Of a DNA stretch of 64,000 nt, positions 1 to 64,000 are shown one piece after another. Location: assembly GCF_003752505.1 (NCBI RefSeq), contig NZ_RKHO01000001.1:2790001-2854000 (forward strand). The letters run 5' to 3'. The DNA comes from Nocardioides aurantiacus (lineage in GTDB: Bacteria; Actinomycetota; Actinomycetes; Propionibacteriales; Nocardioidaceae). The notes beneath the pieces were generated by a model. It had not been told where the DNA came from. It searched no databases and saw only the letters and a list, made by a program, of their open reading frames with translations. Positions within the stretch are counted from its first letter, which is position 1, and each line of letters begins with the position of its first letter. Both the position numbers and the translations under genes were made by a program.

Positions 1-888
1 ACCGACATCGCGTTCGCCCTGGCCATCCTGGCCATCATCAGCACCCACCTGCCCACAGGACTGCGGACGTTCCTGCTCACGCTCGCCGTGGTGGACGACC
101 TCGTGGCTGTCACCATCATCGCGATCTTCTACACCGCCGACCTCCAGCTCCTCCCCCTCGCCGGCGCCCTGGTCCCCCTCGGCCTCTTCGCCCTCGCCGT
201 GCAACGCCGCATCCGCTCGTGGTGGCTGCTGCTGCCCCTGGCCGCGGCGACCTGGGTCCTGGTCCACGAGTCCGGCGTGCACGCCACCGTGGCGGGCGTG
301 CTGCTCGGCTTCACCGTCCCGGTCATCCGCTCCGCTGCTGCCGGGGGCCCCGACGCCGGCCCTGGTCTCGCAGAACACTTCGAGCACCGCATCCGGCCCA
401 TCTCCGCCGGCCTGGCCGTCCCGGTGTTCGCCTTCTTCGCCGCAGGCGTCGAGATCGGCGGCCTCTCCGGCCTGACCGAGTCCCTCACCGACCCCATCGC
501 CCTGGGCATCATCGCCGGGCTGGTGCTCGGCAAGCCCATCGGGATCCTCGGCACCGCCTGGCTCACCGCCCGCTTCACCCACGCCACCCTCGACGACGAG
601 CTGACCTGGCTCGACGTCCTGGGGGTCTCACTGCTCGGTGGCATCGGGTTCACCGTCTCGCTCCTCATCGGCGACCTCGCCTTCGGCGCCGGCAGCACCG
701 CCGACGACCACGTGAAGGTCGGGATCCTCACCGGCTCCCTGGTCGCCGGCCTCCTGGCCGCGGTGCTCGTGAAGTCCCGTGACCGCGTGTACGAGCAGAT
801 GGCGGCCGACGAAGCGATCGACGCCGACGACGACGGCATCCCCGACGTCTACCAGCGCGAGCAGGAGGATCGCGATGCCGACCGCTGA
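1..888 (+). CDS. nhaA: Na+/H+ antiporter NhaA (5' end outside window)
   Basis: This is the C-terminal part of an NhaA-type sodium/proton antiporter of the inner membrane; the frame is open from base 1 and the start lies upstream. The first visible residues are TDIAFAL, which holds the catalytic Asp equivalent to E. coli D133, followed by VVDDL with the paired Asp residues (E. coli D163/D164). Several hydrophobic segments and the late [13 protein letters not shown] helix fit the family. The tail is unusual: after the last helix it runs into an acidic stretch containing [12 protein letters not shown], resembling a calcium-binding loop. The small ORF beginning at 875 overlaps its 3' end. Function is secure. 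Confidence 0.93.
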
Positions 889-976
889 GCACGACGCGCC
901 CGCCCCTCCCGGCCGGCTGCTCCCCGCAGCGTCCGGGCCCGGTCGCACCACCACGCTCGAGCCGTGGCAGCCATGA
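875..976 (+). CDS. Possible 33-residue small protein bridging nhaA and the next gene
   Basis: A 33-codon frame starts with ATG inside the end of nhaA. A perfect AGGAGG lies at 863-868 with six bases between it and the ATG, one of the best ribosome-binding sites in the window. Its TGA overlaps the ATG of the downstream membrane protein (ATGA, 973-976). The product ([20 protein letters not shown] at the start) is rich in Pro, Ala and Gly, has no membrane segment and matches no family I recognise. It could be a real small protein or simply a translational relay that loads ribosomes onto the next gene. The signals are visible; the role is inference. Confidence 0.5.
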
Positions 977-1650
977 CGCCGCCGGAGGCGGTGCGGCACC
1001 CGGTGCCGCTGGCCGTGGCTACGGCGGACTTCGCGGCCAAGGCCGGGCTCGTCGTGCTGCTCGTGATGTCGATGATCTTCCCGGAGCTGGGCAACGTGGA
1101 GGACAAGGCGGCCGGCCTCCGGGCGGTCGCCTACCCGGCGCTGGCGTTCACCGTTCCCGTGATCTGGTGGGTGTGGTGGCGGGAACGATCCTCCTTCCCC
1201 TGGGTCGCCGACCTCATGATCACGTCCACGTGCTTCACCGACACCCTGGGCAACAGGCTCGACCTGTACGACTCCGTGGTGTGGTTCGACGACCTGATGC
1301 ACCTGATGAACACCGGCCTGCTCACTGCCGCCGTCGTGCTCCTGACCATGCGGCACAGCTCGACCCTGGGCGCCGTCGTCGAGCGCTCACTGGCCTTCGG
1401 CGTCACCGCAGCGGTGTCGTGGGAGGTAGCCGAGTACTTCGCCTTCATCGCCAACTCCTCCGAGAAGCGCCACGCCTACACGGACACCCTCGGCGACCTG
1501 TCGCTCGGATCCCTGGGCTCGGTCCTGGGGGGCGTCCTGGTCCACCGCCTGTGGCGCCGAGGACTCCTCACCTCAGCGGCACCCCAGCTGGAACCCCGGA
1601 CCCTGCCACCAGCACCTGAGTTTCCGGCTGTCGCGACGGCCCCCGGCTAG
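973..1650 (+). CDS. Integral membrane protein, YjdF/DUF2238-like
   Basis: A 225-residue polytopic membrane protein. The ATG at 973 is preferred over GTG 964 because it overlaps the stop of the upstream small ORF. It has about five or six hydrophobic segments, a FDDLMHLMNTGLL stretch near the middle and a YTDTLGDLSLGSLGSVLGG stretch near the end. This arrangement (Asp-rich loop before a helix, then D-x-x-GD-x-x-x-N/S-x-x-G) is typical of the DUF2238/YjdF-like family, whose function is unknown. It may form one transcription unit with nhaA, which would hint at a role in ion or pH homeostasis, but that is only inferred from position. It ends 10 bases before the convergent arsC. Confidence 0.7.
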   Translation: MTPPEAVRHPVPLAVATADFAAKAGLVVLLVMSMIFPELGNVEDKAAGLRAVAYPALAFTVPVIWWVWWRERSSFPWVADLMITSTCFTDTLGNRLDLYDSVVWFDDLMHLMNTGLLTAAVVLLTMRHSSTLGAVVERSLAFGVTAAVSWEVAEYFAFIANSSEKRHAYTDTLGDLSLGSLGSVLGGVLVHRLWRRGLLTSAAPQLEPRTLPPAPEFPAVATAPG

Positions 1651-1660
1651 TGGTCAGGAC

Positions 1661-2125
1661 CTAGACCGCACGCTCGAGCACGGAGGCCGGAAGCCGGATG
1701 CCGGGCACGAGCTCGGTGAGCATGGTCCGGACACGGCTGTCGAGGTCAGCGACCACGGCGCGTACACCGGCCTCGTCCTGGCCGCCGGGGTCGGCGACGG
1801 GCCAGTCGACGTACCGGACTCCCGGGACGTAGGGGCACTCCTCGCCGCAGCCGAGGGTGATGGCCACGGTGCTGGCTGCGATGGTCTCGCGGGTCAGCAG
1901 CTTCGGCTGCTCGGCGGAGGTGTCGAGCCCGAGCTTCTCGAGCACGTCGGCGACCTCGGGGTGGATGTGCTCCCCCGGCTGGGTGCCGGCCGAGAGGGCG
2001 GTCACCTGGCCGCCGGCGTAGTGCTCGGTGAGGACGCGGCTGATGACGGAGCGGCCGCCGTTGCGGACACAGGCGAAGACGACCTGCGGCACGTGGTTCG
2101 TGGCGACCGGATCGGTGGTGGTCAT
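1661..2125 (-). CDS. arsC: Arsenate reductase / arsenate-mycothiol transferase (LMW-phosphatase fold)
   Basis: A 154-residue low-molecular-weight-phosphatase-fold protein that detoxifies arsenate. The CX5R loop CVRNGGR (Cys19-Arg25) sits after the first beta strand and the C-terminal half contains VDWPVADP with the general-acid Asp. Two further cysteines occur in LGCGEECP. In actinobacteria this fold usually forms an arsenate-mycothiol adduct, so mycothiol rather than thioredoxin is the likely partner (inference). The ATG at 2125 overlaps the acr3 stop (ATGA), and open frame continues upstream in the same phase, but the phosphatase fold begins here. It is the last gene of arsR-acr3-arsC. Confidence 0.88.
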   Translation of the reverse strand: MTTTDPVATNHVPQVVFACVRNGGRSVISRVLTEHYAGGQVTALSAGTQPGEHIHPEVADVLEKLGLDTSAEQPKLLTRETIAASTVAITLGCGEECPYVPGVRYVDWPVADPGGQDEAGVRAVVADLDSRVRTMLTELVPGIRLPASVLERAV

Positions 2126-3246
2126 CGGTCGGCTCCAGCGGTGGTGTCGGTCGGGGTGGTCGTGCGTTCGCGGTAGAACCTGCGCGCCCACAGGCTCAGG
2201 TAGACGAGTGCGACCAGCGCCGGGACCTCGATCAGCGGGCCGACGACCCCGGCGAGCGCCTGCCCGGAGGTGACGCCGAAGACACCGATGGCCACCGCGA
2301 TGGCGAGCTCGAAGTTGTTGCCGGCGGCGGTGAAGGAGACGGCCGTGGCGCGCTGGTAGTCGAACCCGAGCGCCTTGGTGAGCAGCATCGAGCCGCCCCA
2401 CATGAGGGCGAAGTAGACGAGCAGGGGCAGCGCGATGCGAGCGACGTCGAGCGGTCGGGAGGTGATGGTGCCGCCCTGCAGCGCGAACAGGATGACGATG
2501 GTGAACAGCAGCCCGTAGAGCGCGGCCGGTCCGATCTTCGGCAGGAACCGGGACTCGTACCAGTCGCGACCCTTGGCCCGCTCCCCCAGCGTGCGGGTGA
2601 GGTAGCCGGCGAGCAGCGGGATGCCGAGGAACACCAGCACGGACTTCGCGATCCCCCAGACGGACACGTCGAGCGCGGCCTGCTCGAGGCCGAGCCAGCC
2701 GGGCAGGACCTGGAGGTAGAAGTAGCCCAGGACGGCGAAGGCGAGGATCTGGAAGACCGCGTTGATCGCGACCAGGATCGCGGCCGCCTCGCGGTCGCCG
2801 CAGGCCAGGTCGTTCCAGATCAGCACCATCGCGATGCAGCGGGCCAGCCCCACGATGATGAGGCCGGTGCGGTACTCCGGAAGGTCGGGCAGCAGCAGCC
2901 ACGCCAGCGCGAACATCAGTGCCGGGCCGAGCACCCAGTTGAGGAAGATGGACGTGCCCAGCAGGCGCGTGTCGCGGGTGACGTGGCCGAGCTCGTCGTA
3001 GCGGACCTTCGCCAGGACCGGGTACATCATGATCAGCAGGCCGATGGCGATGGGCAGCGACACCGAGCCGATCTCGACTGCGGCCAACGCGTCGTCCATG
3101 CCGGGCACCAGCCGCCCGAGCAGGAGGCCGACGACCATGGCGACGCCGATCCACACCGGCAGGAACCGGTCGAGGGTCGACAGCTGGTGCAGCACGTCAC
3201 CGTCGGGTGCGGACGGACGCTTCGTCTCGTTCACGGTGTCGCTCAT
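2122..3246 (-). CDS. acr3: Arsenite efflux transporter, ACR3 family
   Basis: A 374-residue membrane protein with about ten hydrophobic helices, the usual size for ACR3 (BASS superfamily) arsenite/H+ antiporters. The signature GLARCIAMVLIWNDLACGD places the family's essential cysteine at residue 137. Later helices carry the FTAAGNNFELAIAVAIG motif. It exports the arsenite made by the adjacent arsenate reductase. It overlaps the ends of both neighbours by four bases (ATGA with arsR upstream and arsC downstream), so the three are almost certainly co-translated. Regulation should be by arsR. Confidence 0.95.
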   Translation of the reverse strand: MSDTVNETKRPSAPDGDVLHQLSTLDRFLPVWIGVAMVVGLLLGRLVPGMDDALAAVEIGSVSLPIAIGLLIMMYPVLAKVRYDELGHVTRDTRLLGTSIFLNWVLGPALMFALAWLLLPDLPEYRTGLIIVGLARCIAMVLIWNDLACGDREAAAILVAINAVFQILAFAVLGYFYLQVLPGWLGLEQAALDVSVWGIAKSVLVFLGIPLLAGYLTRTLGERAKGRDWYESRFLPKIGPAALYGLLFTIVILFALQGGTITSRPLDVARIALPLLVYFALMWGGSMLLTKALGFDYQRATAVSFTAAGNNFELAIAVAIGVFGVTSGQALAGVVGPLIEVPALVALVYLSLWARRFYRERTTTPTDTTAGADR

Positions 3247-3632
3247 GCCGGCACCCCGCTCGCGTCACCAGCAGCGGTGAACAGGTTGGCCAGCGCGGCC
3301 GTCGCGGCGGGCCGGGCGATGTAGAACACCCAGGTGCCGCGCTTCTCCCGGTCGAGCAGCCCGGCCTCGTGCAGCACCTTGAGGTGGTGGCTGATGGTGG
3401 GCTGGGACAGGTCGAAGTAGGGCAGCAGGTCGCACACGCACGCCTCCGCGCCTGCGTGGGAGAGCACGAGGGAGAGCAGACGCAGCCGCGCCGGGTCGGC
3501 GATGGCCTTGAGCATCGGCACCACCTGGGCGGCCGCCTCGGAGCTCAGCGGCTCGCGCGAGAGCGGCGTGCAGCACGCCAGGGCCTCATCGAGCGACGAC
3601 AGGTCGGAGGGCGGAGTGCATGAGTTCGACAC
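3243..3632 (-). CDS. arsR: Arsenite-responsive repressor ArsR
   Basis: A 129-residue winged-helix repressor of the ArsR/SmtB family. The DNA-recognition stretch is LSQPTISHHLKVLHEAGLL followed by the wing GTWVFY. Candidate As(III) ligands are the adjacent Cys20-Cys21 in ALACCTPL and Cys65/Cys67 in ACVCDLL, close to the CC-plus-one arrangement known in Corynebacterium ArsR. GTG 3632 is chosen because an imperfect palindrome and a possible -10 (CAAGAT, 3643-3638) lie directly upstream; a longer frame starting at 3719 would bury these. The transcript may be leaderless. First gene of arsR-acr3-arsC. Confidence 0.88.
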   Translation of the reverse strand: MSNSCTPPSDLSSLDEALACCTPLSREPLSSEAAAQVVPMLKAIADPARLRLLSLVLSHAGAEACVCDLLPYFDLSQPTISHHLKVLHEAGLLDREKRGTWVFYIARPAATAALANLFTAAGDASGVPA

Positions 3633-3638
3633 GCGTCT

Positions 3639-3656
3639 ATCTTGACATGGATCGAT
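3639..3656. promoter_or_regulatory. Candidate ArsR operator / ars promoter
   Basis: An imperfect inverted repeat of the form ATC-N4-CATG-N4-GAT lies seven bases upstream of the arsR GTG and overlaps a -10-like hexamer read on the minus strand. ArsR-family operators are typically such dyads overlapping the promoter. Symmetry is partial (10 of 18 positions), so this is a plausible rather than proven site. Confidence 0.4.
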
Positions 3657-3849
3657 ACGGTGCCACCACCGGCATCGAGACCGCGCTGCGGGGAAGCGGC
3701 CAGGTGAGAGGTCTCTCATGCAGCACTCACCGGGACCTCATCCGATCCGTGGACCGTCCGTGCGTGCGAGCAACCCTGAGGTCTGGCCGTGACCGCGAGG
3801 ACGTCTGCGGCTCGCGACTCCCACGCCCGGCCGGCGTCCAGGTGGCGCG

Positions 3850-4797
3850 GTGACGTCCACTCCCGCGTGGCGACCACACCTGCTCCGCAGGACCGGACGC
3901 CGCGGCCTGGCAGGTCCGACCGCGGCCGCGCTGGCGGACGTCGTGCCCCGGCCGGTCCTCGACTGGGTGAGGGGTGTCGTCCCGGACCCACGATGGGTGT
4001 CGACACCACCTCAGACGGGCATGGCTCGGGCGCGCGGCCGCGTGGTCCACCAGGTCGCCGACCGCGAGGGCGGCACGTGGTTCCTGAAGATCGAACCGCG
4101 AGCGACCGCGTGGGAACGAGAGGTCCGGGCGTACGACAGCTGGGGTCACGTCCCGGCCGGGTCCATGCCTGCCCTGGCAGCCTCCGACGAGACGCTGTCG
4201 ACCATCCTCGTCAGCGCACTCCCGGGCCTCCCCTCCGACGGCAGCGACCTCGACCACTTCCGACAGGCCGGAGCATGGCTCGCCCAGTTCCACGGCGGCG
4301 AGGAGCCGCGGCCTCGGACGAGGTCGATCGCCCAGGCAGGTCGGACGCTCGATGCGATGCACCAGCGCTACCCCGGCGCGGTCGGCGAGGCGGCGTACAC
4401 GTTCGCCCGCAGCGCCGTCCGGATGCTCGAGCAGCAACCGTCCCTGGAGCCTCTCGACATGCCGAGCCACGGCGACTTCCGCCCTCACAACTGGGTGACG
4501 GGCGCGACGAGCACGCTGGGAGTCATCGACTTCGGCGACTCCGGCTGGCACCCACCCACACGTGACCTCGCCGGGCTGTCCTACGCCTGGTGGCAGCGCA
4601 CCCCTGGCGCCGAGCAGGCGTTCGTCGCCGGCTACGGCCGACCTCTCACCCGCAGCGAGGGCGTCGCTGTCCTCGCCCGCAACTGCCACCGTGCCCTGTT
4701 CGACATCTACGAGGGGCACCGCCTGGGAGTACGGCCCAGCATCCGCCGTGGCCGCCGGCGGCTCCGTGCACTGATGGCGGCGTCGTCGGAGACCTGA
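3850..4797 (+). CDS. Aminoglycoside phosphotransferase (APH)-like kinase
   Basis: A 315-residue protein with the APH/choline-kinase fold. Lys80 (WFLKIE) and the nearby Glu of WEREVRAY form the nucleotide-binding pair, HGDFRPHNW (His207-Asn214) is the Brenner motif with catalytic Asp209, and VIDFGD (Asp227) binds Mg2+. The N-terminal 50 residues are Arg-rich. Substrate cannot be told: members phosphorylate aminoglycosides, choline, homoserine or other small molecules. It is monocistronic, reads away from arsR and converges on the next gene 22 bases downstream. GTG 3850 was chosen as the first start; a later start is possible since no clear ribosome site is seen. Confidence 0.75.
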   Translation: MTSTPAWRPHLLRRTGRRGLAGPTAAALADVVPRPVLDWVRGVVPDPRWVSTPPQTGMARARGRVVHQVADREGGTWFLKIEPRATAWEREVRAYDSWGHVPAGSMPALAASDETLSTILVSALPGLPSDGSDLDHFRQAGAWLAQFHGGEEPRPRTRSIAQAGRTLDAMHQRYPGAVGEAAYTFARSAVRMLEQQPSLEPLDMPSHGDFRPHNWVTGATSTLGVIDFGDSGWHPPTRDLAGLSYAWWQRTPGAEQAFVAGYGRPLTRSEGVAVLARNCHRALFDIYEGHRLGVRPSIRRGRRRLRALMAASSET

Positions 4798-4818
4798 GGG
4801 GTGGTCCGAGGGTGACGG

Positions 4819-5463
4819 TCACACGGCCGGGGTGGCGGCGAGCCGCTGCCGCTGCAGCCACCGCACGGCCGGGTAGCCGGTGACGAGACCCAGGATGATG
4901 CCGACCTGCATCAGGAACCAGAAGCTGCCCTCGGTCGCCGGCGGCATGTACTCGGTGACGTGCAGCAGCAACATCCAGCCGCCCATCCCGACGTCGAACG
5001 CCAGGACGGTGACGACGGCAGCGACCGCGGCACGGCCGGGGCCGGTCGTCGCGGCGCCGGCGGGGGTGGCCGCGCGCTCGTAGGCGAACAGCAGCAGCAT
5101 CGCGATGATCCCGATGACGATGATCATGACCCACAGGTCGATGCCGGCGATCGTCAGGCCCGAGAGCAGCACCAGCGGTACGCCGACCAGGTGGGCGACC
5201 GCCGAGGCACCGCCACCGGGCAGCCCCGCCACGGCCGCCGAGGTCGTCGCGTCGTCCCGTCCGCGGCGGCGGTGGAGCGGCACCGCGAACGGGCCCAGGT
5301 AGAGACCCGAGGCCACCCAGACCAGCTCGCTCGCGACCGAGGCGTGCCGGCGCCGGTCGCGACGGACGTCGAGCGCGATCCACGCGGCAGCGGCCACGGA
5401 CAGGGCGATGTAGATCCACGCCACCGGCGTCACCCAGTCGGGCACCCGGTCGACCATCTGCAT
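4819..5463 (-). CDS. DUF4396 family membrane protein
   Basis: A 214-residue membrane protein of the DUF4396 type, with an N-terminal helix, a Lys/Arg-rich loop and about five further hydrophobic segments. The C-terminal block FDVGMGGWMLLLHV followed by FWFLMQVGIILGLVTGYP is characteristic. ATG 5463 is preferred because AGGAC (5475-5471) lies seven bases upstream; GTG 5469 and ATG 5457 are alternatives. Family function is unknown. Members often sit beside metal-stress genes, and here the ars operon is close, but no operon link exists. Confidence 0.7.
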   Translation of the reverse strand: MQMVDRVPDWVTPVAWIYIALSVAAAAWIALDVRRDRRRHASVASELVWVASGLYLGPFAVPLHRRRGRDDATTSAAVAGLPGGGASAVAHLVGVPLVLLSGLTIAGIDLWVMIIVIGIIAMLLLFAYERAATPAGAATTGPGRAAVAAVVTVLAFDVGMGGWMLLLHVTEYMPPATEGSFWFLMQVGIILGLVTGYPAVRWLQRQRLAATPAV

Positions 5464-5572
5464 GTCCACGGTCCTGCACGCTCCCGGTGTCGAGGTACGG
5501 CGCGCGGTGGCGAGCCAGGGCAAGGGTGCCAGGCCGGCCCACCCCGCCGGGCCGTCCACCACGCGCGGGCGG

Positions 5573-6163
5573 TCAGCCGGCGGGAGCGACGGTGCGGCGC
5601 ATCACGGTGTTCTTCAGACCCTTGGGACGCACGAACTCGAAGCCGCAGCGCTCGTACATCGCCCGGGTGCCGTTGTAGAGGAACGACGACGACACCCTCT
5701 TCTCGCCCGGCACGTGCGGGTATCCCTCGACCACGCCGCCGCCCTCCCGGGCGATGAGGTCGAGGGCGCCGAGGAGCGCCGTCTCGGCCAGTCCGCGTCT
5801 GCGGTGACGCTTGTCGACGAAGATGCAGGTGACGCGGTAGTCGGGCACCAGGTCCGCCTCGGCGTCGTACTGCTTGCGGTGGTGGATGTTGGGAAGCTCG
5901 GCCGGCGTGCCGTACTCCGCCCACGCCACCGCCTCGTCGCCGTCGACGACCAGGGCGGCGTGCGCCACGCCGCACTCGACGTAGCGCTTCTTCTCGGCGC
6001 GGCTGCCCTCGGCACCCGGCGCCCGGTCCTCGCTGTCGGGGTGGAACCACGTGCACCAGCAGCCGCCGAAGATGCCGTTGTGGCGCAGCACCATGGCATC
6101 GAACATCGGCCACGTCTGGGGCGCGAGCGGGACGATCCGGAGCTCCTCGTTGGTCAGGGCCAT
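5573..6163 (-). CDS. GNAT-family N-acetyltransferase
   Basis: A 196-residue acetyl-CoA-dependent N-acetyltransferase. The acetyl-CoA loop is seen as VDKRHRRRGLAETAL (R/Q-x-x-G-x-G/A type) in the middle, and the C-terminal YERCGFEFVRP is the usual last motif A/B segment. The region GGCWCTWFHPD near the N terminus recurs in a subgroup of actinobacterial acetyltransferases. ATG 6163 is chosen; five further in-frame codons lie upstream but bring no better signal. The substrate is unknown and no neighbour suggests one. It is divergent from the methyltransferase that starts at 6257. Confidence 0.78.
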   Translation of the reverse strand: MALTNEELRIVPLAPQTWPMFDAMVLRHNGIFGGCWCTWFHPDSEDRAPGAEGSRAEKKRYVECGVAHAALVVDGDEAVAWAEYGTPAELPNIHHRKQYDAEADLVPDYRVTCIFVDKRHRRRGLAETALLGALDLIAREGGGVVEGYPHVPGEKRVSSSFLYNGTRAMYERCGFEFVRPKGLKNTVMRRTVAPAG

Positions 6164-6256
6164 GGGGCACGCTAGCAACCAGGACGCCCACCTGCCGGCT
6201 CACACGGGGAGGACCCGGGTCCCATCCGATGCGCTGTCGGTGACGAACCACCAGTC

Positions 6257-6943
6257 ATGACCCCGACCGCCACCCCGCGTGACCGCGTGCGCCGAGCGGC
6301 CCCGGCCGACCGGCTGCTCTCCGTGCCCGAGGCCATGGACGCGGTCTTCGGGGGCGAGGCGTGTCGCATGGTCCGCCCGGACGGCCGGGAGACGACCGTG
6401 GACACCGCCCTGTGGAGCGGCCGCCCCTCCCCGTCCGACGAACGGTTGTTCCTCGACCCGTGCGAGGGCCCGACCATCGACGTCGGGTGTGGACCGGGCA
6501 GGCTGGCCGGTGGCCTCACCGACCGCGGGGTCGTGACGCTCGGGACCGACATCTCACGGACCGCGGTCGAGCAGACCCGCGCCCGAGGGGCCGCGGCGCT
6601 CCGCCGCGACGTCTTCGGCGCGTTGCCCGCCGCCGGGAGGTGGCGCCACGTGCTCCTCGCCGACGGCAACATCGGCATCGGCGGCAGCCCGGTCAGGCTG
6701 CTGCGTCGCGTCCGGGAGCTGCTCCGACCGACGGGCACGGCCCTCGTCGAGCTGTCGCCGAGCGACACCTCCCGCGTCCACGAGGACGTCCGTCTCCGCG
6801 TCAGCGGGCGGCTCTCCCAGCCGTTCGCGTGGGCCACCGTCGGGTCGAGCCGCATCCCCGGCCTCGCCACCGCGGCCGGGCTGCGCGTCGTCTCGGTCGA
6901 CGAGGTCGACGGCCGCGCCACCGCCACGCTCAGCCCGGTGTGA
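6257..6943 (+). CDS. Class I SAM-dependent methyltransferase
   Basis: A 228-residue methyltransferase. Motif I is IDVGCGPGRLAGGL (Asp75-Gly81), followed by the acidic ribose-binding position at GTDIS and a motif IV-like LLADGNIGIGG. The first 70 residues are an extra N-terminal segment with PEAMDAVFGGEACRM. The absence of a substrate domain of known type prevents assignment of the target. A 41-base gap separates it from the DksA-like gene downstream, so the two may be cotranscribed. Confidence 0.78.
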   Translation: MTPTATPRDRVRRAAPADRLLSVPEAMDAVFGGEACRMVRPDGRETTVDTALWSGRPSPSDERLFLDPCEGPTIDVGCGPGRLAGGLTDRGVVTLGTDISRTAVEQTRARGAAALRRDVFGALPAAGRWRHVLLADGNIGIGGSPVRLLRRVRELLRPTGTALVELSPSDTSRVHEDVRLRVSGRLSQPFAWATVGSSRIPGLATAAGLRVVSVDEVDGRATATLSPV

Positions 6944-6983
6944 CGCGACCCGCGCGAACGGCCTCCGGCGTACTGGGTACTCG

Positions 6984-7346
6984 ATGCGCATGGACGAGGA
7001 CGAGGCACGCAAGCTGCTGGCACAGGAGCGCGACGAGGTCGAGGGGCTGCTGCGTCAGCTCGGACGTGACGAGGACGAGGTCCGGCCCGACGACGTGAAC
7101 GACCCGGGCGACGCCGGCGACTCGGTCGACGCCGCACAGCCCATCGAGCAGGAAGAGCGCGACGACGCCGTCGAGGCCGGGCTGCGCGACAAGCTCGCCG
7201 CCATCGACCGTGCGGAGCAGCGCCTCGCCGAGGGCACCTACGGCCGCTCGGTGCTCAGCGGCGACCCCATCCCCGACGCCCGGCTCGAGGCGCAGCCCAC
7301 CGCCGAGCTCACCGTCGAGGAGGCCGAGGCACAGTCGCGCTCGTAG
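6984..7346 (+). CDS. DksA/TraR-like protein lacking zinc-finger cysteines
   Basis: A 120-residue acidic protein. The first 80 residues form a charged, helical, probably coiled-coil region (HEXA-like spacing of Glu/Asp/Leu), and the C-terminal end aligns by eye with the DksA/TraR finger: TYGRSVLSGDPIPDARLEAQ corresponds to the usual YGxCxxCGxPIPxxRLEAxP, but every zinc-ligand Cys is replaced and there is no Cys in the whole protein. Cys-less DksA relatives that still bind RNA polymerase exist in bacteria, so a regulatory role is possible. A GGGTAC at 6975-6980 just before the start resembles a stress sigma-factor -10. Confidence 0.65.
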   Translation: MRMDEDEARKLLAQERDEVEGLLRQLGRDEDEVRPDDVNDPGDAGDSVDAAQPIEQEERDDAVEAGLRDKLAAIDRAEQRLAEGTYGRSVLSGDPIPDARLEAQPTAELTVEEAEAQSRS

Positions 7347-7357
7347 CCCGGCCCGAG

Positions 7358-7369
7358 GGGCGCTCGCCC
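7358..7369. terminator. Short hairpin between convergent genes
   Basis: GGGCG-CT-CGCCC forms a compact stem directly after the DksA-like gene and at the end of the dehydrogenase remnant. There is no T-tract, as is common in high-GC actinobacteria. It may serve as a weak bidirectional terminator. Confidence 0.4.
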
Positions 7370-7509
7370 TAGAGGATCGGACGCCCGCCCGTCACCGCCA
7401 CGCGGGCGCCGGAGACGTAGCCGGCCTCGTCGGAGGCCAGCACCACGTAGAGCGGTGCCAGCTCGACGGGCTGGCCCGCTCGGGGAGCCACGCTATTCAC
7501 CCGGGTGCC
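7369..7509 (-). pseudogene. Remnant of a short-chain dehydrogenase (C-terminal end with internal deletion)
   Basis: A 46-codon piece reads as the C-terminus of a classical short-chain dehydrogenase. It starts with GTRVNSVAP (the conserved G-[IT]-RVN-x-VAPG strand) and passes in frame straight to RAGQPVELAPLYVVLASDEA and YVSGARVAVTGG, the usual last 35 residues. About 25-35 residues that normally separate these two motifs are missing, and nothing upstream of GTRVN encodes the NAD-binding fold or YxxxK. No credible start is seen. It is therefore a decayed gene, most like the glucose/ribitol dehydrogenase type. Confidence 0.7.
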
Positions 7510-7525
7510 CCGACAGCCCGGACGC

Positions 7526-7577
7526 AGGTGCGTGCGCCGCGTCCGCACCTTCGTTCCCCGGCACCCACCGGGAACGA
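7526..7577. terminator. Two tandem hairpins after the SDR gene
   Basis: Two perfect hairpins lie back to back: AGGTGCG/CGCACCT (7526-7532 with 7544-7550) and TCGTTCCC/GGGAACGA (7551-7558 with 7570-7577), each with an 11-base loop. The second begins nine bases past the stop of the minus-strand SDR gene and is the likely terminator. A third hairpin sits inside the end of that gene. Confidence 0.5.
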
Positions 7578-7585
7578 GCCGGTCG

Positions 7586-8485
7586 CTACCGCACCTGGCC
7601 CCACACGTGGGGCCAGCGGCCACGCACGGCCTCACCCTCGGGCACCGGCTCCAGGACGTTGCCCGCCGTGGGCGGGGTGTCCCGGCCGTCGAGCCCCATC
7701 CGGGCCATCAGCGGCGTGACGAGCGCGTCGAACACCCCGGGCAGCAGCCGGAAGCCCGCGACCATCACCGGGTTGCCGAAACCCACGTCCTTGTCACGAC
7801 GGGCGCGGTCCAGGGCGGCGACGCACGCCTGAGCGACCTTCTCGGGCGTCGTGACCGGCGGGGGCGGGTTGCCGTGGTGACCGACCCAGGTCGCGGCCAG
7901 GTCGTAGATCGGGGTGTCGACCCCACCCGGCGAGACCAGGGAGACCTCGACGCCGGGCAGGCTCCGCGCCTCGATCTGCAGCGCCCGAGCCAGGCCGGCC
8001 ACGCCCCACTTGCTGGTGGCGTACGGCGACATCCACGGCGTGGACATCTTGCCGAGCACCGACCCCAGCAGCACCAACGAACCGCCCCGACGCTCCTCGA
8101 ACAGCCGGACGGCGGCCCGGGCGACGTTGGCCGTGCCGACCAGGTTGGTGCGCAGCACGCCCTCGAACACCTCGGGCGGCACGTCGTGGAACCGCCCGTA
8201 CGCCGCCACACCGGCCGCGTGGACCACCCCGTCGAGCCCGCCGTACGCCGCGAACGCAGCCGCGAACGTCGCCTCCACCGCCTCGTGGTCGCCGACGTCG
8301 GTGGGCAGCACCAGGGTCTCGGAGGCGCCACGGGCGGTGCACTCGCGCGCGACCTCGTCCAGCACCCCCTCCGACCGGGAGACCAGCACGAGGCGGGCAC
8401 CCTCGGTCGCCAGCCGGTGGGCGGTGGCGCGGCCGATGCCGGACGAGGCGCCCGTGACCAGGACGCGACGTCCCCGGCCCGTCAC
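7586..8485 (-). CDS. Short-chain dehydrogenase/reductase
   Basis: A 299-residue NAD(P)-dependent oxidoreductase. The N-terminal TGASSGIG is the cofactor-binding motif, NLVG the structural Asn, LLGSVLGK carries the catalytic Ser and YATSK (Tyr-x-x-x-Lys) the proton relay. The C-terminal 60 residues are an extension rich in Pro and Arg seen in membrane-associated SDRs of actinobacteria. GTG 8485 overlaps the alcohol dehydrogenase stop (GTGA), so the two enzymes are translationally coupled and probably act on one substrate series. The last codons contain a 10-bp stem hairpin (7595-7616). Confidence 0.85.
   Translation of the reverse strand: MTGRGRRVLVTGASSGIGRATAHRLATEGARLVLVSRSEGVLDEVARECTARGASETLVLPTDVGDHEAVEATFAAAFAAYGGLDGVVHAAGVAAYGRFHDVPPEVFEGVLRTNLVGTANVARAAVRLFEERRGGSLVLLGSVLGKMSTPWMSPYATSKWGVAGLARALQIEARSLPGVEVSLVSPGGVDTPIYDLAATWVGHHGNPPPPVTTPEKVAQACVAALDRARRDKDVGFGNPVMVAGFRLLPGVFDALVTPLMARMGLDGRDTPPTAGNVLEPVPEGEAVRGRWPHVWGQVR
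7595..7616. repeat. 22-bp near-perfect palindrome within the 3' end of the SDR gene
   Basis: CTGGCCCCAC and GTGGGGCCAG form a ten-base stem with a two-base loop, inside the final codons of the SDR. Together with the two hairpins at 7526-7577 it makes three consecutive stem-loops, probably acting in termination or 3'-end protection of the adh-SDR transcript. Confidence 0.45.
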
Positions 8486-9666
8486 GGCTGGAGCACCACC
8501 TTGATGCAGCCGTCCTGCTTCTTCTGGAAGATGTCGTAGCCGTGCGGAGCCTGCTCGAGCGGCAGGTGGTGGGTGGTCAGGTCGAGGGTGCCGAGCGGGT
8601 CGGCGTCGTCGAGGACCGCGGGCATGATGTCGTCGATCCACCGCTTCACGTGGCACTGGCCGAAGCGCATCGTGATGCCGCGGTCGAACATCTCCATCAT
8701 CGGCATCGGGTCCACCTCGCCGCCGTACACGCCGCTGACGGAGACGGTGCCGCCGCGGCGTACACCCTTGATGGCGGCGTGCAGCGCGCCCAGCCGGTCG
8801 AGCGCCATCTTGTCGGCCATCGGGGCCGCGACCGCGTCCGGCAGCGCCCCGACGATGCCGTGCGCCAGCTTGCCGAACGGCGAGTCGTGCGCCTCCATGC
8901 CGACCGCCTCGACCACCCCGTCCGGACCGCGCCCGTCGACCAGCTCGATCAGCGCTGCCCCCACGTCGTCGACGTCGGAGTTGTCGAGCGTCTCGATGCC
9001 GTGACGCTGGGCCATGGCGAGCCGCTCGGGCACCCGGTCGATGCCGATCACCCGGGAGGCGCCGAGGTGCTTGGCGATGCGGGTCGCGAACTGGCCGACC
9101 GGACCGAGGCCGAACACCGCGACGGTGCTGCCCTCCTGCACGTCGGCCCACTTCACGGCCTGCCAGGCCGTGGGGATGATGTCGGAGAGGAACAGGAAGC
9201 GCTCGTCGGGCTCGTCGGAGGGCACCGGGATCGGGCCGAACTGGGCCTGCGGGACCCGGAGGTACTCCGCCTGGCCGCCGGGCACCGCGCCGTAGAGGTC
9301 GGTGTAGCCGAACAGGGTCGCGCCCTTGCCGGTCTTCCGGTTCTGCGTCGTCTCGCACTGCGCCATCAGCCCGCGGGTGCACATCCAGCAGTGGCCGCAG
9401 GAGATGTTGAACGGCACCACCACCCGATCGCCGGGCTTGACGTGGGTGACCTCCGGGCCGACCTCCTCGACGATGCCCATGGGCTCGTGACCGAGGACGT
9501 CGCCGGTGTGCAGGAACGGGCCCAGCACCTCCATCAGGTGGAGGTCGGAGCCGCAGATCGCCGAGGAGGTGACCTTGACGATCGCGTCGGTGGGCTGCTC
9601 GATGCGCGGGTCGGGGACGTCGTCCACCCGCAGGTCGCGCTTGCCGTGGAAGGTGAGAGCTCGCAT
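8482..9666 (-). CDS. Zinc-dependent alcohol dehydrogenase (formaldehyde-dehydrogenase-like MDR)
   Basis: A 394-residue medium-chain dehydrogenase. The catalytic zinc site is ICGSDLHL with GHEPMG, the structural-zinc loop is CGHCWMCTRGLMAQC, and the NAD fold carries VFGLGPVGQ followed by IGIDRVPERL. Length and the long insertion before the cofactor domain resemble the glutathione-independent formaldehyde dehydrogenase subgroup. ATG 9666 is preceded by GGAGGT (9676-9671), supporting this start. It is followed by an SDR through a GTGA overlap. The true alcohol or aldehyde substrate is unknown. Confidence 0.88.
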   Translation of the reverse strand: MRALTFHGKRDLRVDDVPDPRIEQPTDAIVKVTSSAICGSDLHLMEVLGPFLHTGDVLGHEPMGIVEEVGPEVTHVKPGDRVVVPFNISCGHCWMCTRGLMAQCETTQNRKTGKGATLFGYTDLYGAVPGGQAEYLRVPQAQFGPIPVPSDEPDERFLFLSDIIPTAWQAVKWADVQEGSTVAVFGLGPVGQFATRIAKHLGASRVIGIDRVPERLAMAQRHGIETLDNSDVDDVGAALIELVDGRGPDGVVEAVGMEAHDSPFGKLAHGIVGALPDAVAAPMADKMALDRLGALHAAIKGVRRGGTVSVSGVYGGEVDPMPMMEMFDRGITMRFGQCHVKRWIDDIMPAVLDDADPLGTLDLTTHHLPLEQAPHGYDIFQKKQDGCIKVVLQP

Positions 9667-9820
9667 GGTGACCTCCGTGTCGTGGGCACCTCCTGTTCCC
9701 GAAGTCGCCGGCAGCACTCGGTACCGCACGGCAGGTGATGCCTTGCGCTGTGGACGACCGCGGCACGACCCAGCGAAGGCGGCCGATGCACCCCGCCCTC
9801 CGAGCCCAGGATCAACCGCG

Positions 9821-9889
9821 ATGACGGTGACGACGCTGGCCGCGACCGCCGCCTGCTACTGGGCCTTCCTGTCCTACGGCCCCACCTGA
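9821..9889 (+). CDS. Possible 22-residue membrane microprotein
   Basis: The 378-base gap between the divergent alcohol dehydrogenase and the GAF-ANTAR gene holds little else. Within it is a 22-codon ATG frame, preceded nine bases upstream by AGGA (9808-9811). The predicted peptide ends in ATAACYWAFLSYGPT and is hydrophobic enough for a single short membrane segment. Evidence is weak; it may be chance. Otherwise the gap should contain the two divergent promoters, for which I see no clear consensus. Confidence 0.25.
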   Translation: MTVTTLAATAACYWAFLSYGPT

Positions 9890-10044
9890 GCGTCGGGCTC
9901 GACCGTCCCGCTGCCGGCGGCGGAGGTCGTGCGCACACCGATCGAGCGGGCCGGCTCGGCGGCGACGGGGTCTACGGTGGACCCACCCGTGACACGTCCT
10001 CCGAGGGGTCGGCGTCCACGTCACCCCGAGCCGCCGGAGGCACC

Positions 10045-10806
10045 ATGACACCGTCGCTGGAACGTCTCAGCGCCGGGCTCCGGGCAGCCGTCGACGGCGC
10101 CGAGCCGGGGCTGGAGGCCGCCAACGACCTCTGCTCGGCCTGCGTCGAGCTGCTCGGCATGGACGGTGCCGCCGTCTCGATGATCTACGAGGGCGTCTCG
10201 CGCGGCACGTTCGGAGCCAGCGGCGAGGACGGGCGCCGCCTCGACGAGTACCAGTTCACCTTCGGCGAGGGACCCTGCCTGGACGCCGTGACCCACCGCC
10301 GGTCCGTCCTGGCCCCCGACCTGGACGCGCCGACCGAGACCCGGTGGCCGCTGTTCAGCGACGCCGCGCTGACCGACGGCGTGCGCGCCGTCTTCGCCCT
10401 CCCGATCATGATCACCTCCGCGTGCGTCGGCGCGCTCGACCTGTTCCGCGCCGAGCCCGGCGAGTGGCACGGCGAGCAGGCCGCGGGTGCCGCCCTCGCC
10501 GCGCGCCTCGCCTCGCAGCCGCTGCTCGACCTGCTCTCGGCCGACCACGCCGGGGACGAGGAGCCCCGACCGCACGAGCGGGGCACCGTGACGGCCGCCG
10601 ACATGGACCGCGTCGAGGTCTACCAGGCCACGGGCATCCTCATCGCCCAGCTCGACGTCGACGCGGCCGAGGCCGCCGTGAGGCTGCGGGCCCACGCGAT
10701 GGCCACCGGCCAGACCGCCAGCGAGGTCGGCATCGCGATCATCGAACGGCGACTCCTCCTCGAGCGCGACGGCGGCCGGGGCCATCGAGCTGGAGGTCCG
10801 GCATGA
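10045..10806 (+). CDS. GAF-ANTAR regulatory protein
   Basis: A 253-residue cytosolic regulator. A GAF domain covers roughly residues 20-160, with the FGEGPCLDA and RWPLFSD motifs typical of actinobacterial GAF-ANTAR sensors. The ANTAR RNA-binding helical domain occupies the last 60 residues (VYQATGILIAQLDVDAAEA, RLRAHA). ANTAR proteins bind paired hairpins in nascent RNA and prevent termination. The stop overlaps the start of a second GAF-ANTAR gene (ATGA), so the pair is co-translated. The signal sensed is unknown. ATG 10045 fits the conserved N-terminal length. Confidence 0.85.
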   Translation: MTPSLERLSAGLRAAVDGAEPGLEAANDLCSACVELLGMDGAAVSMIYEGVSRGTFGASGEDGRRLDEYQFTFGEGPCLDAVTHRRSVLAPDLDAPTETRWPLFSDAALTDGVRAVFALPIMITSACVGALDLFRAEPGEWHGEQAAGAALAARLASQPLLDLLSADHAGDEEPRPHERGTVTAADMDRVEVYQATGILIAQLDVDAAEAAVRLRAHAMATGQTASEVGIAIIERRLLLERDGGRGHRAGGPA

Positions 10807-11588
10807 CCGACCACCCCGACCACGACCACCCCCACACCGACCATCGCGAGCAGGACGTCATCCGCGCGTTCGTGGGGCTCTCCCACGAGCTGGTGGACGA
10901 CTACGACGTCCTCGAGATGCTGGCCCAGCTGACCCGCAGCTGCGCCGACCTCCTCGACGTCAGCTCGGCCGGCCTGCTGCTGGCCGACGGCCAAGGCGTC
11001 CTGCACCTCGCCGCGACGTCGTCCGAGAGCACCCGCCACCTCGAGGTGTTCCAGCTCCAGCGCGACCAGGGACCCTGCCTGGACTGCTACCGGACCGGGC
11101 AGACCGTCGTGGCCGAGGACCGCGACGAGATGCGACGCCACTGGCCCGAGTTCGCCCGGGCGGCGGAGCTGGTGGGCTTCGAGTCGGTGCACGCGCTGCC
11201 CATGCGGCTGCGAGACCACGCCCTCGGCACGGTCGGCCTCTTCGGGGAGCACCCGGGTCGCCTCGGCCAGGACGACCTCGACCTCGCCCAGGCACTCGTG
11301 CACGTGGCCAGCGTGGCGATCGTCAACGAGCGCTCGGCCCTGGACCGGGACGCCGTCAACGACCAGCTGCAGCACGCGCTGACCAGCCGCATCGTCCTGG
11401 AGCAGGCCAAGGGGGTGGTCGCCGCCGCCGGCGAGCTCGACATGGAGGACGCGTTCCACGTCCTGCGTCGCTACGCCCGCGACCACGGACGCCGGCTCAG
11501 CGACGTCGCCGCCGAGGTCGTCGGGCGCCGGCTGCGGGGCCCCGTGGTCCTCGCCCACGCCCGCGAGGTCGGGATCCTCCCCCACTAG
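10803..11588 (+). CDS. GAF-ANTAR regulatory protein
   Basis: A 261-residue paralogue of the upstream gene. It begins with a His/Asp-rich segment (MTDHPDHDHPHTDH), which could bind metal but may be unstructured. The GAF domain spans about residues 25-165 (QGPCLDCY, then HWPEFARAA). The ANTAR domain follows (ALTSRIVLEQAKGVVAA, DAFHVLRRYARDHG). Translation is coupled to the first copy by an ATGA overlap, suggesting a heteromeric or sequential sensor pair. Target RNAs cannot be told from this sequence. Confidence 0.87.
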   Translation: MTDHPDHDHPHTDHREQDVIRAFVGLSHELVDDYDVLEMLAQLTRSCADLLDVSSAGLLLADGQGVLHLAATSSESTRHLEVFQLQRDQGPCLDCYRTGQTVVAEDRDEMRRHWPEFARAAELVGFESVHALPMRLRDHALGTVGLFGEHPGRLGQDDLDLAQALVHVASVAIVNERSALDRDAVNDQLQHALTSRIVLEQAKGVVAAAGELDMEDAFHVLRRYARDHGRRLSDVAAEVVGRRLRGPVVLAHAREVGILPH

Positions 11589-11689
11589 CGGCCGCCTGGA
11601 CCGGGGTCGGCGGGCGGCGTACGGTCCTGGGTGTCGCCCGAGACCCCGGCGGCGCCCGCCCACGGTGCCTGTCCTGAGGAGTCCCTGCG

Positions 11690-12040
11690 ATGAACGACCC
11701 GCTGCGCGCCCGCGCGCCCCTGACCGAGGACGCCTCGGTCACCACCATCCGTGGTCTGCTCGACGACGTGGTCGAGCTCGAGCGCGAGGTCGCGCGGCTC
11801 CGCGACGCGCTCGCCGTGCTCACGTCGGTGGAGCGGGCGACCGGCATGCTGATGCTCGCCTACGGCTACGGGCCCGACCGCGCCGTCACGGTGCTGCGCG
11901 CCTGGGCCACCGACCTCGGCGCGAGCCCGCAGTCCGTCGCGCAGAGCATGGTCGAGGCCGTCGACACCGCCGTGGAGACCGACGCCACGCCGGGCCGGTG
12001 GTCGACGGCGGTGCCCGCCCAGCGGCTCCCGGGCCAGTAG
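11690..12040 (+). CDS. Stand-alone ANTAR-like domain protein
   Basis: A 116-residue protein with a predicted coiled coil near residues 25-45 (DDVVELEREVARLRDAL) followed by an ANTAR-like helical domain (VERATGMLMLAYGYGPDRAV, LRAWATDLG). It has no GAF sensor. The coiled coil could mediate dimerisation with one of the neighbouring GAF-ANTAR proteins. The conserved Ala/aromatic positions of ANTAR are partly kept. Third member of a local ANTAR cluster. Confidence 0.65.
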   Translation: MNDPLRARAPLTEDASVTTIRGLLDDVVELEREVARLRDALAVLTSVERATGMLMLAYGYGPDRAVTVLRAWATDLGASPQSVAQSMVEAVDTAVETDATPGRWSTAVPAQRLPGQ

Positions 12041-12081
12041 CACCGCGCGGAGCGCTTGACCACGATGACGAGACTGGCCCC

Positions 12082-12516
12082 ATGACCACCGTCTCGCGCA
12101 CCTTCACCGTCACGCCCCCGCCCCCGGTGGTCCTGGACTACCTCCGGGACTTCTCCCACGCCGAGGAGTGGGACCCCGGCACCGTCTCCTGCACCCGCGA
12201 CGACTCCGGCCCGGTGCGCGTGGGGAGCACCTGGCACAACGTCTCCAAGATCGCCGGTGTCTCGACCGAGCTGACCTACGAGCTCGTCAGCGCCACCGAC
12301 GACACGATCGAGCTCGTCGGCACCAACGAGACCGCGCGCTCCACCGACACCATCACGGTCGTCCCCCACGGCAGCGGCAGCCAGGTCACCTACCAGGCCG
12401 TCATCGAGATGTCGGGCGCCGCCAAGCTCGCCTCGCCCCTGGTGAAGCTGGTCTTCGAGAAGGTCGGCAACGACACCGAGGACGACATGGTGCGGGTGCT
12501 CGACGCCCTGGCCTGA
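12082..12516 (+). CDS. SRPBCC (START-like) family protein
   Basis: A 144-residue protein of the helix-grip SRPBCC fold, similar to polyketide-cyclase/dehydrase-like and CoxG-like proteins that bind hydrophobic ligands. The features are RTFTVTPPPPVVLDYLRDFS at the start, WDPGTVSC, a string of beta strands ending in GSQVTYQAVIEM, and a long C-terminal helix (VKLVFEKVGNDTEDDMVRVL). ATG 12082 is the natural start. No partner gene identifies the ligand. Confidence 0.75.
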   Translation: MTTVSRTFTVTPPPPVVLDYLRDFSHAEEWDPGTVSCTRDDSGPVRVGSTWHNVSKIAGVSTELTYELVSATDDTIELVGTNETARSTDTITVVPHGSGSQVTYQAVIEMSGAAKLASPLVKLVFEKVGNDTEDDMVRVLDALA

Positions 12517-12555
12517 GACCTCGCCGACCGGAGGCGCGTACGGCACAGTGTCGGC

Positions 12556-13341
12556 ATGCGCACCACCACCGGCGTCGTGTTCCGACCCCAGTCACCCCCG
12601 GAACGGCTGCGGGAGGTCGTCGAGGCGGCGGACGCCGCCGAGGCGGTCGACGAGCTGTGGCTGTGGGAGGACTGCTTCCTGGAAGGCGGGCTGACCGCCG
12701 CCGCCGCGGCCCTGGCGTGGTCGTCACGGGTGCGGGTCGGGATCGGCCTGCTGCCGGTGCCGCTGCGCAACCCGGCGCTGGTGGCGATGGAGGTCGCGAC
12801 GCTGGCACGGCTCTTCCCCGACCGGTTCGTGCTGGGGCTCGGTCACGGGGTGCTCGACTGGATGGCCCAGGTCGGCGCCCGCGCGCCCTCCCCCATGACG
12901 CTGCTGCGCGAGCACACCTCGGCGGTGGTCGCGCTGCTCGCCGGCGAGCGTGTCACCGTGTCCGGCAGCTACGTGCAGCTCGACGACGTCGCCCTCGACT
13001 GGCCACCGGAGCGGCTGCCGCGCCTGCTGCTCGGGGCGCGCGGACCCCGGACGGTCGCGCTCGCGGGCGAGCTCACGGACGGGGTCCTGCTCGACGCGGT
13101 GGCGGGACCCGACGAGGTGGCCCGGGCGCGGGAGACGGCCCAGGAGGCCCGGCGGCTCGCCGGCCGGGAGGGTGAGGTGCACGTGGCGGCGTACACCCAG
13201 GTCGGCGCAGCCGAGGTCTCGGCGGACGCCGTGGCCGAGCGCGTCGCCCTGCTCGCCGCCGCCGGCGCGGACACGGTGGTCCTGCAGTCCGACGCCGACG
13301 ACCCCGATCCGCTGCGGCTGGTCTCGGCGCTGGAGGGCTGA
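12556..13341 (+). CDS. LLM-class flavin/F420-dependent oxidoreductase
   Basis: A 261-residue TIM-barrel enzyme of the bacterial luciferase superfamily. LWLWEDCFLEGG near residue 35, RVGIGLLPVPLRNPALVAMEVATLA and FVLGLGHGVLDWM are the hallmark strands; LLGARGPRTVALAGELTDGVLL matches the late barrel segment of F420-dependent members such as Mer- and FGD-like proteins. It is shorter than average for the family. The actual cofactor (F420 or FMN) and substrate are unknown. It follows the SRPBCC gene by 39 bases and may be cotranscribed with it. Confidence 0.8.
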   Translation: MRTTTGVVFRPQSPPERLREVVEAADAAEAVDELWLWEDCFLEGGLTAAAAALAWSSRVRVGIGLLPVPLRNPALVAMEVATLARLFPDRFVLGLGHGVLDWMAQVGARAPSPMTLLREHTSAVVALLAGERVTVSGSYVQLDDVALDWPPERLPRLLLGARGPRTVALAGELTDGVLLDAVAGPDEVARARETAQEARRLAGREGEVHVAAYTQVGAAEVSADAVAERVALLAAAGADTVVLQSDADDPDPLRLVSALEG

Positions 13342-13441
13342 GGGGCGAGCGCCCTACCCGGCCGCCGGATCACCGGTATGGGCGACCTCGTGCCCGGGTA
13401 CAGCGACAGCACAGCCATGACACCCCAGGAGGCACCCACCC

Positions 13442-13876
13442 GTGGACGGTCCTGACGAGGCACACCTGCGACCCGACGGCGTCAGCGACGCCACGGTCGA
13501 GGCGGTCGACACGCTCACCCGCGCCCTGGAGACGATGGAGGTGGCGCGCGGCCACCTGCTGCAGTTCCACCGCCTCACCGGCACCGGCGACACCCAGCTG
13601 CGCCAGGCGGTCGACCAGCTGCGCCACGCCGGTCACGACGAGGTCGCCGACCGGCTCGAGCACGACCTGGTCGGGCGCAACGTCATCGAGGGCAGGTGGA
13701 CCTTCCAGGTCGTCGAGGAGTACGACGACACGTTCTTCTCGGCCTGGCGGACCCTGGAGCGCGAGACCCGCGAGGAGCTCGTCCAGGGCCGTCGGCACCT
13801 GCTGGAGTCGGAGATGAAGGAGTCGCACCGCACCCACGGGCTGCGGCACCACGAGTCGCGCCCGCCGGAGCAGTGA
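13442..13876 (+). CDS. Conserved actinobacterial protein of unknown function
   Basis: A 144-residue soluble, largely helical protein. GTG 13442 follows AGGAGG (13427-13432) with nine bases between, which fixes the start. The N-terminal half has RALETMEVARGHLLQFHRLTG and the C-terminal half FSAWRTLERETREELVQGRR, both suggesting helical bundles; HRTHGLRHHESRP ends it. I recognise the general type as a hypothetical protein common in Nocardioides-like genomes but know no function. Confidence 0.65.
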   Translation: MDGPDEAHLRPDGVSDATVEAVDTLTRALETMEVARGHLLQFHRLTGTGDTQLRQAVDQLRHAGHDEVADRLEHDLVGRNVIEGRWTFQVVEEYDDTFFSAWRTLERETREELVQGRRHLLESEMKESHRTHGLRHHESRPPEQ

Positions 13877-13966
13877 CCCCGGGACCCAGGTCGGCGAGAC
13901 CGGCATCACGACCAGCCAGCGAGACCGACCGTGAACACCAGCGCCGGACCTGCACACCATGGAGGC

Positions 13967-14371
13967 ATGAGCGACACGGACCACGACCTGGCCGCCCTGC
14001 CCGACATCGGCGCGCTCCCTGCACCGACCCTGCACCGGGTGGGTGAGCTGGGCCGCAGCCTGCGCATCCCCGCCGACTGGACGCCGATCCACCAGTCCGA
14101 GCCCGCCGACAAGGCCTACCTCGTGCTGAGCGGCCACCTCGACGTGGTGCGCGACGGCGAGCGCGTCGCCCGGCTCGGACCCGGGTCGCTCGCCGGCGAG
14201 ATGGGGCTGGTCGACCACCGGTTGCGCAACGCCCGCCTCACCACGACCGACCCGGTGCGCGTGCTCGCCTGGACCAAGGAGGACTTCGCCCGGCTGCGCC
14301 GCGACCTCCCCGACTTCGACGAGCACGTGCGGCACGTCGCGCAGGACCGTCACCGCGACAACGCCTCCTAG
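13967..14371 (+). CDS. Cyclic nucleotide-binding (Crp-like sensor) domain protein
   Basis: A 134-residue protein consisting of one cNMP-binding beta-roll: TPIHQSEPADKAYLVLSGHL, then DGERVARLGPGSLAGEMGLV and the phosphate-binding cassette GEMGLVDHRLRNA, ending in VLAWTKEDFARL. No DNA-binding domain follows, so it is not a Crp regulator by itself. The start is uncertain: ATG 13967 has GGAGG only one base upstream, and GTG 13931 would add 12 residues. It may sense cAMP or serve as a regulatory partner. Confidence 0.7.
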   Translation: MSDTDHDLAALPDIGALPAPTLHRVGELGRSLRIPADWTPIHQSEPADKAYLVLSGHLDVVRDGERVARLGPGSLAGEMGLVDHRLRNARLTTTDPVRVLAWTKEDFARLRRDLPDFDEHVRHVAQDRHRDNAS

Positions 14372-14457
14372 CGCGGGCGCCCGGGGCCGACCGGGACCCT
14401 GGTGGCGGTCTCGAAGTCGACCTGACTGATTGACTTTGCTGCGCGACCCACGCCAGC

Positions 14458-15846
14458 ATGGTGATCGTGGTGACCGAGCGGCCCGGACCGAGCACCGTCG
14501 ACGTCGTCAGCCTCCGCGAGGCGACGAAGGCGTGGTTCCTGATCTCGCTCCAGACGTTCGGCGGTCCCGCGGGCCAGATCGCGGTGATGCAGCGCACCCT
14601 GGTCGAGGAGAAGCGCTGGATCGGCCAGCAGCGGTTCCTGTTCGCGCTGTCCTACTGCACCCTGCTCCCCGGCCCGGAGGCGCAGCAGCTCGCGACGTAC
14701 GTCGGGTGGCTGCTCAACGGCGTCCGTGGCGCCCTGGTCGCCGGCATCCTGTTCGTGCTGCCGGGGGTCGTGGCGCTCCTGGTGCTCTCCGGTGTCTACG
14801 TCGCCTACGGCGACACCACCCTCGTCGAGGCGCTCTTCCTCGGCCTCGGCCCCGCGGTCATCGCCATCGTGCTCCAGGCCGTGATCCGGGTGGGGAGGAA
14901 GGGGCTGACCCACCCCGTGTTCGTGGCCCTCGCCGTGGCCTCGTTCGTCGCCCTGACGTTCTTCGCCGTCCCCTTCCCCGTCGTCGTGCTCACGGCCGGG
15001 GTCGTGGGCTGGGTGGTCGGCCGGGCCCGACCGGACCTGGCCGGCTCGTCCGGCAGCTCCGCCGCCGCCGACGACGGCCCCCCGCCGCTGGTCCCCGACG
15101 ACGCCCTGCACGCCGAACGCCCCTCGACCCGGCGCTCGGCCGTGGTGCTGGTCGTCGGGCTGACGCTGTGGGCCGCCCCCGTCGTCGCGGCGGCGCTCGT
15201 CCTGGGACGCAGCAGCACCCTGGTCGACCAGGGCGTCTTCTTCTCGGGCGCCGCGGTGGTCACCTTCGGCGGCGCCTACGCCGTCCTGGCGTACGTCGCC
15301 CAGCAGGCGGCCGACGTCTACGGCTGGCTCGCTCCCGGGGAGATGGTCCGCGGCCTGGCACTGGCCGAGACCACCCCCGGACCACTGATCATGGTCGTGC
15401 AGTTCGTCGCGTTCCTCGGCGCCTACCGCGACCCCGGCACCCTCGACCCGTGGGTCGCCGCCGTCCTGGCCGCGCTGCTGACCACCTGGGTCACCTTCGT
15501 GCCGTGCTTCCTGTTCATCCTCCTCGGGGCGCCGTACGTCGAACGCCTGCGCCACAACCGCACCCTCGCCTCCGCCCTGACCGGCATCACCGCCGCCGTG
15601 GTCGGCGTGATCGCCAACCTGGCGCTCTACTTCGCCCTGCACACGCTGTTCGAGGAGACCCGCCGCGTCACCACGGGACCGCTCGCCCTCGAGCTCCCCG
15701 TGGTCGGCACCCTGCAGTGGGCTGCGCTCGCCGTCACGGTCCTCGGCTGCCTGCTGATCTTCCGGCGCGGCTGGTCGGTCCTGCGCACGCTCGGGGCCTG
15801 CACGCTGGTCGGCGCGGCGCTGCACCTCGCCACCGTCGCGGCCTGA
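14458..15846 (+). CDS. chrA: Chromate transporter ChrA (CHR family)
   Basis: A 462-residue membrane protein built of two homologous halves, the long-chain CHR form. The N-terminal half has FGGPAGQIAVMQRTLVEEKRW and LLPGPEAQQLATYVGWLLNG; the second half repeats the pattern with FSGAAVVTFGGAYAVLAYV and LAETTPGPLIMVVQFVAF. The halves are linked by a hydrophilic region around residues 195-225. The family expels chromate in exchange or with protons. A TTGACT at 14430-14435 could be a -35 box. The next gene follows after 93 bases. Confidence 0.92.
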   Translation: MVIVVTERPGPSTVDVVSLREATKAWFLISLQTFGGPAGQIAVMQRTLVEEKRWIGQQRFLFALSYCTLLPGPEAQQLATYVGWLLNGVRGALVAGILFVLPGVVALLVLSGVYVAYGDTTLVEALFLGLGPAVIAIVLQAVIRVGRKGLTHPVFVALAVASFVALTFFAVPFPVVVLTAGVVGWVVGRARPDLAGSSGSSAAADDGPPPLVPDDALHAERPSTRRSAVVLVVGLTLWAAPVVAAALVLGRSSTLVDQGVFFSGAAVVTFGGAYAVLAYVAQQAADVYGWLAPGEMVRGLALAETTPGPLIMVVQFVAFLGAYRDPGTLDPWVAAVLAALLTTWVTFVPCFLFILLGAPYVERLRHNRTLASALTGITAAVVGVIANLALYFALHTLFEETRRVTTGPLALELPVVGTLQWAALAVTVLGCLLIFRRGWSVLRTLGACTLVGAALHLATVAA

Positions 15847-15939
15847 CGCTCGGGGCTCGCCGACGCCGCCCGCGCGGCTGAGGCCACGAGGGTGTGGGAC
15901 GCTCCCTGCCACGCAGCGACCGTCGAGCCCAGGAGTGGT

Positions 15940-17145
15940 GTGGCCCAGTCCGAGGGGAGTGCTCCCCGCCCGTCCGACGACCCGACGTCGCGACCCCGGG
16001 ACCCCCGGATGTGGCCGTTGTACGCCGCGGGCTTCACCACCGCGTTCGGCGCCCACGCCGTCGCGGCCAGCCTGGGCACCTCCGACGACCTCGCCGGCTC
16101 GCTGCTGACGCTCGGCCTCCTGCTCGCGCTGTACGACGGCGCGGAGGTGCTGCTCAAGCCGCTCTTCGGCACGCTGGCGGACCGGGTCGGCGCCCGGCCC
16201 GTCCTGCTCGCCGGGCTGGTGGGCTTCGCGCTGGCCTCGGCCGCCTTCGTGGTCGCCGACGACCCCGCCTGGCTCTGGGTCGCCCGGCTCGGCCAGGGCG
16301 CGGCGGCCTCCGCCTTCTCACCGGCCGCCTCCTCGCTGGTGGCGCGTCTCAACCCGGCGGCGCGGCGCGGCAGCGCCTTCGGCTCCTACGGCTCGTGGAA
16401 GAGCGTCGGCTACACCCTCGGGCCGCTGCTCGGCGGCGTCCTGATCCTCGGCGGCGGGCTGCGGCTGCTGTTCGGCGTCACCGCCGTGCTCGGGCTGGTG
16501 GTCGCGGCGTGGGCGTGGCGCGTCGTGCCCCCCGTGCCGCCGCTGCCGCGCCGGCGCCAGACCGTGCTCGACCTCGCCCGGCGGCTCACCGACCGCGCCT
16601 TCCTCGCCCCGACCTCGGCGCTGGCGGGCGCCACCGCGGCGCTCTCGGTCGGGGTCGGCTTCCTGCCGGTGACCGGGGCGGCCGCCGGTCTGGGCCCCGT
16701 CGTCACCGGTGCCGCGGTGTCGGTGCTCGCCGCCACCGCCGCGGTGGTGCAGCCCCGCGCCGGACGGGCGCTGGACGCCGGGAGCCTCACCTCGCGGACC
16801 GGGCTCGTGGTCGGGCTGCTGGTCACCGCGGCCGGCCTGCTCGCGGCCCTGCTGCCCGGGCTCCTCGGCGTGCTCCTCGCGGCGGTGCTGATCGGCACCG
16901 GCACCGGCCTGATCACGCCGCTGGGGTTCGCGGCCCTCGCGGCCTCGACCCCGGAGTCACGCCTCGGCCAGACCATGGGGACCGCCGAGCTGGGCCGCGA
17001 GCTCGGCGACGCCGGCGGCCCGCTGCTGGTGGGGGGCGTCGCGACGCTGGCGTCGCTCGACCTGGGCTACGCCGCGCTGGCGGTGGTGCTCGCCGTCGGC
17101 CCGCTCGTGCTGCTGGGCCGACGCGCGACCGGGCGCGTGGGCTAG
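15940..17145 (+). CDS. MFS transporter (drug/metabolite efflux type)
   Basis: A 401-residue transporter of the major facilitator superfamily with about 12 helices. The loop 2-3 motif is GTLADRVGARPVLLAG, and helix 5 has the motif-C-like GYTLGPLLGGVLILGGG expected of exporters. GTG 15940 has AGGAG (15931-15935) four bases upstream; further in-frame sequence upstream is probably not translated. The substrate is unknown. It converges on the TetR gene four bases away. Confidence 0.85.
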   Translation: MAQSEGSAPRPSDDPTSRPRDPRMWPLYAAGFTTAFGAHAVAASLGTSDDLAGSLLTLGLLLALYDGAEVLLKPLFGTLADRVGARPVLLAGLVGFALASAAFVVADDPAWLWVARLGQGAAASAFSPAASSLVARLNPAARRGSAFGSYGSWKSVGYTLGPLLGGVLILGGGLRLLFGVTAVLGLVVAAWAWRVVPPVPPLPRRRQTVLDLARRLTDRAFLAPTSALAGATAALSVGVGFLPVTGAAAGLGPVVTGAAVSVLAATAAVVQPRAGRALDAGSLTSRTGLVVGLLVTAAGLLAALLPGLLGVLLAAVLIGTGTGLITPLGFAALAASTPESRLGQTMGTAELGRELGDAGGPLLVGGVATLASLDLGYAALAVVLAVGPLVLLGRRATGRVG

Positions 17146-17149
17146 GGCC

Positions 17150-17863
17150 TCAGCCGGTCGGCGCGGCCCCGGCCGCGCCGAGGTCGAGCGGCACGGCCGG
17201 ATCGATCTCGAGACCGATCTGGCGCAGCACCCCGTCGAGCACCGACCAGATCCACCCGGCGAGCAGGTCGACCATCTCGTCGGTCTCCAGGCCGCCCGGG
17301 TCGCCGACCCAGCGGGCGGCGGCCGCGTCGACGAAGCCGACCAGCCCGAAGGCGAGCGGCTGGGTGACGCGGGCGTCGAGGCCGACCGCCTCGACGTACT
17401 CGTCGAGCAGGCGGATCAGCAGGTGGGAGATCAGCCGCTTGACGTCGTTGACCACGTTGTCGCCGGCGGGCGTGGCCACGGAGTGGCGCACGAGGTAGAG
17501 GTAGAGCTGCTGGTTCTCGGTCAGCCAGCCCAGGTGCGTGGTGACCGCGGTGCGGATGATGTCGCGCGGGCTCGCCGACACGTCCCAGACCGGGGCGAGC
17601 GCCTCGAGGATCATCGTCTCGGCGCGCTCGGCGATGGCCGCGTTGAGCGCGTTGGCGCCGCTGAAGTGCCGGTAGAGCCGGGTGCGCGCGACGCCGGCCT
17701 CGGCCGCGATCTGCTCGGTCGAGACGTCCGCGCCGTGCTCCTTGATCGCCACCAGCGCGGCGTCGACGAACTCCGCGCGGCGCCGCTGCTGCTGGCCGCT
17801 CCACCGGGCGGCGCGGCCGTCGGTGACGCGGCCGTCGACGGGATCCACGGGCGAGGGCGGCAC
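17150..17863 (-). CDS. TetR-family regulator divergent from the AurF-like oxygenase
   Basis: A 237-residue TetR/AcrR regulator. The helix-turn-helix is VSTEQIAAEAGVARTRLYRH at about residues 47-66, with ALNAAIAERAE completing the DNA-binding domain. The ligand-binding domain ends in EIDPAVPLDLG. It faces the diiron oxygenase gene across 108 bases that contain a GGTAC-N5-GTACC dyad, the best operator candidate. This kind of TetR gene is commonly found beside AurF-like oxygenases in actinobacteria (from memory). The start could be GTG 17827 instead. Confidence 0.83.
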   Translation of the reverse strand: MPPSPVDPVDGRVTDGRAARWSGQQQRRRAEFVDAALVAIKEHGADVSTEQIAAEAGVARTRLYRHFSGANALNAAIAERAETMILEALAPVWDVSASPRDIIRTAVTTHLGWLTENQQLYLYLVRHSVATPAGDNVVNDVKRLISHLLIRLLDEYVEAVGLDARVTQPLAFGLVGFVDAAAARWVGDPGGLETDEMVDLLAGWIWSVLDGVLRQIGLEIDPAVPLDLGAAGAAPTG

Positions 17864-17909
17864 AGCCGGAGGTTACCCGGCTCACACCCGACCGCCCTGT
17901 CCAGATACG

Positions 17910-17924
17910 GGTACGCGCTGTACC
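17910..17924. promoter_or_regulatory. Candidate TetR operator
   Basis: GGTAC-GCGCT-GTACC is a perfect five-base dyad, extended to ACGG-/-CGT with a one-base shift, midway between the divergent TetR and oxygenase genes. A TAGGTT at 17928-17933 next to it could be the -10 of the oxygenase promoter. Its position fits repression of both genes. Confidence 0.45.
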
Positions 17925-17971
17925 GTCTAGGTTGCAGTGACGTCGTGTACCACCTACCTCTGGGAGCCCGC

Positions 17972-18883
17972 ATGACCACGCTCACCCCCTCGCCCGCCTC
18001 GTCGACCGCCGACACCCGGGACGCCTCGCAGCGGCTCCTGGACTCCTCGGCGGCGCTGTCCTACGACCCCGCCACCGAGGTCGACTGGGACACCCCGCTC
18101 GACCCGGGCCACTACGGGCTGAACCCGGAGTGGAGCACGCTCTACGGCACGGGGCTGTGGGAGGAGATGAGCGAGGCGCAGCGGGTGACGCTGACCCGGC
18201 ACGAGGTCGCCTCGATCATGAGCACCGGCATCTGGTTCGAGATGATCCTGCAGCAGATGGTGCTGCGCGACCAGTACTGCACGGACTACGCGGCGTCGGA
18301 CTTCCAGTTCGCGCTGACCGAGATCGCCGACGAGTGCCGGCACTCGATCATGTTCGCCCGCGCCTGCTCGACGATGGGCATCCCGGCGTACTTCCCGACC
18401 AAGGCGAGCATCCGGCTCGGCCGCGGCTTCAAGGCGCTGGCCAGCGCCGAGGTCGCCTACGGCGGGATCCTCGTCGCCGAGGAGGTCCTCGACGTGATGC
18501 AGCGCGACTGGATGCGCGGGGAGCAGGTGCTGCCGATCGTGCGCACGACGAGCAAGATCCACGTCGTCGAGGAGTCGCGCCACATGAAGTTCGCACGCCA
18601 GGAGATGCGCGAGCGCATCGCGGGCGCGCGCCCCGCGCGCCGCAAGACCTCCGCCCTGGTGATCGCCGTCGCCGCGCACCTGATCGTGTCCAACATGGTC
18701 AACGACGGGGTGTACGCCGCGGCGGGGCTCGACCCGGAGCGCGCGCTCGCGGAGGCCAGGGCCAACGAGCACCACCACACCCTGATGCGGTCCAGCTGCG
18801 CCCACCTGATGGAGTTCCTCGACGAGCTGGGGCTGCTGACCAAGCCCGCGCTGCGGCTCTACCAGCGCGTCAGCATGGTCTGA
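17972..18883 (+). CDS. AurF-type diiron oxygenase
   Basis: A 303-residue ferritin-fold non-haem diiron enzyme of the AurF (p-aminobenzoate N-oxygenase) family. Iron ligands are visible as paired E-x-x-H-type motifs: EIADECRHSIMFARA in the first bundle half and VVEESRHMKFARQEM in the second, with ASAEVAYGGILVAEEV and TRHEVASIMSTGIWFEMI supplying additional Glu ligands. The family oxidises aryl amines or hydroxylates other substrates; this substrate is unknown. ATG 17972 follows GGGAG. The ferredoxin-reductase fusion starts seven bases downstream and is the obvious electron donor. Confidence 0.87.
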   Translation: MTTLTPSPASSTADTRDASQRLLDSSAALSYDPATEVDWDTPLDPGHYGLNPEWSTLYGTGLWEEMSEAQRVTLTRHEVASIMSTGIWFEMILQQMVLRDQYCTDYAASDFQFALTEIADECRHSIMFARACSTMGIPAYFPTKASIRLGRGFKALASAEVAYGGILVAEEVLDVMQRDWMRGEQVLPIVRTTSKIHVVEESRHMKFARQEMRERIAGARPARRKTSALVIAVAAHLIVSNMVNDGVYAAAGLDPERALAEARANEHHHTLMRSSCAHLMEFLDELGLLTKPALRLYQRVSMV

Positions 18884-18890
18884 GGCGCAG

Positions 18891-20405
18891 GTGCCGTACG
18901 CCATCACGCAGTCCTGCTGCAGCGACGCCTCCTGCGTCTCGGTCTGCCCGGTCAACTGCATCCACCCCACGCCGGACGAGCCCGACTTCGGGACGACCGA
19001 GATGCTCTACGTCGACCCACGCGCCTGCATCGACTGCGGCGCCTGCGCCGACGCGTGCCCGGTCGACGCGATCTTCCCGACCGAGTCGCTGCTCGACGGT
19101 CCCGACGCGGCGTACGTCGAGCTCAACCGGGCCCACTACGACGACACCACCGCACCCGACGACGACGACCGCGGCTGGAGCGCGCCGACCTTCCCGGTCG
19201 CGCTCGAGCCCCACGCCGCCCGCCTGCGGGTGGCGGTGGTCGGCACCGGCCCGTCCGCGAGCTACACCGCCTCCGCGCTGCTCACCACCAGCGCCGAGGT
19301 GACGATGCTCGACCGGTTGCCCGTGGCGGGGGGCCTGGTGCGGTTCGGCGTCGCGCCCGACCACGGCAGCACCCGCGCCGTCGCCGACCGGTTCGCGACC
19401 GTGTTCGGCAACCCGCGCCTGGAGATGTGCCTGGGCGTGGAGGTCGGCCGCGACGTCACCCACGCCGAGCTGCTCGAGCACCACGACGCGGTGGTGTACG
19501 CCGTCGGCGCCGCCGCCGACCGCACGCTCGGGGTGCCCGGCGAGGAGCTGCCCGGCAGCCTGCCCGCCCGGCGGTTCGTCGGGTGGTACAACGACCAGCC
19601 CGAGGTGCCGGCCGACCTCGTCGAGCTCGACCTCGGCTCCCCCGCCCGGGCCGTGGTGGTGGGCAACGGCAACGTCGCCCTCGACGTGGCCCGGCTGCTG
19701 CTCACCGACCCCGAGGAGCTGGCCGCGACGCCGATCGCCCGGCACGCCCTGGCGGCGCTGCGCCGCAGCACCGTGCGCGAGGTCGTCCTGGTGGGTCGAC
19801 GGGGTCCCCACGACGCGGCGTACTCGCTCTCGGAGCTGCGGCCGCTGCTGGCGCGCGACGACCTCGACGTGGTCGTCGACGGCGACGCCGCCACGCTCGC
19901 GGCCGTCGCCGACGCGGAGCCCGGCAGCAAGGCGGCCGCGCTGCAGGGCCTGCCCGTCGGCCGGCTCGACGCGGCCGCACCGGTGGGCGGCCGCCGGCGC
20001 CTGGTGCTGCGCTTCGGCTCCGTGGTGGAGCGGGTCGACGGGCCGGGCCGGGTGGCCTCGGTGCGACTGACCGGCGGCGGCGAGCCCGTCGACCTGCCGA
20101 CCGGGCTGCTGCTCCGCTCGGTGGGCTACCGCAGCGAGCCGGTCGCCGGGCTGCCGTTCGACGCCGGGACCCACACCGTGCCCCACGACGCGGGGCGGGT
20201 CGTCGATCCCGCCAGCGGGACGCCCGTCGCCGCGGCGTACGTCGTGGGGTGGGTCAAGCGCGGACCGCGCGGCGGTATCGGCTCCAACCGGGCCGACGCC
20301 TCCGAGACCGTCGCCTCGCTCGTCGCGGACGCCAACGCCGGCCGGATCGGGGCGGGGCGGGGCTCGGCGCGGTCGTTCCGGCGCCTGCTGCGCTCGCGCC
20401 GCTGA
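18891..20405 (+). CDS. Ferredoxin / ferredoxin-NADP reductase fusion (FprB-like)
   Basis: A 504-residue fusion. Residues 1-65 form a bacterial ferredoxin with clusters ligated by CCSDASCVSVCP and CIDCGACADACP. A flavoprotein reductase of the adrenodoxin-reductase type follows: FAD motif VAVVGTGPSASYTASALL near residue 110, GGLVRFGVAPDH, and NADP motif VVVGNGNVALDVARLL near 260, ending with WVKRGPRGGIGSN. Same architecture as mycobacterial FprB. It should move electrons from NADPH through its own Fe-S clusters to the adjacent diiron oxygenase. The start is GTG 18891, only seven bases after the oxygenase stop. Confidence 0.9.
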   Translation: MPYAITQSCCSDASCVSVCPVNCIHPTPDEPDFGTTEMLYVDPRACIDCGACADACPVDAIFPTESLLDGPDAAYVELNRAHYDDTTAPDDDDRGWSAPTFPVALEPHAARLRVAVVGTGPSASYTASALLTTSAEVTMLDRLPVAGGLVRFGVAPDHGSTRAVADRFATVFGNPRLEMCLGVEVGRDVTHAELLEHHDAVVYAVGAAADRTLGVPGEELPGSLPARRFVGWYNDQPEVPADLVELDLGSPARAVVVGNGNVALDVARLLLTDPEELAATPIARHALAALRRSTVREVVLVGRRGPHDAAYSLSELRPLLARDDLDVVVDGDAATLAAVADAEPGSKAAALQGLPVGRLDAAAPVGGRRRLVLRFGSVVERVDGPGRVASVRLTGGGEPVDLPTGLLLRSVGYRSEPVAGLPFDAGTHTVPHDAGRVVDPASGTPVAAAYVVGWVKRGPRGGIGSNRADASETVASLVADANAGRIGAGRGSARSFRRLLRSRR

Positions 20406-20414
20406 CGCCGCGGG

Positions 20415-20564
20415 TCAGTCCCCCCGCTCGAGGCGCTCACCGCGCAGTGCCTGCTCCTGCGTCCGCCAGGACCGGCCGGTCCACCAGCGGTGCCGGCGCG
20501 GATCCTCGGGGTCGCGGTACCACCCGGGTTGGTCCGGGGACGGATCGGGCGGCGGAGCGGACAT
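20415..20564 (-). CDS. Small DUF2510-type protein
   Basis: A 49-residue protein whose core is QPGWYRDPEDPRRHRWWTGR, the WW-like GWYxDPxxxxxxRWWxGxxW signature of DUF2510, normally found next to membrane segments in actinobacteria. Here the domain stands alone. ATG 20564 is used; ATG 20576 or 20630 are possible. It is convergent with the ferredoxin reductase. No function known. Confidence 0.55.
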   Translation of the reverse strand: MSAPPPDPSPDQPGWYRDPEDPRRHRWWTGRSWRTQEQALRGERLERGD

Positions 20565-20732
20565 CCCGCAGGACATGCCCGGGTCGTGGGGTCGCGAAAC
20601 GCAGGTGAGACGGGCGCCACGCACCCGCACGAGGGGGCCCGGGCCCCCGGCGCCGGACGGCGGCGGGGGCCCGGGGGGCCGGGTCAGCCGTGGTGAAGAC
20701 CCGACCCGCTCTCACCCCCGGTGGCGGCGCGC

Positions 20733-20978
20733 TCAGCGCACCCGCGTCACCGGGGTCGTCTCCGACCGCGCGAGCGCCTGCTCCGCGAGCACCCACCCGT
20801 AGGACGGCCAAGTCCCGTCGTCGTGACGCGACGGGCGCTCGCCACGGGTCGCCGGACGCGGGGACACCGAACGCGGGGTCGCCCGACCCACGAGGTCGAG
20901 GAGGCGCAGCGAGCCGATCAGCCCGCCGGCCATCGCGAGCAGCACCACACACCCGACCAGCACCTGCACCGACGACAT
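20733..20978 (-). CDS. Small single-pass membrane protein
   Basis: An 81-residue protein with one N-terminal membrane helix (VQVLVGCVVLLAMAGGLIGS) and a basic, low-complexity cytoplasmic tail ending in SYGWVLAEQALARSETTPVT. AGGGG at 20993-20989 lies ten bases before ATG 20978; GTG 20984 is an alternative. No family recognised. An AT-rich stretch for this genome (21003-21055) lies upstream and may hold its promoter. Confidence 0.5.
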   Translation of the reverse strand: MSSVQVLVGCVVLLAMAGGLIGSLRLLDLVGRATPRSVSPRPATRGERPSRHDDGTWPSYGWVLAEQALARSETTPVTRVR

Positions 20979-21039
20979 CGCCACCACCCCTGCAACGACT
21001 CTAGGGGGATTTCGTCCGGATTGATACGTTCGTTGCGTC

Positions 21040-21759
21040 TTAAACCGATTTGTCGGACTTGCTGGCGGCCGTCACGACCCCGTCGTGCGCCTCGACGACC
21101 TCCCGGGCGATCACGACCACCTTGCGGTTCTGCTCGCTGGAGAGGCGACGGAGCAGGTTGAACGCCTGGTGGGCCGTCACGGCGTACTGCGCCATCAGCA
21201 GGCCGGTGGCCTGGCCCAGCACGGTGCGGTTGTGCACGGCGGTCGTCAGACCCTCGATCTGCTCGGCGGCGGTGATCGCGACGGCTGCGTGGGCGGCGTA
21301 CACCATGGCCTCGTCGAGGTCCTCGGCGCTGAAGGCCGCGCGCCGGTGGGAGAACAGGTTGAGCGCCCCGAGCCGGTCGTCGTGGGTGAACAGCCGCACG
21401 CAGACCATGCTGCGCACGCCCAGCTCGGCCACCGCCCGGGGTGCCCAGAGCGGCCAGCGCGTGTCGAAGCCGAGGTCGGTGGCCGAGACCACCTCCTCGT
21501 GCCAGGCGGCGTCGACGCACGGCCCCTCCCCCAGCTCCTGCTGCAGCCGGTCCGCCGCGACGGGGACCTCTCCGGTGCAGGCCGAGGTCCGGATGCGACC
21601 GGCTGTCGTGGCCAGCGAGATGCCCGCCGAGTCGCAGCCCTCGATCAGGTCGACGACCGCCTGCACCACGTGCTGCAGGGTCTGCGCGGCCGACTCCTCC
21701 GAGCGCAGGTCACGGGCGAGGTCGGCCATCCGGCTGCTGGTGCCGTCCGCCGTCGCCAT
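21040..21759 (-). CDS. GAF-ANTAR regulatory protein
   Basis: A 239-residue GAF-ANTAR protein. The GAF domain (about residues 25-165) has the family motifs GCDSAGISL, LGEGPCVDAAW, DTRWPLWAP and LGALNLFSH. The ANTAR domain (about 170-230) is complete: VHNRTVLGQATGLLMAQYAV, then AFNLLRRLSSEQNRKV and an aromatic/Ala pattern for RNA binding. It ends with a Lys/Ser tail (ASKSDKSV) encoded by unusually AT-rich codons. Divergent from another GAF gene at 21884. Sensor ligand and RNA targets unknown. Confidence 0.87.
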   Translation of the reverse strand: MATADGTSSRMADLARDLRSEESAAQTLQHVVQAVVDLIEGCDSAGISLATTAGRIRTSACTGEVPVAADRLQQELGEGPCVDAAWHEEVVSATDLGFDTRWPLWAPRAVAELGVRSMVCVRLFTHDDRLGALNLFSHRRAAFSAEDLDEAMVYAAHAAVAITAAEQIEGLTTAVHNRTVLGQATGLLMAQYAVTAHQAFNLLRRLSSEQNRKVVVIAREVVEAHDGVVTAASKSDKSV

Positions 21760-21883
21760 CCCCCGAACCTAGTCCAGCGGGACCCCTTCCCCCACCCGCG
21801 CGGGGCCTCCCCCCAGGTTCGCGATCACCGCCACGGGATACCGAGGGGCCCCACCAGGAGCGACCAGGAGCGAGGAGAGCGAC

Positions 21884-22573
21884 GTGAGGCCCATCCCGCA
21901 GACGGTCACGTTGGCCGCCGAGCTCGGGCGCGTCGAGCCGGACGTCGACGTGCTCGCCGACCTGCAGCGCACCGCCGACGAGCTGCAGGCCCTGGTCCCC
22001 GACTGCGTCGGCCTCAGCGTCACCTGGACCGAGGAGGGGCTGGTCTTCACGCTGGTCGCCAGCGAGGAGGAGCTGGCCGTGCTCGACGCCGTCCAGCACC
22101 TCTCCGAGTGCCCGGAGCCGCGACCTGCGGGCAGCGTCACCGCCGCACCCTGCGCACCGCCGCTGGACGAGCAGGCGTGGCAGGTGCTCGCCCAGGCCGG
22201 CGCCGCCCGGGCGGTGCGCAGCTCGGTGACGGTGGCCCTGACCGCCGCCGACCGGGTGGTCGGCAGCGTCACCCTGTACGCCGCGTCGGACCACGCCTTC
22301 GCCGACCGTCACGCCGAGATCGCAGCCGTGCTGGGGACCTCGGCCACCGACCTGGTCACCAACGCCGACCTGGCCTTCACCACCCGCCGGCAGGCGGAGG
22401 CCTCGCCCGCGGCGCTGCGCTCCCACGACGACGTCGACACCGCCGCGGGTCTCGTGGCCGCGGTGCTGCGCGTGGACCCCGAGGCCGCCGTACGCCGCTT
22501 GCGCGCCGCCGCCGCGGGCGCCGGCATCACGCCCGAGCAGCTCGCCCGTAGCCTCGTCAGGCTGTGGGGCTGA
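21884..22573 (+). CDS. GAF protein with degenerate ANTAR-like C-terminus
   Basis: A 229-residue protein. The middle region (about residues 30-170) is GAF-like (VPDCVGLSVTW, RSSVTVALTAADRVVGSVTL). The last 50 residues resemble an ANTAR domain in pattern (DTAAGLVAAVLRVDPEAA, RLRAAAAGAGITPEQLA) but lack the usual Gln/Lys-Gly-x-aromatic motif, so RNA binding may be lost. GTG 21884 lies a few bases after GAGGAGAG. It diverges from a canonical GAF-ANTAR gene, suggesting duplication and decay or specialisation. Confidence 0.65.
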   Translation: MRPIPQTVTLAAELGRVEPDVDVLADLQRTADELQALVPDCVGLSVTWTEEGLVFTLVASEEELAVLDAVQHLSECPEPRPAGSVTAAPCAPPLDEQAWQVLAQAGAARAVRSSVTVALTAADRVVGSVTLYAASDHAFADRHAEIAAVLGTSATDLVTNADLAFTTRRQAEASPAALRSHDDVDTAAGLVAAVLRVDPEAAVRRLRAAAAGAGITPEQLARSLVRLWG

Positions 22574-22644
22574 CCCCGGTCCGGCCCGTCCGGCCCCGTC
22601 CGACCCCGGTGGGGTCCTCCCGCCGGGCGTGGCACGATGCCCCG

Positions 22645-23301
22645 ATGACCTCCCCGTCGACCGGCCCGTCGACCGGCCCGTCGACCAGCGCGGCTGCCGG
22701 GCGGCGCGGTCGCCCGGGCTACGACCGGGAGACGGTGCTGAGGCGGGCGGTCGAGCTGTTCAACGAGCGCGGGTACGACGCGACGAGCACCGCCGACCTG
22801 GCCCGTGAGCTGGGCGTCTCCAAGTCGGCGATCTTCCACCACGTGTCGAGCAAGGAGGAGCTGCTGGCCTCGGCGCTGGACGAGGCGCTGACCGCGCTCG
22901 ACGCCGCGGTCGACGCCGCCGGCGACGCTCCCGCTGCCACGACCGGCGGGACCAGCGCGACCGAGCGCCTGCGCGCGACGGTGGCCGAGTCGGTGCGCAT
23001 CCTGGTCGACCACCTCCCCGCGGTCACCCTGCTGCTGCGCGTGCGCGGCAACAGCCCGGTCGAGCAGGCGGCGCTCGAGCGCCGCCGGGTCATCGACGAG
23101 AAGCTCGCACGGCTGGTGCGCGACGCGGCCGACGAGGGGACGCTGCGCACCGACCTCTCCTCCGAGCTGATCAGCCGGCTGGTCTTCGGCACGGTCAACT
23201 CCCTGGTGGAGTGGTACCGCCCCGACGGGACGCTCTCCCCCGACGACCTCGCGGCGCAGGTGACGGCGCTGGCCTTCGACGGCCTGTCCACCCGCGACTA
23301 G
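22645..23301 (+). CDS. TetR-family regulator
   Basis: A 218-residue TetR regulator. After an N-terminal segment with a short STGP repeat, the DNA-binding domain reads GRRGRPGYDRETVLRRAVEL and TSTADLARELGVSKSAIFHH (recognition helix) followed by KEELLASALDEAL. The C-terminal domain resembles that of regulators of acyl-CoA or phenylacetate catabolism (KstR2/PaaR-like), but no such pathway is adjacent. Its stop shares CTAG with the stop of the convergent aftA-like gene. ATG 22645 is the only plausible start. Confidence 0.82.
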   Translation: MTSPSTGPSTGPSTSAAAGRRGRPGYDRETVLRRAVELFNERGYDATSTADLARELGVSKSAIFHHVSSKEELLASALDEALTALDAAVDAAGDAPAATTGGTSATERLRATVAESVRILVDHLPAVTLLLRVRGNSPVEQAALERRRVIDEKLARLVRDAADEGTLRTDLSSELISRLVFGTVNSLVEWYRPDGTLSPDDLAAQVTALAFDGLSTRD

Positions 23302-25277
23302 CGTGGCACCACCACCGCGCCGCCGGCCACCTGCGCGGTGCCGAACCACGGCGCCGCGAACAGCCGGTCGTCGAAGCGCACGGCCCGGCGCTCCCAGGCC
23401 TCGGGGAAGGTGTCGACGGTCACCGAGGCGTAGAGCCCGCGGCCGTCGCGGTTGAGCACCAGTCCGTCCACCGGCTCGACGTCGTTGCCCCGCAGCAGCC
23501 GGTGGGCGCAGGCGGGCGTGCCGCAGCGCGCCACCGCCTCCAGCACCGCCAGCCGGTCCTCGAACCGGCCCTGCGGGTGGGAGTAGATGCTCTTCCAGGA
23601 CACGAACAGGTGCACCGGCACCGTGGCCGGCAGGTCGGACCGCGCCGACACCACGACGTCACCGCTCCCGGGCGGGCGTCCGGTCACCCGCTCCCAGGCC
23701 GCCGTCACCTCGGCCACCGACGCCCCGGAGACCCCGGGCTCGACGCCCCAGGCGTGCCAGCGCGGGCTGGGCGGGACGGCGCCCCCAGCAGGGAGGGATC
23801 CGTCGGGATACCTCGTGTGCTGCGCCGCCGCCGCCGGTCGCTCGACGCCACGGTGGACGGCCTGCACCGTGACGAGCCCGGCGAGGACCGCGACCGCGGC
23901 CACGAGCACGACGGCGGCTGCCGCGACCGGGCGCGACCGTGGACGCCGGCGGGCGGCGGGCACGGCGGCGAGCCCGGACCCGAGCTCCGCGAGACCCAGC
24001 ACGCCCGCCGCCGCCAGCAGCGCCTCGACGAGCTCGTCGCTCTTCTCCGGCAGCACGGCGACCCCGGGCTGCAGCAGCTGCCCCCCGACCATGAAGACGT
24101 ACGCCGAGACGAGCGCGACCAGCAGCCCGCCGGCCACCCCGGCGGAGCGGTGGCGGCCCAGCGCCCAGAGCAGCCAGAGCACGCCCACCGCCTCCAGCAC
24201 GCCCCGCGGGTCGGTCGGCCACGGCAGCGGCGGGCGGTCGAAACCGGGCGGGCTCCACCGCAGCTGCAACGAGTCCGAGGCCGCGCCCTGCAGCCGCAGC
24301 CACGCCGGTCCGCCCCACGACGGCGCCGCCACCACGACCGCCACCAGCCCGGTCACCAGCCCGGGCCCGGGCCGGGGGTGCACCGGCCGGCGGCGGAGGA
24401 GGTCGAGGGCCATGCCCAGCGCGGTCGCCAGCGCGAGCGGGGCGAAGAAGTAGGTGTGCAGGAGCAGCAGCCCACCCAGCACCAGCCCGTGACCGACCGC
24501 GCCGACCGGGGCCCGCCCGGGTGCGCGGACACCCCGGCACACCTCGAGCCACCAGGGCACCACGAGCGTCAGCACCAGCCATTCGTCGGGCTTGAGCGGC
24601 AGCACCGTCGCCACCGCCACCACCCCGGCCACCCACGCCGCCCGGCGGCCGGGCACCACCCGCCGCCACAGCAGCCAGGACAGCAGCGGCACGAGCAGGC
24701 ACACCAGCAGCTGGGTGGGCTTCATCACGGCCCACCCCGGCACGCCCAGCAGGTCCGCGGCCCGTCCCTGCAGCCAGGGCAGCAGCGGCGGGTAGTAGGC
24801 CGGCAGCCCCCGGTAGGCGTAGTCGGCCAGCGCGGCGCTGTCGGCGAACCGGGTCACCGCCTCGGTGCGGAACCCCGCGTCGGAGTAGAGGCCGTCCATG
24901 CCCCACCGGGTGCCGTGCAGCAGCGCCGTGCTGCTGCCGGCCAGCACCACCCCGGCCCCGGCGAGCACGAGCGGCTCCGACGTCGTACGCCGCCCGCCCC
25001 CCGCCCGCCGCGCCGCCAGCCACCCGGCCGACCACCCGGCGGACCACCAGGCCAGCGCCGTCACCGCCAGCCCGACGGCGACCGTGAGGACGACCCGCGC
25101 GCCCGTGGGCTGCGGGTCCCCACCGTCTCGCGACGGCACCAGCAGGTCGCCGAGCTCCAGCGCGGCCCACACCGCCGCCCACCCGAGCACCGCCAGTGCC
25201 GTCGCCGCCGCCCACGTCCGGCGCGGGCCCGGTGCTTCCTGCGGGCAGGCGGCAGCGGACGGGGCGGGGAAGCTCAC
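23298..25277 (-). CDS. AftA-like galactan 5-O-arabinofuranosyltransferase (GT85)
   Basis: A 659-residue polytopic GT-C membrane glycosyltransferase. The first extracytoplasmic loop has GMDGLYSDAGFRTEAVTRFA followed by YRGLPAYYPPLLPW, closely matching AftA, which adds the first decaprenylphosphoryl-arabinose-derived arabinose to galactan in mycobacteria. About eleven hydrophobic helices are followed by a soluble C-terminal domain (from about residue 500) with WKSIYSHPQGRFEDR. GTG 25277 is chosen; long upstream frame is unlikely coding. It diverges from ubiA-dprE1-dprE2, which make its donor. Mycolate-type arabinogalactan is not expected in this lineage, so the acceptor may differ. Confidence 0.8.
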   Translation of the reverse strand: MSFPAPSAAACPQEAPGPRRTWAAATALAVLGWAAVWAALELGDLLVPSRDGGDPQPTGARVVLTVAVGLAVTALAWWSAGWSAGWLAARRAGGGRRTTSEPLVLAGAGVVLAGSSTALLHGTRWGMDGLYSDAGFRTEAVTRFADSAALADYAYRGLPAYYPPLLPWLQGRAADLLGVPGWAVMKPTQLLVCLLVPLLSWLLWRRVVPGRRAAWVAGVVAVATVLPLKPDEWLVLTLVVPWWLEVCRGVRAPGRAPVGAVGHGLVLGGLLLLHTYFFAPLALATALGMALDLLRRRPVHPRPGPGLVTGLVAVVVAAPSWGGPAWLRLQGAASDSLQLRWSPPGFDRPPLPWPTDPRGVLEAVGVLWLLWALGRHRSAGVAGGLLVALVSAYVFMVGGQLLQPGVAVLPEKSDELVEALLAAAGVLGLAELGSGLAAVPAARRRPRSRPVAAAAVVLVAAVAVLAGLVTVQAVHRGVERPAAAAQHTRYPDGSLPAGGAVPPSPRWHAWGVEPGVSGASVAEVTAAWERVTGRPPGSGDVVVSARSDLPATVPVHLFVSWKSIYSHPQGRFEDRLAVLEAVARCGTPACAHRLLRGNDVEPVDGLVLNRDGRGLYASVTVDTFPEAWERRAVRFDDRLFAAPWFGTAQVAGGAVVVPR

Positions 25278-25309
25278 GGGGCGCCGTACCCCCACCAGCA
25301 CGGGGGATG

Positions 25310-25319
25310 CACCCGGGTG
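25310..25319. promoter_or_regulatory. Palindrome in the divergent aftA-ubiA promoter region
   Basis: CACCCGGGTG is a perfect ten-base palindrome in the 70-base gap between the divergent arabinan genes, next to GGGTAC at 25334-25339. It could be a regulator site for both directions. Short palindromes arise easily at this G+C, so confidence is low. Confidence 0.25.
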
Positions 25320-25347
25320 ACCCGTGCCCGAACGGGTACCGCCCGCC

Positions 25348-26346
25348 ATGCCTCCCCTGGACGCGACCCCGGTCGAGCACCCGATCGAGACGCCCGTCGA
25401 GACCGTCGACCCGCTGCCCGCCCCCGTCACCGCCCTGCGGAGGGCCGGCGACGCCGACCCCGACCGCACCAGCGCGCCCCGGGGGCCGGCGTGGCTGCGC
25501 GCCGTACGACCCCGGCAGTGGCCCAAGAACGCCCTCGTCCTCGCCGCTCCGCTGGCCGGGGGCCGGGTCCTGGACCCCGAGGTGCTGGTGGGCGCGCTGG
25601 TGGCGTTCGCGGTGTTCTGCGTCGCGGCCTCGGGGTGCTACCTGCTCAACGACGCGCTCGACGCCCCCCAGGACCGGCTGCACCCGACCAAGCGCCGCCG
25701 CCCCGTGGCCGCCGGCGAGATCGGCGTCCGCGCGGCCGTGGCCGTCGGGACCGTGCTGATGCTGGCGGCCGTGGTGGCCGCCACCCTGTGGGCGCTGCCG
25801 CTCGGCCTCACCGTGCTGGCCTACGTCGCCGTCCAGGCCGCCTACCTCGGCGGCGTCAAGGACGAGCCCGCGCTCGACCTGGCCGTGGTGTCGTCGGGCT
25901 TCCTGCTGCGCGCGATCGCCGGCGGCACCGCCTCGGGGCTCGCGCTCTCGCCGTGGTTCCTGCTCGTGGCCACCTTCGGCGCGCTGTTCGTCGTGTCCGG
26001 CAAGCGCTACTCCGAGATGGTCCGCATGGGCGCCGACGCCGGGACCCGCCCCTCGCTGCGCAAGTACTCCGCCAGCTACCTGCGCTTCGTCTGGACCATG
26101 GCCGCCGGCGTCACCGTGACCGTCTACCTGCTCTGGGCGCTCAACGGCCCCGGCTCCGCGGCCGGCGGCACGCCGTGGGCGGCGATCTCGGTCGCGCCGT
26201 TCGTGCTCTGCCTGATGCGGTACGCCGCCGTGGTCGACCGCGGCCACGCCGAACGGCCCGAGGAGATCGTGCTGGGCGACCGCCACCTCCAGGTCATCGC
26301 GGTCGTCTGGGTCGCGCTCGTCGCCGTCGGCGCGGTGCTCGGGTGA
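25348..26346 (+). CDS. ubiA: Decaprenyl-phosphate phosphoribosyltransferase (UbiA family)
   Basis: A 332-residue UbiA-superfamily prenyltransferase making decaprenylphosphoryl-5-phosphoribose from PRPP and decaprenyl phosphate. RAVRPRQWPKN opens the membrane domain; the Mg2+/substrate motifs are CYLLNDALDAPQDRLHPTKR (N-D-x-x-D-x-x-x-D) and YLGGVKDEPALDLAVVSSG; about nine helices. ATG 25348 is used; GTG 25324 would add eight residues. Its stop overlaps the dprE1 GTG (GTGA). Assignment to DPPR synthase rather than another UbiA rests on the dprE1/dprE2/aftA context and the resemblance to Rv3806c. Confidence 0.88.
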   Translation: MPPLDATPVEHPIETPVETVDPLPAPVTALRRAGDADPDRTSAPRGPAWLRAVRPRQWPKNALVLAAPLAGGRVLDPEVLVGALVAFAVFCVAASGCYLLNDALDAPQDRLHPTKRRRPVAAGEIGVRAAVAVGTVLMLAAVVAATLWALPLGLTVLAYVAVQAAYLGGVKDEPALDLAVVSSGFLLRAIAGGTASGLALSPWFLLVATFGALFVVSGKRYSEMVRMGADAGTRPSLRKYSASYLRFVWTMAAGVTVTVYLLWALNGPGSAAGGTPWAAISVAPFVLCLMRYAAVVDRGHAERPEEIVLGDRHLQVIAVVWVALVAVGAVLG

Positions 26347-27734
26347 GCCCCGGCTCCCCGACCGCGCTGCACGGGTGGGGCCGGACCTCGCCGTCGGTCG
26401 CGTCGGTCCGCACGCCCACCGGGGCCGTGGAGGTCGCCGAGGCAGTCCGGGGCGCCGGTGACCGCGGGGTGCTGGCCCGCGGCCTGGGCCGCAGCTACGG
26501 CGACCCCGCCCAGAACGCCGGCGGCACCGTGCTCGACATGACCCGCCACCGCGGCGTACGACGCCTCGACGTGGACGCCGCGGTGGTCGAGGTCGAGGCC
26601 GGCACCAGCCTCGACGAGCTGCTCCGGGTGCTCCTCGGTGTCGGGCTGACCCTCCCGGTGCAGCCCGGCACCCGCCAGGTCAGCGTCGGCGGGGCGGTCG
26701 CCGCCGACGTCCACGGCAAGAACCACCACGTGGCCGGCAGCTTCGGGGCCCACGTGCGCTGGCTCGACCTGCTCACCGCCGACGGCGAGGTGCAGCGGCT
26801 GCGGCCCGACGGCCCCGATCCCGAGCTGTTCTGGGGCACGGTCGGCGGGATGGGCCTCACCGGCGTGGTGCTCCGCGCCGAGCTGTCCGTGCGCCGCGTC
26901 GAGACCTCCTCGGTCGTGGTGACCAGCGAGCGCCACGGCGACCTGGGCGAGGTGATGGACGCGCTCACCCGGCTCGACCACGAGGCGGAGTACAGCGTCG
27001 CGTGGTTCGACTCGATCTCGCGCGGCCGCGGCTCCGGGCGCGGGGTGGTGCTCAGCGGGCACGACGCCCGGCTCGAGGAACTGCCCGAGGCCGACCGCGG
27101 GGCGCCGTACGCCGTGCCGCCGCCGCGCTCGGTCGCGGTGCCGCTGGTGCCGCCCGCCTCCCTGGTCAACCGGCTCAGCGGACGGGCCTTCAACGAGCTC
27201 TGGTTCCGCAGGGCACCGCGACACCCGACCACCGGGGTCGAGCACGCCTTCGGCTTCTTCCAGCCGCTCGACGGCGTCGCGTCCTGGAACCGCCTCTACG
27301 GTCCGCGCGGCCTGGCGCAGTACCAGCTCGCGGTCCCCCACGACGCCGCAGCGGTGGTGCCCGCGGTCGTCGCCGCGGTCGCGGCCAGCGGTCACGTCTC
27401 CTGCCTCAACGTGCTCAAGCGCTTCGGCCCGGGCACGCCCTCGCCCCTGTCCTTCCCCCTGCCCGGCTGGACGCTCGCGCTCGACCTCCCCGTCGCGGCC
27501 GGGCTCGCCGGGCTGCTCGACCGGCTCGACGCGATGGTGCTCGAGGCGGGCGGCCGGGTCTACCTGGCCAAGGACTCGCGCACCCCCGCCCACCACCTGG
27601 CCGCGATGTACCCCGACCTGCCCCGGTTCGCCGCGCTGCGCCGCCGCGTGGACCCCGAGGGCCGCTTCGCCTCCGACCTGGCCCGACGCCTCGGGCTGCT
27701 CACCCCCACCCCCGCACGAGAGGCCTACCCATGA
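26343..27734 (+). CDS. dprE1: Decaprenylphosphoryl-beta-D-ribose 2'-oxidase
   Basis: A 463-residue FAD enzyme of the VAO/ALO fold that oxidises decaprenylphosphoryl-ribose at C2'. FAD-domain motifs are ARGLGRSYGDPAQN, VSVGGAVAADVHGKNHH and FGAHVRWLDLL. The C-terminal domain has NVLKRFGPG, PLSFPLPGWTLALDLP and VYLAKDSRT with Lys410 matching the catalytic Lys418 of the M. tuberculosis enzyme. The residue matching its Cys387 is Ala379 here (exactly 31 residues before the Lys, as in the reference), the change associated with natural benzothiazinone resistance. Coupled by GTGA to ubiA and by ATGA to dprE2. Confidence 0.93.
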   Translation: MSPGSPTALHGWGRTSPSVASVRTPTGAVEVAEAVRGAGDRGVLARGLGRSYGDPAQNAGGTVLDMTRHRGVRRLDVDAAVVEVEAGTSLDELLRVLLGVGLTLPVQPGTRQVSVGGAVAADVHGKNHHVAGSFGAHVRWLDLLTADGEVQRLRPDGPDPELFWGTVGGMGLTGVVLRAELSVRRVETSSVVVTSERHGDLGEVMDALTRLDHEAEYSVAWFDSISRGRGSGRGVVLSGHDARLEELPEADRGAPYAVPPPRSVAVPLVPPASLVNRLSGRAFNELWFRRAPRHPTTGVEHAFGFFQPLDGVASWNRLYGPRGLAQYQLAVPHDAAAVVPAVVAAVAASGHVSCLNVLKRFGPGTPSPLSFPLPGWTLALDLPVAAGLAGLLDRLDAMVLEAGGRVYLAKDSRTPAHHLAAMYPDLPRFAALRRRVDPEGRFASDLARRLGLLTPTPAREAYP

Positions 27735-28489
27735 TGGACGCCACCGGTCGCCCCCAGTCCCTGCTGCTGCTCGGCGGCACCTCCGAGATCGGCCTCGCCG
27801 TCGCCGACGCCTGGGCCGAGCAGGCCCCGGGGCTGCGGGTCGTGCTGGCCGCCCGCCCGGGCGAGCGACGCGACGCCGCCGCCGCGCGGCTCGAGGGACG
27901 CGGCTGCCGCGTCGAGGTGCACGACTTCGACGCGCTCGACGACGGGGCGCACGTCCGGGTGGTCGAGAAGGCCCGGGCCGGGGGCGACGTCGACGTCGCC
28001 GTCGTGGCCTACGGCGTGCTCGGCGACCCCGAGCGGGCCTGGCAGGACCCCGAGGAGGCGGGCCGGATCGCCCGCACCAACTACACCGCGCCCGTGCTCA
28101 GCGGCGTCGCGCTGGCCGCGATGGTGCGCGCCCAGGGCCACGGCGTCGTGGTCGCGCTCTCCAGCGTGGCCAGCGAGCGGCCCCGCCGGTCCAACTTCGT
28201 CTACGGCTCGAGCAAGGCCGGGATGGACGCCTTCTACACCGGGCTCGGCGAGGCGCTGCGCCCGCTCGGCGGCCGGGTCCTCGTCGTGCGCCCCGGGTTC
28301 GTGCGGTCGCGGATGACCGAGGGCCTCGACGCCGCGCCGCTGGCCGTCGGGCCCGACGAGGTCGCCCGCGCGGTCGTCGACGGCGTGGCCGCGGGCCGCG
28401 AGCAGGTGTGGGTCCCCCGGCCGCTGCGCCCGGTGATGTCGACACTGCGCCACCTGCCCCGGCCGGTCTTCCGCCGGCTGCCGCTGTGA
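27731..28489 (+). CDS. dprE2: Decaprenylphosphoryl-2-keto-pentose reductase (SDR)
   Basis: A 252-residue short-chain reductase that completes the epimerisation to decaprenylphosphoryl-arabinose with DprE1. The cofactor motif is LLLGGTSEIGLAVAD, then NYTAP, ALSSVASERPRRSNFVYGSS with YGSSK supplying Tyr and Lys, and VVRPGFVRSRMTEGL. The C-terminal VWVPRPLRPVMSTLRHLPRP is as in DprE2, and the length is nearly that of the mycobacterial protein (254). ATG 27731 overlaps the dprE1 stop. GTGA at the end couples it to the next gene. Confidence 0.93.
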   Translation: MMDATGRPQSLLLLGGTSEIGLAVADAWAEQAPGLRVVLAARPGERRDAAAARLEGRGCRVEVHDFDALDDGAHVRVVEKARAGGDVDVAVVAYGVLGDPERAWQDPEEAGRIARTNYTAPVLSGVALAAMVRAQGHGVVVALSSVASERPRRSNFVYGSSKAGMDAFYTGLGEALRPLGGRVLVVRPGFVRSRMTEGLDAAPLAVGPDEVARAVVDGVAAGREQVWVPRPLRPVMSTLRHLPRPVFRRLPL

Positions 28490-28854
28490 CGCCCCGGGCG
28501 CGCAGCCACGCCGGGTTCGACGCCCTGGTGGACTGCGTGGTCCGTGAGCTCGACGGCCACGGCATCACCCTCACCCCCGCGCTGGTCCACGACGAGCTGC
28601 GCGGCATGCTGCGCCGCCCCGAGTCGGCCGGCGGGCTGCCGGAGTCCGAGCGGCTCGACCTGCTCGGGCCCCAGGCCTGCCGCCGCCTCGCCGACCGGCT
28701 CCGGGCGCGGCTCCGGCTGCCCGACCTCGGGTCCTCGACCCCGGGCACCGAGGCTGGTGCCGACCCGGACGCCGACCCGGACACGGGCGCCGACACGGAC
28801 GCCGAGCCGTGCCAGGTGGTCGACCTCGCCGAGCGGCGGCACCGTGAGCGCTGA
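28486..28854 (+). CDS. Small hypothetical protein in the DPA operon
   Basis: A 122-residue soluble protein with a helical N-terminal half (GFDALVDCVVRELDGHGITL, PALVHDELRGMLRRPES) and an acidic C-terminal repeat-like stretch (ADPDADPDTGADTDAEP). GTG 28486 overlaps the dprE2 stop (GTGA) and its 3' end overlaps the phosphatase gene by 11 bases, so it is within the operon. No family recognised. It could be an accessory factor of the epimerase or phosphatase, but only position suggests this. Confidence 0.6.
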   Translation: MTPRARSHAGFDALVDCVVRELDGHGITLTPALVHDELRGMLRRPESAGGLPESERLDLLGPQACRRLADRLRARLRLPDLGSSTPGTEAGADPDADPDTGADTDAEPCQVVDLAERRHRER

Positions 28855-29494
28855 GGCCACCCGCACCGTCGTCCACCTGCTGCGCCACGGCGAGGTCCAC
28901 AACCCCGACGGGGTGCTCTACGGCCGCGCCCCCGGCTTCGGCCTGTCGGACGCCGGTCGGGCGATGGCCGTGCGGGCCGCGGACCTCCTCGCGGGTCGTG
29001 ACGTCACCGCCCTGGTGTCCTCGCCCCTGGAGCGGGCCCTCGAGACCGCCGGCCCGGTGGCCGACCGGCTGGGTCTCGGCGTACGCCTGGACGACCGGCT
29101 CGTCGAGGTCACCAACGTCTTCGAGGGCCGCCGGGTCGACATGAACCGCAGCATCCTGGCCCAGCCCCGGGTGTGGCGGGCACTGTGGAACCCCTGGCGC
29201 CCGTCGTGGGGCGAGCCCTACCGCGACGTCGTGCGGCGGATGGCGGCGGCCGTCGACGAGGCCCGTGCGACCGCCCGCGGGCACGAGGTCGTGCTGGTCA
29301 GCCACCAGGTGCCGATCTGGGTGACGCGCCGCCGCGCCGAGGGTCGGCGCCCGGCCCACCTGCCCCGTCGACGCGAGGTCGCGCTGGGCAGCCTGACCTC
29401 GCTGCACTTCCTCGACGACCGGCTGACGGGGGTGACGTACGCCGATCCGGCGCTCGGCCACGGCTTGCCCGTCGCGCCTACGGTGGGCCCATGA
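28844..29494 (+). CDS. Histidine phosphatase family protein
   Basis: A 216-residue phosphoglycerate-mutase-like phosphatase. The catalytic loop is LLRHGEVHNPDGVLYGRAPG, followed by SSPLERALETA and, near the end, VVLVSHQVPIW with the second His. Phosphomonoesters are the expected substrates. It sits inside the ubiA-dprE1-dprE2 operon, where a phosphatase for decaprenylphosphoryl-5-phosphoribose is the missing step, making that its likely role (inference). The mycobacterial candidate for this step, Rv3807c, is of another fold. GTG 28844 was chosen; its stop overlaps the next ATG. Confidence 0.82.
   Translation: MSAEATRTVVHLLRHGEVHNPDGVLYGRAPGFGLSDAGRAMAVRAADLLAGRDVTALVSSPLERALETAGPVADRLGLGVRLDDRLVEVTNVFEGRRVDMNRSILAQPRVWRALWNPWRPSWGEPYRDVVRRMAAAVDEARATARGHEVVLVSHQVPIWVTRRRAEGRRPAHLPRRREVALGSLTSLHFLDDRLTGVTYADPALGHGLPVAPTVGP
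29479..29484 (+). promoter_or_regulatory. -10-like element before the Imm-like gene
   Basis: TACGGT lies exactly six bases before ATG 29491, the spacing expected for a leaderless transcript. It is inside the end of the phosphatase gene, so the small membrane protein may also be made from its own promoter. Confidence 0.35.
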
Positions 29495-29745
29495 GCTTCC
29501 CCGGCCCCCCGCGTCCCCTCGTCGTCGCCGAGCAGCGGCACAGCACCCTCGCGCTCGTGCTGGCCTGGACCCTCACGGTCGTCACCGGTGGCTACTTCCT
29601 CCCGTGGGCGATCGCCGCCACCCGTGGCAAGACCAACAGCACCACCATCGGCTGGGTCAACTTCCTGCTCGGCTGGACGATCGTGGGCTGGGTGGTCGCG
29701 CTGGTGATGGCCTGCCGGCCCCACCGCAGCACCACCTACGCCTGA
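29491..29745 (+). CDS. Superinfection-immunity-like small membrane protein
   Basis: An 84-residue protein with two membrane helices. The block GGYFLPWAIAATRGKTNSTT followed by WVNFLLGWTIVGWVVALVMA matches the T4 Imm-like superinfection immunity family, which in phage T4 blocks DNA injection by a second phage; chromosomal members are common in bacteria and mostly uncharacterised. ATG 29491 overlaps the phosphatase stop (ATGA). A hairpin at 29762-29786 ends the operon. Confidence 0.75.
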   Translation: MSFPGPPRPLVVAEQRHSTLALVLAWTLTVVTGGYFLPWAIAATRGKTNSTTIGWVNFLLGWTIVGWVVALVMACRPHRSTTYA

Positions 29746-29761
29746 CCCCTCCTGCCCCGCT

Positions 29762-29786
29762 CCGCCCCGCCTCCCGTTAGGGGCGG
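29762..29786 (+). terminator. Hairpin terminator after the DPA operon
   Basis: CCGCCCC and GGGGCGG form a seven-base stem with an 11-base loop 17 bases after the stop of the last operon gene. There is no T-run. Its right arm overlaps a possible stress promoter for the next gene. Confidence 0.45.
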
Positions 29787-29800
29787 GGTCACCGGGGTAC
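29776..29800 (+). promoter_or_regulatory. Possible SigB-like promoter
   Basis: GTTA, 15 bases, GGGTAC resembles the GTTT-N14-16-GGGTAC/T consensus of actinobacterial general-stress sigma factors. It lies 34 bases before the coiled-coil protein start, upstream of a clear AGGAGG. The -35 match is only three of four. Confidence 0.35.
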
Positions 29801-29833
29801 ACGCGGCCTCCGGGGAATCAACAGGAGGCACAC

Positions 29834-30553
29834 ATGAAGTACGTCATCATCGCGGTCGTCGTGGTCGCGCTGCTGCTGCTGGTCGGGCTGCTGCTCGCCG
29901 CGCGCAACCGCCGCAAGAAGGAGCTGGCCCGCCAGCGCGCCGGCGAGCTGCGCCAGGAGGCGGGAGCCGCCACCGCCGGCACCCAGGCGCAGGAGGCCCG
30001 CGCCCGCGAGACCGAGGCCGAGGCCCAGGCCGCCCGTGAGCGCGCCGAGCGCCTCGAGCGCGAGGCCGGGGAGCGTCGCACCGAGGCCCAGGTCGCCCAC
30101 GCCCAGCGCGAGGACGCCGTGCGCGAGGCCGACCGTCTCGACCCCGACGTCGACCACCGGGCGTCCGACTACGAGCCCCGCCTGGACTCGACCGGCCCCG
30201 AGACCGGCCACGAGACCCGCCGCGACACCGCACACGAGACCGGCCGTGACGGCGACCTGACCGGCCGCGACACCCGTCACGACGCGACCGGCACGGACAC
30301 GCGTCACGACACCACCGGTCACCAGACCAGCCAGCAGACCGGCCACCAGACCGGTCACGACACCCGTCAGGGCGTGGCCCGCGAGGTCGACGAGCACACC
30401 CCCCGCCAGACCGGCACCGGCACCGGCACCGGCACCACCGGGACGCACGGCCAGACCGGCACGGGAGGCTCGCACGCCGCCGACCGGTCCGACCCGGCGC
30501 TGCGCCCGACCGACCCGAACGACCCGGACTTCTCGCCGCGCGACGGTCGCTGA
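29834..30553 (+). CDS. Membrane-anchored coiled-coil protein with Thr/His/Gly-rich tail
   Basis: A 239-residue protein. Residues 1-23 are a membrane helix (VIIAVVVVALLLLVGLLLAA), followed by a long Ala/Glu/Arg coiled coil (about 25-105) and then a low-complexity region of degenerate repeats of the type (T/E)-(G/T)-(H/R)-(E/D/Q)-T, including GTGTGTGTTGTHGQTGTGG. The end is DPNDPDFSPRDGR. A strong AGGAGG (29823-29828) precedes the ATG. The repeated tail is probably disordered. Similar anchored coiled coils occur in Nocardioides-like genomes with no assigned role; a stress-envelope function is possible given the promoter. Confidence 0.65.
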   Translation: MKYVIIAVVVVALLLLVGLLLAARNRRKKELARQRAGELRQEAGAATAGTQAQEARARETEAEAQAARERAERLEREAGERRTEAQVAHAQREDAVREADRLDPDVDHRASDYEPRLDSTGPETGHETRRDTAHETGRDGDLTGRDTRHDATGTDTRHDTTGHQTSQQTGHQTGHDTRQGVAREVDEHTPRQTGTGTGTGTTGTHGQTGTGGSHAADRSDPALRPTDPNDPDFSPRDGR

Positions 30554-30649
30554 CAAGTCCGTATTGCACTATTTGCGGGTTCTGCTGCCGTGGGCGGCGG
30601 TGACGGCCTAACGTCGTACCACCGCCGCCCGCGCCACCAGGAGAGCACC

Positions 30650-32767
30650 GTGCGTACTCCGTCGCTCCGCACCCTGGGTGACGCCACCCTGGTGCTCGCG
30701 GTCACGGTCGCGGTCTTCCTCGCGCTGCGCGAGAGCCCCGTGCCCGAGCTGGTCTCGCGCTGGTGGACCGCCGGCGTGGCCGCCTCGGCGCTGCTGCTGC
30801 GGCTGCCCGGCCGCCGGCTCCCCGTGGGCGTCGCGGCCGTCGTCGTCGCGGTCGTCGTGGCCGGCACCGCCGCCGGGGCCACCCCTGGCATCACCCTCGC
30901 GCTCGCCGTCTCCACGGCCGTCGAGGCGCTCGTCGTCACCTGGTGGCTGACCGGCTTCGAGCTGGCCCGGGCCCGGCTCGCCACCTGGTCGGACTACCGC
31001 CGGTTCCTGGTCGCGGTGGGAGCCGGCTCCGCCGCTGCGGCACTGACCACGTCCGCGGCGTACGGCGTGCTGGACCGCCCCGAGCCCGGGATGCTGGTGG
31101 TCTGGGTCTTCCTGACCCACCTCGCGGCCCAGGTCGCCGTACTGCCGCCGTTCCTGACCCAGCCCGACCCGGGCGTGCGGGTGCGGGCCGTGGAGGTCGT
31201 GGTCCACCTCGCCCTGCTCGCCGCGGGCGCCACGATGTGCCTGCTGGCGACCGCCGACCAGCCCCTCGCCTTCGTGATGCTGCCGCTGCTGGTGTGGTCG
31301 GCCGCCCGGTTCACCTCCCGGTGGACCAAGGTCGAGCTCGTCGTGGTGTGCAGCTTCCTGGCCTCGCTGAGCATGCGGGAGGTCGGGCCCTTCGCGCCGC
31401 TCCCCGAGGACGCCGGGGTGCTCGACATGCTCGCGACGCCCCAGGCGCTGGTCACGGTCGGCGCGATCACCGTGGTGGCCTTCATGGTCGCGATGTCGAG
31501 CCTGCGCGAGTCGACCCGCCTCAACCGGGCCCACGAGGTGCAGCTCGGACAGCTCATGGACTCCGCGAGCGGGACCGCCTTCGTGGCCACCGACCTCGAC
31601 GGCACCATCACGTGGTTCAGCACCGGCGCCGAGCAGCTGCTCGGCTACCGTGCCGAGGAGGTCGTCGGCCGGTGCGACCCGACCCGCTTCCACGAGGTCG
31701 GCGAGATCCTCGACCGGGCCCGCGAGCTCGGCGTCGCCCCCGGGCCGGAGGTGCTGACGCGCCCGGTGACCACGGCGAGCGACGGCAGCGAGCAGGACAC
31801 CCGCGAGTGGACGTGGGTACGCCGCGACGGTTCCCGGACCAGCGTCTCGGCCAGCGTCAGCCGGGTCCGCGACCAGGCGGGCCGCCACGTCGGCTGGCTC
31901 GACGTCGTCCGCGACGTGACCGACCGCCGCGCCGCCGAGCAGGCGCTGCGGCAGGCGCTGGACAAGGAGCGCGAGACCAACCTCCGGATGCGCGACCTCG
32001 ACCGCGCCAAGAACGACTTCGTCTCCTCGGTCAGCCACGAGCTGCGGACACCGTTGACGAGCATCATCGGCTACGCCGAGATCCTGGGCGACGACCTGGC
32101 CGCCAACCTCACGCCCGACCAGCTGCAGCTGGTGGGCTCCATCGACCGCAACGGCGAGCGGCTGCTCGCCCTCGTGGAGGACCTGCTGACCCTCGCCAAG
32201 GTCGAGGACGGCCGGCTGTCCGTCGAGCGCCGCGAGACCGACCTGCGCACGCCCGTGCGCTCGGCGACCGAGGTCGTGAGCCACGCCGCCCGCAGCAAGC
32301 GGATCGCGCTCGCGGTCCGCACCCCCGACGAGCCGGTCGTCCTCCAGGGCGACCCCTGCCAGCTCGAGCGGCTGGTCCTCAACCTGGTCGGCAACGCGGT
32401 GAAGTTCACGCCCGAGGGCGGTCGGGTCGACGTCGGGCTGACCGTGCTCGGCGAGCCCGGGGCGCGCGAGGCAGCCGTGTCGGTCAGCGACACCGGTCTC
32501 GGCATCCCCGTCGAGGAGCAGGACCAGCTCTTCCAGCGGTTCTTCCGGTCCTCGCTCGCCACCGAGCAGGCGATCCAGGGCACCGGCCTGGGGCTGAGCA
32601 TCGTGCGGGCCATCGCCGAGGCCCACGACGGCCGCGTGGAGTGCACCTCCGCGGCCGGCGAGGGCACGACCTTCCGCTTCGTGGTGCCGCTCGACGTGCC
32701 GGCGCCGGGTCCGCGGATCGCCCCCGAGGGCGAGCTCGACCCCCAGGGCCTGGTGCGGACGGGCTAG
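30650..32767 (+). CDS. MASE1-like/PAS sensor histidine kinase
   Basis: A 705-residue hybrid membrane sensor. About eight N-terminal helices (residues 1-285) resemble a MASE1-type sensor, then a PAS domain (GTAFVATDLDGTITWFSTGA, about 305-430), a HisKA domain with VSSVSHELRTPLTSIIGYAE (His463) and an HATPase domain with NLVGNAVKFTP, DTGLGIP and GTGLGLSIV. It should autophosphorylate in response to a membrane or redox signal; no response regulator lies alongside. GTG 30650 follows AGGAG. The stop overlaps that of the convergent DUF3618 gene (shared CTAG). Confidence 0.88.
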   Translation: MRTPSLRTLGDATLVLAVTVAVFLALRESPVPELVSRWWTAGVAASALLLRLPGRRLPVGVAAVVVAVVVAGTAAGATPGITLALAVSTAVEALVVTWWLTGFELARARLATWSDYRRFLVAVGAGSAAAALTTSAAYGVLDRPEPGMLVVWVFLTHLAAQVAVLPPFLTQPDPGVRVRAVEVVVHLALLAAGATMCLLATADQPLAFVMLPLLVWSAARFTSRWTKVELVVVCSFLASLSMREVGPFAPLPEDAGVLDMLATPQALVTVGAITVVAFMVAMSSLRESTRLNRAHEVQLGQLMDSASGTAFVATDLDGTITWFSTGAEQLLGYRAEEVVGRCDPTRFHEVGEILDRARELGVAPGPEVLTRPVTTASDGSEQDTREWTWVRRDGSRTSVSASVSRVRDQAGRHVGWLDVVRDVTDRRAAEQALRQALDKERETNLRMRDLDRAKNDFVSSVSHELRTPLTSIIGYAEILGDDLAANLTPDQLQLVGSIDRNGERLLALVEDLLTLAKVEDGRLSVERRETDLRTPVRSATEVVSHAARSKRIALAVRTPDEPVVLQGDPCQLERLVLNLVGNAVKFTPEGGRVDVGLTVLGEPGAREAAVSVSDTGLGIPVEEQDQLFQRFFRSSLATEQAIQGTGLGLSIVRAIAEAHDGRVECTSAAGEGTTFRFVVPLDVPAPGPRIAPEGELDPQGLVRTG

Positions 32768-33012
32768 TCGCCCGCGACGTGCCGCACGAGGTAGAAGAAC
32801 GTCACGGCCACCGCGACCCCGCCCACGACCTTGAGGATGTTGTCCTGGCGAGGGTTGCCCGCCGGGTCGACGAAGAATCCCTTGACCGAGGCGGCCTCGC
32901 GCTTGGCGATGGTCTTGGGGCTCGCGCGGTGGAGGAGCTGGTCGATCGTGGCGGCGAGCCGCTCGCGGGTCTGCTCGATCTCACGCTCGAGGGACGACAC
33001 CTGGTCGGACAC
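32764..33012 (-). CDS. DUF3618 family protein
   Basis: An 82-residue protein with the DUF3618 signature: an N-terminal helix LEREIEQTRERLAATIDQLL, RASPKTIAKREAASVKGFFV, and one C-terminal membrane segment VVGGVAVAVTFFYLVRHVAG. The family is restricted mainly to actinobacteria and is of unknown function, often seen near stress or membrane-phage-holin-like genes. It lies 18 bases after cbiO on the same strand and could be part of that transcript. Confidence 0.8.
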   Translation of the reverse strand: MSDQVSSLEREIEQTRERLAATIDQLLHRASPKTIAKREAASVKGFFVDPAGNPRQDNILKVVGGVAVAVTFFYLVRHVAGD

Positions 33013-33030
33013 GGGGCTGGCTCCTGTCGG

Positions 33031-33837
33031 TCACGCACGCTGGACCCGCGTGGGCGGCGGGTGGTCGGGGGTCACGTTACCAACGGGTCCGGGGCGCGGC
33101 AGCGCGGCCGGGTCGAAGCCGAACGGCAGCTCCAGCCGGTGCCGACGCATCAGCTCGGTGTCGGTCAGCAGGTCGTGGGTGTCACCGTCGGCGACGACCT
33201 GCCCGTCGTGGAGGACCACCGCCCGGGGACACAGCTCGAGGGCGTACGGCAGGTCGTGGGTCACCATCAGGACGGTGACGTCGAGCCCCCGCAGGATGTC
33301 CGCGAGCTCGCGGCGCGACGCCGGGTCGAGGTTGGACGACGGCTCGTCGAGCACCAGGATCTCGGGCTGCATCGCCAGCACGGTGGCCACCGCCACCCTC
33401 CGGCGCTGGCCGAAGGAGAGGTGGTGGGGCGGCCGGTCGGCGTGCTCGAGCATGCCGACCTGGGTCAGCGCCCCCCGCACGCACGCCTCGAGCTCGGGTC
33501 CTCGCAGGCCCAGGTTGGCCGGACCGAACGCGACGTCGTCACGCACGGTCGCGGAGAAGAGCTGGTCGTCGGGGTCCTGGAAGACGATGCCGACGCGGCG
33601 GCGTACCTCCTTGAGGTTCTTCTTCTCCACCGGCAGCCCCGACACGTGCACCGACCCGGCGCCCGCCGTGAGGATGCCGTTGAGGTGCAGCACCAACGTG
33701 GTCTTCCCGGCGCCGTTGGGCCCGAGCAGCGCCACCCGCTCGCCCCGGTGGACGTGGAGGTCGACACCGAAGAGCGCCTGGTGGCCATCGGGGTAGGCGT
33801 GGGCCAGGCCCCGGACGTCGAGCACCGGGACGCTCAC
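33031..33837 (-). CDS. cbiO: Cobalt/nickel ECF transporter ATPase CbiO
   Basis: A 268-residue ABC ATPase. Walker A is LLGPNGAGKTTLVLHL, the Q-loop FQDPDDQLFSATVRDDVAFG is the ECF-specific form, the signature is HLSFGQRRRVAVA, Walker B LVLDEPSSNLDP and the switch His is in MVTHDLPYA. It powers uptake of Co2+ or Ni2+ with CbiM, CbiN and CbiQ. GTG 33837 overlaps the cbiQ stop (GTGA). In B12-synthesising bacteria cobalt is the likely cargo, though nickel is equally possible from sequence. Confidence 0.93.
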   Translation of the reverse strand: MSVPVLDVRGLAHAYPDGHQALFGVDLHVHRGERVALLGPNGAGKTTLVLHLNGILTAGAGSVHVSGLPVEKKNLKEVRRRVGIVFQDPDDQLFSATVRDDVAFGPANLGLRGPELEACVRGALTQVGMLEHADRPPHHLSFGQRRRVAVATVLAMQPEILVLDEPSSNLDPASRRELADILRGLDVTVLMVTHDLPYALELCPRAVVLHDGQVVADGDTHDLLTDTELMRRHRLELPFGFDPAALPRPGPVGNVTPDHPPPTRVQRA

Positions 33838-34517
33838 GAGGCCCGCTCCCGCGTCGGCAGCGTCCCGTCGTACCCCCGGGCCACCATGGCCAGGTGGACC
33901 CGCTCGCCACGCTCGTAGGAGCGGATGAACAGCGAGCCGAGCGAGCGCGCCAGCACCGGCCAGTGGCGCGGCGAGCGCGGGTCGAGGCCGCGCGAGCGCA
34001 TCGCGGTGCTCATCCGGGCGAGCTCGGCGGTGACCACGTCGAGGTAGCGCAGCATGAAGCCCATGATCTGCACGAACAGGTCGGGCATCCGCAGCCGGCG
34101 CAGCCCCGCGAGGACGTCGTGGGGCTCGGTCGTGGCCGCGAGGGTGAGCGAGGCCAGCACGCCCAGGGTGCCCTTGACCAGCAGGCCCCAGGCAGCGAGC
34201 AGGCCCGGCTCGGAGACCGACGCCCCGAGCACCTCGACGCGGGGCCCCTCGGCGATGAAGGGCACCAGCACGGCGAAGAGCACGAACGGCGTCTCGACGA
34301 CCATCCGCTTGGCGAGGTACGCCGGGGGCACGCGACTCAGGCCGACCACGGTCAGCAGCACCACGGCGTGGACCGCGAACATCCAGAACCACTGCCGCGG
34401 CGTCGCCACCACCAGCAGCATGAAGCCGACGAGCGCGACCAGCTTCAGGTGCGCCGGGGCCCGGTGGACGACGCTGTGGCCGTGGTAGTGCAACCGGTGC
34501 CCGTGCCCGGCTCCCAC
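33834..34517 (-). CDS. cbiQ: Cobalt/nickel ECF transporter membrane subunit CbiQ
   Basis: A 227-residue transmembrane coupling (T) component. After MGAGHGHRLHYHGHSVVHRA, rich in His, come several helices (LKLVALVGFMLLVVATPRQW) and the two Ala-Arg-Gly coupling motifs, AMRSRGLDPR and AMVARGYDG, that contact the ATPase. It begins one base after the stop of the CbiN-like gene and overlaps cbiO. The N-terminal His cluster is more pronounced than usual and might assist metal handling. Confidence 0.92.
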   Translation of the reverse strand: MGAGHGHRLHYHGHSVVHRAPAHLKLVALVGFMLLVVATPRQWFWMFAVHAVVLLTVVGLSRVPPAYLAKRMVVETPFVLFAVLVPFIAEGPRVEVLGASVSEPGLLAAWGLLVKGTLGVLASLTLAATTEPHDVLAGLRRLRMPDLFVQIMGFMLRYLDVVTAELARMSTAMRSRGLDPRSPRHWPVLARSLGSLFIRSYERGERVHLAMVARGYDGTLPTRERAS

Positions 34518-34518
34518 G

Positions 34519-34884
34519 TCAGGACCGTGCCTGGGGGACGCGGGGCTCGGTGCGCTCGGTGCGCTCGGTGCGCTCGGTGTCGTCGTCCTCGGTGGGGCCG
34601 CGTCGGCGCAGCACGCGGAACAGCGCTCCGGCGACCAGCAGCGTGGCCGCGGCCCCGATGACGCCGGCCAGCCCGCCGCTCACGCGCTCGTCCTCGACGC
34701 CCGTGGTCTGGTAGCCCGCCAGCGGGCTCGCGGCGGCCGGCGAGTCGTCGGCGGAGTCGAGGAAGCCGGTCCGCTCCGCCACGAACTCCAGCCCGTCGGG
34801 GTGGGAGGAGGCGTAGAAGCTGCCCACCCCCGCGATCACCAGGCTGACCAGCAGGAAGGCCAGCAGGAAGCCGCGGCGGCTCAC
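34519..34884 (-). CDS. cbiN: CbiN/PDGLE-domain protein
   Basis: A 121-residue protein with two membrane helices: FLLAFLLVSLVIAGVGSFYA, the loop SSHPDGLEFVAERTGFLDS (the PDGLE motif) and LAGVIGAAATLLVAGALFRV. It corresponds to the CbiN-like C-terminal part that helps CbiM load metal. The C-terminus has a TER repeat from four copies of a nine-base unit (around 34550-34586). GTG 34884 overlaps the cbiM stop (GTGA). Confidence 0.85.
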   Translation of the reverse strand: MSRRGFLLAFLLVSLVIAGVGSFYASSHPDGLEFVAERTGFLDSADDSPAAASPLAGYQTTGVEDERVSGGLAGVIGAAATLLVAGALFRVLRRRGPTEDDDTERTERTERTEPRVPQARS

Positions 34885-35615
34885 GCGGTGTCCCCGGCGG
34901 GTGCGGTCGGGGCAGGCTCGGTCCGGACCGTGGTGACCGGGCGGCGTACCTCCAGGGTGCGTGCCTTCAGCGCGGGGCGCGCGCCGTGCACGAGGTCGGG
35001 CCGCACCGCGACCACCGACCCCACGACCAGCGCGGTGATCGCGGCCTCGCCGAGGCCGATCACGGTGTGCCACGACAGCATCGCCACCAGCACCCGGTCG
35101 GGCGAGACGGGGGCGGTGCCGCCGAGGGCGAACAGGGCGCTGAACAGGGTGGCCGCCGCGAGGACGCTGAGGAACGCACCGACGGCCGCCGCGGGGGCGA
35201 CCGACCCCAGGCGCGTGGGCAGGACCCGGCGTACGGCCACGAAGACCAGCCAGCCGACCCCGACGCCCACGAGCGCCATCAGGTCGATGTTGGTGCCGAG
35301 CGCGGTGATGCCGCCGTCGGCCATGAACAGCGCCTGCACGATCAGCACGGTGGTCACGCACAGCACGGCGGTCCACGGACCGGCCAGCACCGCCGCGAGC
35401 GCTCCGCCGAGGAGGTGGCCGCTGGTCCCGGCCGCGACCGGGAAGTTCATCATCTGCCCGGCGAAGACGAAGGTCGCGACGAGGCCCGCCATGGGCGCGG
35501 TACGGTCGTCGAGCTCTCGTCGGGCGCCCCGCAGGGCCAGCGCGACGCCCCCGACGGCCACGGCCGCGGTGGCGATCGAGGTGGGTGCGTCGAGGAACCC
35601 GTCGGGAACGTGCAT
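34881..35615 (-). CDS. cbiM: Cobalt/nickel ECF transporter substrate-binding subunit CbiM
   Basis: A 244-residue S-component. It starts MHVPDGFLDAPTS, in which the N-terminal Met-His and a later conserved His form the metal site; GQMMNFPVAAGTSGHLLGGA and ALGTNIDLMALVG are family motifs; about seven helices. It binds Co2+ or Ni2+ and delivers it through the membrane. First gene of cbiM-cbiN-cbiQ-cbiO. A perfect TTGCGAA-N3-TTCGCAA palindrome lies 18 bases before the ATG and should be the operator of a Fur-family regulator. Confidence 0.93.
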   Translation of the reverse strand: MHVPDGFLDAPTSIATAAVAVGGVALALRGARRELDDRTAPMAGLVATFVFAGQMMNFPVAAGTSGHLLGGALAAVLAGPWTAVLCVTTVLIVQALFMADGGITALGTNIDLMALVGVGVGWLVFVAVRRVLPTRLGSVAPAAAVGAFLSVLAAATLFSALFALGGTAPVSPDRVLVAMLSWHTVIGLGEAAITALVVGSVVAVRPDLVHGARPALKARTLEVRRPVTTVRTEPAPTAPAGDTA

Positions 35616-35632
35616 GCCGCGACCCTACGTTA

Positions 35633-35649
35633 TTGCGAATCGTTCGCAA
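35633..35649. promoter_or_regulatory. Fur-family (Nur/Zur-like) operator between cbiM and bcp
   Basis: TTGCGAA-TCG-TTCGCAA is a perfect 7-3-7 inverted repeat located 18 bases upstream of cbiM and 34 bases upstream of the divergent bcp. The size and TTGC/GCAA ends resemble Nur boxes of Streptomyces and other Fur-type sites. It probably represses cbiMNQO when metal is plentiful and could affect bcp too. Which Fur-family protein binds is unknown. Confidence 0.65.
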
Positions 35650-35682
35650 CAACTCCCCGAACGGACAGGACGTGACTCCCCG

Positions 35683-36171
35683 TTGAGCGAGACGACCCCC
35701 TCCCCCGCCCGCCTCTCCCCCGGCGACCAGGCCCCCGACTTCGCGCTCCCGACCGACACCGGCGACGTGGTCCGCCTCTCCGACCTGCGCGGGTCGAAGG
35801 TGATCGTGTACTTCTACCCCGCCGCCATGACGCCGGGCTGCACCAAGCAGGCCTGCGACTTCACCGACTCCCTCGACTCGTTGCGCGGCCAGGGCTACGA
35901 GGTCGTCGGCGTCTCCCCGGACAAGCCGGCCAAGCTGGCGAAGTTCCGCGAGCGCGACGGCCTGACCCTCACCCTCGCCTCCGACGAGGACAAGCAGGTG
36001 ATGACGTCGTACGGCGCGTTCGGCGAGAAGAAGCTCTACGGCAAGGTCGTCCAGGGCGTCATCCGCTCCACCGTCGTCGTCGACGAGCAGGGCGTGGTCG
36101 AGGTCGCGCAGTACAACGTCAAGGCCACCGGCCACGTCGCCAAGCTCCGCAAGGACCTCGGCCTGGACTGA
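35683..36171 (+). CDS. bcp: Thiol peroxidase, BCP/PrxQ type
   Basis: A 162-residue peroxiredoxin reducing hydroperoxides. FALPTDTGDVVRLSDLRG opens the thioredoxin fold; peroxidatic Cys is in MTPGCTKQACDF with the resolving Cys five residues later, the atypical two-Cys BCP arrangement. VVGVSPDKPAKLAKFRERDG and STVVVDEQGVV follow. The first usable start is TTG 35683 (AGGA 12 bases upstream); no ATG or GTG is in frame near. Divergent from cbiM with a shared control region; the tRNA gene follows nine bases after the stop. Confidence 0.88.
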   Translation: MSETTPSPARLSPGDQAPDFALPTDTGDVVRLSDLRGSKVIVYFYPAAMTPGCTKQACDFTDSLDSLRGQGYEVVGVSPDKPAKLAKFRERDGLTLTLASDEDKQVMTSYGAFGEKKLYGKVVQGVIRSTVVVDEQGVVEVAQYNVKATGHVAKLRKDLGLD

Positions 36172-36180
36172 GCCGGTCCC

Positions 36181-36254
36181 GCGCCCGTAGCCCAACAGGC
36201 AGAGGCACCAGGTTTAGGTCCTGGACAGTGCGAGTTCGACTCTCGCCGGGCGCA
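36181..36254 (+). tRNA. tRNA-Leu-like gene, anticodon UAG, class I shape
   Basis: A 74-base cloverleaf. The acceptor stem GCGCCCG/CGGGCGC is perfect, the D-arm GCC...GGC has one extra base, the anticodon stem CCAGG/CCTGG closes the loop TTTAGGT with anticodon TAG at 36215-36217, the variable loop is only five bases (ACAGT), and the T-arm GCGAG-TTCGACT-CTCGC is perfect. Discriminator is A; CCA is not encoded. The loop equals that of normal tRNA-Leu(UAG), yet tRNA-Leu should be class II with a long variable arm. It is probably transcribed with bcp. Confidence 0.8.
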
Positions 36255-36284
36255 CTCGCACCCCGACCCGGTCAGGTCACCGAC

Positions 36285-36369
36285 ACCCGACGGACGATCA
36301 GTTCGGCCGTTCCGAGCGGTTGCCAGGCGGGAGAGGACAGTGCCCGCCACGAGCTGATCGTTCGTTCGG
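36285..36369. repeat. Dispersed inverted-repeat element, copy 1
   Basis: The left arm contains GACGGACGATCAGTTCG (36289-36305) and the right arm (36350-36369) is its imperfect inverted complement around CGAGCTGATCGTTCG, with a spacer of about 45 bases. The left arm plus four preceding bases (36285-36305) is identical over 21 bases to copy 2 near 63.86 kb. It lies in the intergenic gap after the tRNA. Probably a REP/MITE-like element or large hairpin; no coding content. Confidence 0.6.
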
Positions 36370-36470
36370 CGCGGACCCGGCCGTCCGCCGGCCCGCGAGC
36401 CGACCATGGAATCGCACCACCTCCTCCTCTGTTGGGTACGACGAACCAGCAACCGACGAGAGGACAGCCA

Positions 36471-37406
36471 GTGCGAGCAGCGGTGTACGACGAGTTCGGT
36501 GGGGCCGAGAACCTGCGGGTGACCGAGGTGGCCGACCCGCCCGTGGGGCCGGACACCGTCCTGGTCCGCGTCCGGGCGACGAGCGTCAACCCGGTGGACT
36601 GGAAGATCCGCGAGGGCTACCTGCAGGGCGCCTTCCCCCACCACCTGCCGATCATCCCGGGCTGGGACGTCGCCGGTGTGGTCGAGGCGGTCGGTCCGGC
36701 GGTCCGCACCGGGGTGGCCGTCGGCGACGAGGTCTTCGGCTACGTACGCCGCGACGACGTCCACCAGGGCACCACGGCCGAGCTGGTCCCGGCGCCCGAG
36801 CGCACCGTGACCGCCAAGCCGGCGAACGCCTCCTTCGAGGAGGCCGCCGCGCTGCCGCTGGCCGGGCTCACGGCCTACCAGGCGCTGACCGAGGCGCTCG
36901 AGGTCACCGCGGGCGACCGCGTCCTGGTGCACGCCGCGTCCGGCGGGGTGGGCCACCTGGCGGTGCAGATCGCGAAGTCGCTCGGCGCGACCGTCGTGGC
37001 GACCGGCTCGGCGGGCTCCCACGACTGGCTGCGCGAGCTCGGTGCCGACGAGGTCGTCGACTACGCCGCCGGTCCGGTCAGCGAGCAGCTCTCGTCGGTC
37101 GGCGGGCCGGTCGACGCCGTGCTCGACCTGATCGGTGGCGACGCCCTGTCCGACGCGCCCGCACAGCTGCGCGAGGGCAGCACCCGCCTCGCCTCCGTGG
37201 TCGACGCGGCCGGCGTCGGCGAGCTCGGCGGCACCTACGTCTTCGTGCGCCCCGACCGCGACGGGCTGGAGGCCCTGGCCGCCCTCGTCGACGCGGGCAG
37301 CCTGCGCGTCGTGGTGGCCGAGACCTTCGACCTCGACCACGTCGCCGACGCCCACCGCCTCTCCGAGGAGGGCCACCCGCGCGGCAAGGTCGTGATCACG
37401 GTCTGA
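36471..37406 (+). CDS. NADP-dependent quinone oxidoreductase-like protein (MDR family)
   Basis: A 311-residue medium-chain reductase without zinc ligands. MRAAVYDEFGGAENLRVTEV and SVNPVDWKIREGYLQG open it, GWDVAGVVEAVG follows, and the NADPH fold is VLVHAASGGVGHLAVQIAKS with LGADEVVDY. The quinone reductase subgroup reduces quinones or activated alkenes. GTG 36471 is preceded by GAGAGGA. Monocistronic; it converges on rdgB with a strong hairpin in between. Confidence 0.87.
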   Translation: MRAAVYDEFGGAENLRVTEVADPPVGPDTVLVRVRATSVNPVDWKIREGYLQGAFPHHLPIIPGWDVAGVVEAVGPAVRTGVAVGDEVFGYVRRDDVHQGTTAELVPAPERTVTAKPANASFEEAAALPLAGLTAYQALTEALEVTAGDRVLVHAASGGVGHLAVQIAKSLGATVVATGSAGSHDWLRELGADEVVDYAAGPVSEQLSSVGGPVDAVLDLIGGDALSDAPAQLREGSTRLASVVDAAGVGELGGTYVFVRPDRDGLEALAALVDAGSLRVVVAETFDLDHVADAHRLSEEGHPRGKVVITV

Positions 37407-37412
37407 GCCACC

Positions 37413-37440
37413 GCTGCTGCAGGCTCAGCCCTGCAGCAGC
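37413..37440. terminator. Bidirectional hairpin between convergent genes
   Basis: GCTGCTGCAGG and CCTGCAGCAGC form a perfect 11-base stem with a six-base loop. The stop codon of rdgB (37425-37427) sits in the loop, and the stem encodes its last residues. It should end transcription from both sides. Confidence 0.6.
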
Positions 37441-38045
37441 TCGGCGACCCGGGGCGCGATCTCGCGCAGCGCTCGACCGCGGTGCGAGATCGCGTCCTTG
37501 GCCTCGGGCGACAGCTCGGCCGAGGTGAGCCCGCCCTCCTGGTCGTCGGGCACGAAGAGGCCGTCGTAGCCGAAGCCGCCCTCGCCCCGGACCTCGTGGA
37601 TGACCCGGCCGGCCATCACGCCCTCGACGACCAGCTCGCGACCGTCGGGGTGGCAGGCGGCGACGGCGCAGCGGAACGACGCCGCCCGGCGCTCGTCGGG
37701 GGTGTCGGCGAGCTGCTCGAGCAGCAGCCGGTTGTTGCGCTCGTCGGACTTGGGCTGCCCCGACCAGCGGGCCGAGAGCACCCCCGGCATCCCGTGCAGC
37801 TCCTCGAGGCACAGCCCGCTGTCGTCGGCGATGCTCGGCAGCCCGGTCGCGGCCAGGCCGGCGCGGGCCTTGAGCAGCGCGTTGCCGACGAAGTCGGGCT
37901 GGTCCTCCACGGGTTCGTCGTACGCCGCCACGTCGGCCAGCCCGAGCACCTCGACGCCCGGGACGTGCTGCTCGAGCAGCCGCCGCATCTCGGCGATCTT
38001 GCCGGGGTTGCGCGAGGCCACGAACAGCCGCGGGGCCTGGCTCAC
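37425..38045 (-). CDS. rdgB: Non-canonical purine NTP pyrophosphatase (RdgB/HAM1)
   Basis: A 206-residue house-cleaning enzyme hydrolysing dITP, XTP and ITP to monophosphates. [18 protein letters not shown] is the phosphate-binding N-terminus, [13 protein letters not shown] the metal-binding segment and [13 protein letters not shown] the base-recognition strand, with ISHRGRAL near the end. GTG 38045 overlaps the rph stop (GTGA), the same pairing as in mycobacteria (rphA then Rv1341). Confidence 0.95.
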
Positions 38046-38773
38046 GAGCGAGCGGCGCCGAGAGCCTCGGCCTGGATGCGGGTGAGGTCGGCGCAGCCAC
38101 CGGCGGCGAGGTCGAGCAGGGCGTCGAGCTCGGCGCGGTCGAACGGCGCCCCCTCGGCGGTGCCCTGCACCTCGATGAACCGGCCCGCGCCGTCCATCAC
38201 GACGTTCATGTCGGTCTCGGCGCGGACGTCCTCCTCGTAGGGCAGGTCGAGCCGCGGGGTGCCGTCGATGATGCCGACCGAGACCGCCGCGACCGAGCCG
38301 GTCAGCGGGTCGCCCTTGAGCGCGCCCTGCTCGCGCAGGTGCGCGACGGCATCGGCGAGCGCGACGTAGGCGCCGGTGATGGCGGCCGTGCGGGTGCCGC
38401 CGTCGGCCTGGAGCACGTCGCAGTCGAGCACGATGGTGTTCTCGCCCAGCGCCTGGTAGTCGATCACCGCGCGCAGCGAGCGGCCCACCAGCCGGGAGAT
38501 CTCGTGGGTGCGGCCACCGACCTTCCCCTTGACCGACTCGCGGTCCGAGCGGGTGTTGGTGGCCGAGGGCAGCATGGCGTACTCCGCGGTCACCCAGCCC
38601 AGGCCGGAGCCCTTGCGCCAGCGCGGCACGCCCTCGGAGGCCGACGCCGCACAGAGCACGCGGGTGCGGCCGAACTCGACCAGCACCGACCCCGCGGGGT
38701 GGTCCTGCCAGTGGCGGGTGAGGGTGATCTTGCGGAGCTCGTCGTCGGCGCGGCCGTCTGCTCGTGACGTCAT
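38042..38773 (-). CDS. rph: Ribonuclease PH
   Basis: A 243-residue phosphorolytic 3'-5' exoribonuclease that trims tRNA 3' ends. Motifs are [58 protein letters not shown] and [19 protein letters not shown], all in canonical order and length. First gene of rph-rdgB. In mycobacteria it directly follows the Rv1339-type hydrolase; here a 6 kb block intervenes. Confidence 0.97.
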
Positions 38774-38830
38774 GCGCGTGACCCTACGGGGCGGTCCCGA
38801 CGGCGGCCCCGACAGCGTCCCGGGCCGGCC

Positions 38831-39612
38831 TCACTTCACCTCGGCACGCAGGATCCGCACCATGCCCAGGGCCAGCGGCAGCCCCAGCCACAGCGCCCCG
38901 GAGACGAGCAGGTGCGCCCACTCCACCCCGGAGATGCTCCAGTCGAACAGCGGCGTCTGCGCGTTGGCGAAGTCGATCCAGGGCTGCAGGTCGCGGAACC
39001 AGCCGACGAGCCCGGCGACGACCGCGAACACGATCGGCAGGACGAAGGAGTAGGCGAAGTAGACGACGATCGCGGCCGCGGTGTTGAGCAGCAGCGCGGC
39101 GATGGCGAAGCCGGTCAGCATCGAGACGGCCTGCAGGATCACGAAGCCCTGGAGCGAGGTGTCACCGAGGTCCCACGAGATGTCGCTGCCGGAGACCAGG
39201 CCGTAGAGCAGGTTGCTGAGCACCGCGGCGACCACGGCGATGACGGCGACCACCACCGCCAGGAGCAGCCCCGCCACCAGCTTGGCCAGCACCACGCGGG
39301 TCCGCGACGGCTCGAGGGCGAAGGTCACCATGCCGGTGCGCTGGCCCCACTCGCCGGTGACGAGCATGATGCCGAGGATCGGCAGCAGCAGCCCGGTGGT
39401 GTACGTCGTGGTGGCCATCAGCAGCCCGAAGTCGAGCGGCAGGTCCTGCACCGCGAAGGTGATCATCGCGATCACCATCACCACGATGGCCAGGCCCGCG
39501 GTGATCGCGAGCAGCCAGATGCCGGCACGGGTGTCCCAGCTCTTGCGCAGCTCCACCTTGACCAGCCGCGCGAACGGGGTCCGGCTGGTGGTCGACAGGT
39601 CGAGGGTCTGGC

Positions 39613-39616
<4 letters not shown>
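38831..39616 (-). CDS. ABC-2 type transporter permease
   Basis: A 261-residue membrane protein with six helices, of the ABC-2 permease type: RLVKVELRKSWDTRAGIWLL at the N-terminus, GLLLPILGIMLVTGEWGQRT and a GMVTFALEPSRTRVVLAKL segment that is typical of the family. It is coupled by ATGA overlap to the upstream ATPase and forms an exporter of unknown cargo with it. Transport of a lipid, drug or peptide is possible. Confidence 0.85.
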
Positions 39617-40563
<947 letters not shown>

Positions 40564-40592
40564 GCCAAGAGGCGAGACGTGGCCCCGGGACC

Positions 40593-41045
40593 TCAGCGCG
40601 TCCCGGCGTGCCCGTCCTGCGCCAGCAGCCCCGTGAGCTCGGCCGCGGCGGCGGCCCACGGCGGCGAGGCGAGCAGCGCGGCCTCGTGGGCGGCCACCAA
40701 CGCCTCCAGCCCGTCCAGGCGCCGACGGCCCTGCCGACTCAGGTGGAGCAGCACCCGTCGCCGGTCCTCCCCCGTCTGTCGGCGGTAGACCAGCGCCGCG
40801 TCCGCGAGGGTGTCGGTCACCCGGGTGAGGGTGGGGGCGGCGACCTGCAGGCCCTGGGCGAGCCCGCCCATCGTGTGTCCCTCCCCGTCACCCAGGGCGC
40901 GGAGCACGCGCCACTGGTCGAGGGTGCAACCGTCCTCGGCGAGGACCGCGGTCAGGCCACGGGCCGCGTGGCGCTGCAGCGTGGTCAGCCGGTCCACGAG
41001 GGACGGCGGCAGCGCCGTGGCCGTCGTCACGTCCGGTCGCCCCAT
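40593..41045 (-). CDS. MarR-family regulator
   Basis: A 150-residue winged-helix regulator. The recognition region is TMGGLAQGLQVAAPTLTRVT and the wing is RRQTGEDRRRVLLHLSRQGR with the D-R-R-R pattern of MarR wings. ATG 41045 is taken. It is divergent from the amide-sensor gene across only 49 bases and upstream of the ABC exporter, so it may control either. Ligand unknown. Confidence 0.8.
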   Translation of the reverse strand: MGRPDVTTATALPPSLVDRLTTLQRHAARGLTAVLAEDGCTLDQWRVLRALGDGEGHTMGGLAQGLQVAAPTLTRVTDTLADAALVYRRQTGEDRRRVLLHLSRQGRRRLDGLEALVAAHEAALLASPPWAAAAAELTGLLAQDGHAGTR

Positions 41046-41094
41046 CGCCCGGCACCCCCTCGTCCTCCCGGTGTCGCGGAGCATACTCGGGCCC

Positions 41095-42204
41095 GTGGAG
41101 ATCGAGGCGGCGCTGACGGACCCGCTGGAGGCGCAGCACCTGCCGCGGCCGGCCGGCCGCGTCCGCGTCGCCCTGGCCGTGCCCCAGTCGGGCCCGCTCG
41201 GGCTGACCGGTCCCTCGGCCCTCGACGCTGCGCTGCTCGCGGCCCACGAGACCAACGTGCAGGAGCGCCTGCGGGGGCGGGTGCTCGACCTCGTCCTGGT
41301 CGACGCCGGCCGGCGGCCCGGCGACGTGGCGCGCGACGTGGCCGACCTGGCGACCCGGGGCCTCGTGGACGCCGTCGTCGGCTTCCACACCAGCGACGTG
41401 CACCGCGCCGTCGAGTCCGCGCTGGCGGGCCGGACGCCGTACGTCTTCACCCCGCCGCACGAGGGCGGCCGCCGGCTGCCCGGCGTGGTCTGCCTCGGCG
41501 CCGACCCGTCCCAGCAGCTGCGCGGGTCGATCGCCTGGCTGACCCGGACCCACCGGCTGCGGCGCTGGGCCCTGGTCGGCAGCGACTACATCTGGCCCCG
41601 GTCGGTGCACCGCCACGCCCGCCGGCTCGTCGCCGAGCAGGGCGCGACGGTGGTGCTCGAGGCGCGCGTGCCTCTCGGCGGACTCGACGACCGCCTCGCG
41701 CGGCTGCTGGACGACCTGGTCACCTCGCGCGCCGACGCCGTCCTGCTCAGCATGGTCGGGCGCGACCTCGCCACCTTCAACACCGCCGCCCGCCGCACCG
41801 GTCTCGACCGACGGCTGGTGCGGCTCTCGGGGGCCCTGGAGGAGAACGGGCTGCTGGCGGCGCGCGGCGACCGCACCGGGACCCTGTACGCCGCGATGCC
41901 GTCCTTCGCCTCCCTCACCGACGACGACCGCACCGGCCTGGCCGAACGGCACGCGGCGCTCCTCGGCCCGCGGGCACCCGTCCTCGACTCCTACGCCGAG
42001 GGGGTCTACGACGGGGTCCGCCTGGTGGCCGCCCTGGCCGGCCGTGACGCGCTCGGGACCGCCTCGCTCCGCCGTGGCGCACCCGAGGTCGCCGAGCTGC
42101 GTCGCCGTCGCGGCATGCACCTCGCCCGCGCCGAGGCCTTCGACCTCGCGGTCGTGGCCGGCACGCGACGGGACACCGGACAGAGTCCTTCCATCTGGAA
42201 GTGA
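41095..42204 (+). CDS. AmiC-like cytosolic periplasmic-binding-fold sensor
   Basis: A 369-residue type I periplasmic-binding-protein fold related to branched-chain amino acid/amide-binding proteins, with VRVALAVPQSGPLGLTGPSA at the first strand, a long middle RRWALVGSDYIWPRS and DSYAEGVYDGVRLVAALAG late in the sequence. No signal peptide or lipobox precedes the domain, so it should be cytosolic like AmiC, the amide sensor of the Pseudomonas ami operon. It is followed by an APC permease and a formamidase. GTG 41095 is supported by CATACT at 41082-41087, a possible leaderless promoter. Confidence 0.7.
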   Translation: MEIEAALTDPLEAQHLPRPAGRVRVALAVPQSGPLGLTGPSALDAALLAAHETNVQERLRGRVLDLVLVDAGRRPGDVARDVADLATRGLVDAVVGFHTSDVHRAVESALAGRTPYVFTPPHEGGRRLPGVVCLGADPSQQLRGSIAWLTRTHRLRRWALVGSDYIWPRSVHRHARRLVAEQGATVVLEARVPLGGLDDRLARLLDDLVTSRADAVLLSMVGRDLATFNTAARRTGLDRRLVRLSGALEENGLLAARGDRTGTLYAAMPSFASLTDDDRTGLAERHAALLGPRAPVLDSYAEGVYDGVRLVAALAGRDALGTASLRRGAPEVAELRRRRGMHLARAEAFDLAVVAGTRRDTGQSPSIWK

Positions 42205-42260
42205 TTGGGCCTACGCTCCCCCCTGGCCGCACGGGCGGCCCGGACCCCGACGAGGACCCC

Positions 42261-43685
42261 ATGAGCGAACCCGACCTGACGTCCCACGACGTCGAGCGCT
42301 ACGGCTACACCCAGGAGCTGCACCGCTCCCTGAGCTTCACCGACCTGCTGGTCTACGGCCTGGTCTTCATGGTCCCGATCGCCCCGTTCGGCATCTTCGG
42401 CGGCGTCTTCCAGGGCTCCGGCGGCATGGTGGCCCTGGCGTACGCCATCGGCATGGTCGCGATGATGTTCACCGCCCTCTCCTACGCCCAGATGTCGCGG
42501 GCCTTCCCGATGGCGGGCTCGGTCTACACCTACGCCGGACGCGGCATCGCCGCCCCGGTCGGTTTCCTCTCCGGCTGGATGATCCTGCTCGACTACGTGC
42601 TGATCCCCGGCCTGCTCTACCTGATCGCCTCCATCGCGATGCACTCGCTGATCGCCGCGGTGCCGGTGTGGCTGTGGCTGGTCGGCTTCGTGGTCCTCAA
42701 CACGGTGGTCAACTACACCGGCATCGAGATGACCGCCAAGGTCAACAAGGTGATGCTCGTCGGCGAGCTGGTCGTGCTGGCGATCTTCGTGGTGATCGGC
42801 ATCGTCGCCCTGGCCATGGGCCGGGGCCGGGGCTTCGACTTCACGCCGCTCTACAACCCCGACACCTTCTCGATCTCCCTGGTGCTCGGCGCGGTCTCGA
42901 TCGCCGTCCTCTCCTTCCTCGGCTTCGACGGCATCTCGATGCTGGCCGAGGAGAGCAAGGAGCAGGCTCGCGCGATCGGCCGCTCGATGGTCGCCGCGCT
43001 GCTCCTCGCCGGGACGCTCTTCGTCGTCCAGACCTGGATCGCGGCGTTGCTGGTGCCCGACCCCGCCACGCTCATCGCCGAGGGCGACGCCGACGGCACC
43101 GCGTTCTACGACGCTGCCGCCGTGGCGGCCGGCCCGTGGCTGGCCATGCTCACCGCGCTCGCCACCGCCATCGCCTGGGGCTTCGCCAACGCCCTCGTCG
43201 CCCAGCTGGCCACCTCGCGGCTGCTCTACGCCATGGCCCGCGACCGCCAGCTGCCCTCCTTCCTGGCCAAGGTGCACCCGACGAAGGGCGTCCCGGTCAA
43301 CGCCACGCTGCTCGTCGCCGCCGTGTCCCTGGTCCTCGGCCTCTACATGTCCACCCGCGAGGACGGGATCACGCTGCTCAGCACCCTGGTCAACTTCGGT
43401 GCGCTGAGCGCCTTCCTCGTGCTGCACGTCTCCGTGGTGTGGCACTACGTGGTGCGCAACGGCAGCCGGGCGTGGTTCAAGCACCTCCTCGCCCCCGCCG
43501 CCGGGTTCCTCATCCTCGCCTTCGTCGTCGTCAACGCCGACGTGGCGGCACAGACGCTCGGGTTCGTCTGGCTCGGCATCGGCGCCCTCCTGCTCGCCTT
43601 CCTGCTCGCCACCGGTCGTCGGCCCGAGCTGGTGCTCGACGACACCGCCGGCAGCACCAGCACCGCGTCGGAGGTGGCCCGATGA
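42261..43685 (+). CDS. APC-family amino acid/amide permease
   Basis: A 474-residue secondary transporter with about 12 helices. The N-terminus FTDLLVYGLVFMVPIAPFGI, then YAQMSRAFPMAGSVYTYAGR and GFDGISMLAEESKEQARAIG are APC signatures. ATG 42261 is preceded by GAGGA; GTG 42201, overlapping the sensor gene stop, is an alternative. The stop overlaps the formamidase ATG. The likely cargo is an amide or amine that the formamidase uses (inference). Confidence 0.87.
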   Translation: MSEPDLTSHDVERYGYTQELHRSLSFTDLLVYGLVFMVPIAPFGIFGGVFQGSGGMVALAYAIGMVAMMFTALSYAQMSRAFPMAGSVYTYAGRGIAAPVGFLSGWMILLDYVLIPGLLYLIASIAMHSLIAAVPVWLWLVGFVVLNTVVNYTGIEMTAKVNKVMLVGELVVLAIFVVIGIVALAMGRGRGFDFTPLYNPDTFSISLVLGAVSIAVLSFLGFDGISMLAEESKEQARAIGRSMVAALLLAGTLFVVQTWIAALLVPDPATLIAEGDADGTAFYDAAAVAAGPWLAMLTALATAIAWGFANALVAQLATSRLLYAMARDRQLPSFLAKVHPTKGVPVNATLLVAAVSLVLGLYMSTREDGITLLSTLVNFGALSAFLVLHVSVVWHYVVRNGSRAWFKHLLAPAAGFLILAFVVVNADVAAQTLGFVWLGIGALLLAFLLATGRRPELVLDDTAGSTSTASEVAR

Positions 43686-44695
43686 CCGAGGTCCGCACCC
43701 TGGCCCCCACGCCCGAGCAGTGGTCCTTCGCCTTCGGGGGCCGCGAGCCGCTCCTGACCGTCGCCCCGGGCACGGTCGTCGAGGTCACGACCGAGGACTG
43801 CTTCGGCGGACTGGTGCGCGGCCACGACGACCTGCCCAGCCAGGTCTGCACCTTCCCCTACCTCAACCCCGTCAGTGGCCCGATCGCGGTCGAGGGCGCC
43901 GAGGTGGGCGACACCCTGGCGGTGCACTTCGTGGAGATCGTGCCGTCGCGCGACTGGGCCGTGTCCACGACGTTCCCGCACTTCGGCGCGCTGACCACGA
44001 CGCACGCCACGGCCATGCTCCACCCGGCCCTGGAGGAGCGGGTGTGGGTCTACGACGTCGACGTGGCTGCCGGGACCTGCCGCTTCACCGCCCGCCGCTC
44101 CGACTTCTCCGTCGAGCTCCCCCTCGACCCGATGCACGGCACCGTGGGCGTGGCCCCGGCCGCCGGCGAGGTCCTGATGAGCATCACCCCGGCCGCGCAC
44201 GGCGGCAACATGGACACCCCCGAGCTGCGCGCCGGCGTCACGGCGTACTTCCCGGTCAACGTCCCCGGCGGGATGCTCTCGATCGGCGACGGCCACGCCC
44301 GCCAGGGCGAGGGCGAGGTCTGCGGCACCGCGGTCGAGGCGGCGATGCAGACCGTGGTGGTGGTCGACCTGGTCAAGGGCTCGGCGCCGGGGTCCCCGCG
44401 CCTGGAGAGCGACGACTTCCTGATGACCACCGGCTCGACGCGTCCGCTCGAGGACGCCTACCGGATGAGCCAGCTCGACCTCGTCGGGTGGACCGGGTCG
44501 CTGCTCGGGCTCGACGAGCTGGACGCCCTGCAGCTGGTGAGCCAGGCCGGGCTCGCGCCCGTGGGCAACGTCGTGGACACCAACTACACGATGGTCGGCA
44601 AGCTGCCCAAGCACCTGCTCGGCCCGGCCCTGGCCTACGACGGCACCCACGACCGACTGCGCGCCGTGGGGGCGGACTACCTGCGTCGCCGCTGA
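43682..44695 (+). CDS. Acetamidase/formamidase
   Basis: A 337-residue FmdA/AmdA-family amidase that hydrolyses short amides to ammonia and the acid. Motifs are TVVEVTTEDCFGGLVRGHDD, the NPVSGPIAVEGAEVGDTLAV strand, HGGNMDTPELRAGVTAYFPV and LSIGDGHARQGEGEVCGTAV with the metal-binding Asp/His/Glu set. It is coupled to the permease by ATGA, so uptake and hydrolysis are made together, yielding nitrogen for the cell. It converges on the phosphodiesterase-like gene. Confidence 0.93.
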   Translation: MTEVRTLAPTPEQWSFAFGGREPLLTVAPGTVVEVTTEDCFGGLVRGHDDLPSQVCTFPYLNPVSGPIAVEGAEVGDTLAVHFVEIVPSRDWAVSTTFPHFGALTTTHATAMLHPALEERVWVYDVDVAAGTCRFTARRSDFSVELPLDPMHGTVGVAPAAGEVLMSITPAAHGGNMDTPELRAGVTAYFPVNVPGGMLSIGDGHARQGEGEVCGTAVEAAMQTVVVVDLVKGSAPGSPRLESDDFLMTTGSTRPLEDAYRMSQLDLVGWTGSLLGLDELDALQLVSQAGLAPVGNVVDTNYTMVGKLPKHLLGPALAYDGTHDRLRAVGADYLRRR

Positions 44696-44719
44696 GGGCC
44701 GCGGGTCGCCGGGTCCCGC

Positions 44720-45478
44720 TCAGACCTCGTGGACCTGGCCGGGGACGGCGAGCTCGATCGGGCCGTCGTACTCCCCCTCGGCCTCGGCCAGCACCTGTGC
44801 CGGCTCGTGCCACGGCGGGATGTGGGTGAGCACCAGCTTGCGCGACCCCGCCCGCTGGGCGGTGAGCCCCGCCTCGGCGCCGGTCAGGTGCAGGTCGGGC
44901 GGGTTGGGCGCGCCCTCCATGAACGAGGCCTCGCACAGGAACAGGTCGGCCTCGCGGGCCGTGTCGTCGAGGCCGTGGCACAGCCCCGTGTCGCCGGAGT
45001 AGGCCAGGGCGCGGCCGTCGGCCTCGATCCGCAGGCCGTACGCCGTGACCGGGTGCACCACCCGCCGCGCCGTGACGGTGAACGGGCCGATCTCGATCGC
45101 GGTGGTGCCGTAGGGGATGAAGTCGAACTCCTCGTTCATCCCCGGCTGCTCCTCCAGGTCGTAGGCGCGCGCCATCCGCCCGGCGGTGTCGGCAGGACCC
45201 CACACGGGGATCCGCGGCAGCGCGCCGTCGGGGTGGTACTTGCGCATCACGTAGTAGCCGCACAGGTCGAGGCAGTGGTCGGCGTGCAGGTGGGAGAGGA
45301 AGACGCCGTCGATGGAGCCGGCGTCGACGTGGCGCTGCAGCGAGCCCAGCGCGCCGCTGCCGAGGTCGAGCAGGATCCGCCAGGTGCGGCCCTGGAGCTC
45401 GGCCTCGACGAGGTAGCAGCTGGCGGAGGACTCGGGTCCGGGGTAGGAGCCCGAGCAGCCGATGACGGTGACCCTCAC
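44720..45478 (-). CDS. Metallo-beta-lactamase-fold hydrolase, Rv1339-like
   Basis: A 252-residue MBL-fold enzyme with two-metal ligands in FLSHLHADHCLDLCGYY, AYSGDTGLCHGL and LTHIPPWHEP. It belongs to the RNase Z/cyclic nucleotide phosphodiesterase-like group, and its position next to murI matches mycobacterial Rv1339, an atypical cAMP phosphodiesterase. A role in cyclic nucleotide turnover is thus likely but not proven. Ten bases separate it from murI. The start is GTG 45478. Confidence 0.85.
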   Translation of the reverse strand: MRVTVIGCSGSYPGPESSASCYLVEAELQGRTWRILLDLGSGALGSLQRHVDAGSIDGVFLSHLHADHCLDLCGYYVMRKYHPDGALPRIPVWGPADTAGRMARAYDLEEQPGMNEEFDFIPYGTTAIEIGPFTVTARRVVHPVTAYGLRIEADGRALAYSGDTGLCHGLDDTAREADLFLCEASFMEGAPNPPDLHLTGAEAGLTAQRAGSRKLVLTHIPPWHEPAQVLAEAEGEYDGPIELAVPGQVHEV

Positions 45479-45488
45479 CGCAGCGCCC

Positions 45489-46304
45489 TCATGCCGACAT
45501 CACCCACGCGCCGCCGGCGTACTGCGTGGCCCGCTGCAGCTCGGGACCGAGGAAGCGCCGGCCGATGGTCGCGAACTCCTCCGGCTGGCCGGTGGTGAGG
45601 AAGCGGTGGGTGGCCGGCTCGTGGCTCCCGCGCTCCAGGCCGTGCTGCACCAGGGTGCGGTAGACGTCCTTGGCGCACTCCTCCGCGCTGCTGACCAGCG
45701 TCACCCCGTCGCCCATCACCAGCGAGATCACGCCGGTGAGCAGCGGGTAGTGGGTGCAGCCCAGGATCAGGGTGTCGACCTGCGCCTCGACCAGCGGGTC
45801 GAGGTAGTCGTGGGCGGCGGCCAGCAGCTCGGGCCCGCTCGTGACCCCCTGCTCGACCAGCTCGACGAAGCGGGGGCACACCCGCGTCGAGAGCGTCACC
45901 TGCGGCGCGGCGGCGAACGCGTCGTCGTAGGCCATGGACTCGGCGGTGGCGCGGGTGCAGATCACGCCGATCCGGCCCTCGCGGGAGGCGGCGACCGCAC
46001 GGCGGGCCGCGGGCAGGATCACCTCGACCACCGGCACGTCGTAGCGCTCGCGCGCGTCGCGCAGCACGGCGGCGCTGGCGGAGTTGCAGGCGATGACGAG
46101 TGCCTTGACGCCCTGCTCGACGAGGTGGTCGAGGCACTCCAGGGCGTACTCGCGGACCTCGCCGATCGGCTTGGGACCGTAGGGCTGCCGGGCGGTGTCG
46201 CCCAGGTAGACCACCGGCTCGTGCGGGAGCTGGTCCATCACGGCCCGGGCGACGGTCAGACCTCCGAAGCCCGAGTCGAAGATCCCGATCGGCGCGTCAC
46301 TCAC
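45489..46304 (-). CDS. murI: Glutamate racemase
   Basis: A 271-residue racemase supplying D-glutamate for peptidoglycan. [20 protein letters not shown] holds the active-site Asp/Ser, the two catalytic cysteines are in [12 protein letters not shown] and [11 protein letters not shown], and [11 protein letters not shown] is also conserved. GTG 46304 matches the usual length; a TAGCCT (46318-46313) eight bases upstream with no ribosome site hints at leaderless mRNA. Confidence 0.96.
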
Positions 46305-46357
46305 AAGGAGAGAGGCTAGCCCCCGGCCCGGCCCGTCGGGCGGAATGGCGAGGCACG

Positions 46358-46744
46358 TCACGCACGGCGTACGCCGCGCAGCACCCACCACAGGCCGACC
46401 ACCGGGAGCACGAGCGGCACGAAGCCGTAGCCCGCGCCGAAGTCGGACCAGACCGTGCGGTCGGGGTAGTCCTGGGGCAGCAGCAGGCTGCTCACCCCGA
46501 CGAGCAGCACGCCGGCCAGCTCGATGCCGACGGCGACGAGGGCGAGCCGCCGTCGTCCCGTCGCCAGGGCGTACGTCGCGACGCAGTAGACGACCGCCGC
46601 GAACCCGCTCAGCAGGTAGGGCAGCGGGGCGCGGGAGAACTCCGTGGTCAGCTGCAGCACCGAGCGGCCGGTCGCCGCGATCGCGAACACGCCGTAGACG
46701 AAGACGAGCGCCCGTCCCCAGCCGGTGGCCGTGGGGCTAGCCAC
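46358..46744 (-). CDS. Integral membrane protein
   Basis: A 128-residue protein with four membrane helices ([60 protein letters not shown] and [15 protein letters not shown]). GTG 46744 overlaps the stop of the preceding small membrane gene. I recognise it as a conserved actinobacterial integral membrane protein of unknown function. In mycobacteria this interval between cysM and murI has a rhomboid protease instead; no Gly-x-Ser-x-Gly or catalytic His is present here. Confidence 0.7.
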
Positions 46745-47108
46745 CGGTGGCCCAGATCTGGGCCAGGCGCACGAACATGAACGGCACGAGCAGCACCGCG
46801 ACCAGCAGCACGGCGGTGCCGCCACGCGAGCGGTCGCCGGCCGACCAGACCAGCCCCGCGGGCACGAAGAGCAGGGTGGCGAGCAGGTAGCCGACGTACT
46901 CCCACGCGGGGACGCCGTCGCCACCGGTGACCAGGCGGACGACGCCGAGCACCGCGAGCACGAGCAGCCCGACCTCGAGCAGCCCGAGCAGGTCGGTCAG
47001 CCGGTTGCCCGGCGGGCGGTCGCGCACCAGCTGCACGACGAGCCACACCGACGCGACCGCGCACAGCACGCCCAGCGCCAGCTGGAGGTAGTCGAAGGCC
47101 TGCTCCAC
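46737..47108 (-). CDS. Integral membrane protein
   Basis: A 123-residue protein with four hydrophobic segments (FDYLQLALGVLCAVASVWLV, LLEVGLLVLAVLGVVRLV, YVGYLLATLLFVPAGLVW and AVLLVAVLLVPFMFVRLAQI). GTG 47108 lies ten bases after the cysM stop, and its own stop overlaps the next gene, so the two small membrane proteins are co-translated and may form a complex. Function unknown. Confidence 0.7.
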   Translation of the reverse strand: MEQAFDYLQLALGVLCAVASVWLVVQLVRDRPPGNRLTDLLGLLEVGLLVLAVLGVVRLVTGGDGVPAWEYVGYLLATLLFVPAGLVWSAGDRSRGGTAVLLVAVLLVPFMFVRLAQIWATGG

Positions 47109-47118
47109 CGGTGTCGCC

Positions 47119-48346
<1,228 letters not shown>

Positions 48347-48350
<4 letters not shown>

Positions 48351-48775
48351 GAGTGCTCCTTCACGATGGTGACCTCTTCCTCGGTCACCTCGCCGTCGAT
48401 GATGCGATACGACCTGAACTCCACAGGGCCGTCAGAATTCCCGTGCTCGCGTGTGCTGACGAGCACGTAGTGCGCTCCCGGCTCGCTCGCCAGCCCGATG
48501 TCGGTGCGGCTGGGGTAGGCCTCGGTGGCGGTGTGGGAGTGGTAGACCACGACCGGCTCCTCGTCGCGGGCCCACATCTGCTTGTAGAGGTCGAGCAGCT
48601 CGCCGGAGTCGAACTCGTAGAAGGTGGGCGACCCCGCGGCGTTGACCATCTCCACCACGCGCTCGGCGCGGTCGCTGCCCTCGGGTCCGGCGACCACGCC
48701 GCAGGCCTCGTCGGGGTGGTCCCGCTTGGCGTGGGCGACGATCTGGTCGCGCACGGCCTCGGTCAGGGTGAGCAC
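48347..48775 (-). CDS. mec: Mec, CysO-cysteine peptidase (JAMM)
   Basis: A 142-residue zinc JAMM/MPN protease removing cysteine from the CysO-cysteine adduct. Glu23 precedes the metal motif VVVYHSHTATEAYPSRTDIG (His79, His81, Asp92). The gene order mec-cysO-cysM fits the mycobacterial pathway. GTG 48775 begins at LTLTEAVRDQ. Confidence 0.94.
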
Positions 48776-48794
48776 GCGGCCAGCGTAGGCGAGA

Positions 48795-49370
48795 TCAGGC
48801 TGCGGACCGGACCAGGGTCTCCTGCAGGAAGCCCAACCACTCGTAGATGTCGTGCACCTGGGCCTGGGGGTCGTCCTCGGGCAGCGCGGCCCAGCGCTCC
48901 TCGTCGCCCTCCTCCACCCCGAGACGGGTGGCGATGGCCAGCCGCATGTCGGTGAACGCGCGCATCCAGGTCATCGCCGTGGGCGGGTCGAGCTCGACGT
49001 CGATGAACACGCCGTCCTCGGGCTCGGCCGGCAGCCCGGCGTCCTCGAGGCTGTCGATCACGGTCGCCGCCGAGGCCGCCTTGCCGTTGCGCAGCGTGGC
49101 CTCGGTGTAGCGGCGGAAGTCGCCGGCCGCCTCCTCGTCGTCGGGGTACGCCGAGGGGAACAGCCGCGCCAGCACCGGGTCGTCCGGGACGGTGGTCGGC
49201 CCCGAGAAGTCGAGCATCCGCTCCAGCGGGTCCTCGGCCTGCGGCGTGGCCTCCTCGCTGCGCAGCAGCTCGATGATCTGCCCCGCCAGCGAGCGGAGCA
49301 GGTCGGCCTCGTGCACGGTGAAGGTCGCCACCGCGGCGCCGCTGCGCCGGTGACGTCGGAAGCCGCTCAC
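48795..49370 (-). CDS. DUF2017 family protein
   Basis: A 191-residue protein of the DUF2017 family, which always accompanies clpS in actinobacteria. [20 protein letters not shown] and [20 protein letters not shown] are characteristic; much of the middle is acidic. GTG 49370 overlaps the clpS stop (GTGA). Family function unknown; a role with ClpS or the Clp protease is possible from genomic association. Confidence 0.87.
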
Positions 49371-49666
49371 GCGGTGTCGGACTTCTGCATCGTGGCCCAC
49401 AGGCCGTACTCGTGCATCGCCTGGACGTCGCGCTCCATCTCCTCGCGCGTGCCCGTCGAGACCACCGAGCGGCCCTGCTCGTGGACCTCCATCATCAGCT
49501 TCTCCGCCTTCTTCCTGCCGTAGCCGAAGTGCTGCTGGAAGACGAACGAGACGTAGGACATCAGGTTGACCGGGTCGTTCCAGACGATGGTCACCCAGGG
49601 GGTCTGGAGCGCCGTGGTCTCGTCGACCGCGGGCTCGTCGAGCTCGACCGGGGAGGTGGACACCAC
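49367..49666 (-). CDS. clpS: ClpS adaptor protein
   Basis: A 99-residue N-end-rule adaptor of ClpCP/ClpAP. The hallmark [20 protein letters not shown] is followed by [20 protein letters not shown] and the N-degron pocket residues; [11 protein letters not shown] closes it. GTG 49666 or 49663 begins just before [10 protein letters not shown]; a longer frame from 49687 is possible. Divergent from pncB by about 45 bases. Confidence 0.92.
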
Positions 49667-49698
49667 GCCATTGTGCACGCCGGGCACGCGGCCAGCCC

Positions 49699-49704
49699 TA
49701 GTGT
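49699..49704 (+). promoter_or_regulatory. -10 element of pncB, leaderless spacing
   Basis: TAGTGT ends six bases before GTG 49711 and no ribosome-binding site is present. This fits transcription starting at or next to the start codon. Confidence 0.45.
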
Positions 49705-49710
49705 GTCCCG

Positions 49711-51021
49711 GTGACCTCGACTCCCGGTGCCGCAGCGTCGACCGCCCTGCTCACCGACCACTACGAGCTGACGATGCTGCAGGCCGCGCTGGCCAGCGGC
49801 GCGGCCCACCGGCGCTCCTTCTTCGAGCTGTTCCCACGCCGGCTGCCGGCCGGTCGCCGCTACGGCGTGGTCGCCGGGGTGGGGCGCGCGCTGGACGCCC
49901 TGGAGTCGTTCCGGTTCGGCGAGGCCGAGCTGGCGTTCCTGCGCGAGGAGCGCATCGTCGACGAGCCGACGCTGGCGTGGCTGGCCGACTACCGCTTCCA
50001 CGGCAACGTCTGGGGCTACCCCGAGGGCGAGATCTACTTCCCCTACTCCCCCCTGATGGTCGTCGAGTCGACCTTCGCGGAGGCCGTGGTGCTCGAGACC
50101 GTGCTGCTCTCGATCTACAACCACGACTCGGCGATCGCCTCGGCGGCCTCGCGGATGACCTGGGCGGCCGGCGAGCGTCCCTGCATCGAGATGGGCGCCC
50201 GGCGTACGCACGAGGGGGCGGCGGTGGCCAGCGCCCGGGCGGCGTACGTCGCCGGCTTCACCGCCACCTCCAACCTCCGCGCCCGCCAGAAGTACGGCGT
50301 CCCCAGCACCGGCACCAGCGCGCACTCCTTCACGCTGCTGCACGACTCCGAGACCGACGCCTTCCGCGCCCAGGTCGCCTCGCTGGGGCGCGGCACGACG
50401 CTGCTGGTCGACACCTACGACATCGCCGAGGCCGTCCGGCTCGGCGTCGAGGTGGCCGGCTCCGAGCTCGGCGCGGTGCGCATCGACTCCGGCGACCTCG
50501 GCGTGCTCGCCCACGAGGTGCGCCACCAGCTCGACGACCTCGGCGCCCACGACACCCGCATCATCGTCACCAGCGACCTCGACGAGTTCGCGATCGCCGG
50601 GCTCGCCTCGGCCCCCGTCGACGGCTACGGCGTCGGCACCCAGCTGGTCGTGGGCAGCGGCCACCCGACCTGCGGCTTCGTCTTCAAGCTGGTGGCCCGC
50701 GAGGACGACCGCGGCACGCTCGTCGGGGTCGCCAAGAAGAGCACCGACAAGATCTCGATCGGCGGCCGCAAGTACGCCCTGCGTCGGCTCTCGCCCCAGG
50801 GCGTCGCCGAGGCCGAGGTGGTCGGCATCGGCTCCCCCGCGGTCAACGACGGCGACGACCGGCCGCTGCTCACCCCGCTGGTGCGCGACGGCGAGGTCGT
50901 CGGCCGCGAGCCGCTCAAGGCCGCCCGGGCGCGGCACCTCCGCTCGCGCGACGAGCTGCCCCAGGTCGCGCGGCAGCTGTCCAAGGGCGACCCCGTGATC
51001 GAGACCGTCCACGAGCGGTAG
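49711..51021 (+). CDS. pncB: Nicotinate phosphoribosyltransferase
   Basis: A 436-residue enzyme of the NAD salvage (Preiss-Handler) pathway making nicotinate mononucleotide. [47 protein letters not shown] with the phosphorylated-His region, and [16 protein letters not shown] with [10 protein letters not shown] are all canonical. Next to a nicotinamidase gene, giving the pathway nicotinamide to nicotinate to NaMN. The order clpS divergent from pncB matches mycobacterial pncB1. Confidence 0.95.
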
Positions 51022-51024
51022 CCT
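51019..51024 (+). promoter_or_regulatory. -10-like element of pncA, leaderless spacing
   Basis: TAGCCT ends six bases before ATG 51031 and partly overlaps the pncB stop codon. It may provide a separate promoter for the nicotinamidase. Confidence 0.35.
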
Positions 51025-51030
51025 CCGCGC

Positions 51031-51606
51031 ATGAAGAGCGCCCTGATCGTCGTCGACGTCCAGAACGACTTCTGCGAGGGCGGCTCGCTGCCCGTCAGCG
51101 GTGGTGCGCGCGTCGCCGGCGAGGTCTCGCAGCTGCTGCGGGCGTGGTCGGCAGGCGGGTCCGGCGCTCCGTCGTACGACGTGGTGGTGGCGACGAAGGA
51201 CCACCACGTCGACCCGGGCGACCACTGGTCCAGCAACCCCGACTACGTCGACACCTGGCCGGTGCACTGCGAGGTCGGCACGGACGGCGAGGAGTTCCAC
51301 CCCGCCCTGGAGCACCGGCCCTTCGACGAGGTGTTCCGCAAGGGGCGCCACGAGGCGGCGTACTCCGGGTTCGAGGGCACCTCCCCCGACGGGGAGAAGC
51401 TCGCCTCCTGGCTCCGCGACCGCGGCATCGAGCAGGTCGACGTCTGCGGCATCGCCACCGACCACTGCGTCCGCGCCACCGTCCTCGACGCCGTCGGCGA
51501 GGGCTTCGAGACCCGCGTCCTCACCGACCTCTGCGTCGGCGTGGCCCCCGAGTCCACCGAGGCCGCCCTCGCCGCCTTCCGCGACGCCGGCGCCCACCTC
51601 ACCTGA
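51031..51606 (+). CDS. pncA: Nicotinamidase
   Basis: A 191-residue cysteine hydrolase of the isochorismatase superfamily turning nicotinamide into nicotinate. Asp9 (IVVDVQNDFCEGGSLPV), Lys104 (FRKGRHEAAYSGFEG) and Cys146 (GIATDHCVRAT) form the catalytic triad, and TKDHHVDPGDHWSSN carries the metal ligands. It follows pncB by nine bases. Homologues activate pyrazinamide in mycobacteria; no comment on this enzyme can be made from sequence beyond motif conservation. Confidence 0.94.
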   Translation: MKSALIVVDVQNDFCEGGSLPVSGGARVAGEVSQLLRAWSAGGSGAPSYDVVVATKDHHVDPGDHWSSNPDYVDTWPVHCEVGTDGEEFHPALEHRPFDEVFRKGRHEAAYSGFEGTSPDGEKLASWLRDRGIEQVDVCGIATDHCVRATVLDAVGEGFETRVLTDLCVGVAPESTEAALAAFRDAGAHLT

Positions 51607-51612
51607 CCCCGG

Positions 51613-52383
51613 CTACTCGCCGGTGAAGGTCGGGCGGCGCTTGGCGGCGAAGGCGGCCATGCCCTCGGCCGCGTCGGCGGTGCGGAGCAGGACCGACTGG
51701 CCCGAGCGCTCGCGGGCGAAGGCGCCCTCGAGGTCACCCAGGGTGGTGGCGTTGACGGCCTTCTTGGTCGCGGCGTACGCCAGGGGCGGGCCGGCCGCCA
51801 CCCGGGCCACCACGTCGGCCAGGCCCTGCTCGTAGTCGGCGTCGTCCACGACGTGGCTGACCAGCCCGGCCGCGTGGGCCTCGTCGGCGTCGATGCGCTC
51901 GGACAGCAGCGCCAGGCGCATCGTCCGGGCGCGGCCCACGGCCGCGGCGACCAGGGCGGTCGCGCCGCCGTCGGGCATCAGGCCGATCCGGGTGAAGGCC
52001 AGGGTCAGGGAGGCCGAGCGCGTCGCGACGACCAGGTCGCAGGCCAGCGCCAGCGGCATCCCGACGCCGGCGGCGACGCCGTTGAGGCCGCAGACGACGG
52101 GGACGGCGAGGTCGGTGACCGCGCGGACCAGCGCGTTGGCGCCGTCGACCGAGCCGCCGTCGTACTTCCCGGCCGGGTCCTCGCCGCCGAGGTCGGCCCC
52201 GGCGCAGAAGGCCGCGCCGGTCCCGGTGAGCACGACGACCCGGACGTCCGCGTCGGCGGTGGAGCCGCGCAGCGCCTCGGCGAGGTCGGCGACCATCTCG
52301 CCGGTGAGGGCGTTGGAGGAGTCGGGGCGGTCGAGGGTGAGCCACAGCGCAGCGCCCTCGCGTCGTACGAGCAGGTCGGCCAT
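51613..52383 (-). CDS. Enoyl-CoA hydratase/isomerase family protein
   Basis: A 256-residue crotonase-fold enzyme. VVVLTGTGAAFCAGADLGG and VVCGLNGVAAGVGMPLALAC form the oxyanion hole; ARIGLMPDGGATALV is in the place of the catalytic region, where the second catalytic Glu of typical hydratases appears as Asp (LMPDGGAT), suggesting an isomerase or another crotonase activity. A fatty-acid or aromatic degradation role is likely. Monocistronic and convergent with pncA. Confidence 0.87.
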   Translation of the reverse strand: MADLLVRREGAALWLTLDRPDSSNALTGEMVADLAEALRGSTADADVRVVVLTGTGAAFCAGADLGGEDPAGKYDGGSVDGANALVRAVTDLAVPVVCGLNGVAAGVGMPLALACDLVVATRSASLTLAFTRIGLMPDGGATALVAAAVGRARTMRLALLSERIDADEAHAAGLVSHVVDDADYEQGLADVVARVAAGPPLAYAATKKAVNATTLGDLEGAFARERSGQSVLLRTADAAEGMAAFAAKRRPTFTGE

Positions 52384-52440
52384 CGCCCCACTGTGCCCCG
52401 GGCCCCCGCCGAGGCGTGTGCATGACCCGCGCCACGCCGG

Positions 52441-52446
52441 TAGTGT
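52441..52446 (+). promoter_or_regulatory. -10-like element of the phosphoesterase gene
   Basis: TAGTGT ends seven bases before ATG 52454 (four before GTG 52451) with no ribosome-binding site, again fitting leaderless expression. Confidence 0.35.
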
Positions 52447-52453
52447 CCGGGTG

Positions 52454-53125
52454 ATGGTCACCACCCTGGTCGTCGCCGACGAGATCGCGTCGAACCTGCA
52501 GGACCACACCCTGCGGGACATCGCGCCGGGTCTCGTCCTGTCCGCGGGCGACCTGCCGTGGGACTACCTCGAGTGGATCGCCTCCACCGTCAGCTGCCCC
52601 GTCGTCTTCGTGCCGGGCAACCACGACCCCGAGGTCAGCCGGGCGCGCGAGTCCCGCAACGGCGTCTGGACCCTCGACGGCCGCTGGGCCGACTCCCCCC
52701 GCCCCGCCGGCGTGATCCACGCCGACCAGGAGGTCGTGGAGGTCGCCGGTCTCCGCATCGCCGGGCTCGGCGGCTGCGTGCAGTACCGACCCGGCCCGCA
52801 CCAGTACACCCAGCGCCAGTTCAACGGCCGCGCCGGCCGGCTCGTTCGCAAGGCCCGCCGCCGCGGTCCGGTCGACGTGCTGCTCACCCACGCGCCGCCG
52901 TTCGGCCTCGGTGACGAGGACGACGGCCCGCACGTCGGGATCGAGGCGCTGCACGGCGTGCTCGAGCGGCTGGAGCCGACCTGGCACCTGCACGGCCACA
53001 TCCACCCGTTCGGGATGCCCAAGCCCGACCGCACCGTGGGGCGTACGACGGTCCGCAACGTGATCCCCTGGCGCGTAATCGACATCACCGCCCGCACCGG
53101 GTCGATCGCGACGCAGTCGGCCTGA
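52454..53125 (+). CDS. Calcineurin-like metallophosphoesterase
   Basis: A 223-residue metallophosphoesterase. LSAGDLPW (G-D), VFVPGNHDPE (GNHD), LLTHAPPFGLGD (H) and WHLHGHIHPFG (GHxH) give the di-metal site; the first D-x-H motif at the N-terminus is degenerate (VVADEIASN), as in some short members. It may cleave phosphodiesters of nucleotides or nucleic acids. The ParB-like gene follows by 20 bases. Confidence 0.85.
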   Translation: MVTTLVVADEIASNLQDHTLRDIAPGLVLSAGDLPWDYLEWIASTVSCPVVFVPGNHDPEVSRARESRNGVWTLDGRWADSPRPAGVIHADQEVVEVAGLRIAGLGGCVQYRPGPHQYTQRQFNGRAGRLVRKARRRGPVDVLLTHAPPFGLGDEDDGPHVGIEALHGVLERLEPTWHLHGHIHPFGMPKPDRTVGRTTVRNVIPWRVIDITARTGSIATQSA

Positions 53126-53145
53126 GGACGGGGGATGATGGAGTC

Positions 53146-54033
53146 ATGGTGAGAGACACCGGCTCCCCCCGCGCCGATGCCGAGAACGACTTCCTGCGCG
53201 CCCGCAGGCACCAGACCCTGTCCCAGCTCGCCGGGTGGCTGCGCGCCGACACCGAGTCGGCCAAGGAGAGCCTGTCGTTCTCCGAGGTCGTCAAGGCGCT
53301 GGGCCGCCGCGGCGAGCACTCGCTCGGCATCCAGGTGATCCCGCTGGACCGCATCGTCGGGTCGGTCGACAAGGTCCGCGACTTCGACCGCCGCTTCCGT
53401 CCCACCACCGACAAGAGCCGCCAGCGCTGGGAGCAGATCGCCCGGAAGACCCGCGAGGGCCACTACTTCCCGCCGATCGACGTCTACAAGCTCGGCAACC
53501 TCTACTTCGTGCGCGACGGCCACCACCGCGTCTCCGTCGCCCGCTCGCTGGGGACCCGCGAGATCGAGGCGATGGTCACCGAGATCGAGACCGTCATCGA
53601 CACCGAGGGCATCGGCGGCCGCCGCGACCTGGACGGCAAGAACTGGGGCCTGCGGTTCCTCAAGCGGGTGCCGCTCACCGGTCACCGCCGCGCCGAGATC
53701 AACTGCACCCGCCCCGACGACTACCACCGGCTCGCCGAGATGGTCGAGGCGTGGGCCTGCCGGCTGATGCACGCCGAGCGCGCCTACTTCGACGAGGAGA
53801 CGATGGCGCGGCGCTGGTTCGACGAGGAGTACACGCCCGTCCTGCAGATGATCGACGACGCCGGGGTGCGCGGTCCGCTGGAGACCGGCGCCGACGCCTA
53901 CATCCGCGTGGCCGGCGAGCGCTACCGCCTGATCCGTGAGCACGCCTGGAACACCGAGGTCCTCCAGATGATCCGCGACCAGCAGGAGCGTGCCCGCCGG
54001 CGCTCGAGCCCCGGCGGGGCCGTCCGCGCGTGA
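53146..54033 (+). CDS. ParB-like nuclease-domain protein
   Basis: A 295-residue protein with an N-terminal ParB/sulfiredoxin-like domain: IQVIPLDRIVGSVDKVRDFD, HYFPPIDVYKLGNLYFVRDG and GHHRVSVARSLGTREIEAMV (the G-x-H-R motif that binds CTP/nucleotides in ParB). It lacks a clear ParB helix-turn-helix and has a long C-terminal helical region with YHRLAEMVEAWACRLMHAER. It is therefore not the chromosomal ParB but one of its stand-alone relatives, of unknown target. Probably cotranscribed with the phosphoesterase. Confidence 0.75.
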   Translation: MVRDTGSPRADAENDFLRARRHQTLSQLAGWLRADTESAKESLSFSEVVKALGRRGEHSLGIQVIPLDRIVGSVDKVRDFDRRFRPTTDKSRQRWEQIARKTREGHYFPPIDVYKLGNLYFVRDGHHRVSVARSLGTREIEAMVTEIETVIDTEGIGGRRDLDGKNWGLRFLKRVPLTGHRRAEINCTRPDDYHRLAEMVEAWACRLMHAERAYFDEETMARRWFDEEYTPVLQMIDDAGVRGPLETGADAYIRVAGERYRLIREHAWNTEVLQMIRDQQERARRRSSPGGAVRA

Positions 54034-54095
54034 CTGACGCCTGGCCGACCCCCGACCCGGCGCCGGCCCGGGCTGAGCCCCGGGCCGGACCCGGA

Positions 54096-55286
54096 TCAGC
54101 TCGCAGCGCCCGCCCGCTCGTGCGACTCGTGGGTGAGGTTCTCGCCGGTCTCGCCGTCGAAGACGTGCATCTTCGCGGTGTCGACCCACAGCTGCGCCTG
54201 CTGGCCCGACCGCACGTGCGCCGCCGCGTCGAGGCGGGCGTTGACCTGCGTGCCCTCGCTGTGCATGTCCTGGCCGGAGTCGGCCGCGAGGTCGTCGAGG
54301 TCCCGCGAGGTCGCGGTCGAGCCGCGCACGCTGAAGTAGGCGTAGACGTCGGAGCCCATCGACTCCACCAGGTCGACCGGCACCTCGAAGGTCGAGCCCG
54401 GCTTGTCGCCCACCAGGGCGGCGTCCTCGAAGTGCTCGGGCCGGATGCCGACGATGACCTCACGACCCTTGCTGCGCTCGACCGCGCGACGGATCCGATC
54501 GGGCATCTGCAGCTGGCCGAGGCCGGTGGCGAGCGCCTCCCCCTCGATGGTGGCGGGCAGGAAGTTCATCGAGGGGCTGCCGATGAAGCCGGCCACGAAC
54601 AGGTTGCGCGGCTGCTCGTAGAGCTCGGTCGGCGAGCCGACCTGCTGCACGATGCCGCCACGCATCACCACGACGCGGTCGCCGAGCGTCATCGCCTCGG
54701 TCTGGTCGTGGGTGACGTAGAGGGTGGTCGTGGCCAGCGACTTCTGGATCCGCGAGACCTGGGTGCGCATCTGCACGCGCAGCTTGGCGTCGAGGTTGGA
54801 CAGCGGCTCGTCCATCAGGAACGCCTTGGGGCTGCGGACGATCGCGCGCCCCATCGCGACCCGCTGCCGCTGGCCGCCGGAGAGGTTGGCCGGCTTGCGG
54901 TCGAGGTGCTGGGTCAGCTCCAGCATGGTGGCGGCCTCGTCGACCTTGCTCTTGATGGTGGCCTTGTCGACGCCCGCGAGGGTCAGCGGGAACGCCATGT
55001 TCTCGCCCACCGTCATGTGGGGGTAGAGCGCGTAGGACTGGAACACCATCGCGATGTCGCGGTCCTTGGGCGCCTTGTCGTTGACCACCTTGCCGTCGAT
55101 GCGCAGCTCGCCCTGGGTGATGTCCTCCAGCCCGGCGACCATGTTGAGGGTGGTGGACTTCCCGCAGCCCGAGGGGCCGACCAGGATGATGAACTCGCCG
55201 TCGGCGATGGTCAGGTTGAAGTCGTCGACGGCCAGGGCCCCGTCGGGGTAGCGCTTGACGACGTGGTCCAGGACGATTTCAGCCAC
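54096..55286 (-). CDS. sugC: Trehalose/maltose-type ABC importer ATPase (SugC/MsiK-like)
   Basis: A 396-residue ATPase of the CUT1 sugar importers. Walker A is LVGPSGCGKSTTLNMVAGLE, signature NLSGGQRQRVAMGRAIV, Walker B AFLMDEPLSNLDAKLRVQM, H-loop YVTHDQTEAMTLGDRV, and a C-terminal TOBE/MalK-type regulatory domain with VIVGIRPEHFEDA. Last gene of lpqY-sugA-sugB-sugC. Because actinobacteria also use one MsiK for many importers, it could serve other systems too. Confidence 0.92.
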   Translation of the reverse strand: MAEIVLDHVVKRYPDGALAVDDFNLTIADGEFIILVGPSGCGKSTTLNMVAGLEDITQGELRIDGKVVNDKAPKDRDIAMVFQSYALYPHMTVGENMAFPLTLAGVDKATIKSKVDEAATMLELTQHLDRKPANLSGGQRQRVAMGRAIVRSPKAFLMDEPLSNLDAKLRVQMRTQVSRIQKSLATTTLYVTHDQTEAMTLGDRVVVMRGGIVQQVGSPTELYEQPRNLFVAGFIGSPSMNFLPATIEGEALATGLGQLQMPDRIRRAVERSKGREVIVGIRPEHFEDAALVGDKPGSTFEVPVDLVESMGSDVYAYFSVRGSTATSRDLDDLAADSGQDMHSEGTQVNARLDAAAHVRSGQQAQLWVDTAKMHVFDGETGENLTHESHERAGAAS

Positions 55287-55316
55287 GGGGTGCTCCTTTG
55301 TTGGTGGTCGCGGGCC

Positions 55317-56156
55317 CTAGCCCTTGACCGCTCCGGACGTGAGGCCGGCGACGATCCGCCGCTGGAAGAACAGCACGAAGATGACGATCGGGATGGTGAT
55401 GATGACCGCGGCGGCGGCCACCGCGGCGACGGGCTTCTCGAACGTCGTCGCGCCGGTGAAGTAGGACATCGCCGCGGGCACCGTGCGGGCGCTGTTGGTC
55501 GAGGTCAGCGAGATCGCGAACAGGAAGTCGTTCCAGCAGGCGATGAAGACCAGGATCGCGGTGGTGAACACCCCGGGCATGGCCAGCGGCGCGATCACCT
55601 TGCGGAAGGCCTGGTACGGCGTGGCGCCGTCCATCTTGGCGGCCTTCTCCAGCTCCCACGGGATCTCCCGGAAGAACGCCGAGAGGGTGTAGATCGCCAG
55701 CGGCAGCGCGAAGGTGATGTAGGGCAGGATCAGGCCGAGCCAGGTGTCGAAGATCCCGATCGTCGTCCACATCTTGAACATCGGCGTCACCAGCGCGATC
55801 TGCGGGAACATCGAGATCAGCAGCGACATCGCCACGATGGTCCGCTTGCCGGGGAACTCCAGCCGGGCGATGGCGTACGCCGCCATGGTGCCCAGCAGCA
55901 GCGCCACGAACGTCGCGATCACGCAGATCCCGATGGAGTTGATGAGCGCCCGGACGAAGTCCTCGTTGGCGAAGATCTCGCTGTAGGCCTCCCCGGTCGG
56001 CTTGCGGACGAGGAAGTTGCCGTCGTTGAGGGTGTCGTCGCCCTTGAGCGAGAGCGACACGATCCACACGACGGGGATGAAGGCGTAGAGCAGCACGATC
56101 AGGTCGACCGCGGCCCAGCCGGCCTTCTTGGTGGGCGTGATGGTGTCGGCGCTCAT
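55317..56156 (-). CDS. sugB: Sugar ABC transporter permease (SugB-like)
   Basis: A 279-residue MalG-type permease with six helices. The EAA loop is [19 protein letters not shown] followed by [20 protein letters not shown]. Pairs with SugA and SugC. ATG 56156 begins [10 protein letters not shown]. Thirty bases separate it from the ATPase. Confidence 0.93.
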
Positions 56157-56205
56157 GCGGGGCCCCCTGTCGAGCGCGAGCGGAGCGAGTGGTCGGCTGG
56201 GGTGC

Positions 56206-57135
56206 TCAACGCGACTCCCCCTGTCCGGGCGCGGAGGCCCCGAAGAGCTTCACGAACAGGAACGCGATGATCGCGATGGTGATGAAGATCAGCACCGCCA
56301 TCGTCGAGCCGATGCCGAGGTTGAGCCCGCGGATCAGGTTGTTGTAGGCGACCATCGACACCGACGAGGTGTCGTTGGCCCCGCTCGTCAGCACGAAGAT
56401 GTTGTCGAAGACCCGGAACGCGTCGAGGGTGCGGAACAGCAGCGCGACGAGGATCGAGGGCTTGATCAGCGGGACGGTGATCTTCCAGAACCGCTGCCAC
56501 GCGGTGGCCCCGTCCATCGAGGCGGCCTTGAGCAGGTCCTCGGGCACCAGCGCCAGGCCGGCCATCAGCAGCAGCGCCATGAACGGCACCGTCTTCCAGA
56601 CCTCGGCCAGGATGATGATCCAGATCGAGGACCAGCGGTCGGTCAGCGGCGCGGCGTCGCCGGCGAGCCAGCCGATGTCCTGGGTCCAGGCGAACCGCCA
56701 GGAGAAGGCGGCCACGACGGTGACGATGGCGTAGGGCACCAGCGCCGAGGTGCGGACCAGGCCGCGGCCCACCAGGGTCCGGTGCATCACCACCGCGAGC
56801 ATCATGCCGAAGACGAGCTCGAGGAAGGCGCTGATGACCGTGATGAACATCGTCAGCCCGAAGGCCGTCCACCAGATCGGGCTGGTCAGCACGGTGACGT
56901 AGTTGGAGAACCCGACGAACTCGTTCTGCCCCGGCAGCCGCAGGTCGGCGCGGAAGAAGGACAGGTAGATGGCGTAGAGGATGGGGTACGCCGTGACGGC
57001 GAGCATGAACACGACCGCCGGGGCGCAGAGCAGCATCCCCAGCTTGCGCTCGGCCCGCTTGCCGTCGCTGGCGCGCTTCTTGGCGATCTCCACCGCCTCG
57101 TCGGCGCCGGTCGGCTGCTGCAGGGTGGTGCTCAC
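56206..57135 (-). CDS. sugA: Sugar ABC transporter permease (SugA-like)
   Basis: A 309-residue MalF-type permease. It begins with a cytosolic tail, then [20 protein letters not shown], and the EAA loop [20 protein letters not shown] followed by [23 protein letters not shown] 57135 overlaps the lpqY stop (GTGA), so binding protein and permease are co-translated. Confidence 0.93.
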
Positions 57136-58400
57136 GGCAGGATCCCCTTCCCGTCGATGGCGTCCTGGATGGCCGACTTCAGCTCCTCGGCCGTGGCCTC
57201 GGGATCGATCTGGCTGGGCGGCGAGAGCGTGCTGGACACGATGGTCGAGATGTTCTGGTAGAGCGGCGTGATCGGCCGCGGGACGGCCGTCTCGAGCTCG
57301 TTGAGCATCTCCGGGCCCATCGGGTAGGCCTCCTTGAACTCCGCCTCCTCGTAGACGCTGGGCGCGACCGGCGGGTCACCGGACTCCAGCGAGGTCTCCA
57401 GCTGGTGCTCGGGGGTGCGCAGGCACATCGCGGCGTCGAAGGTCTCCTCCGGGTGCTTGCTGTAGGTGCTGACCGCGTAGTTCATGCCGCCGAGCGTGGC
57501 CCGGGGCTTCTCGCCCTCGGCGAACTCGGGGAGCTCGGAGTAGCCGAGATCGTTGGCGACGTCCTCGTTGGCGGCCTTCATCGCCGAGAGCACGTAGGGC
57601 CAGTTCATGATGAACGCGGCCTGCTCGTTCTGCATCTGGGCGAAGATCTCGGGCTCCTGGCTGTTGGACAGCGAGGCGCTCGCGACGCCGCTGTCGGCCA
57701 GGCCCTTGAGGATCTCCAGCGCCTGCACCGTCTTGTCGTCGACGGTCACCTCGGTGCTGTCCTCGTTGACCAGGGTGCCGCCCAGCGAGGACAGGATGGT
57801 GTTGAAGGCGACGACGTAGCCCTCGTACTGCGCGGCGGTGATGCCGACGACGTAGGGCTTGTCCTCCTCCTTGAGCGCCTTGGCCTGCTCGATCACGCCG
57901 TCCCAGGTGGTCGGCGGGTCGGGCACCAGCGACTTGCGGAACCACAGCAGCTGCACGTTGGTGTGCTTGGGGACGCCGTAGAGCTTGTCCTCCCACATCG
58001 CGGTGTCGATGGTCGGCTGGAGCGTGTCCTTCGTGCCGGCGTCGGCCTGCTCCGGGGTCAGCTCGCGGATCCAGCCGGCCTCGGCGAACTCGGCCGTCCA
58101 GGTGACGTCCATGCCCAGCAGGTCCAGGCTGTCGTCCCCGGCGGCGAGGCGGCGTACGAGCTGCTCGCGCTGCCCGTCGGCGTCGCTCGGGAGCAGGTTG
58201 CCGACGATGCGGTACGCGCCGTCGGCCTGCTCGTTGCAGTCGGCGATGATCTTGTCGAACCCGGCGGCGGACGCACCGCCGTACAGGTTGATGACGGGGA
58301 CGCCCCCGTCACCGCCGCCGCAGGCCGAGAGCAGGCCGCAGGCGAGGACACCGGTGGCGGCGGCACCCACCAGGCGCTGAGGACGTGGACGACGACGCAT
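57132..58400 (-). CDS. lpqY: LpqY-like sugar-binding lipoprotein
   Basis: A 422-residue lipoprotein with signal peptide and lipobox LLSAC (lipidated Cys27). The stretch LLGMDVTWTAEFAEAGWIRE and the start VINLYGGASAAGFDKIIADC match mycobacterial LpqY, the trehalose-binding partner of SugABC, rather than general maltose-binding proteins. It should take up trehalose or a related disaccharide. An alpha-glucosidase gene lies just upstream on the same strand. The promoter region 58401-58474 has no clear consensus. Confidence 0.88.
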   Translation of the reverse strand: MRRRPRPQRLVGAAATGVLACGLLSACGGGDGGVPVINLYGGASAAGFDKIIADCNEQADGAYRIVGNLLPSDADGQREQLVRRLAAGDDSLDLLGMDVTWTAEFAEAGWIRELTPEQADAGTKDTLQPTIDTAMWEDKLYGVPKHTNVQLLWFRKSLVPDPPTTWDGVIEQAKALKEEDKPYVVGITAAQYEGYVVAFNTILSSLGGTLVNEDSTEVTVDDKTVQALEILKGLADSGVASASLSNSQEPEIFAQMQNEQAAFIMNWPYVLSAMKAANEDVANDLGYSELPEFAEGEKPRATLGGMNYAVSTYSKHPEETFDAAMCLRTPEHQLETSLESGDPPVAPSVYEEAEFKEAYPMGPEMLNELETAVPRPITPLYQNISTIVSSTLSPPSQIDPEATAEELKSAIQDAIDGKGILP

Positions 58401-58474
58401 GGCTGCTCCTCGGTCCCCCGCACGGAAGTGGGATCGCGCTCACGTGACCTGGATCACAACGGGGAGACAGCAAC

Positions 58475-60160
58475 CTAGCCGCGGGCGGGGTCCTCCACAA
58501 GCATCCAGACCGTCGCGTCCGCCGGGAGGGACGAGCCGCCGACCTCGGTGGAGGACACCAGCACCTCGCCCGCGGGCAGGTCCACCGGGCCGCCACCGAC
58601 GTTCGTCAGCACGCGCACGGCGGGCCGACCCGCCGCCGTGAGGTCGAAGGCCACGACGTGCTCGGGGTCGCCGGCGTCCTCGACCCAGGACAGCTCGCGC
58701 ACGCCGAGCCCGTGCTCGCGGCGCAGCCGCAGCAGGGTGCGGTAGAGCTCGAGCGTCGAGCCCTCGACGCCGGTCTGGCGGTCCACGGCCAGCTCGCCGT
58801 ACGCCGCGGGCTGCGGGAGCCAGGAGGCCTCCGTCGGTCCGAAGCCGTACGACGGGGCGTCGCCCTCCCACGGCATCGGGACCCGGCAGCCGTCGCGGCC
58901 CCACTGGGTCTGCTCGGAGCGGAACCAGGTCGGGTCCTGGCGGACCTCGTCGGGCAGCTCGGTGGCCTCGGGCAGGCCGAGCTCCTCGCCCTGGTAGAGG
59001 TACGCCGACCCCGGCAGCGCCAGCATCATCGCGGTCGCCGCCCGGGCCCGCCGCAGGCCCAGCTCGGCGTCGGGCTGCGGGTCACCGGGGCCGATGCCGC
59101 CCATGCGGGACGGGCCGGGCGTGGGCTCGAAGCCCAGCCGGGAGGCGTGCCGGACGACGTCGTGGTTGGACAGCACCCAGGTCTGCACGGCGCCGTGGGG
59201 CGCCACCGCGGCCAGGGAGTCGGTGATCGAGGCGCGCAGCGCCGGCGCGAGCCACGGCGTGACCAGGAACGGGAAGTTGAAGCCCTGGTGGAGCTCGTCG
59301 GGACGGACGTAGGCGGCCAGCGCCTCGGCCGGGGTCACCCACGCCTCGGCGCACAGGATCCGGTCGGCGTCCTCCCCGGGGCGGGCGTAGGAGTCGGTCA
59401 CCGTGCGCCAGCGGCGGTAGATGTCGTGCACCCCGGGCTGGTCCCACATCGGGTGGTCCGAGGTGCGTCCCACCATCTCGTGGCTGAGCACGGCGTCGTC
59501 GGGGAGGCCCTCGGCCTTGACCATGCCGTGGGCCACGTCGATGCGGAAGCCGTCGACGCCGCGGTCGAGCCAGAAGCGCAGGTTGCGCTCCATCTCGTCG
59601 CCGACCTCGGGGTTGTCCCAGTCGAAGTCGGGCTGGGTGACGTCGAAGAGGTGGAGGTACCACTGCCCCGGCGACCCGTCGGCCTCGGTGACGCGCGTCC
59701 ACGCAGGGCCGCCGAAGTTGCTGATCCAGTTGTTGGGCGGCTCGGCGCCGTCGGGGCCCTTGCCGTCACGGAAGATGTAGCGGGCCCGCTCGCGGCTGCC
59801 GGGCGCGGCGGCCAGCGCCTCGGTGAACCACACGTGGTCGCTCGAGGAGTGGTTGGGGACGATGTCGACGATGATCCGCAGGCCCAGCTCGTGGGCGCGG
59901 GCGATCATCGCGTCGGCGTCGGCGAGCGTGCCGAAGCGCGGGTCGACGTCGCGGTAGTCGGCGACGTCGTAGCCCGCGTCGTGCTGCGGCGAGGTGTAGA
60001 AGGGCGAGAGCCAGATCGCGTCGATGCCGAGGTCGCGCAGGTGCGGCAGCCGCGAGGTGATGCCGGGCAGGTCACCCATGCCGTCACCGTCGGCGTCGGC
60101 CCAGGAGCGCGGGTAGACCTGGTAGATGACGGCGTGACGCCACCACTGCTGGGAACTCAT
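58475..60160 (-). CDS. GH13 alpha-glucosidase
   Basis: A 561-residue glycoside hydrolase of family 13. VIYQVYPRSWADADGDGMGD opens it; IIVDIVPNHSSSDHVWF, GVDGFRIDVAHGM (nucleophile Asp208), ILCAEAW (acid/base Glu272) and VLSNHDVVR (Asp334) are the four conserved regions. It hydrolyses alpha-glucosides of maltose, isomaltose or related type, feeding on sugars brought in by LpqY-SugABC. Its ATG overlaps the DUF1697 stop (ATGA), tying it to the hmgA transcript, an odd pairing. Confidence 0.93.
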   Translation of the reverse strand: MSSQQWWRHAVIYQVYPRSWADADGDGMGDLPGITSRLPHLRDLGIDAIWLSPFYTSPQHDAGYDVADYRDVDPRFGTLADADAMIARAHELGLRIIVDIVPNHSSSDHVWFTEALAAAPGSRERARYIFRDGKGPDGAEPPNNWISNFGGPAWTRVTEADGSPGQWYLHLFDVTQPDFDWDNPEVGDEMERNLRFWLDRGVDGFRIDVAHGMVKAEGLPDDAVLSHEMVGRTSDHPMWDQPGVHDIYRRWRTVTDSYARPGEDADRILCAEAWVTPAEALAAYVRPDELHQGFNFPFLVTPWLAPALRASITDSLAAVAPHGAVQTWVLSNHDVVRHASRLGFEPTPGPSRMGGIGPGDPQPDAELGLRRARAATAMMLALPGSAYLYQGEELGLPEATELPDEVRQDPTWFRSEQTQWGRDGCRVPMPWEGDAPSYGFGPTEASWLPQPAAYGELAVDRQTGVEGSTLELYRTLLRLRREHGLGVRELSWVEDAGDPEHVVAFDLTAAGRPAVRVLTNVGGGPVDLPAGEVLVSSTEVGGSSLPADATVWMLVEDPARG

Positions 60161-60693
60161 GGGGACCACTTCTCGGAGAGGGTGCGGAGCACGGTGAGGT
60201 TGCGGTTGGTCGAGACCCCGAACGCCCGGTTCACGGCGGCACGCGGCGGCTTCGCCTCACCGAACGCGACATCGTAGAGGAGGTGGACGGCCCGCTCCCG
60301 CACCAGGGCCCGGGCCCCGGGGACGCCCCCCTCGATCAGCGCGGCGGCGGCCGCGTCGGGTCGGTCGGCCAGCAGCTCGACGTACTGGCGCCAGGCCGGG
60401 TCGCCGTGCTCGACGCGCACCGCGTCGGCGTCCGCGACCACCTGCACCAGCTCGGCCGGGGTCAGCAGCACGACCGGGACCTCGAAGCCGCGGTCGGCGA
60501 GCATCGCCGCCTCGAGCGCCGCCACGACCCGCTCCCGGCTGCGCATCCGGGTGCGCACCCGCACGTTGCCGGTCTGGATGTGGGTCTCGACGTCCTCGAA
60601 CCCGGCCGCGGTGAGCGCGGCGCGCAGCTCGGCCATGGGGTACTGCCGCTTGCCGACGTTGACCGCCCGGAGGAAGCCGATCCAGGTGCTCAC
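60157..60693 (-). CDS. DUF1697 family protein
   Basis: A 178-residue DUF1697 protein: WIGFLRAVNVGKRQYPMAEL at the start, AGFEDVETHIQTGNVRVRTR and at the end NRAFGVSTNRNLTVLRTLSE, all diagnostic. Function unknown. GTG 60693 overlaps the hmgA stop (GTGA), and its own stop overlaps the glucosidase start, so three unlike genes are strung together by coupled translation. Confidence 0.87.
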   Translation of the reverse strand: MSTWIGFLRAVNVGKRQYPMAELRAALTAAGFEDVETHIQTGNVRVRTRMRSRERVVAALEAAMLADRGFEVPVVLLTPAELVQVVADADAVRVEHGDPAWRQYVELLADRPDAAAAALIEGGVPGARALVRERAVHLLYDVAFGEAKPPRAAVNRAFGVSTNRNLTVLRTLSEKWSP

Positions 60694-61889
60694 GCGGGGC
60701 CGCGGCCCGACCAGGTCCAGGCGTACGCCGGGTCCTCGACCGCCAGCGCGAGCTCGCCCAGCTCCAGCGGCCGGAAGGTGTCGACCATGACCGCGAGCTC
60801 GTCGAAGTACTCCGCCCCGATCGAGGCCTCGATCGCGCTGGGCTGCGGGCCGTGGGCGTGGCCGCCCGGGTGGAGCGAGACCGACCCGATCCCGATGCCC
60901 GAGCCCTTGCGCGCCTCGTAGTCGCCGCCGACGTAGAACATGACCTCGTCGGAGTCGACGTTGGAGTGGTAGTAGGGCACCGGCACCGACTGCGGGTGGT
61001 AGTCGACCTTGCGGGGGCAGAACGCGCAGACCACGAACCCACCCGCCTCGAAGACCTGGTGGACCGGCGGCGGCTGGTGGACCTTGCCGGTGATGGGCAT
61101 GAAGTCCTCGACGTTGAACGTGTAGGGGTAGAGGCAGCCGTCCCAGCCCACCACGTCGAGCGGGTGCGTGGCGTAGGTCAGCCGGCTGCCGACGATGCCG
61201 GCGGGCCCGTGGCCGCGGTGCTTGACCAGCACCTCGACGTCGCTCGCCCCGTCGCCGTCGAGCAGCAGCGGCTCGGTGGGGCCGTGCAGGTCGCGCTCGC
61301 AGTACGGCGCGTGCTCGAGCAGCTGGCCGTAGCGGGACAGGTAGCGCTTCGGCGGCGCGACGTGGCTGCTCGACTCGATCGCGTAGAGCCGGCTCGGCTC
61401 CGCGGGCACCCAGCGGTGGGTGGTCGCGCGGGGCACCACCACGAAGTCGCCGGTGCGGTAGGCCAGCGCCCCGAACACCGTCTCCACCGTGCCGCTGCCC
61501 TGCTCGACGTAGACGCACTCGTCGCCGACGGCGTCGCGGTACCACGCCGAGGTCTCCCCCGACACGACGTAGGAGATCCGCACGTCGGCGTTGCCGAGCA
61601 CGAGCCGCCGCCCGGTCACCGGGTCGCCACCGGGCGGCTGGTCGTGCAGCCGGAGGTGACGCGGCTTCAGCGGGTGGTTGGCCTGCGTCGCCAGGTCGGG
61701 CAGCTCCCACACCCGGCTGTCGACGATCGCCGACGGGACGCCGCGGTGGTAGAGCAGCGAGGAGTCGCTGGAGAACCCCTCCTCCCCCATCAGCTCCTCG
61801 TACCGCAGCGCGCCCGCCTCGTCGCGGAACGCGGTGTGCCGGGTGCGCGGGACGTCGCCGACGCAACGGTAGTAAGCCACGCCTGCCAC
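60690..61889 (-). CDS. hmgA: Homogentisate 1,2-dioxygenase
   Basis: A 399-residue cupin-type non-haem iron dioxygenase opening the homogentisate ring in tyrosine/phenylalanine breakdown. PITGKVHQPPPVHQVFEAGG, FCPRKVDYHPQSVPVPYYHS with the iron ligands and SLHPGGHAHGPQPSAIEASI are family hallmarks. The GTG at 61889 (or 61880) faces the fahA operon, which performs the last step. Bacterial size class. Confidence 0.93.
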   Translation of the reverse strand: MAGVAYYRCVGDVPRTRHTAFRDEAGALRYEELMGEEGFSSDSSLLYHRGVPSAIVDSRVWELPDLATQANHPLKPRHLRLHDQPPGGDPVTGRRLVLGNADVRISYVVSGETSAWYRDAVGDECVYVEQGSGTVETVFGALAYRTGDFVVVPRATTHRWVPAEPSRLYAIESSSHVAPPKRYLSRYGQLLEHAPYCERDLHGPTEPLLLDGDGASDVEVLVKHRGHGPAGIVGSRLTYATHPLDVVGWDGCLYPYTFNVEDFMPITGKVHQPPPVHQVFEAGGFVVCAFCPRKVDYHPQSVPVPYYHSNVDSDEVMFYVGGDYEARKGSGIGIGSVSLHPGGHAHGPQPSAIEASIGAEYFDELAVMVDTFRPLELGELALAVEDPAYAWTWSGRGPA

Positions 61890-61905
61890 CCTGCCCGCCG
61901 TCCTC

Positions 61906-61911
61906 TAGCCT
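61906..61911 (+). promoter_or_regulatory. -10 element of the fahA operon, leaderless spacing
   Basis: TAGCCT ends six bases before ATG 61918 and there is no ribosome-binding site. The divergent hmgA start is only 28 bases away, so both promoters are packed into this gap. Confidence 0.45.
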
Positions 61912-61917
61912 CGCAAC

Positions 61918-62679
61918 ATGCCTGCTCCGTGGCGCCACGCCCTGCTCGACGACGCGGCGGTGCTGCCGCCGCGCGGACTCCTCCTCGCCCGTGCCCTCGG
62001 GGCGCACGCGCCGCTGCGGCGCGGCGACCTCGGCGACGCCGTCGGGGGCTTCGCGGTGACCGACCGCGAGCTGTCCCACCTCCGCAGCGGCGACCTGCCG
62101 GTGCACCTGCGCGTGACGGGCGGCGCGGGGATGCTGGAGGCCGCGCTGCGGTCGCTGGCGACCAGCGACCTCGCCGTACGACGGATCGAGATCGCCCTGC
62201 GCGACGAGGCCGACCTCGCCCACAACGCGCGACGCGTCGTGCAGGTGCTCGACGTGACCGACGCCCCCGACGACCTCGCGGTCCACGTCGCGCTGCCGGT
62301 GCTCACGGGCGAGCCCACCGCGGGGTGGCTGGGCGCTCTCGACGAGCTGGCCGCGCGCGAGCTCGGCGTGCTGCTCACCCACGCACCCGGCCCGGGGACC
62401 GCCGCCGCGATCGAGGCGGCGCTCGACCGCGAGCTGCCGCTCGCCCTGCTCGGCGAGGGCCTCGACGACGCGCTGACGGCGCTGCACGCGGTGCGGGTCG
62501 CGCTCGACGGCGACGGACCGGCCGCGGTCGCCGCCGCGCTCACCGACGCCGACGCCGCCGTGGCCTGGGTCCGCGACGACCCGGACGCCGCGCGTCGTAC
62601 GCGGCGGTGGTGCGTCTCGGTCGCGGTGCCCGACCTGGGCGCCGCCCTGGACGACCTGGCGGCGCGGGACCTGCCGTGA
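61918..62679 (+). CDS. Conserved hypothetical protein coupled to fahA
   Basis: A 253-residue Ala/Leu/Asp-rich soluble protein beginning WRHALLDDAAVLPPRGLLLA. The alternation of hydrophobic strands (VHLRVTGGAGMLEAALRSLA, RRIEIALRDEADL, LAVHVALPVLTG, LGVLLTHAPGPG) suggests an alpha/beta barrel-like fold. I have seen proteins of this type annotated only as hypothetical, some starting with a similar DDAA-x-x-PP motif. Its stop overlaps the fahA GTG (GTGA), implying a role linked to homogentisate degradation. Confidence 0.65.
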   Translation: MPAPWRHALLDDAAVLPPRGLLLARALGAHAPLRRGDLGDAVGGFAVTDRELSHLRSGDLPVHLRVTGGAGMLEAALRSLATSDLAVRRIEIALRDEADLAHNARRVVQVLDVTDAPDDLAVHVALPVLTGEPTAGWLGALDELAARELGVLLTHAPGPGTAAAIEAALDRELPLALLGEGLDDALTALHAVRVALDGDGPAAVAAALTDADAAVAWVRDDPDAARRTRRWCVSVAVPDLGAALDDLAARDLP

Positions 62680-63836
62680 GCTCCGCGGCCGGGGCGGTCT
62701 CGTGGGTCGAGGGCGCGAGCGGGTCCGGGCACGACGTCGACCACCTCCCGATGGCCGTCGTGGTCGGGGCGGGCGGGACGCCGTACGTCGGGGTCCGGGT
62801 GGGCGACCTGGTGCTCGACCTCGGCCGCCTCACCGGTGACCCCGTGCACGCCGCGCCGTCGCTCGGCCCGTTCCTCGCCCGGGGCCCCGCGCTGTGGGCG
62901 AGCACGCGCGCGAGCGTCGTCGAGGCGCTGACCGACCCGGGCCGTCGCGCCCGGGTCGAGCCGCTGCTGGCACCGGTCGCCGACGTCGCGGCGCTGCTGC
63001 CGTTCGAGGTCGCCGACTACGTCGACTTCTACTGCTCGCGGCAGCACGCGACCAACGTCGGCCGGCTGTTCCGCCCCGACGCCGCCGACCCGCTCCCCGA
63101 GGCCTGGCGGCGGCTGCCGATCGGCTACCACGGCCGGGCCGGGACGGTCGTCGTCTCGGGCACCGACGTCCGGCGACCGCGGGGCCAGCGGCCGTCGTAC
63201 GGCCCGACGGAGGAGCTCGACCTGGAGGCCGAGCTCGGCTTCGTCGTCGGGGCCCCCTCGGTGCACGGGACGCCGGTGCCGACCACGGCCTTCCGCGACC
63301 ACGTCTTCGGCGTGACGCTGCTCAACGACTGGTCGGCGCGTGACGTGCAGGCCTTCGAGTACCGCCCGCTCGGGCCGTTCCTCGGCAAGTCCTTCGCCAC
63401 CTCGATCAGCGGCTGGGTCACCCCGCTCGCCGCGCTCGAGGCCGCCCGCGTCCCGCTCCCCGGCCAGGACCCGCCCCCGCCGGCGCACCTCGCGGTCGCC
63501 GAGCCCGCCGGCTACGACGTGGCCGTCGAGGTGGTGGTCGACGGCGAGGTGGTCAGCCGCCCGCCGTACGCCGCGACGTACTGGTCGCCCGCGCAGATGC
63601 TCGCCCACCTGACCGCCAACGGCGCCTCGCTGCGCACCGGCGACCTCTACGCCAGCGGCACCATCTCCGGCGACGCACCCGACCAGGTCGGCTCGCTGCT
63701 CGAGCTGCACCGCGGCGAGCGCTTCCTCCCCGACGGCGCCGAGGTCGTCCTGCGCGCCAGCGCCCCCGGCGCGCTCGGCGGCCGGATCACCCTGGGCGAG
63801 GTCACCGGCCGCGTCCTGCCCGCGCTCACCGACTGA
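62676..63836 (+). CDS. fahA: Fumarylacetoacetase
   Basis: A 386-residue fumarylacetoacetate hydrolase, final enzyme of tyrosine/homogentisate degradation yielding fumarate and acetoacetate. Metal and catalytic motifs are DFYCSRQHATNVGRLF, PIGYHGRAGTVVVSGTDVRR, ELDLEAELGFVVG and LLNDWSARDVQAFEYRPLGP. The C-terminal part has NGASLRTGDLYASGTISGDA. GTG 62676 overlaps the preceding gene. With hmgA across the divergent promoter, only maleylacetoacetate isomerase is missing here. Confidence 0.95.
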   Translation: MSSAAGAVSWVEGASGSGHDVDHLPMAVVVGAGGTPYVGVRVGDLVLDLGRLTGDPVHAAPSLGPFLARGPALWASTRASVVEALTDPGRRARVEPLLAPVADVAALLPFEVADYVDFYCSRQHATNVGRLFRPDAADPLPEAWRRLPIGYHGRAGTVVVSGTDVRRPRGQRPSYGPTEELDLEAELGFVVGAPSVHGTPVPTTAFRDHVFGVTLLNDWSARDVQAFEYRPLGPFLGKSFATSISGWVTPLAALEAARVPLPGQDPPPPAHLAVAEPAGYDVAVEVVVDGEVVSRPPYAATYWSPAQMLAHLTANGASLRTGDLYASGTISGDAPDQVGSLLELHRGERFLPDGAEVVLRASAPGALGGRITLGEVTGRVLPALTD

Positions 63837-63860
63837 ACGGGGCCGTTCCCCCCGGGGCGG

Positions 63861-63947
63861 ACCCGACGGACGATCAGTTCGCAGCAGGGCGCGGGCCGGT
63901 GAGCGTGACGCGCTCCCCCGGCCGGAACGAACTGATCGTCAGTTCGG
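63861..63947. repeat. Dispersed inverted-repeat element, copy 2
   Basis: Left arm GACGGACGATCAGTTCG (63865-63881) and right arm CGAACTGATCGTC (63928-63940) pair perfectly over 13 bases, extended by partial matches; the spacer is 46 bases. The left end is identical over 21 bases (63861-63881) to copy 1 at 36285-36305, while spacers differ. It lies directly after fahA. The remaining bases to the window end show no recognisable gene. Confidence 0.65.
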
Positions 63948-64000
63948 CGTGGCCGACCCGTGTCCGTGACCCGTCGAGCCTCGGGACGGTCGCCGCGCAA

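Follow-up and report, generated by a model that had tools for sequence, protein, structure and literature searches.

A long variable arm is the mark by which bacterial leucine tRNAs are taught to be recognized. The window analysed here, a stretch of 64 kb, contains a tRNA gene that combines a leucine anticodon with a variable loop of five bases, which raises the question of whether such a gene performs ordinary decoding and how it came to occupy its place in the chromosome. The answer that we consider highly probable is that this is a functional class I leucine tRNA, the sole decoder of CUA, that has been repeatedly exchanged in place with a class II counterpart, most likely by recombination.

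Structure of the tRNA-Leu(UAG) gene

ARAGORN calls a tRNA-Leu(tag) at 36181, with the anticodon UAG at tRNA position 35, and the Rfam tRNA covariance model (RF00005) matches 36181-36254 over its full length with 56.4 bits (E 1.8e-9). The two calls agree with each other and with the initial annotation, which had described a class I tRNA with the anticodon loop of tRNA-Leu(UAG). The gene and its diagnostic positions are the following:

36181..36254, + strand: tRNA-Leu(UAG) with a class I body (ARAGORN; Rfam RF00005, 56.4 bits; fold)
36195..36201, + strand: leucine-type D loop, with A15 at 36195, G18G19 at 36198-36199 and A20a at 36201 (sequence; conservation in 115 class I Leu(UAG) tRNAs)
36215..36217, + strand: anticodon TAG (UAG), reading CUA (ARAGORN; the sole UAG among 45 tRNAs)
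36225..36229, + strand: variable loop ACAGT, 5 nt, with U48 at 36229 (sequence; Rfam alignment)
36254, + strand: discriminator A73 (sequence; A in 114 of 114 readable class I Leu(UAG) tRNAs)

The acceptor and T stems are perfect by both sequence and fold, as had been claimed, and the variable loop, ACAGU, is 5 nt long, within the 4-5 nt of class I tRNAs and without the long arm of class II leucine tRNAs. The anticodon loop, UUUAGGU, taken at the outset to be that of a normal tRNA-Leu(UAG), is indeed the one found in the class II Leu(UAG) tRNAs of relatives, for example, G002. The presumed extra base of the D arm, on the other hand, dissolves into an ordinary leucine-type D loop: two bases lie between A15 and G18, as they do in 63 of 115 distinct class I Leu(UAG) tRNAs. 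CCA is not encoded in this gene and is encoded in that of the sister genome G009. With an acceptor stem of 7 bp and a T stem of 5 bp, the molecule is not an allo-tRNA, a type that has an 8/4 or 9/3 acceptor branch (8-9 bp acceptor, 3-4 bp T stem). Nor is it a member of a phage or plasmid tRNA array, being the only tRNA in the window and flanked by house genes.

The sole CUA decoder of the genome

The window's genome (G000) is a complete actinobacterial chromosome of 4.06 Mb with 45 tRNA genes, and the window occupies positions 2,790,001-2,854,000 of it. Five of these genes encode tRNA-Leu, three of class I (anticodons UAG, UAA and CAA) and only two of class II (GAG and CAG). No second tRNA with a UAG anticodon was found among the 45, so that the window tRNA is the only CUA decoder of the genome, no other tRNA is expected to read this codon, and the ordinary decoding of CUA must fall to it. 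Of the roles offered by the initial annotation, CUA decoding is the one that holds, given the single UAG anticodon and the alignment of CUA codons with leucine (see below). A specialised, decoy or regulatory role is not supported: a decoy or redundant tRNA would need a normal decoder elsewhere in the genome, and neither a separate class II Leu(UAG) nor any other UAG tRNA-Leu is present.

Two further tRNAs of this genome deserve a remark. Leu(UAA), the sole decoder of UUA, is also class I (L042, G000:C1:568558-568631), and the frequency of UUA in the gene comparison below is about 0.08 per thousand codons. The tRNA-Gln(UUG) (L043, G000:C1:891853-891931) has a length of 79-80 nt, an odd D-arm and a variable region of 9 nt, and its match to the Rfam tRNA model reaches only 40 bits; G003 and G020 have tRNAs that equal it in length and score.

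Leucine identity and the meaning of CUA

In Escherichia coli, leucine identity is conferred by A73, the A15-U48 pair, G18G19, A20a and contacts between the D and T loops, charging shows no correlation with the sequence or folding of the long arm, and tRNAs truncated so as to lack it remain active (PMC9976931). The core of this set, that is, A73, A15-U48, G18G19 and A20a, is present in full in the window tRNA. What had been suspected to be an unusual identity set is the known leucine core minus a dispensable arm. Among the 115 distinct class I Leu(UAG) tRNAs, A15-U48 is found in 109, A20a in 114, and A73 in all 114 that are readable at this position. Within the genome, A15, U48, A20a and A73 are found together in the leucine tRNAs and in just three further tRNAs.

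The window's genome has a single gene for LeuRS, whose catalytic, editing and anticodon-binding domains are ordinary (Pfam). Even in G003 and G020, whose Leu(UAG) is class II, the UAA and CAA tRNAs have class I bodies, so the LeuRS of this group apparently handles class I leucine tRNAs anyway. When the LeuRS alignment was searched for a residue that tracks the class of the tRNA, the best column performed no better than with shuffled labels. The window tRNA is probably expressed and would be charged by LeuRS via the core determinants (A73, A15-U48, G18G19, A20a and the D/T-loop contacts), the long arm being unneeded, and the same single enzyme would charge the class I Leu(UAA) and Leu(CAA) along with the class II Leu(GAG) and Leu(CAG). 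Since the variable arm does not contribute to identity, the enzyme would thus tolerate a Leu(UAG) of class I. To a cell whose LeuRS recognizes the core but ignores the arm, it would make no difference which class of Leu(UAG) gene it has, and the two would hence be interchangeable.

In class I genomes, LeuRS itself contains just 4 CUA codons, and therefore we compared 400 kb of G000 (class I) with 400 kb of G003 (class II), in which 139 pairs of homologous genes were available. CUA is very rare in the G000 members of these pairs (19 among 47,601 codons, 0.4 per thousand). Fifteen of the 19 align with Leu in G003, where seven of these 15 are CUC or CUG. Going by these alignments, CUA is leucine in the window's genome.

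One locus in two states

The class I and class II forms of tRNA-Leu(UAG) occupy the same locus, exclude each other there, and have replaced each other several times. Around the tRNA gene, the locus (bcp, tRNA-Leu(UAG), rdgB, rph) is laid out in the window as follows:

35701..36171, + strand: bcp (peroxiredoxin, AhpC/TSA family; Pfam PF00578), the conserved upstream neighbour, adjacent in 23 genomes; 35701 is not an assigned start codon
36164..36169, + strand: TGGACT at the site of the -10-like CCTAGACT box, weak here (comparison with relatives)
36471..37406, + strand: zinc-type alcohol dehydrogenase/quinone reductase gene, separating the tRNA from rdgB in the window (Pfam PF08240, PF13602)
37425..38045, - strand: rdgB (Ham1 family; Pfam PF01725), conserved downstream neighbour, kept in both states
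38042..38773, - strand: rph (RNase PH; Pfam PF01138), conserved downstream neighbour, kept in both states

Our search set contains 24 genomes of the genus (the Marmoricola/Nocardioides group of Nocardioidaceae, G000-G023), and bcp was found in 23 of these. In all 23, bcp is followed on the same strand by one tRNA-Leu(UAG), class I in 14 genomes and class II in nine, and the convergent rdgB and rph genes downstream are conserved in either state. The initial annotation had also considered that the structure could simply be the standard CUA decoder of its lineage; this is true of the 14 genomes but not of the other nine, which use a class II tRNA at the same locus. A CCTAGACT-like box lies about 10 bases upstream of the tRNA in most relatives of both classes, its place being taken by TGGACT in the window's genome; a scan of the window locus for promoter and terminator consensus sequences found nothing.

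None of the 24 genomes searched in the genus carries both forms, and all 24 genomes sampled from the family have exactly one; one genus of the family is uniformly class II (8 of 8), and another has five class I and nine class II genomes. Across 247 genomes of the class, the class I pattern was matched in 18, the class II pattern in 113 and both in none, with 116 matching neither because the patterns are strict. By our own arithmetic, independent draws would give about 8 of the 247 genomes with both forms and a chance of about 1 in 100,000 of finding none, with the caveat that related genomes are not independent.

The number of switches was assessed with trees of LeuRS (without G014 and G021) and bcp, both of which are single-gene trees of modest support. 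Each requires at least 7 changes of state in the genus; well-supported branches force 5 of these in the LeuRS tree, for which shuffled labels average 7.0 changes, and 2 in the bcp tree. The two trees agree in placing the class II genome G003, with good support, closest to the class I pair G000 and G009. Distances between the class I tRNAs correlate weakly with those of LeuRS and bcp, and the correlation between LeuRS and bcp is weak as well, so that these distances were set aside as evidence. We infer that the exchange most likely proceeds through recombination with DNA from other actinobacteria in which the tRNA has the same neighbours, in which case the conserved flanking genes could act as homology arms and the rarity of CUA would keep the cost of a swap low.

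Origin and spread of the class I gene

The window tRNA is 99% identical to a chromosomal gene of Nocardioides sp. T2.26MG-1, 84% to a gene of Amycolatopsis and 84% to one of phage GodonK, compared with 66-68% to the UAA and CAA genes of its own genome and 46% to the class II gene of G003. The low identity to the latter, together with the 99% match to a Nocardioides class I gene, suggests that the class I gene is an old separate lineage that was not derived here from the resident class II gene. The class II tRNA-Leu(UAG) of G003 and of eight further genomes in the genus shares with the window tRNA the anticodon loop, A15-U48, G18G19, A20a, A73, the position beside bcp and the decoding of CUA, but it is 82 nt long, with a long variable arm and different acceptor and D stems.

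A scan of named genomes detected class I Leu(UAG) in Pseudonocardiales, Streptosporangiales, Micromonosporales, Propionibacteriales, Acidimicrobiales and others, where it is often located beside bcp or rdgB/rph. Of 50 genomes with the class I gene, only 6 matched the class II pattern as well: two Corynebacterium, Mycolicibacterium canariasense, Allokutzneria, Umezawaea and Calothrix. The class I copies of Mycolicibacterium and Calothrix lie within tRNA clusters.

Class I bodies are encountered with other leucine anticodons as well. An 8.5-Mb genome of the same order encodes tRNA-Leu(GAG) and tRNA-Leu(CAG), both class I, side by side (L065, G037:C1:4521346-4524418). On a plasmid of Tsukamurella tyrosinosolvens (NZ_LR134447.1, L353), a class I tRNA-Leu(CAA) directly adjoins a gene for a site-specific integrase, so class I tRNA-Leu genes also occur next to integrases.

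HNH endonuclease genes at the locus

In several genomes (G018, G194, Planomonospora, Microbispora and a member of Pseudonocardiales), a free-standing HNH gene (Pfam HNH) is lodged between bcp and the tRNA. It ends at or near the 5' edge of tRNA-Leu(UAG) in five loci (L122 of G018, L278 of G194, L249, L220 and L256), and HNH remnants lie between bcp and the tRNA in G003 (L109), Nonomuraea and G287 (further loci L238 and L301). Such genes accompany tRNA-Leu(UAG) in class I and class II genomes alike, in three orders. In 2.37 Mb of DNA (overlaps counted), all but one of the matches to the HNH family are at or next to a tRNA gene, most of these loci having been chosen for tRNA-Leu(UAG); the tRNA partners are Leu(UAG) or, in cyanobacterial arrays, Gln. 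The family was not found in the examined parts of the window's genome, and a search for its relatives on mobile DNA returned one partial plasmid match and none confirmed in viral contigs.

The HNH genes are a possible driver of the exchange. More specifically, the house locus could flip between the two forms across actinobacteria via intron-less homing, whereby an HNH endonuclease at the 5' edge of the tRNA cuts one form and carries the other in, a scheme that we regard as tentative and rather doubtful. If it is true, the tRNA class would have changed either as a side effect of a selfish endonuclease or as a way to evade it.

Alternative explanations

The main competitor of recombinational exchange is an ancestor that had both genes beside bcp, from which each lineage kept one. 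The presence of both forms at the same place, and the age and wide distribution of both lineages, would fit such duplication and differential loss, but no genome with both was found in the genus or among the 247 of the class, and no remnant of the other tRNA class was detected in the flanks of 23 loci; we consider this history unlikely. Recent displacement of the host gene by a phage or plasmid gene appears more improbable still. It is true that GodonK carries a similar class I Leu(UAG) and that mycobacteriophages of the Bixzunavirus group carry class I tRNA-Leu for other codons; however, the window tRNA is a single gene in a house locus common to many actinobacteria, and no phage copy comes as near to it as the Nocardioides chromosomal gene.

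The remaining alternatives deny that the tRNA reads CUA as leucine, and both start from the unexpected class I body. A decoy, regulatory or degenerate tRNA that does no decoding is very hard to reconcile with its being the only UAG tRNA of a genome that uses CUA codons in conserved genes, and with stems and identity positions that are conserved across many genomes. Reassignment of CUA, with the tRNA carrying another amino acid, would equally account for a body that does not suit the isotype, but A73 and A15-U48 are leucine determinants and 15 of the 19 CUA codons align with leucine, some of them with other leucine codons; this is the least credible of the alternatives. In-place exchange of two functional leucine tRNA genes is the explanation that we favor.

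Relation to known leucine tRNAs and implications

tRNA-Leu is treated as class II in one review (PMC7609411), and bacterial tRNA genes were called structurally uniform in another, from 2014 (PMC4033280). The one published class I Leu(TAG) that we found, in the Mycobacterium mucogenicum clade, has the same short variable loop and UAG anticodon but is an additional copy within a tRNA cluster, and its host has kept the class II gene too (PMC6582537). The class I leucine tRNAs of actinobacteriophages (GodonK, Bixzunavirus) share the class I body and the leucine D loop with the window tRNA but are phage-borne, the Bixzunavirus Leu(CAG) being 81% identical to it. Metazoan mitochondrial tRNA-Leu is likewise charged without a long variable arm (PMC9976931) but belongs, with its LeuRS, to an organelle and has a degenerate structure. 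The literature that we covered gave no account of class I tRNA-Leu among the house genes of actinobacteria; an earlier description, in subscription papers or in tRNA databases, is possible.

In these wild genomes, a leucine tRNA present in a sole copy has switched several times between armed and armless forms, at one locus and with one LeuRS. This amounts to a natural experiment on the requirements of LeuRS and the ribosome, in which the long arm that marks bacterial tRNA-Leu looks dispensable. The case calls for caution in annotation that weighs isotype models against anticodons, and it may serve as a model for the replacement, in place, of an essential RNA gene.
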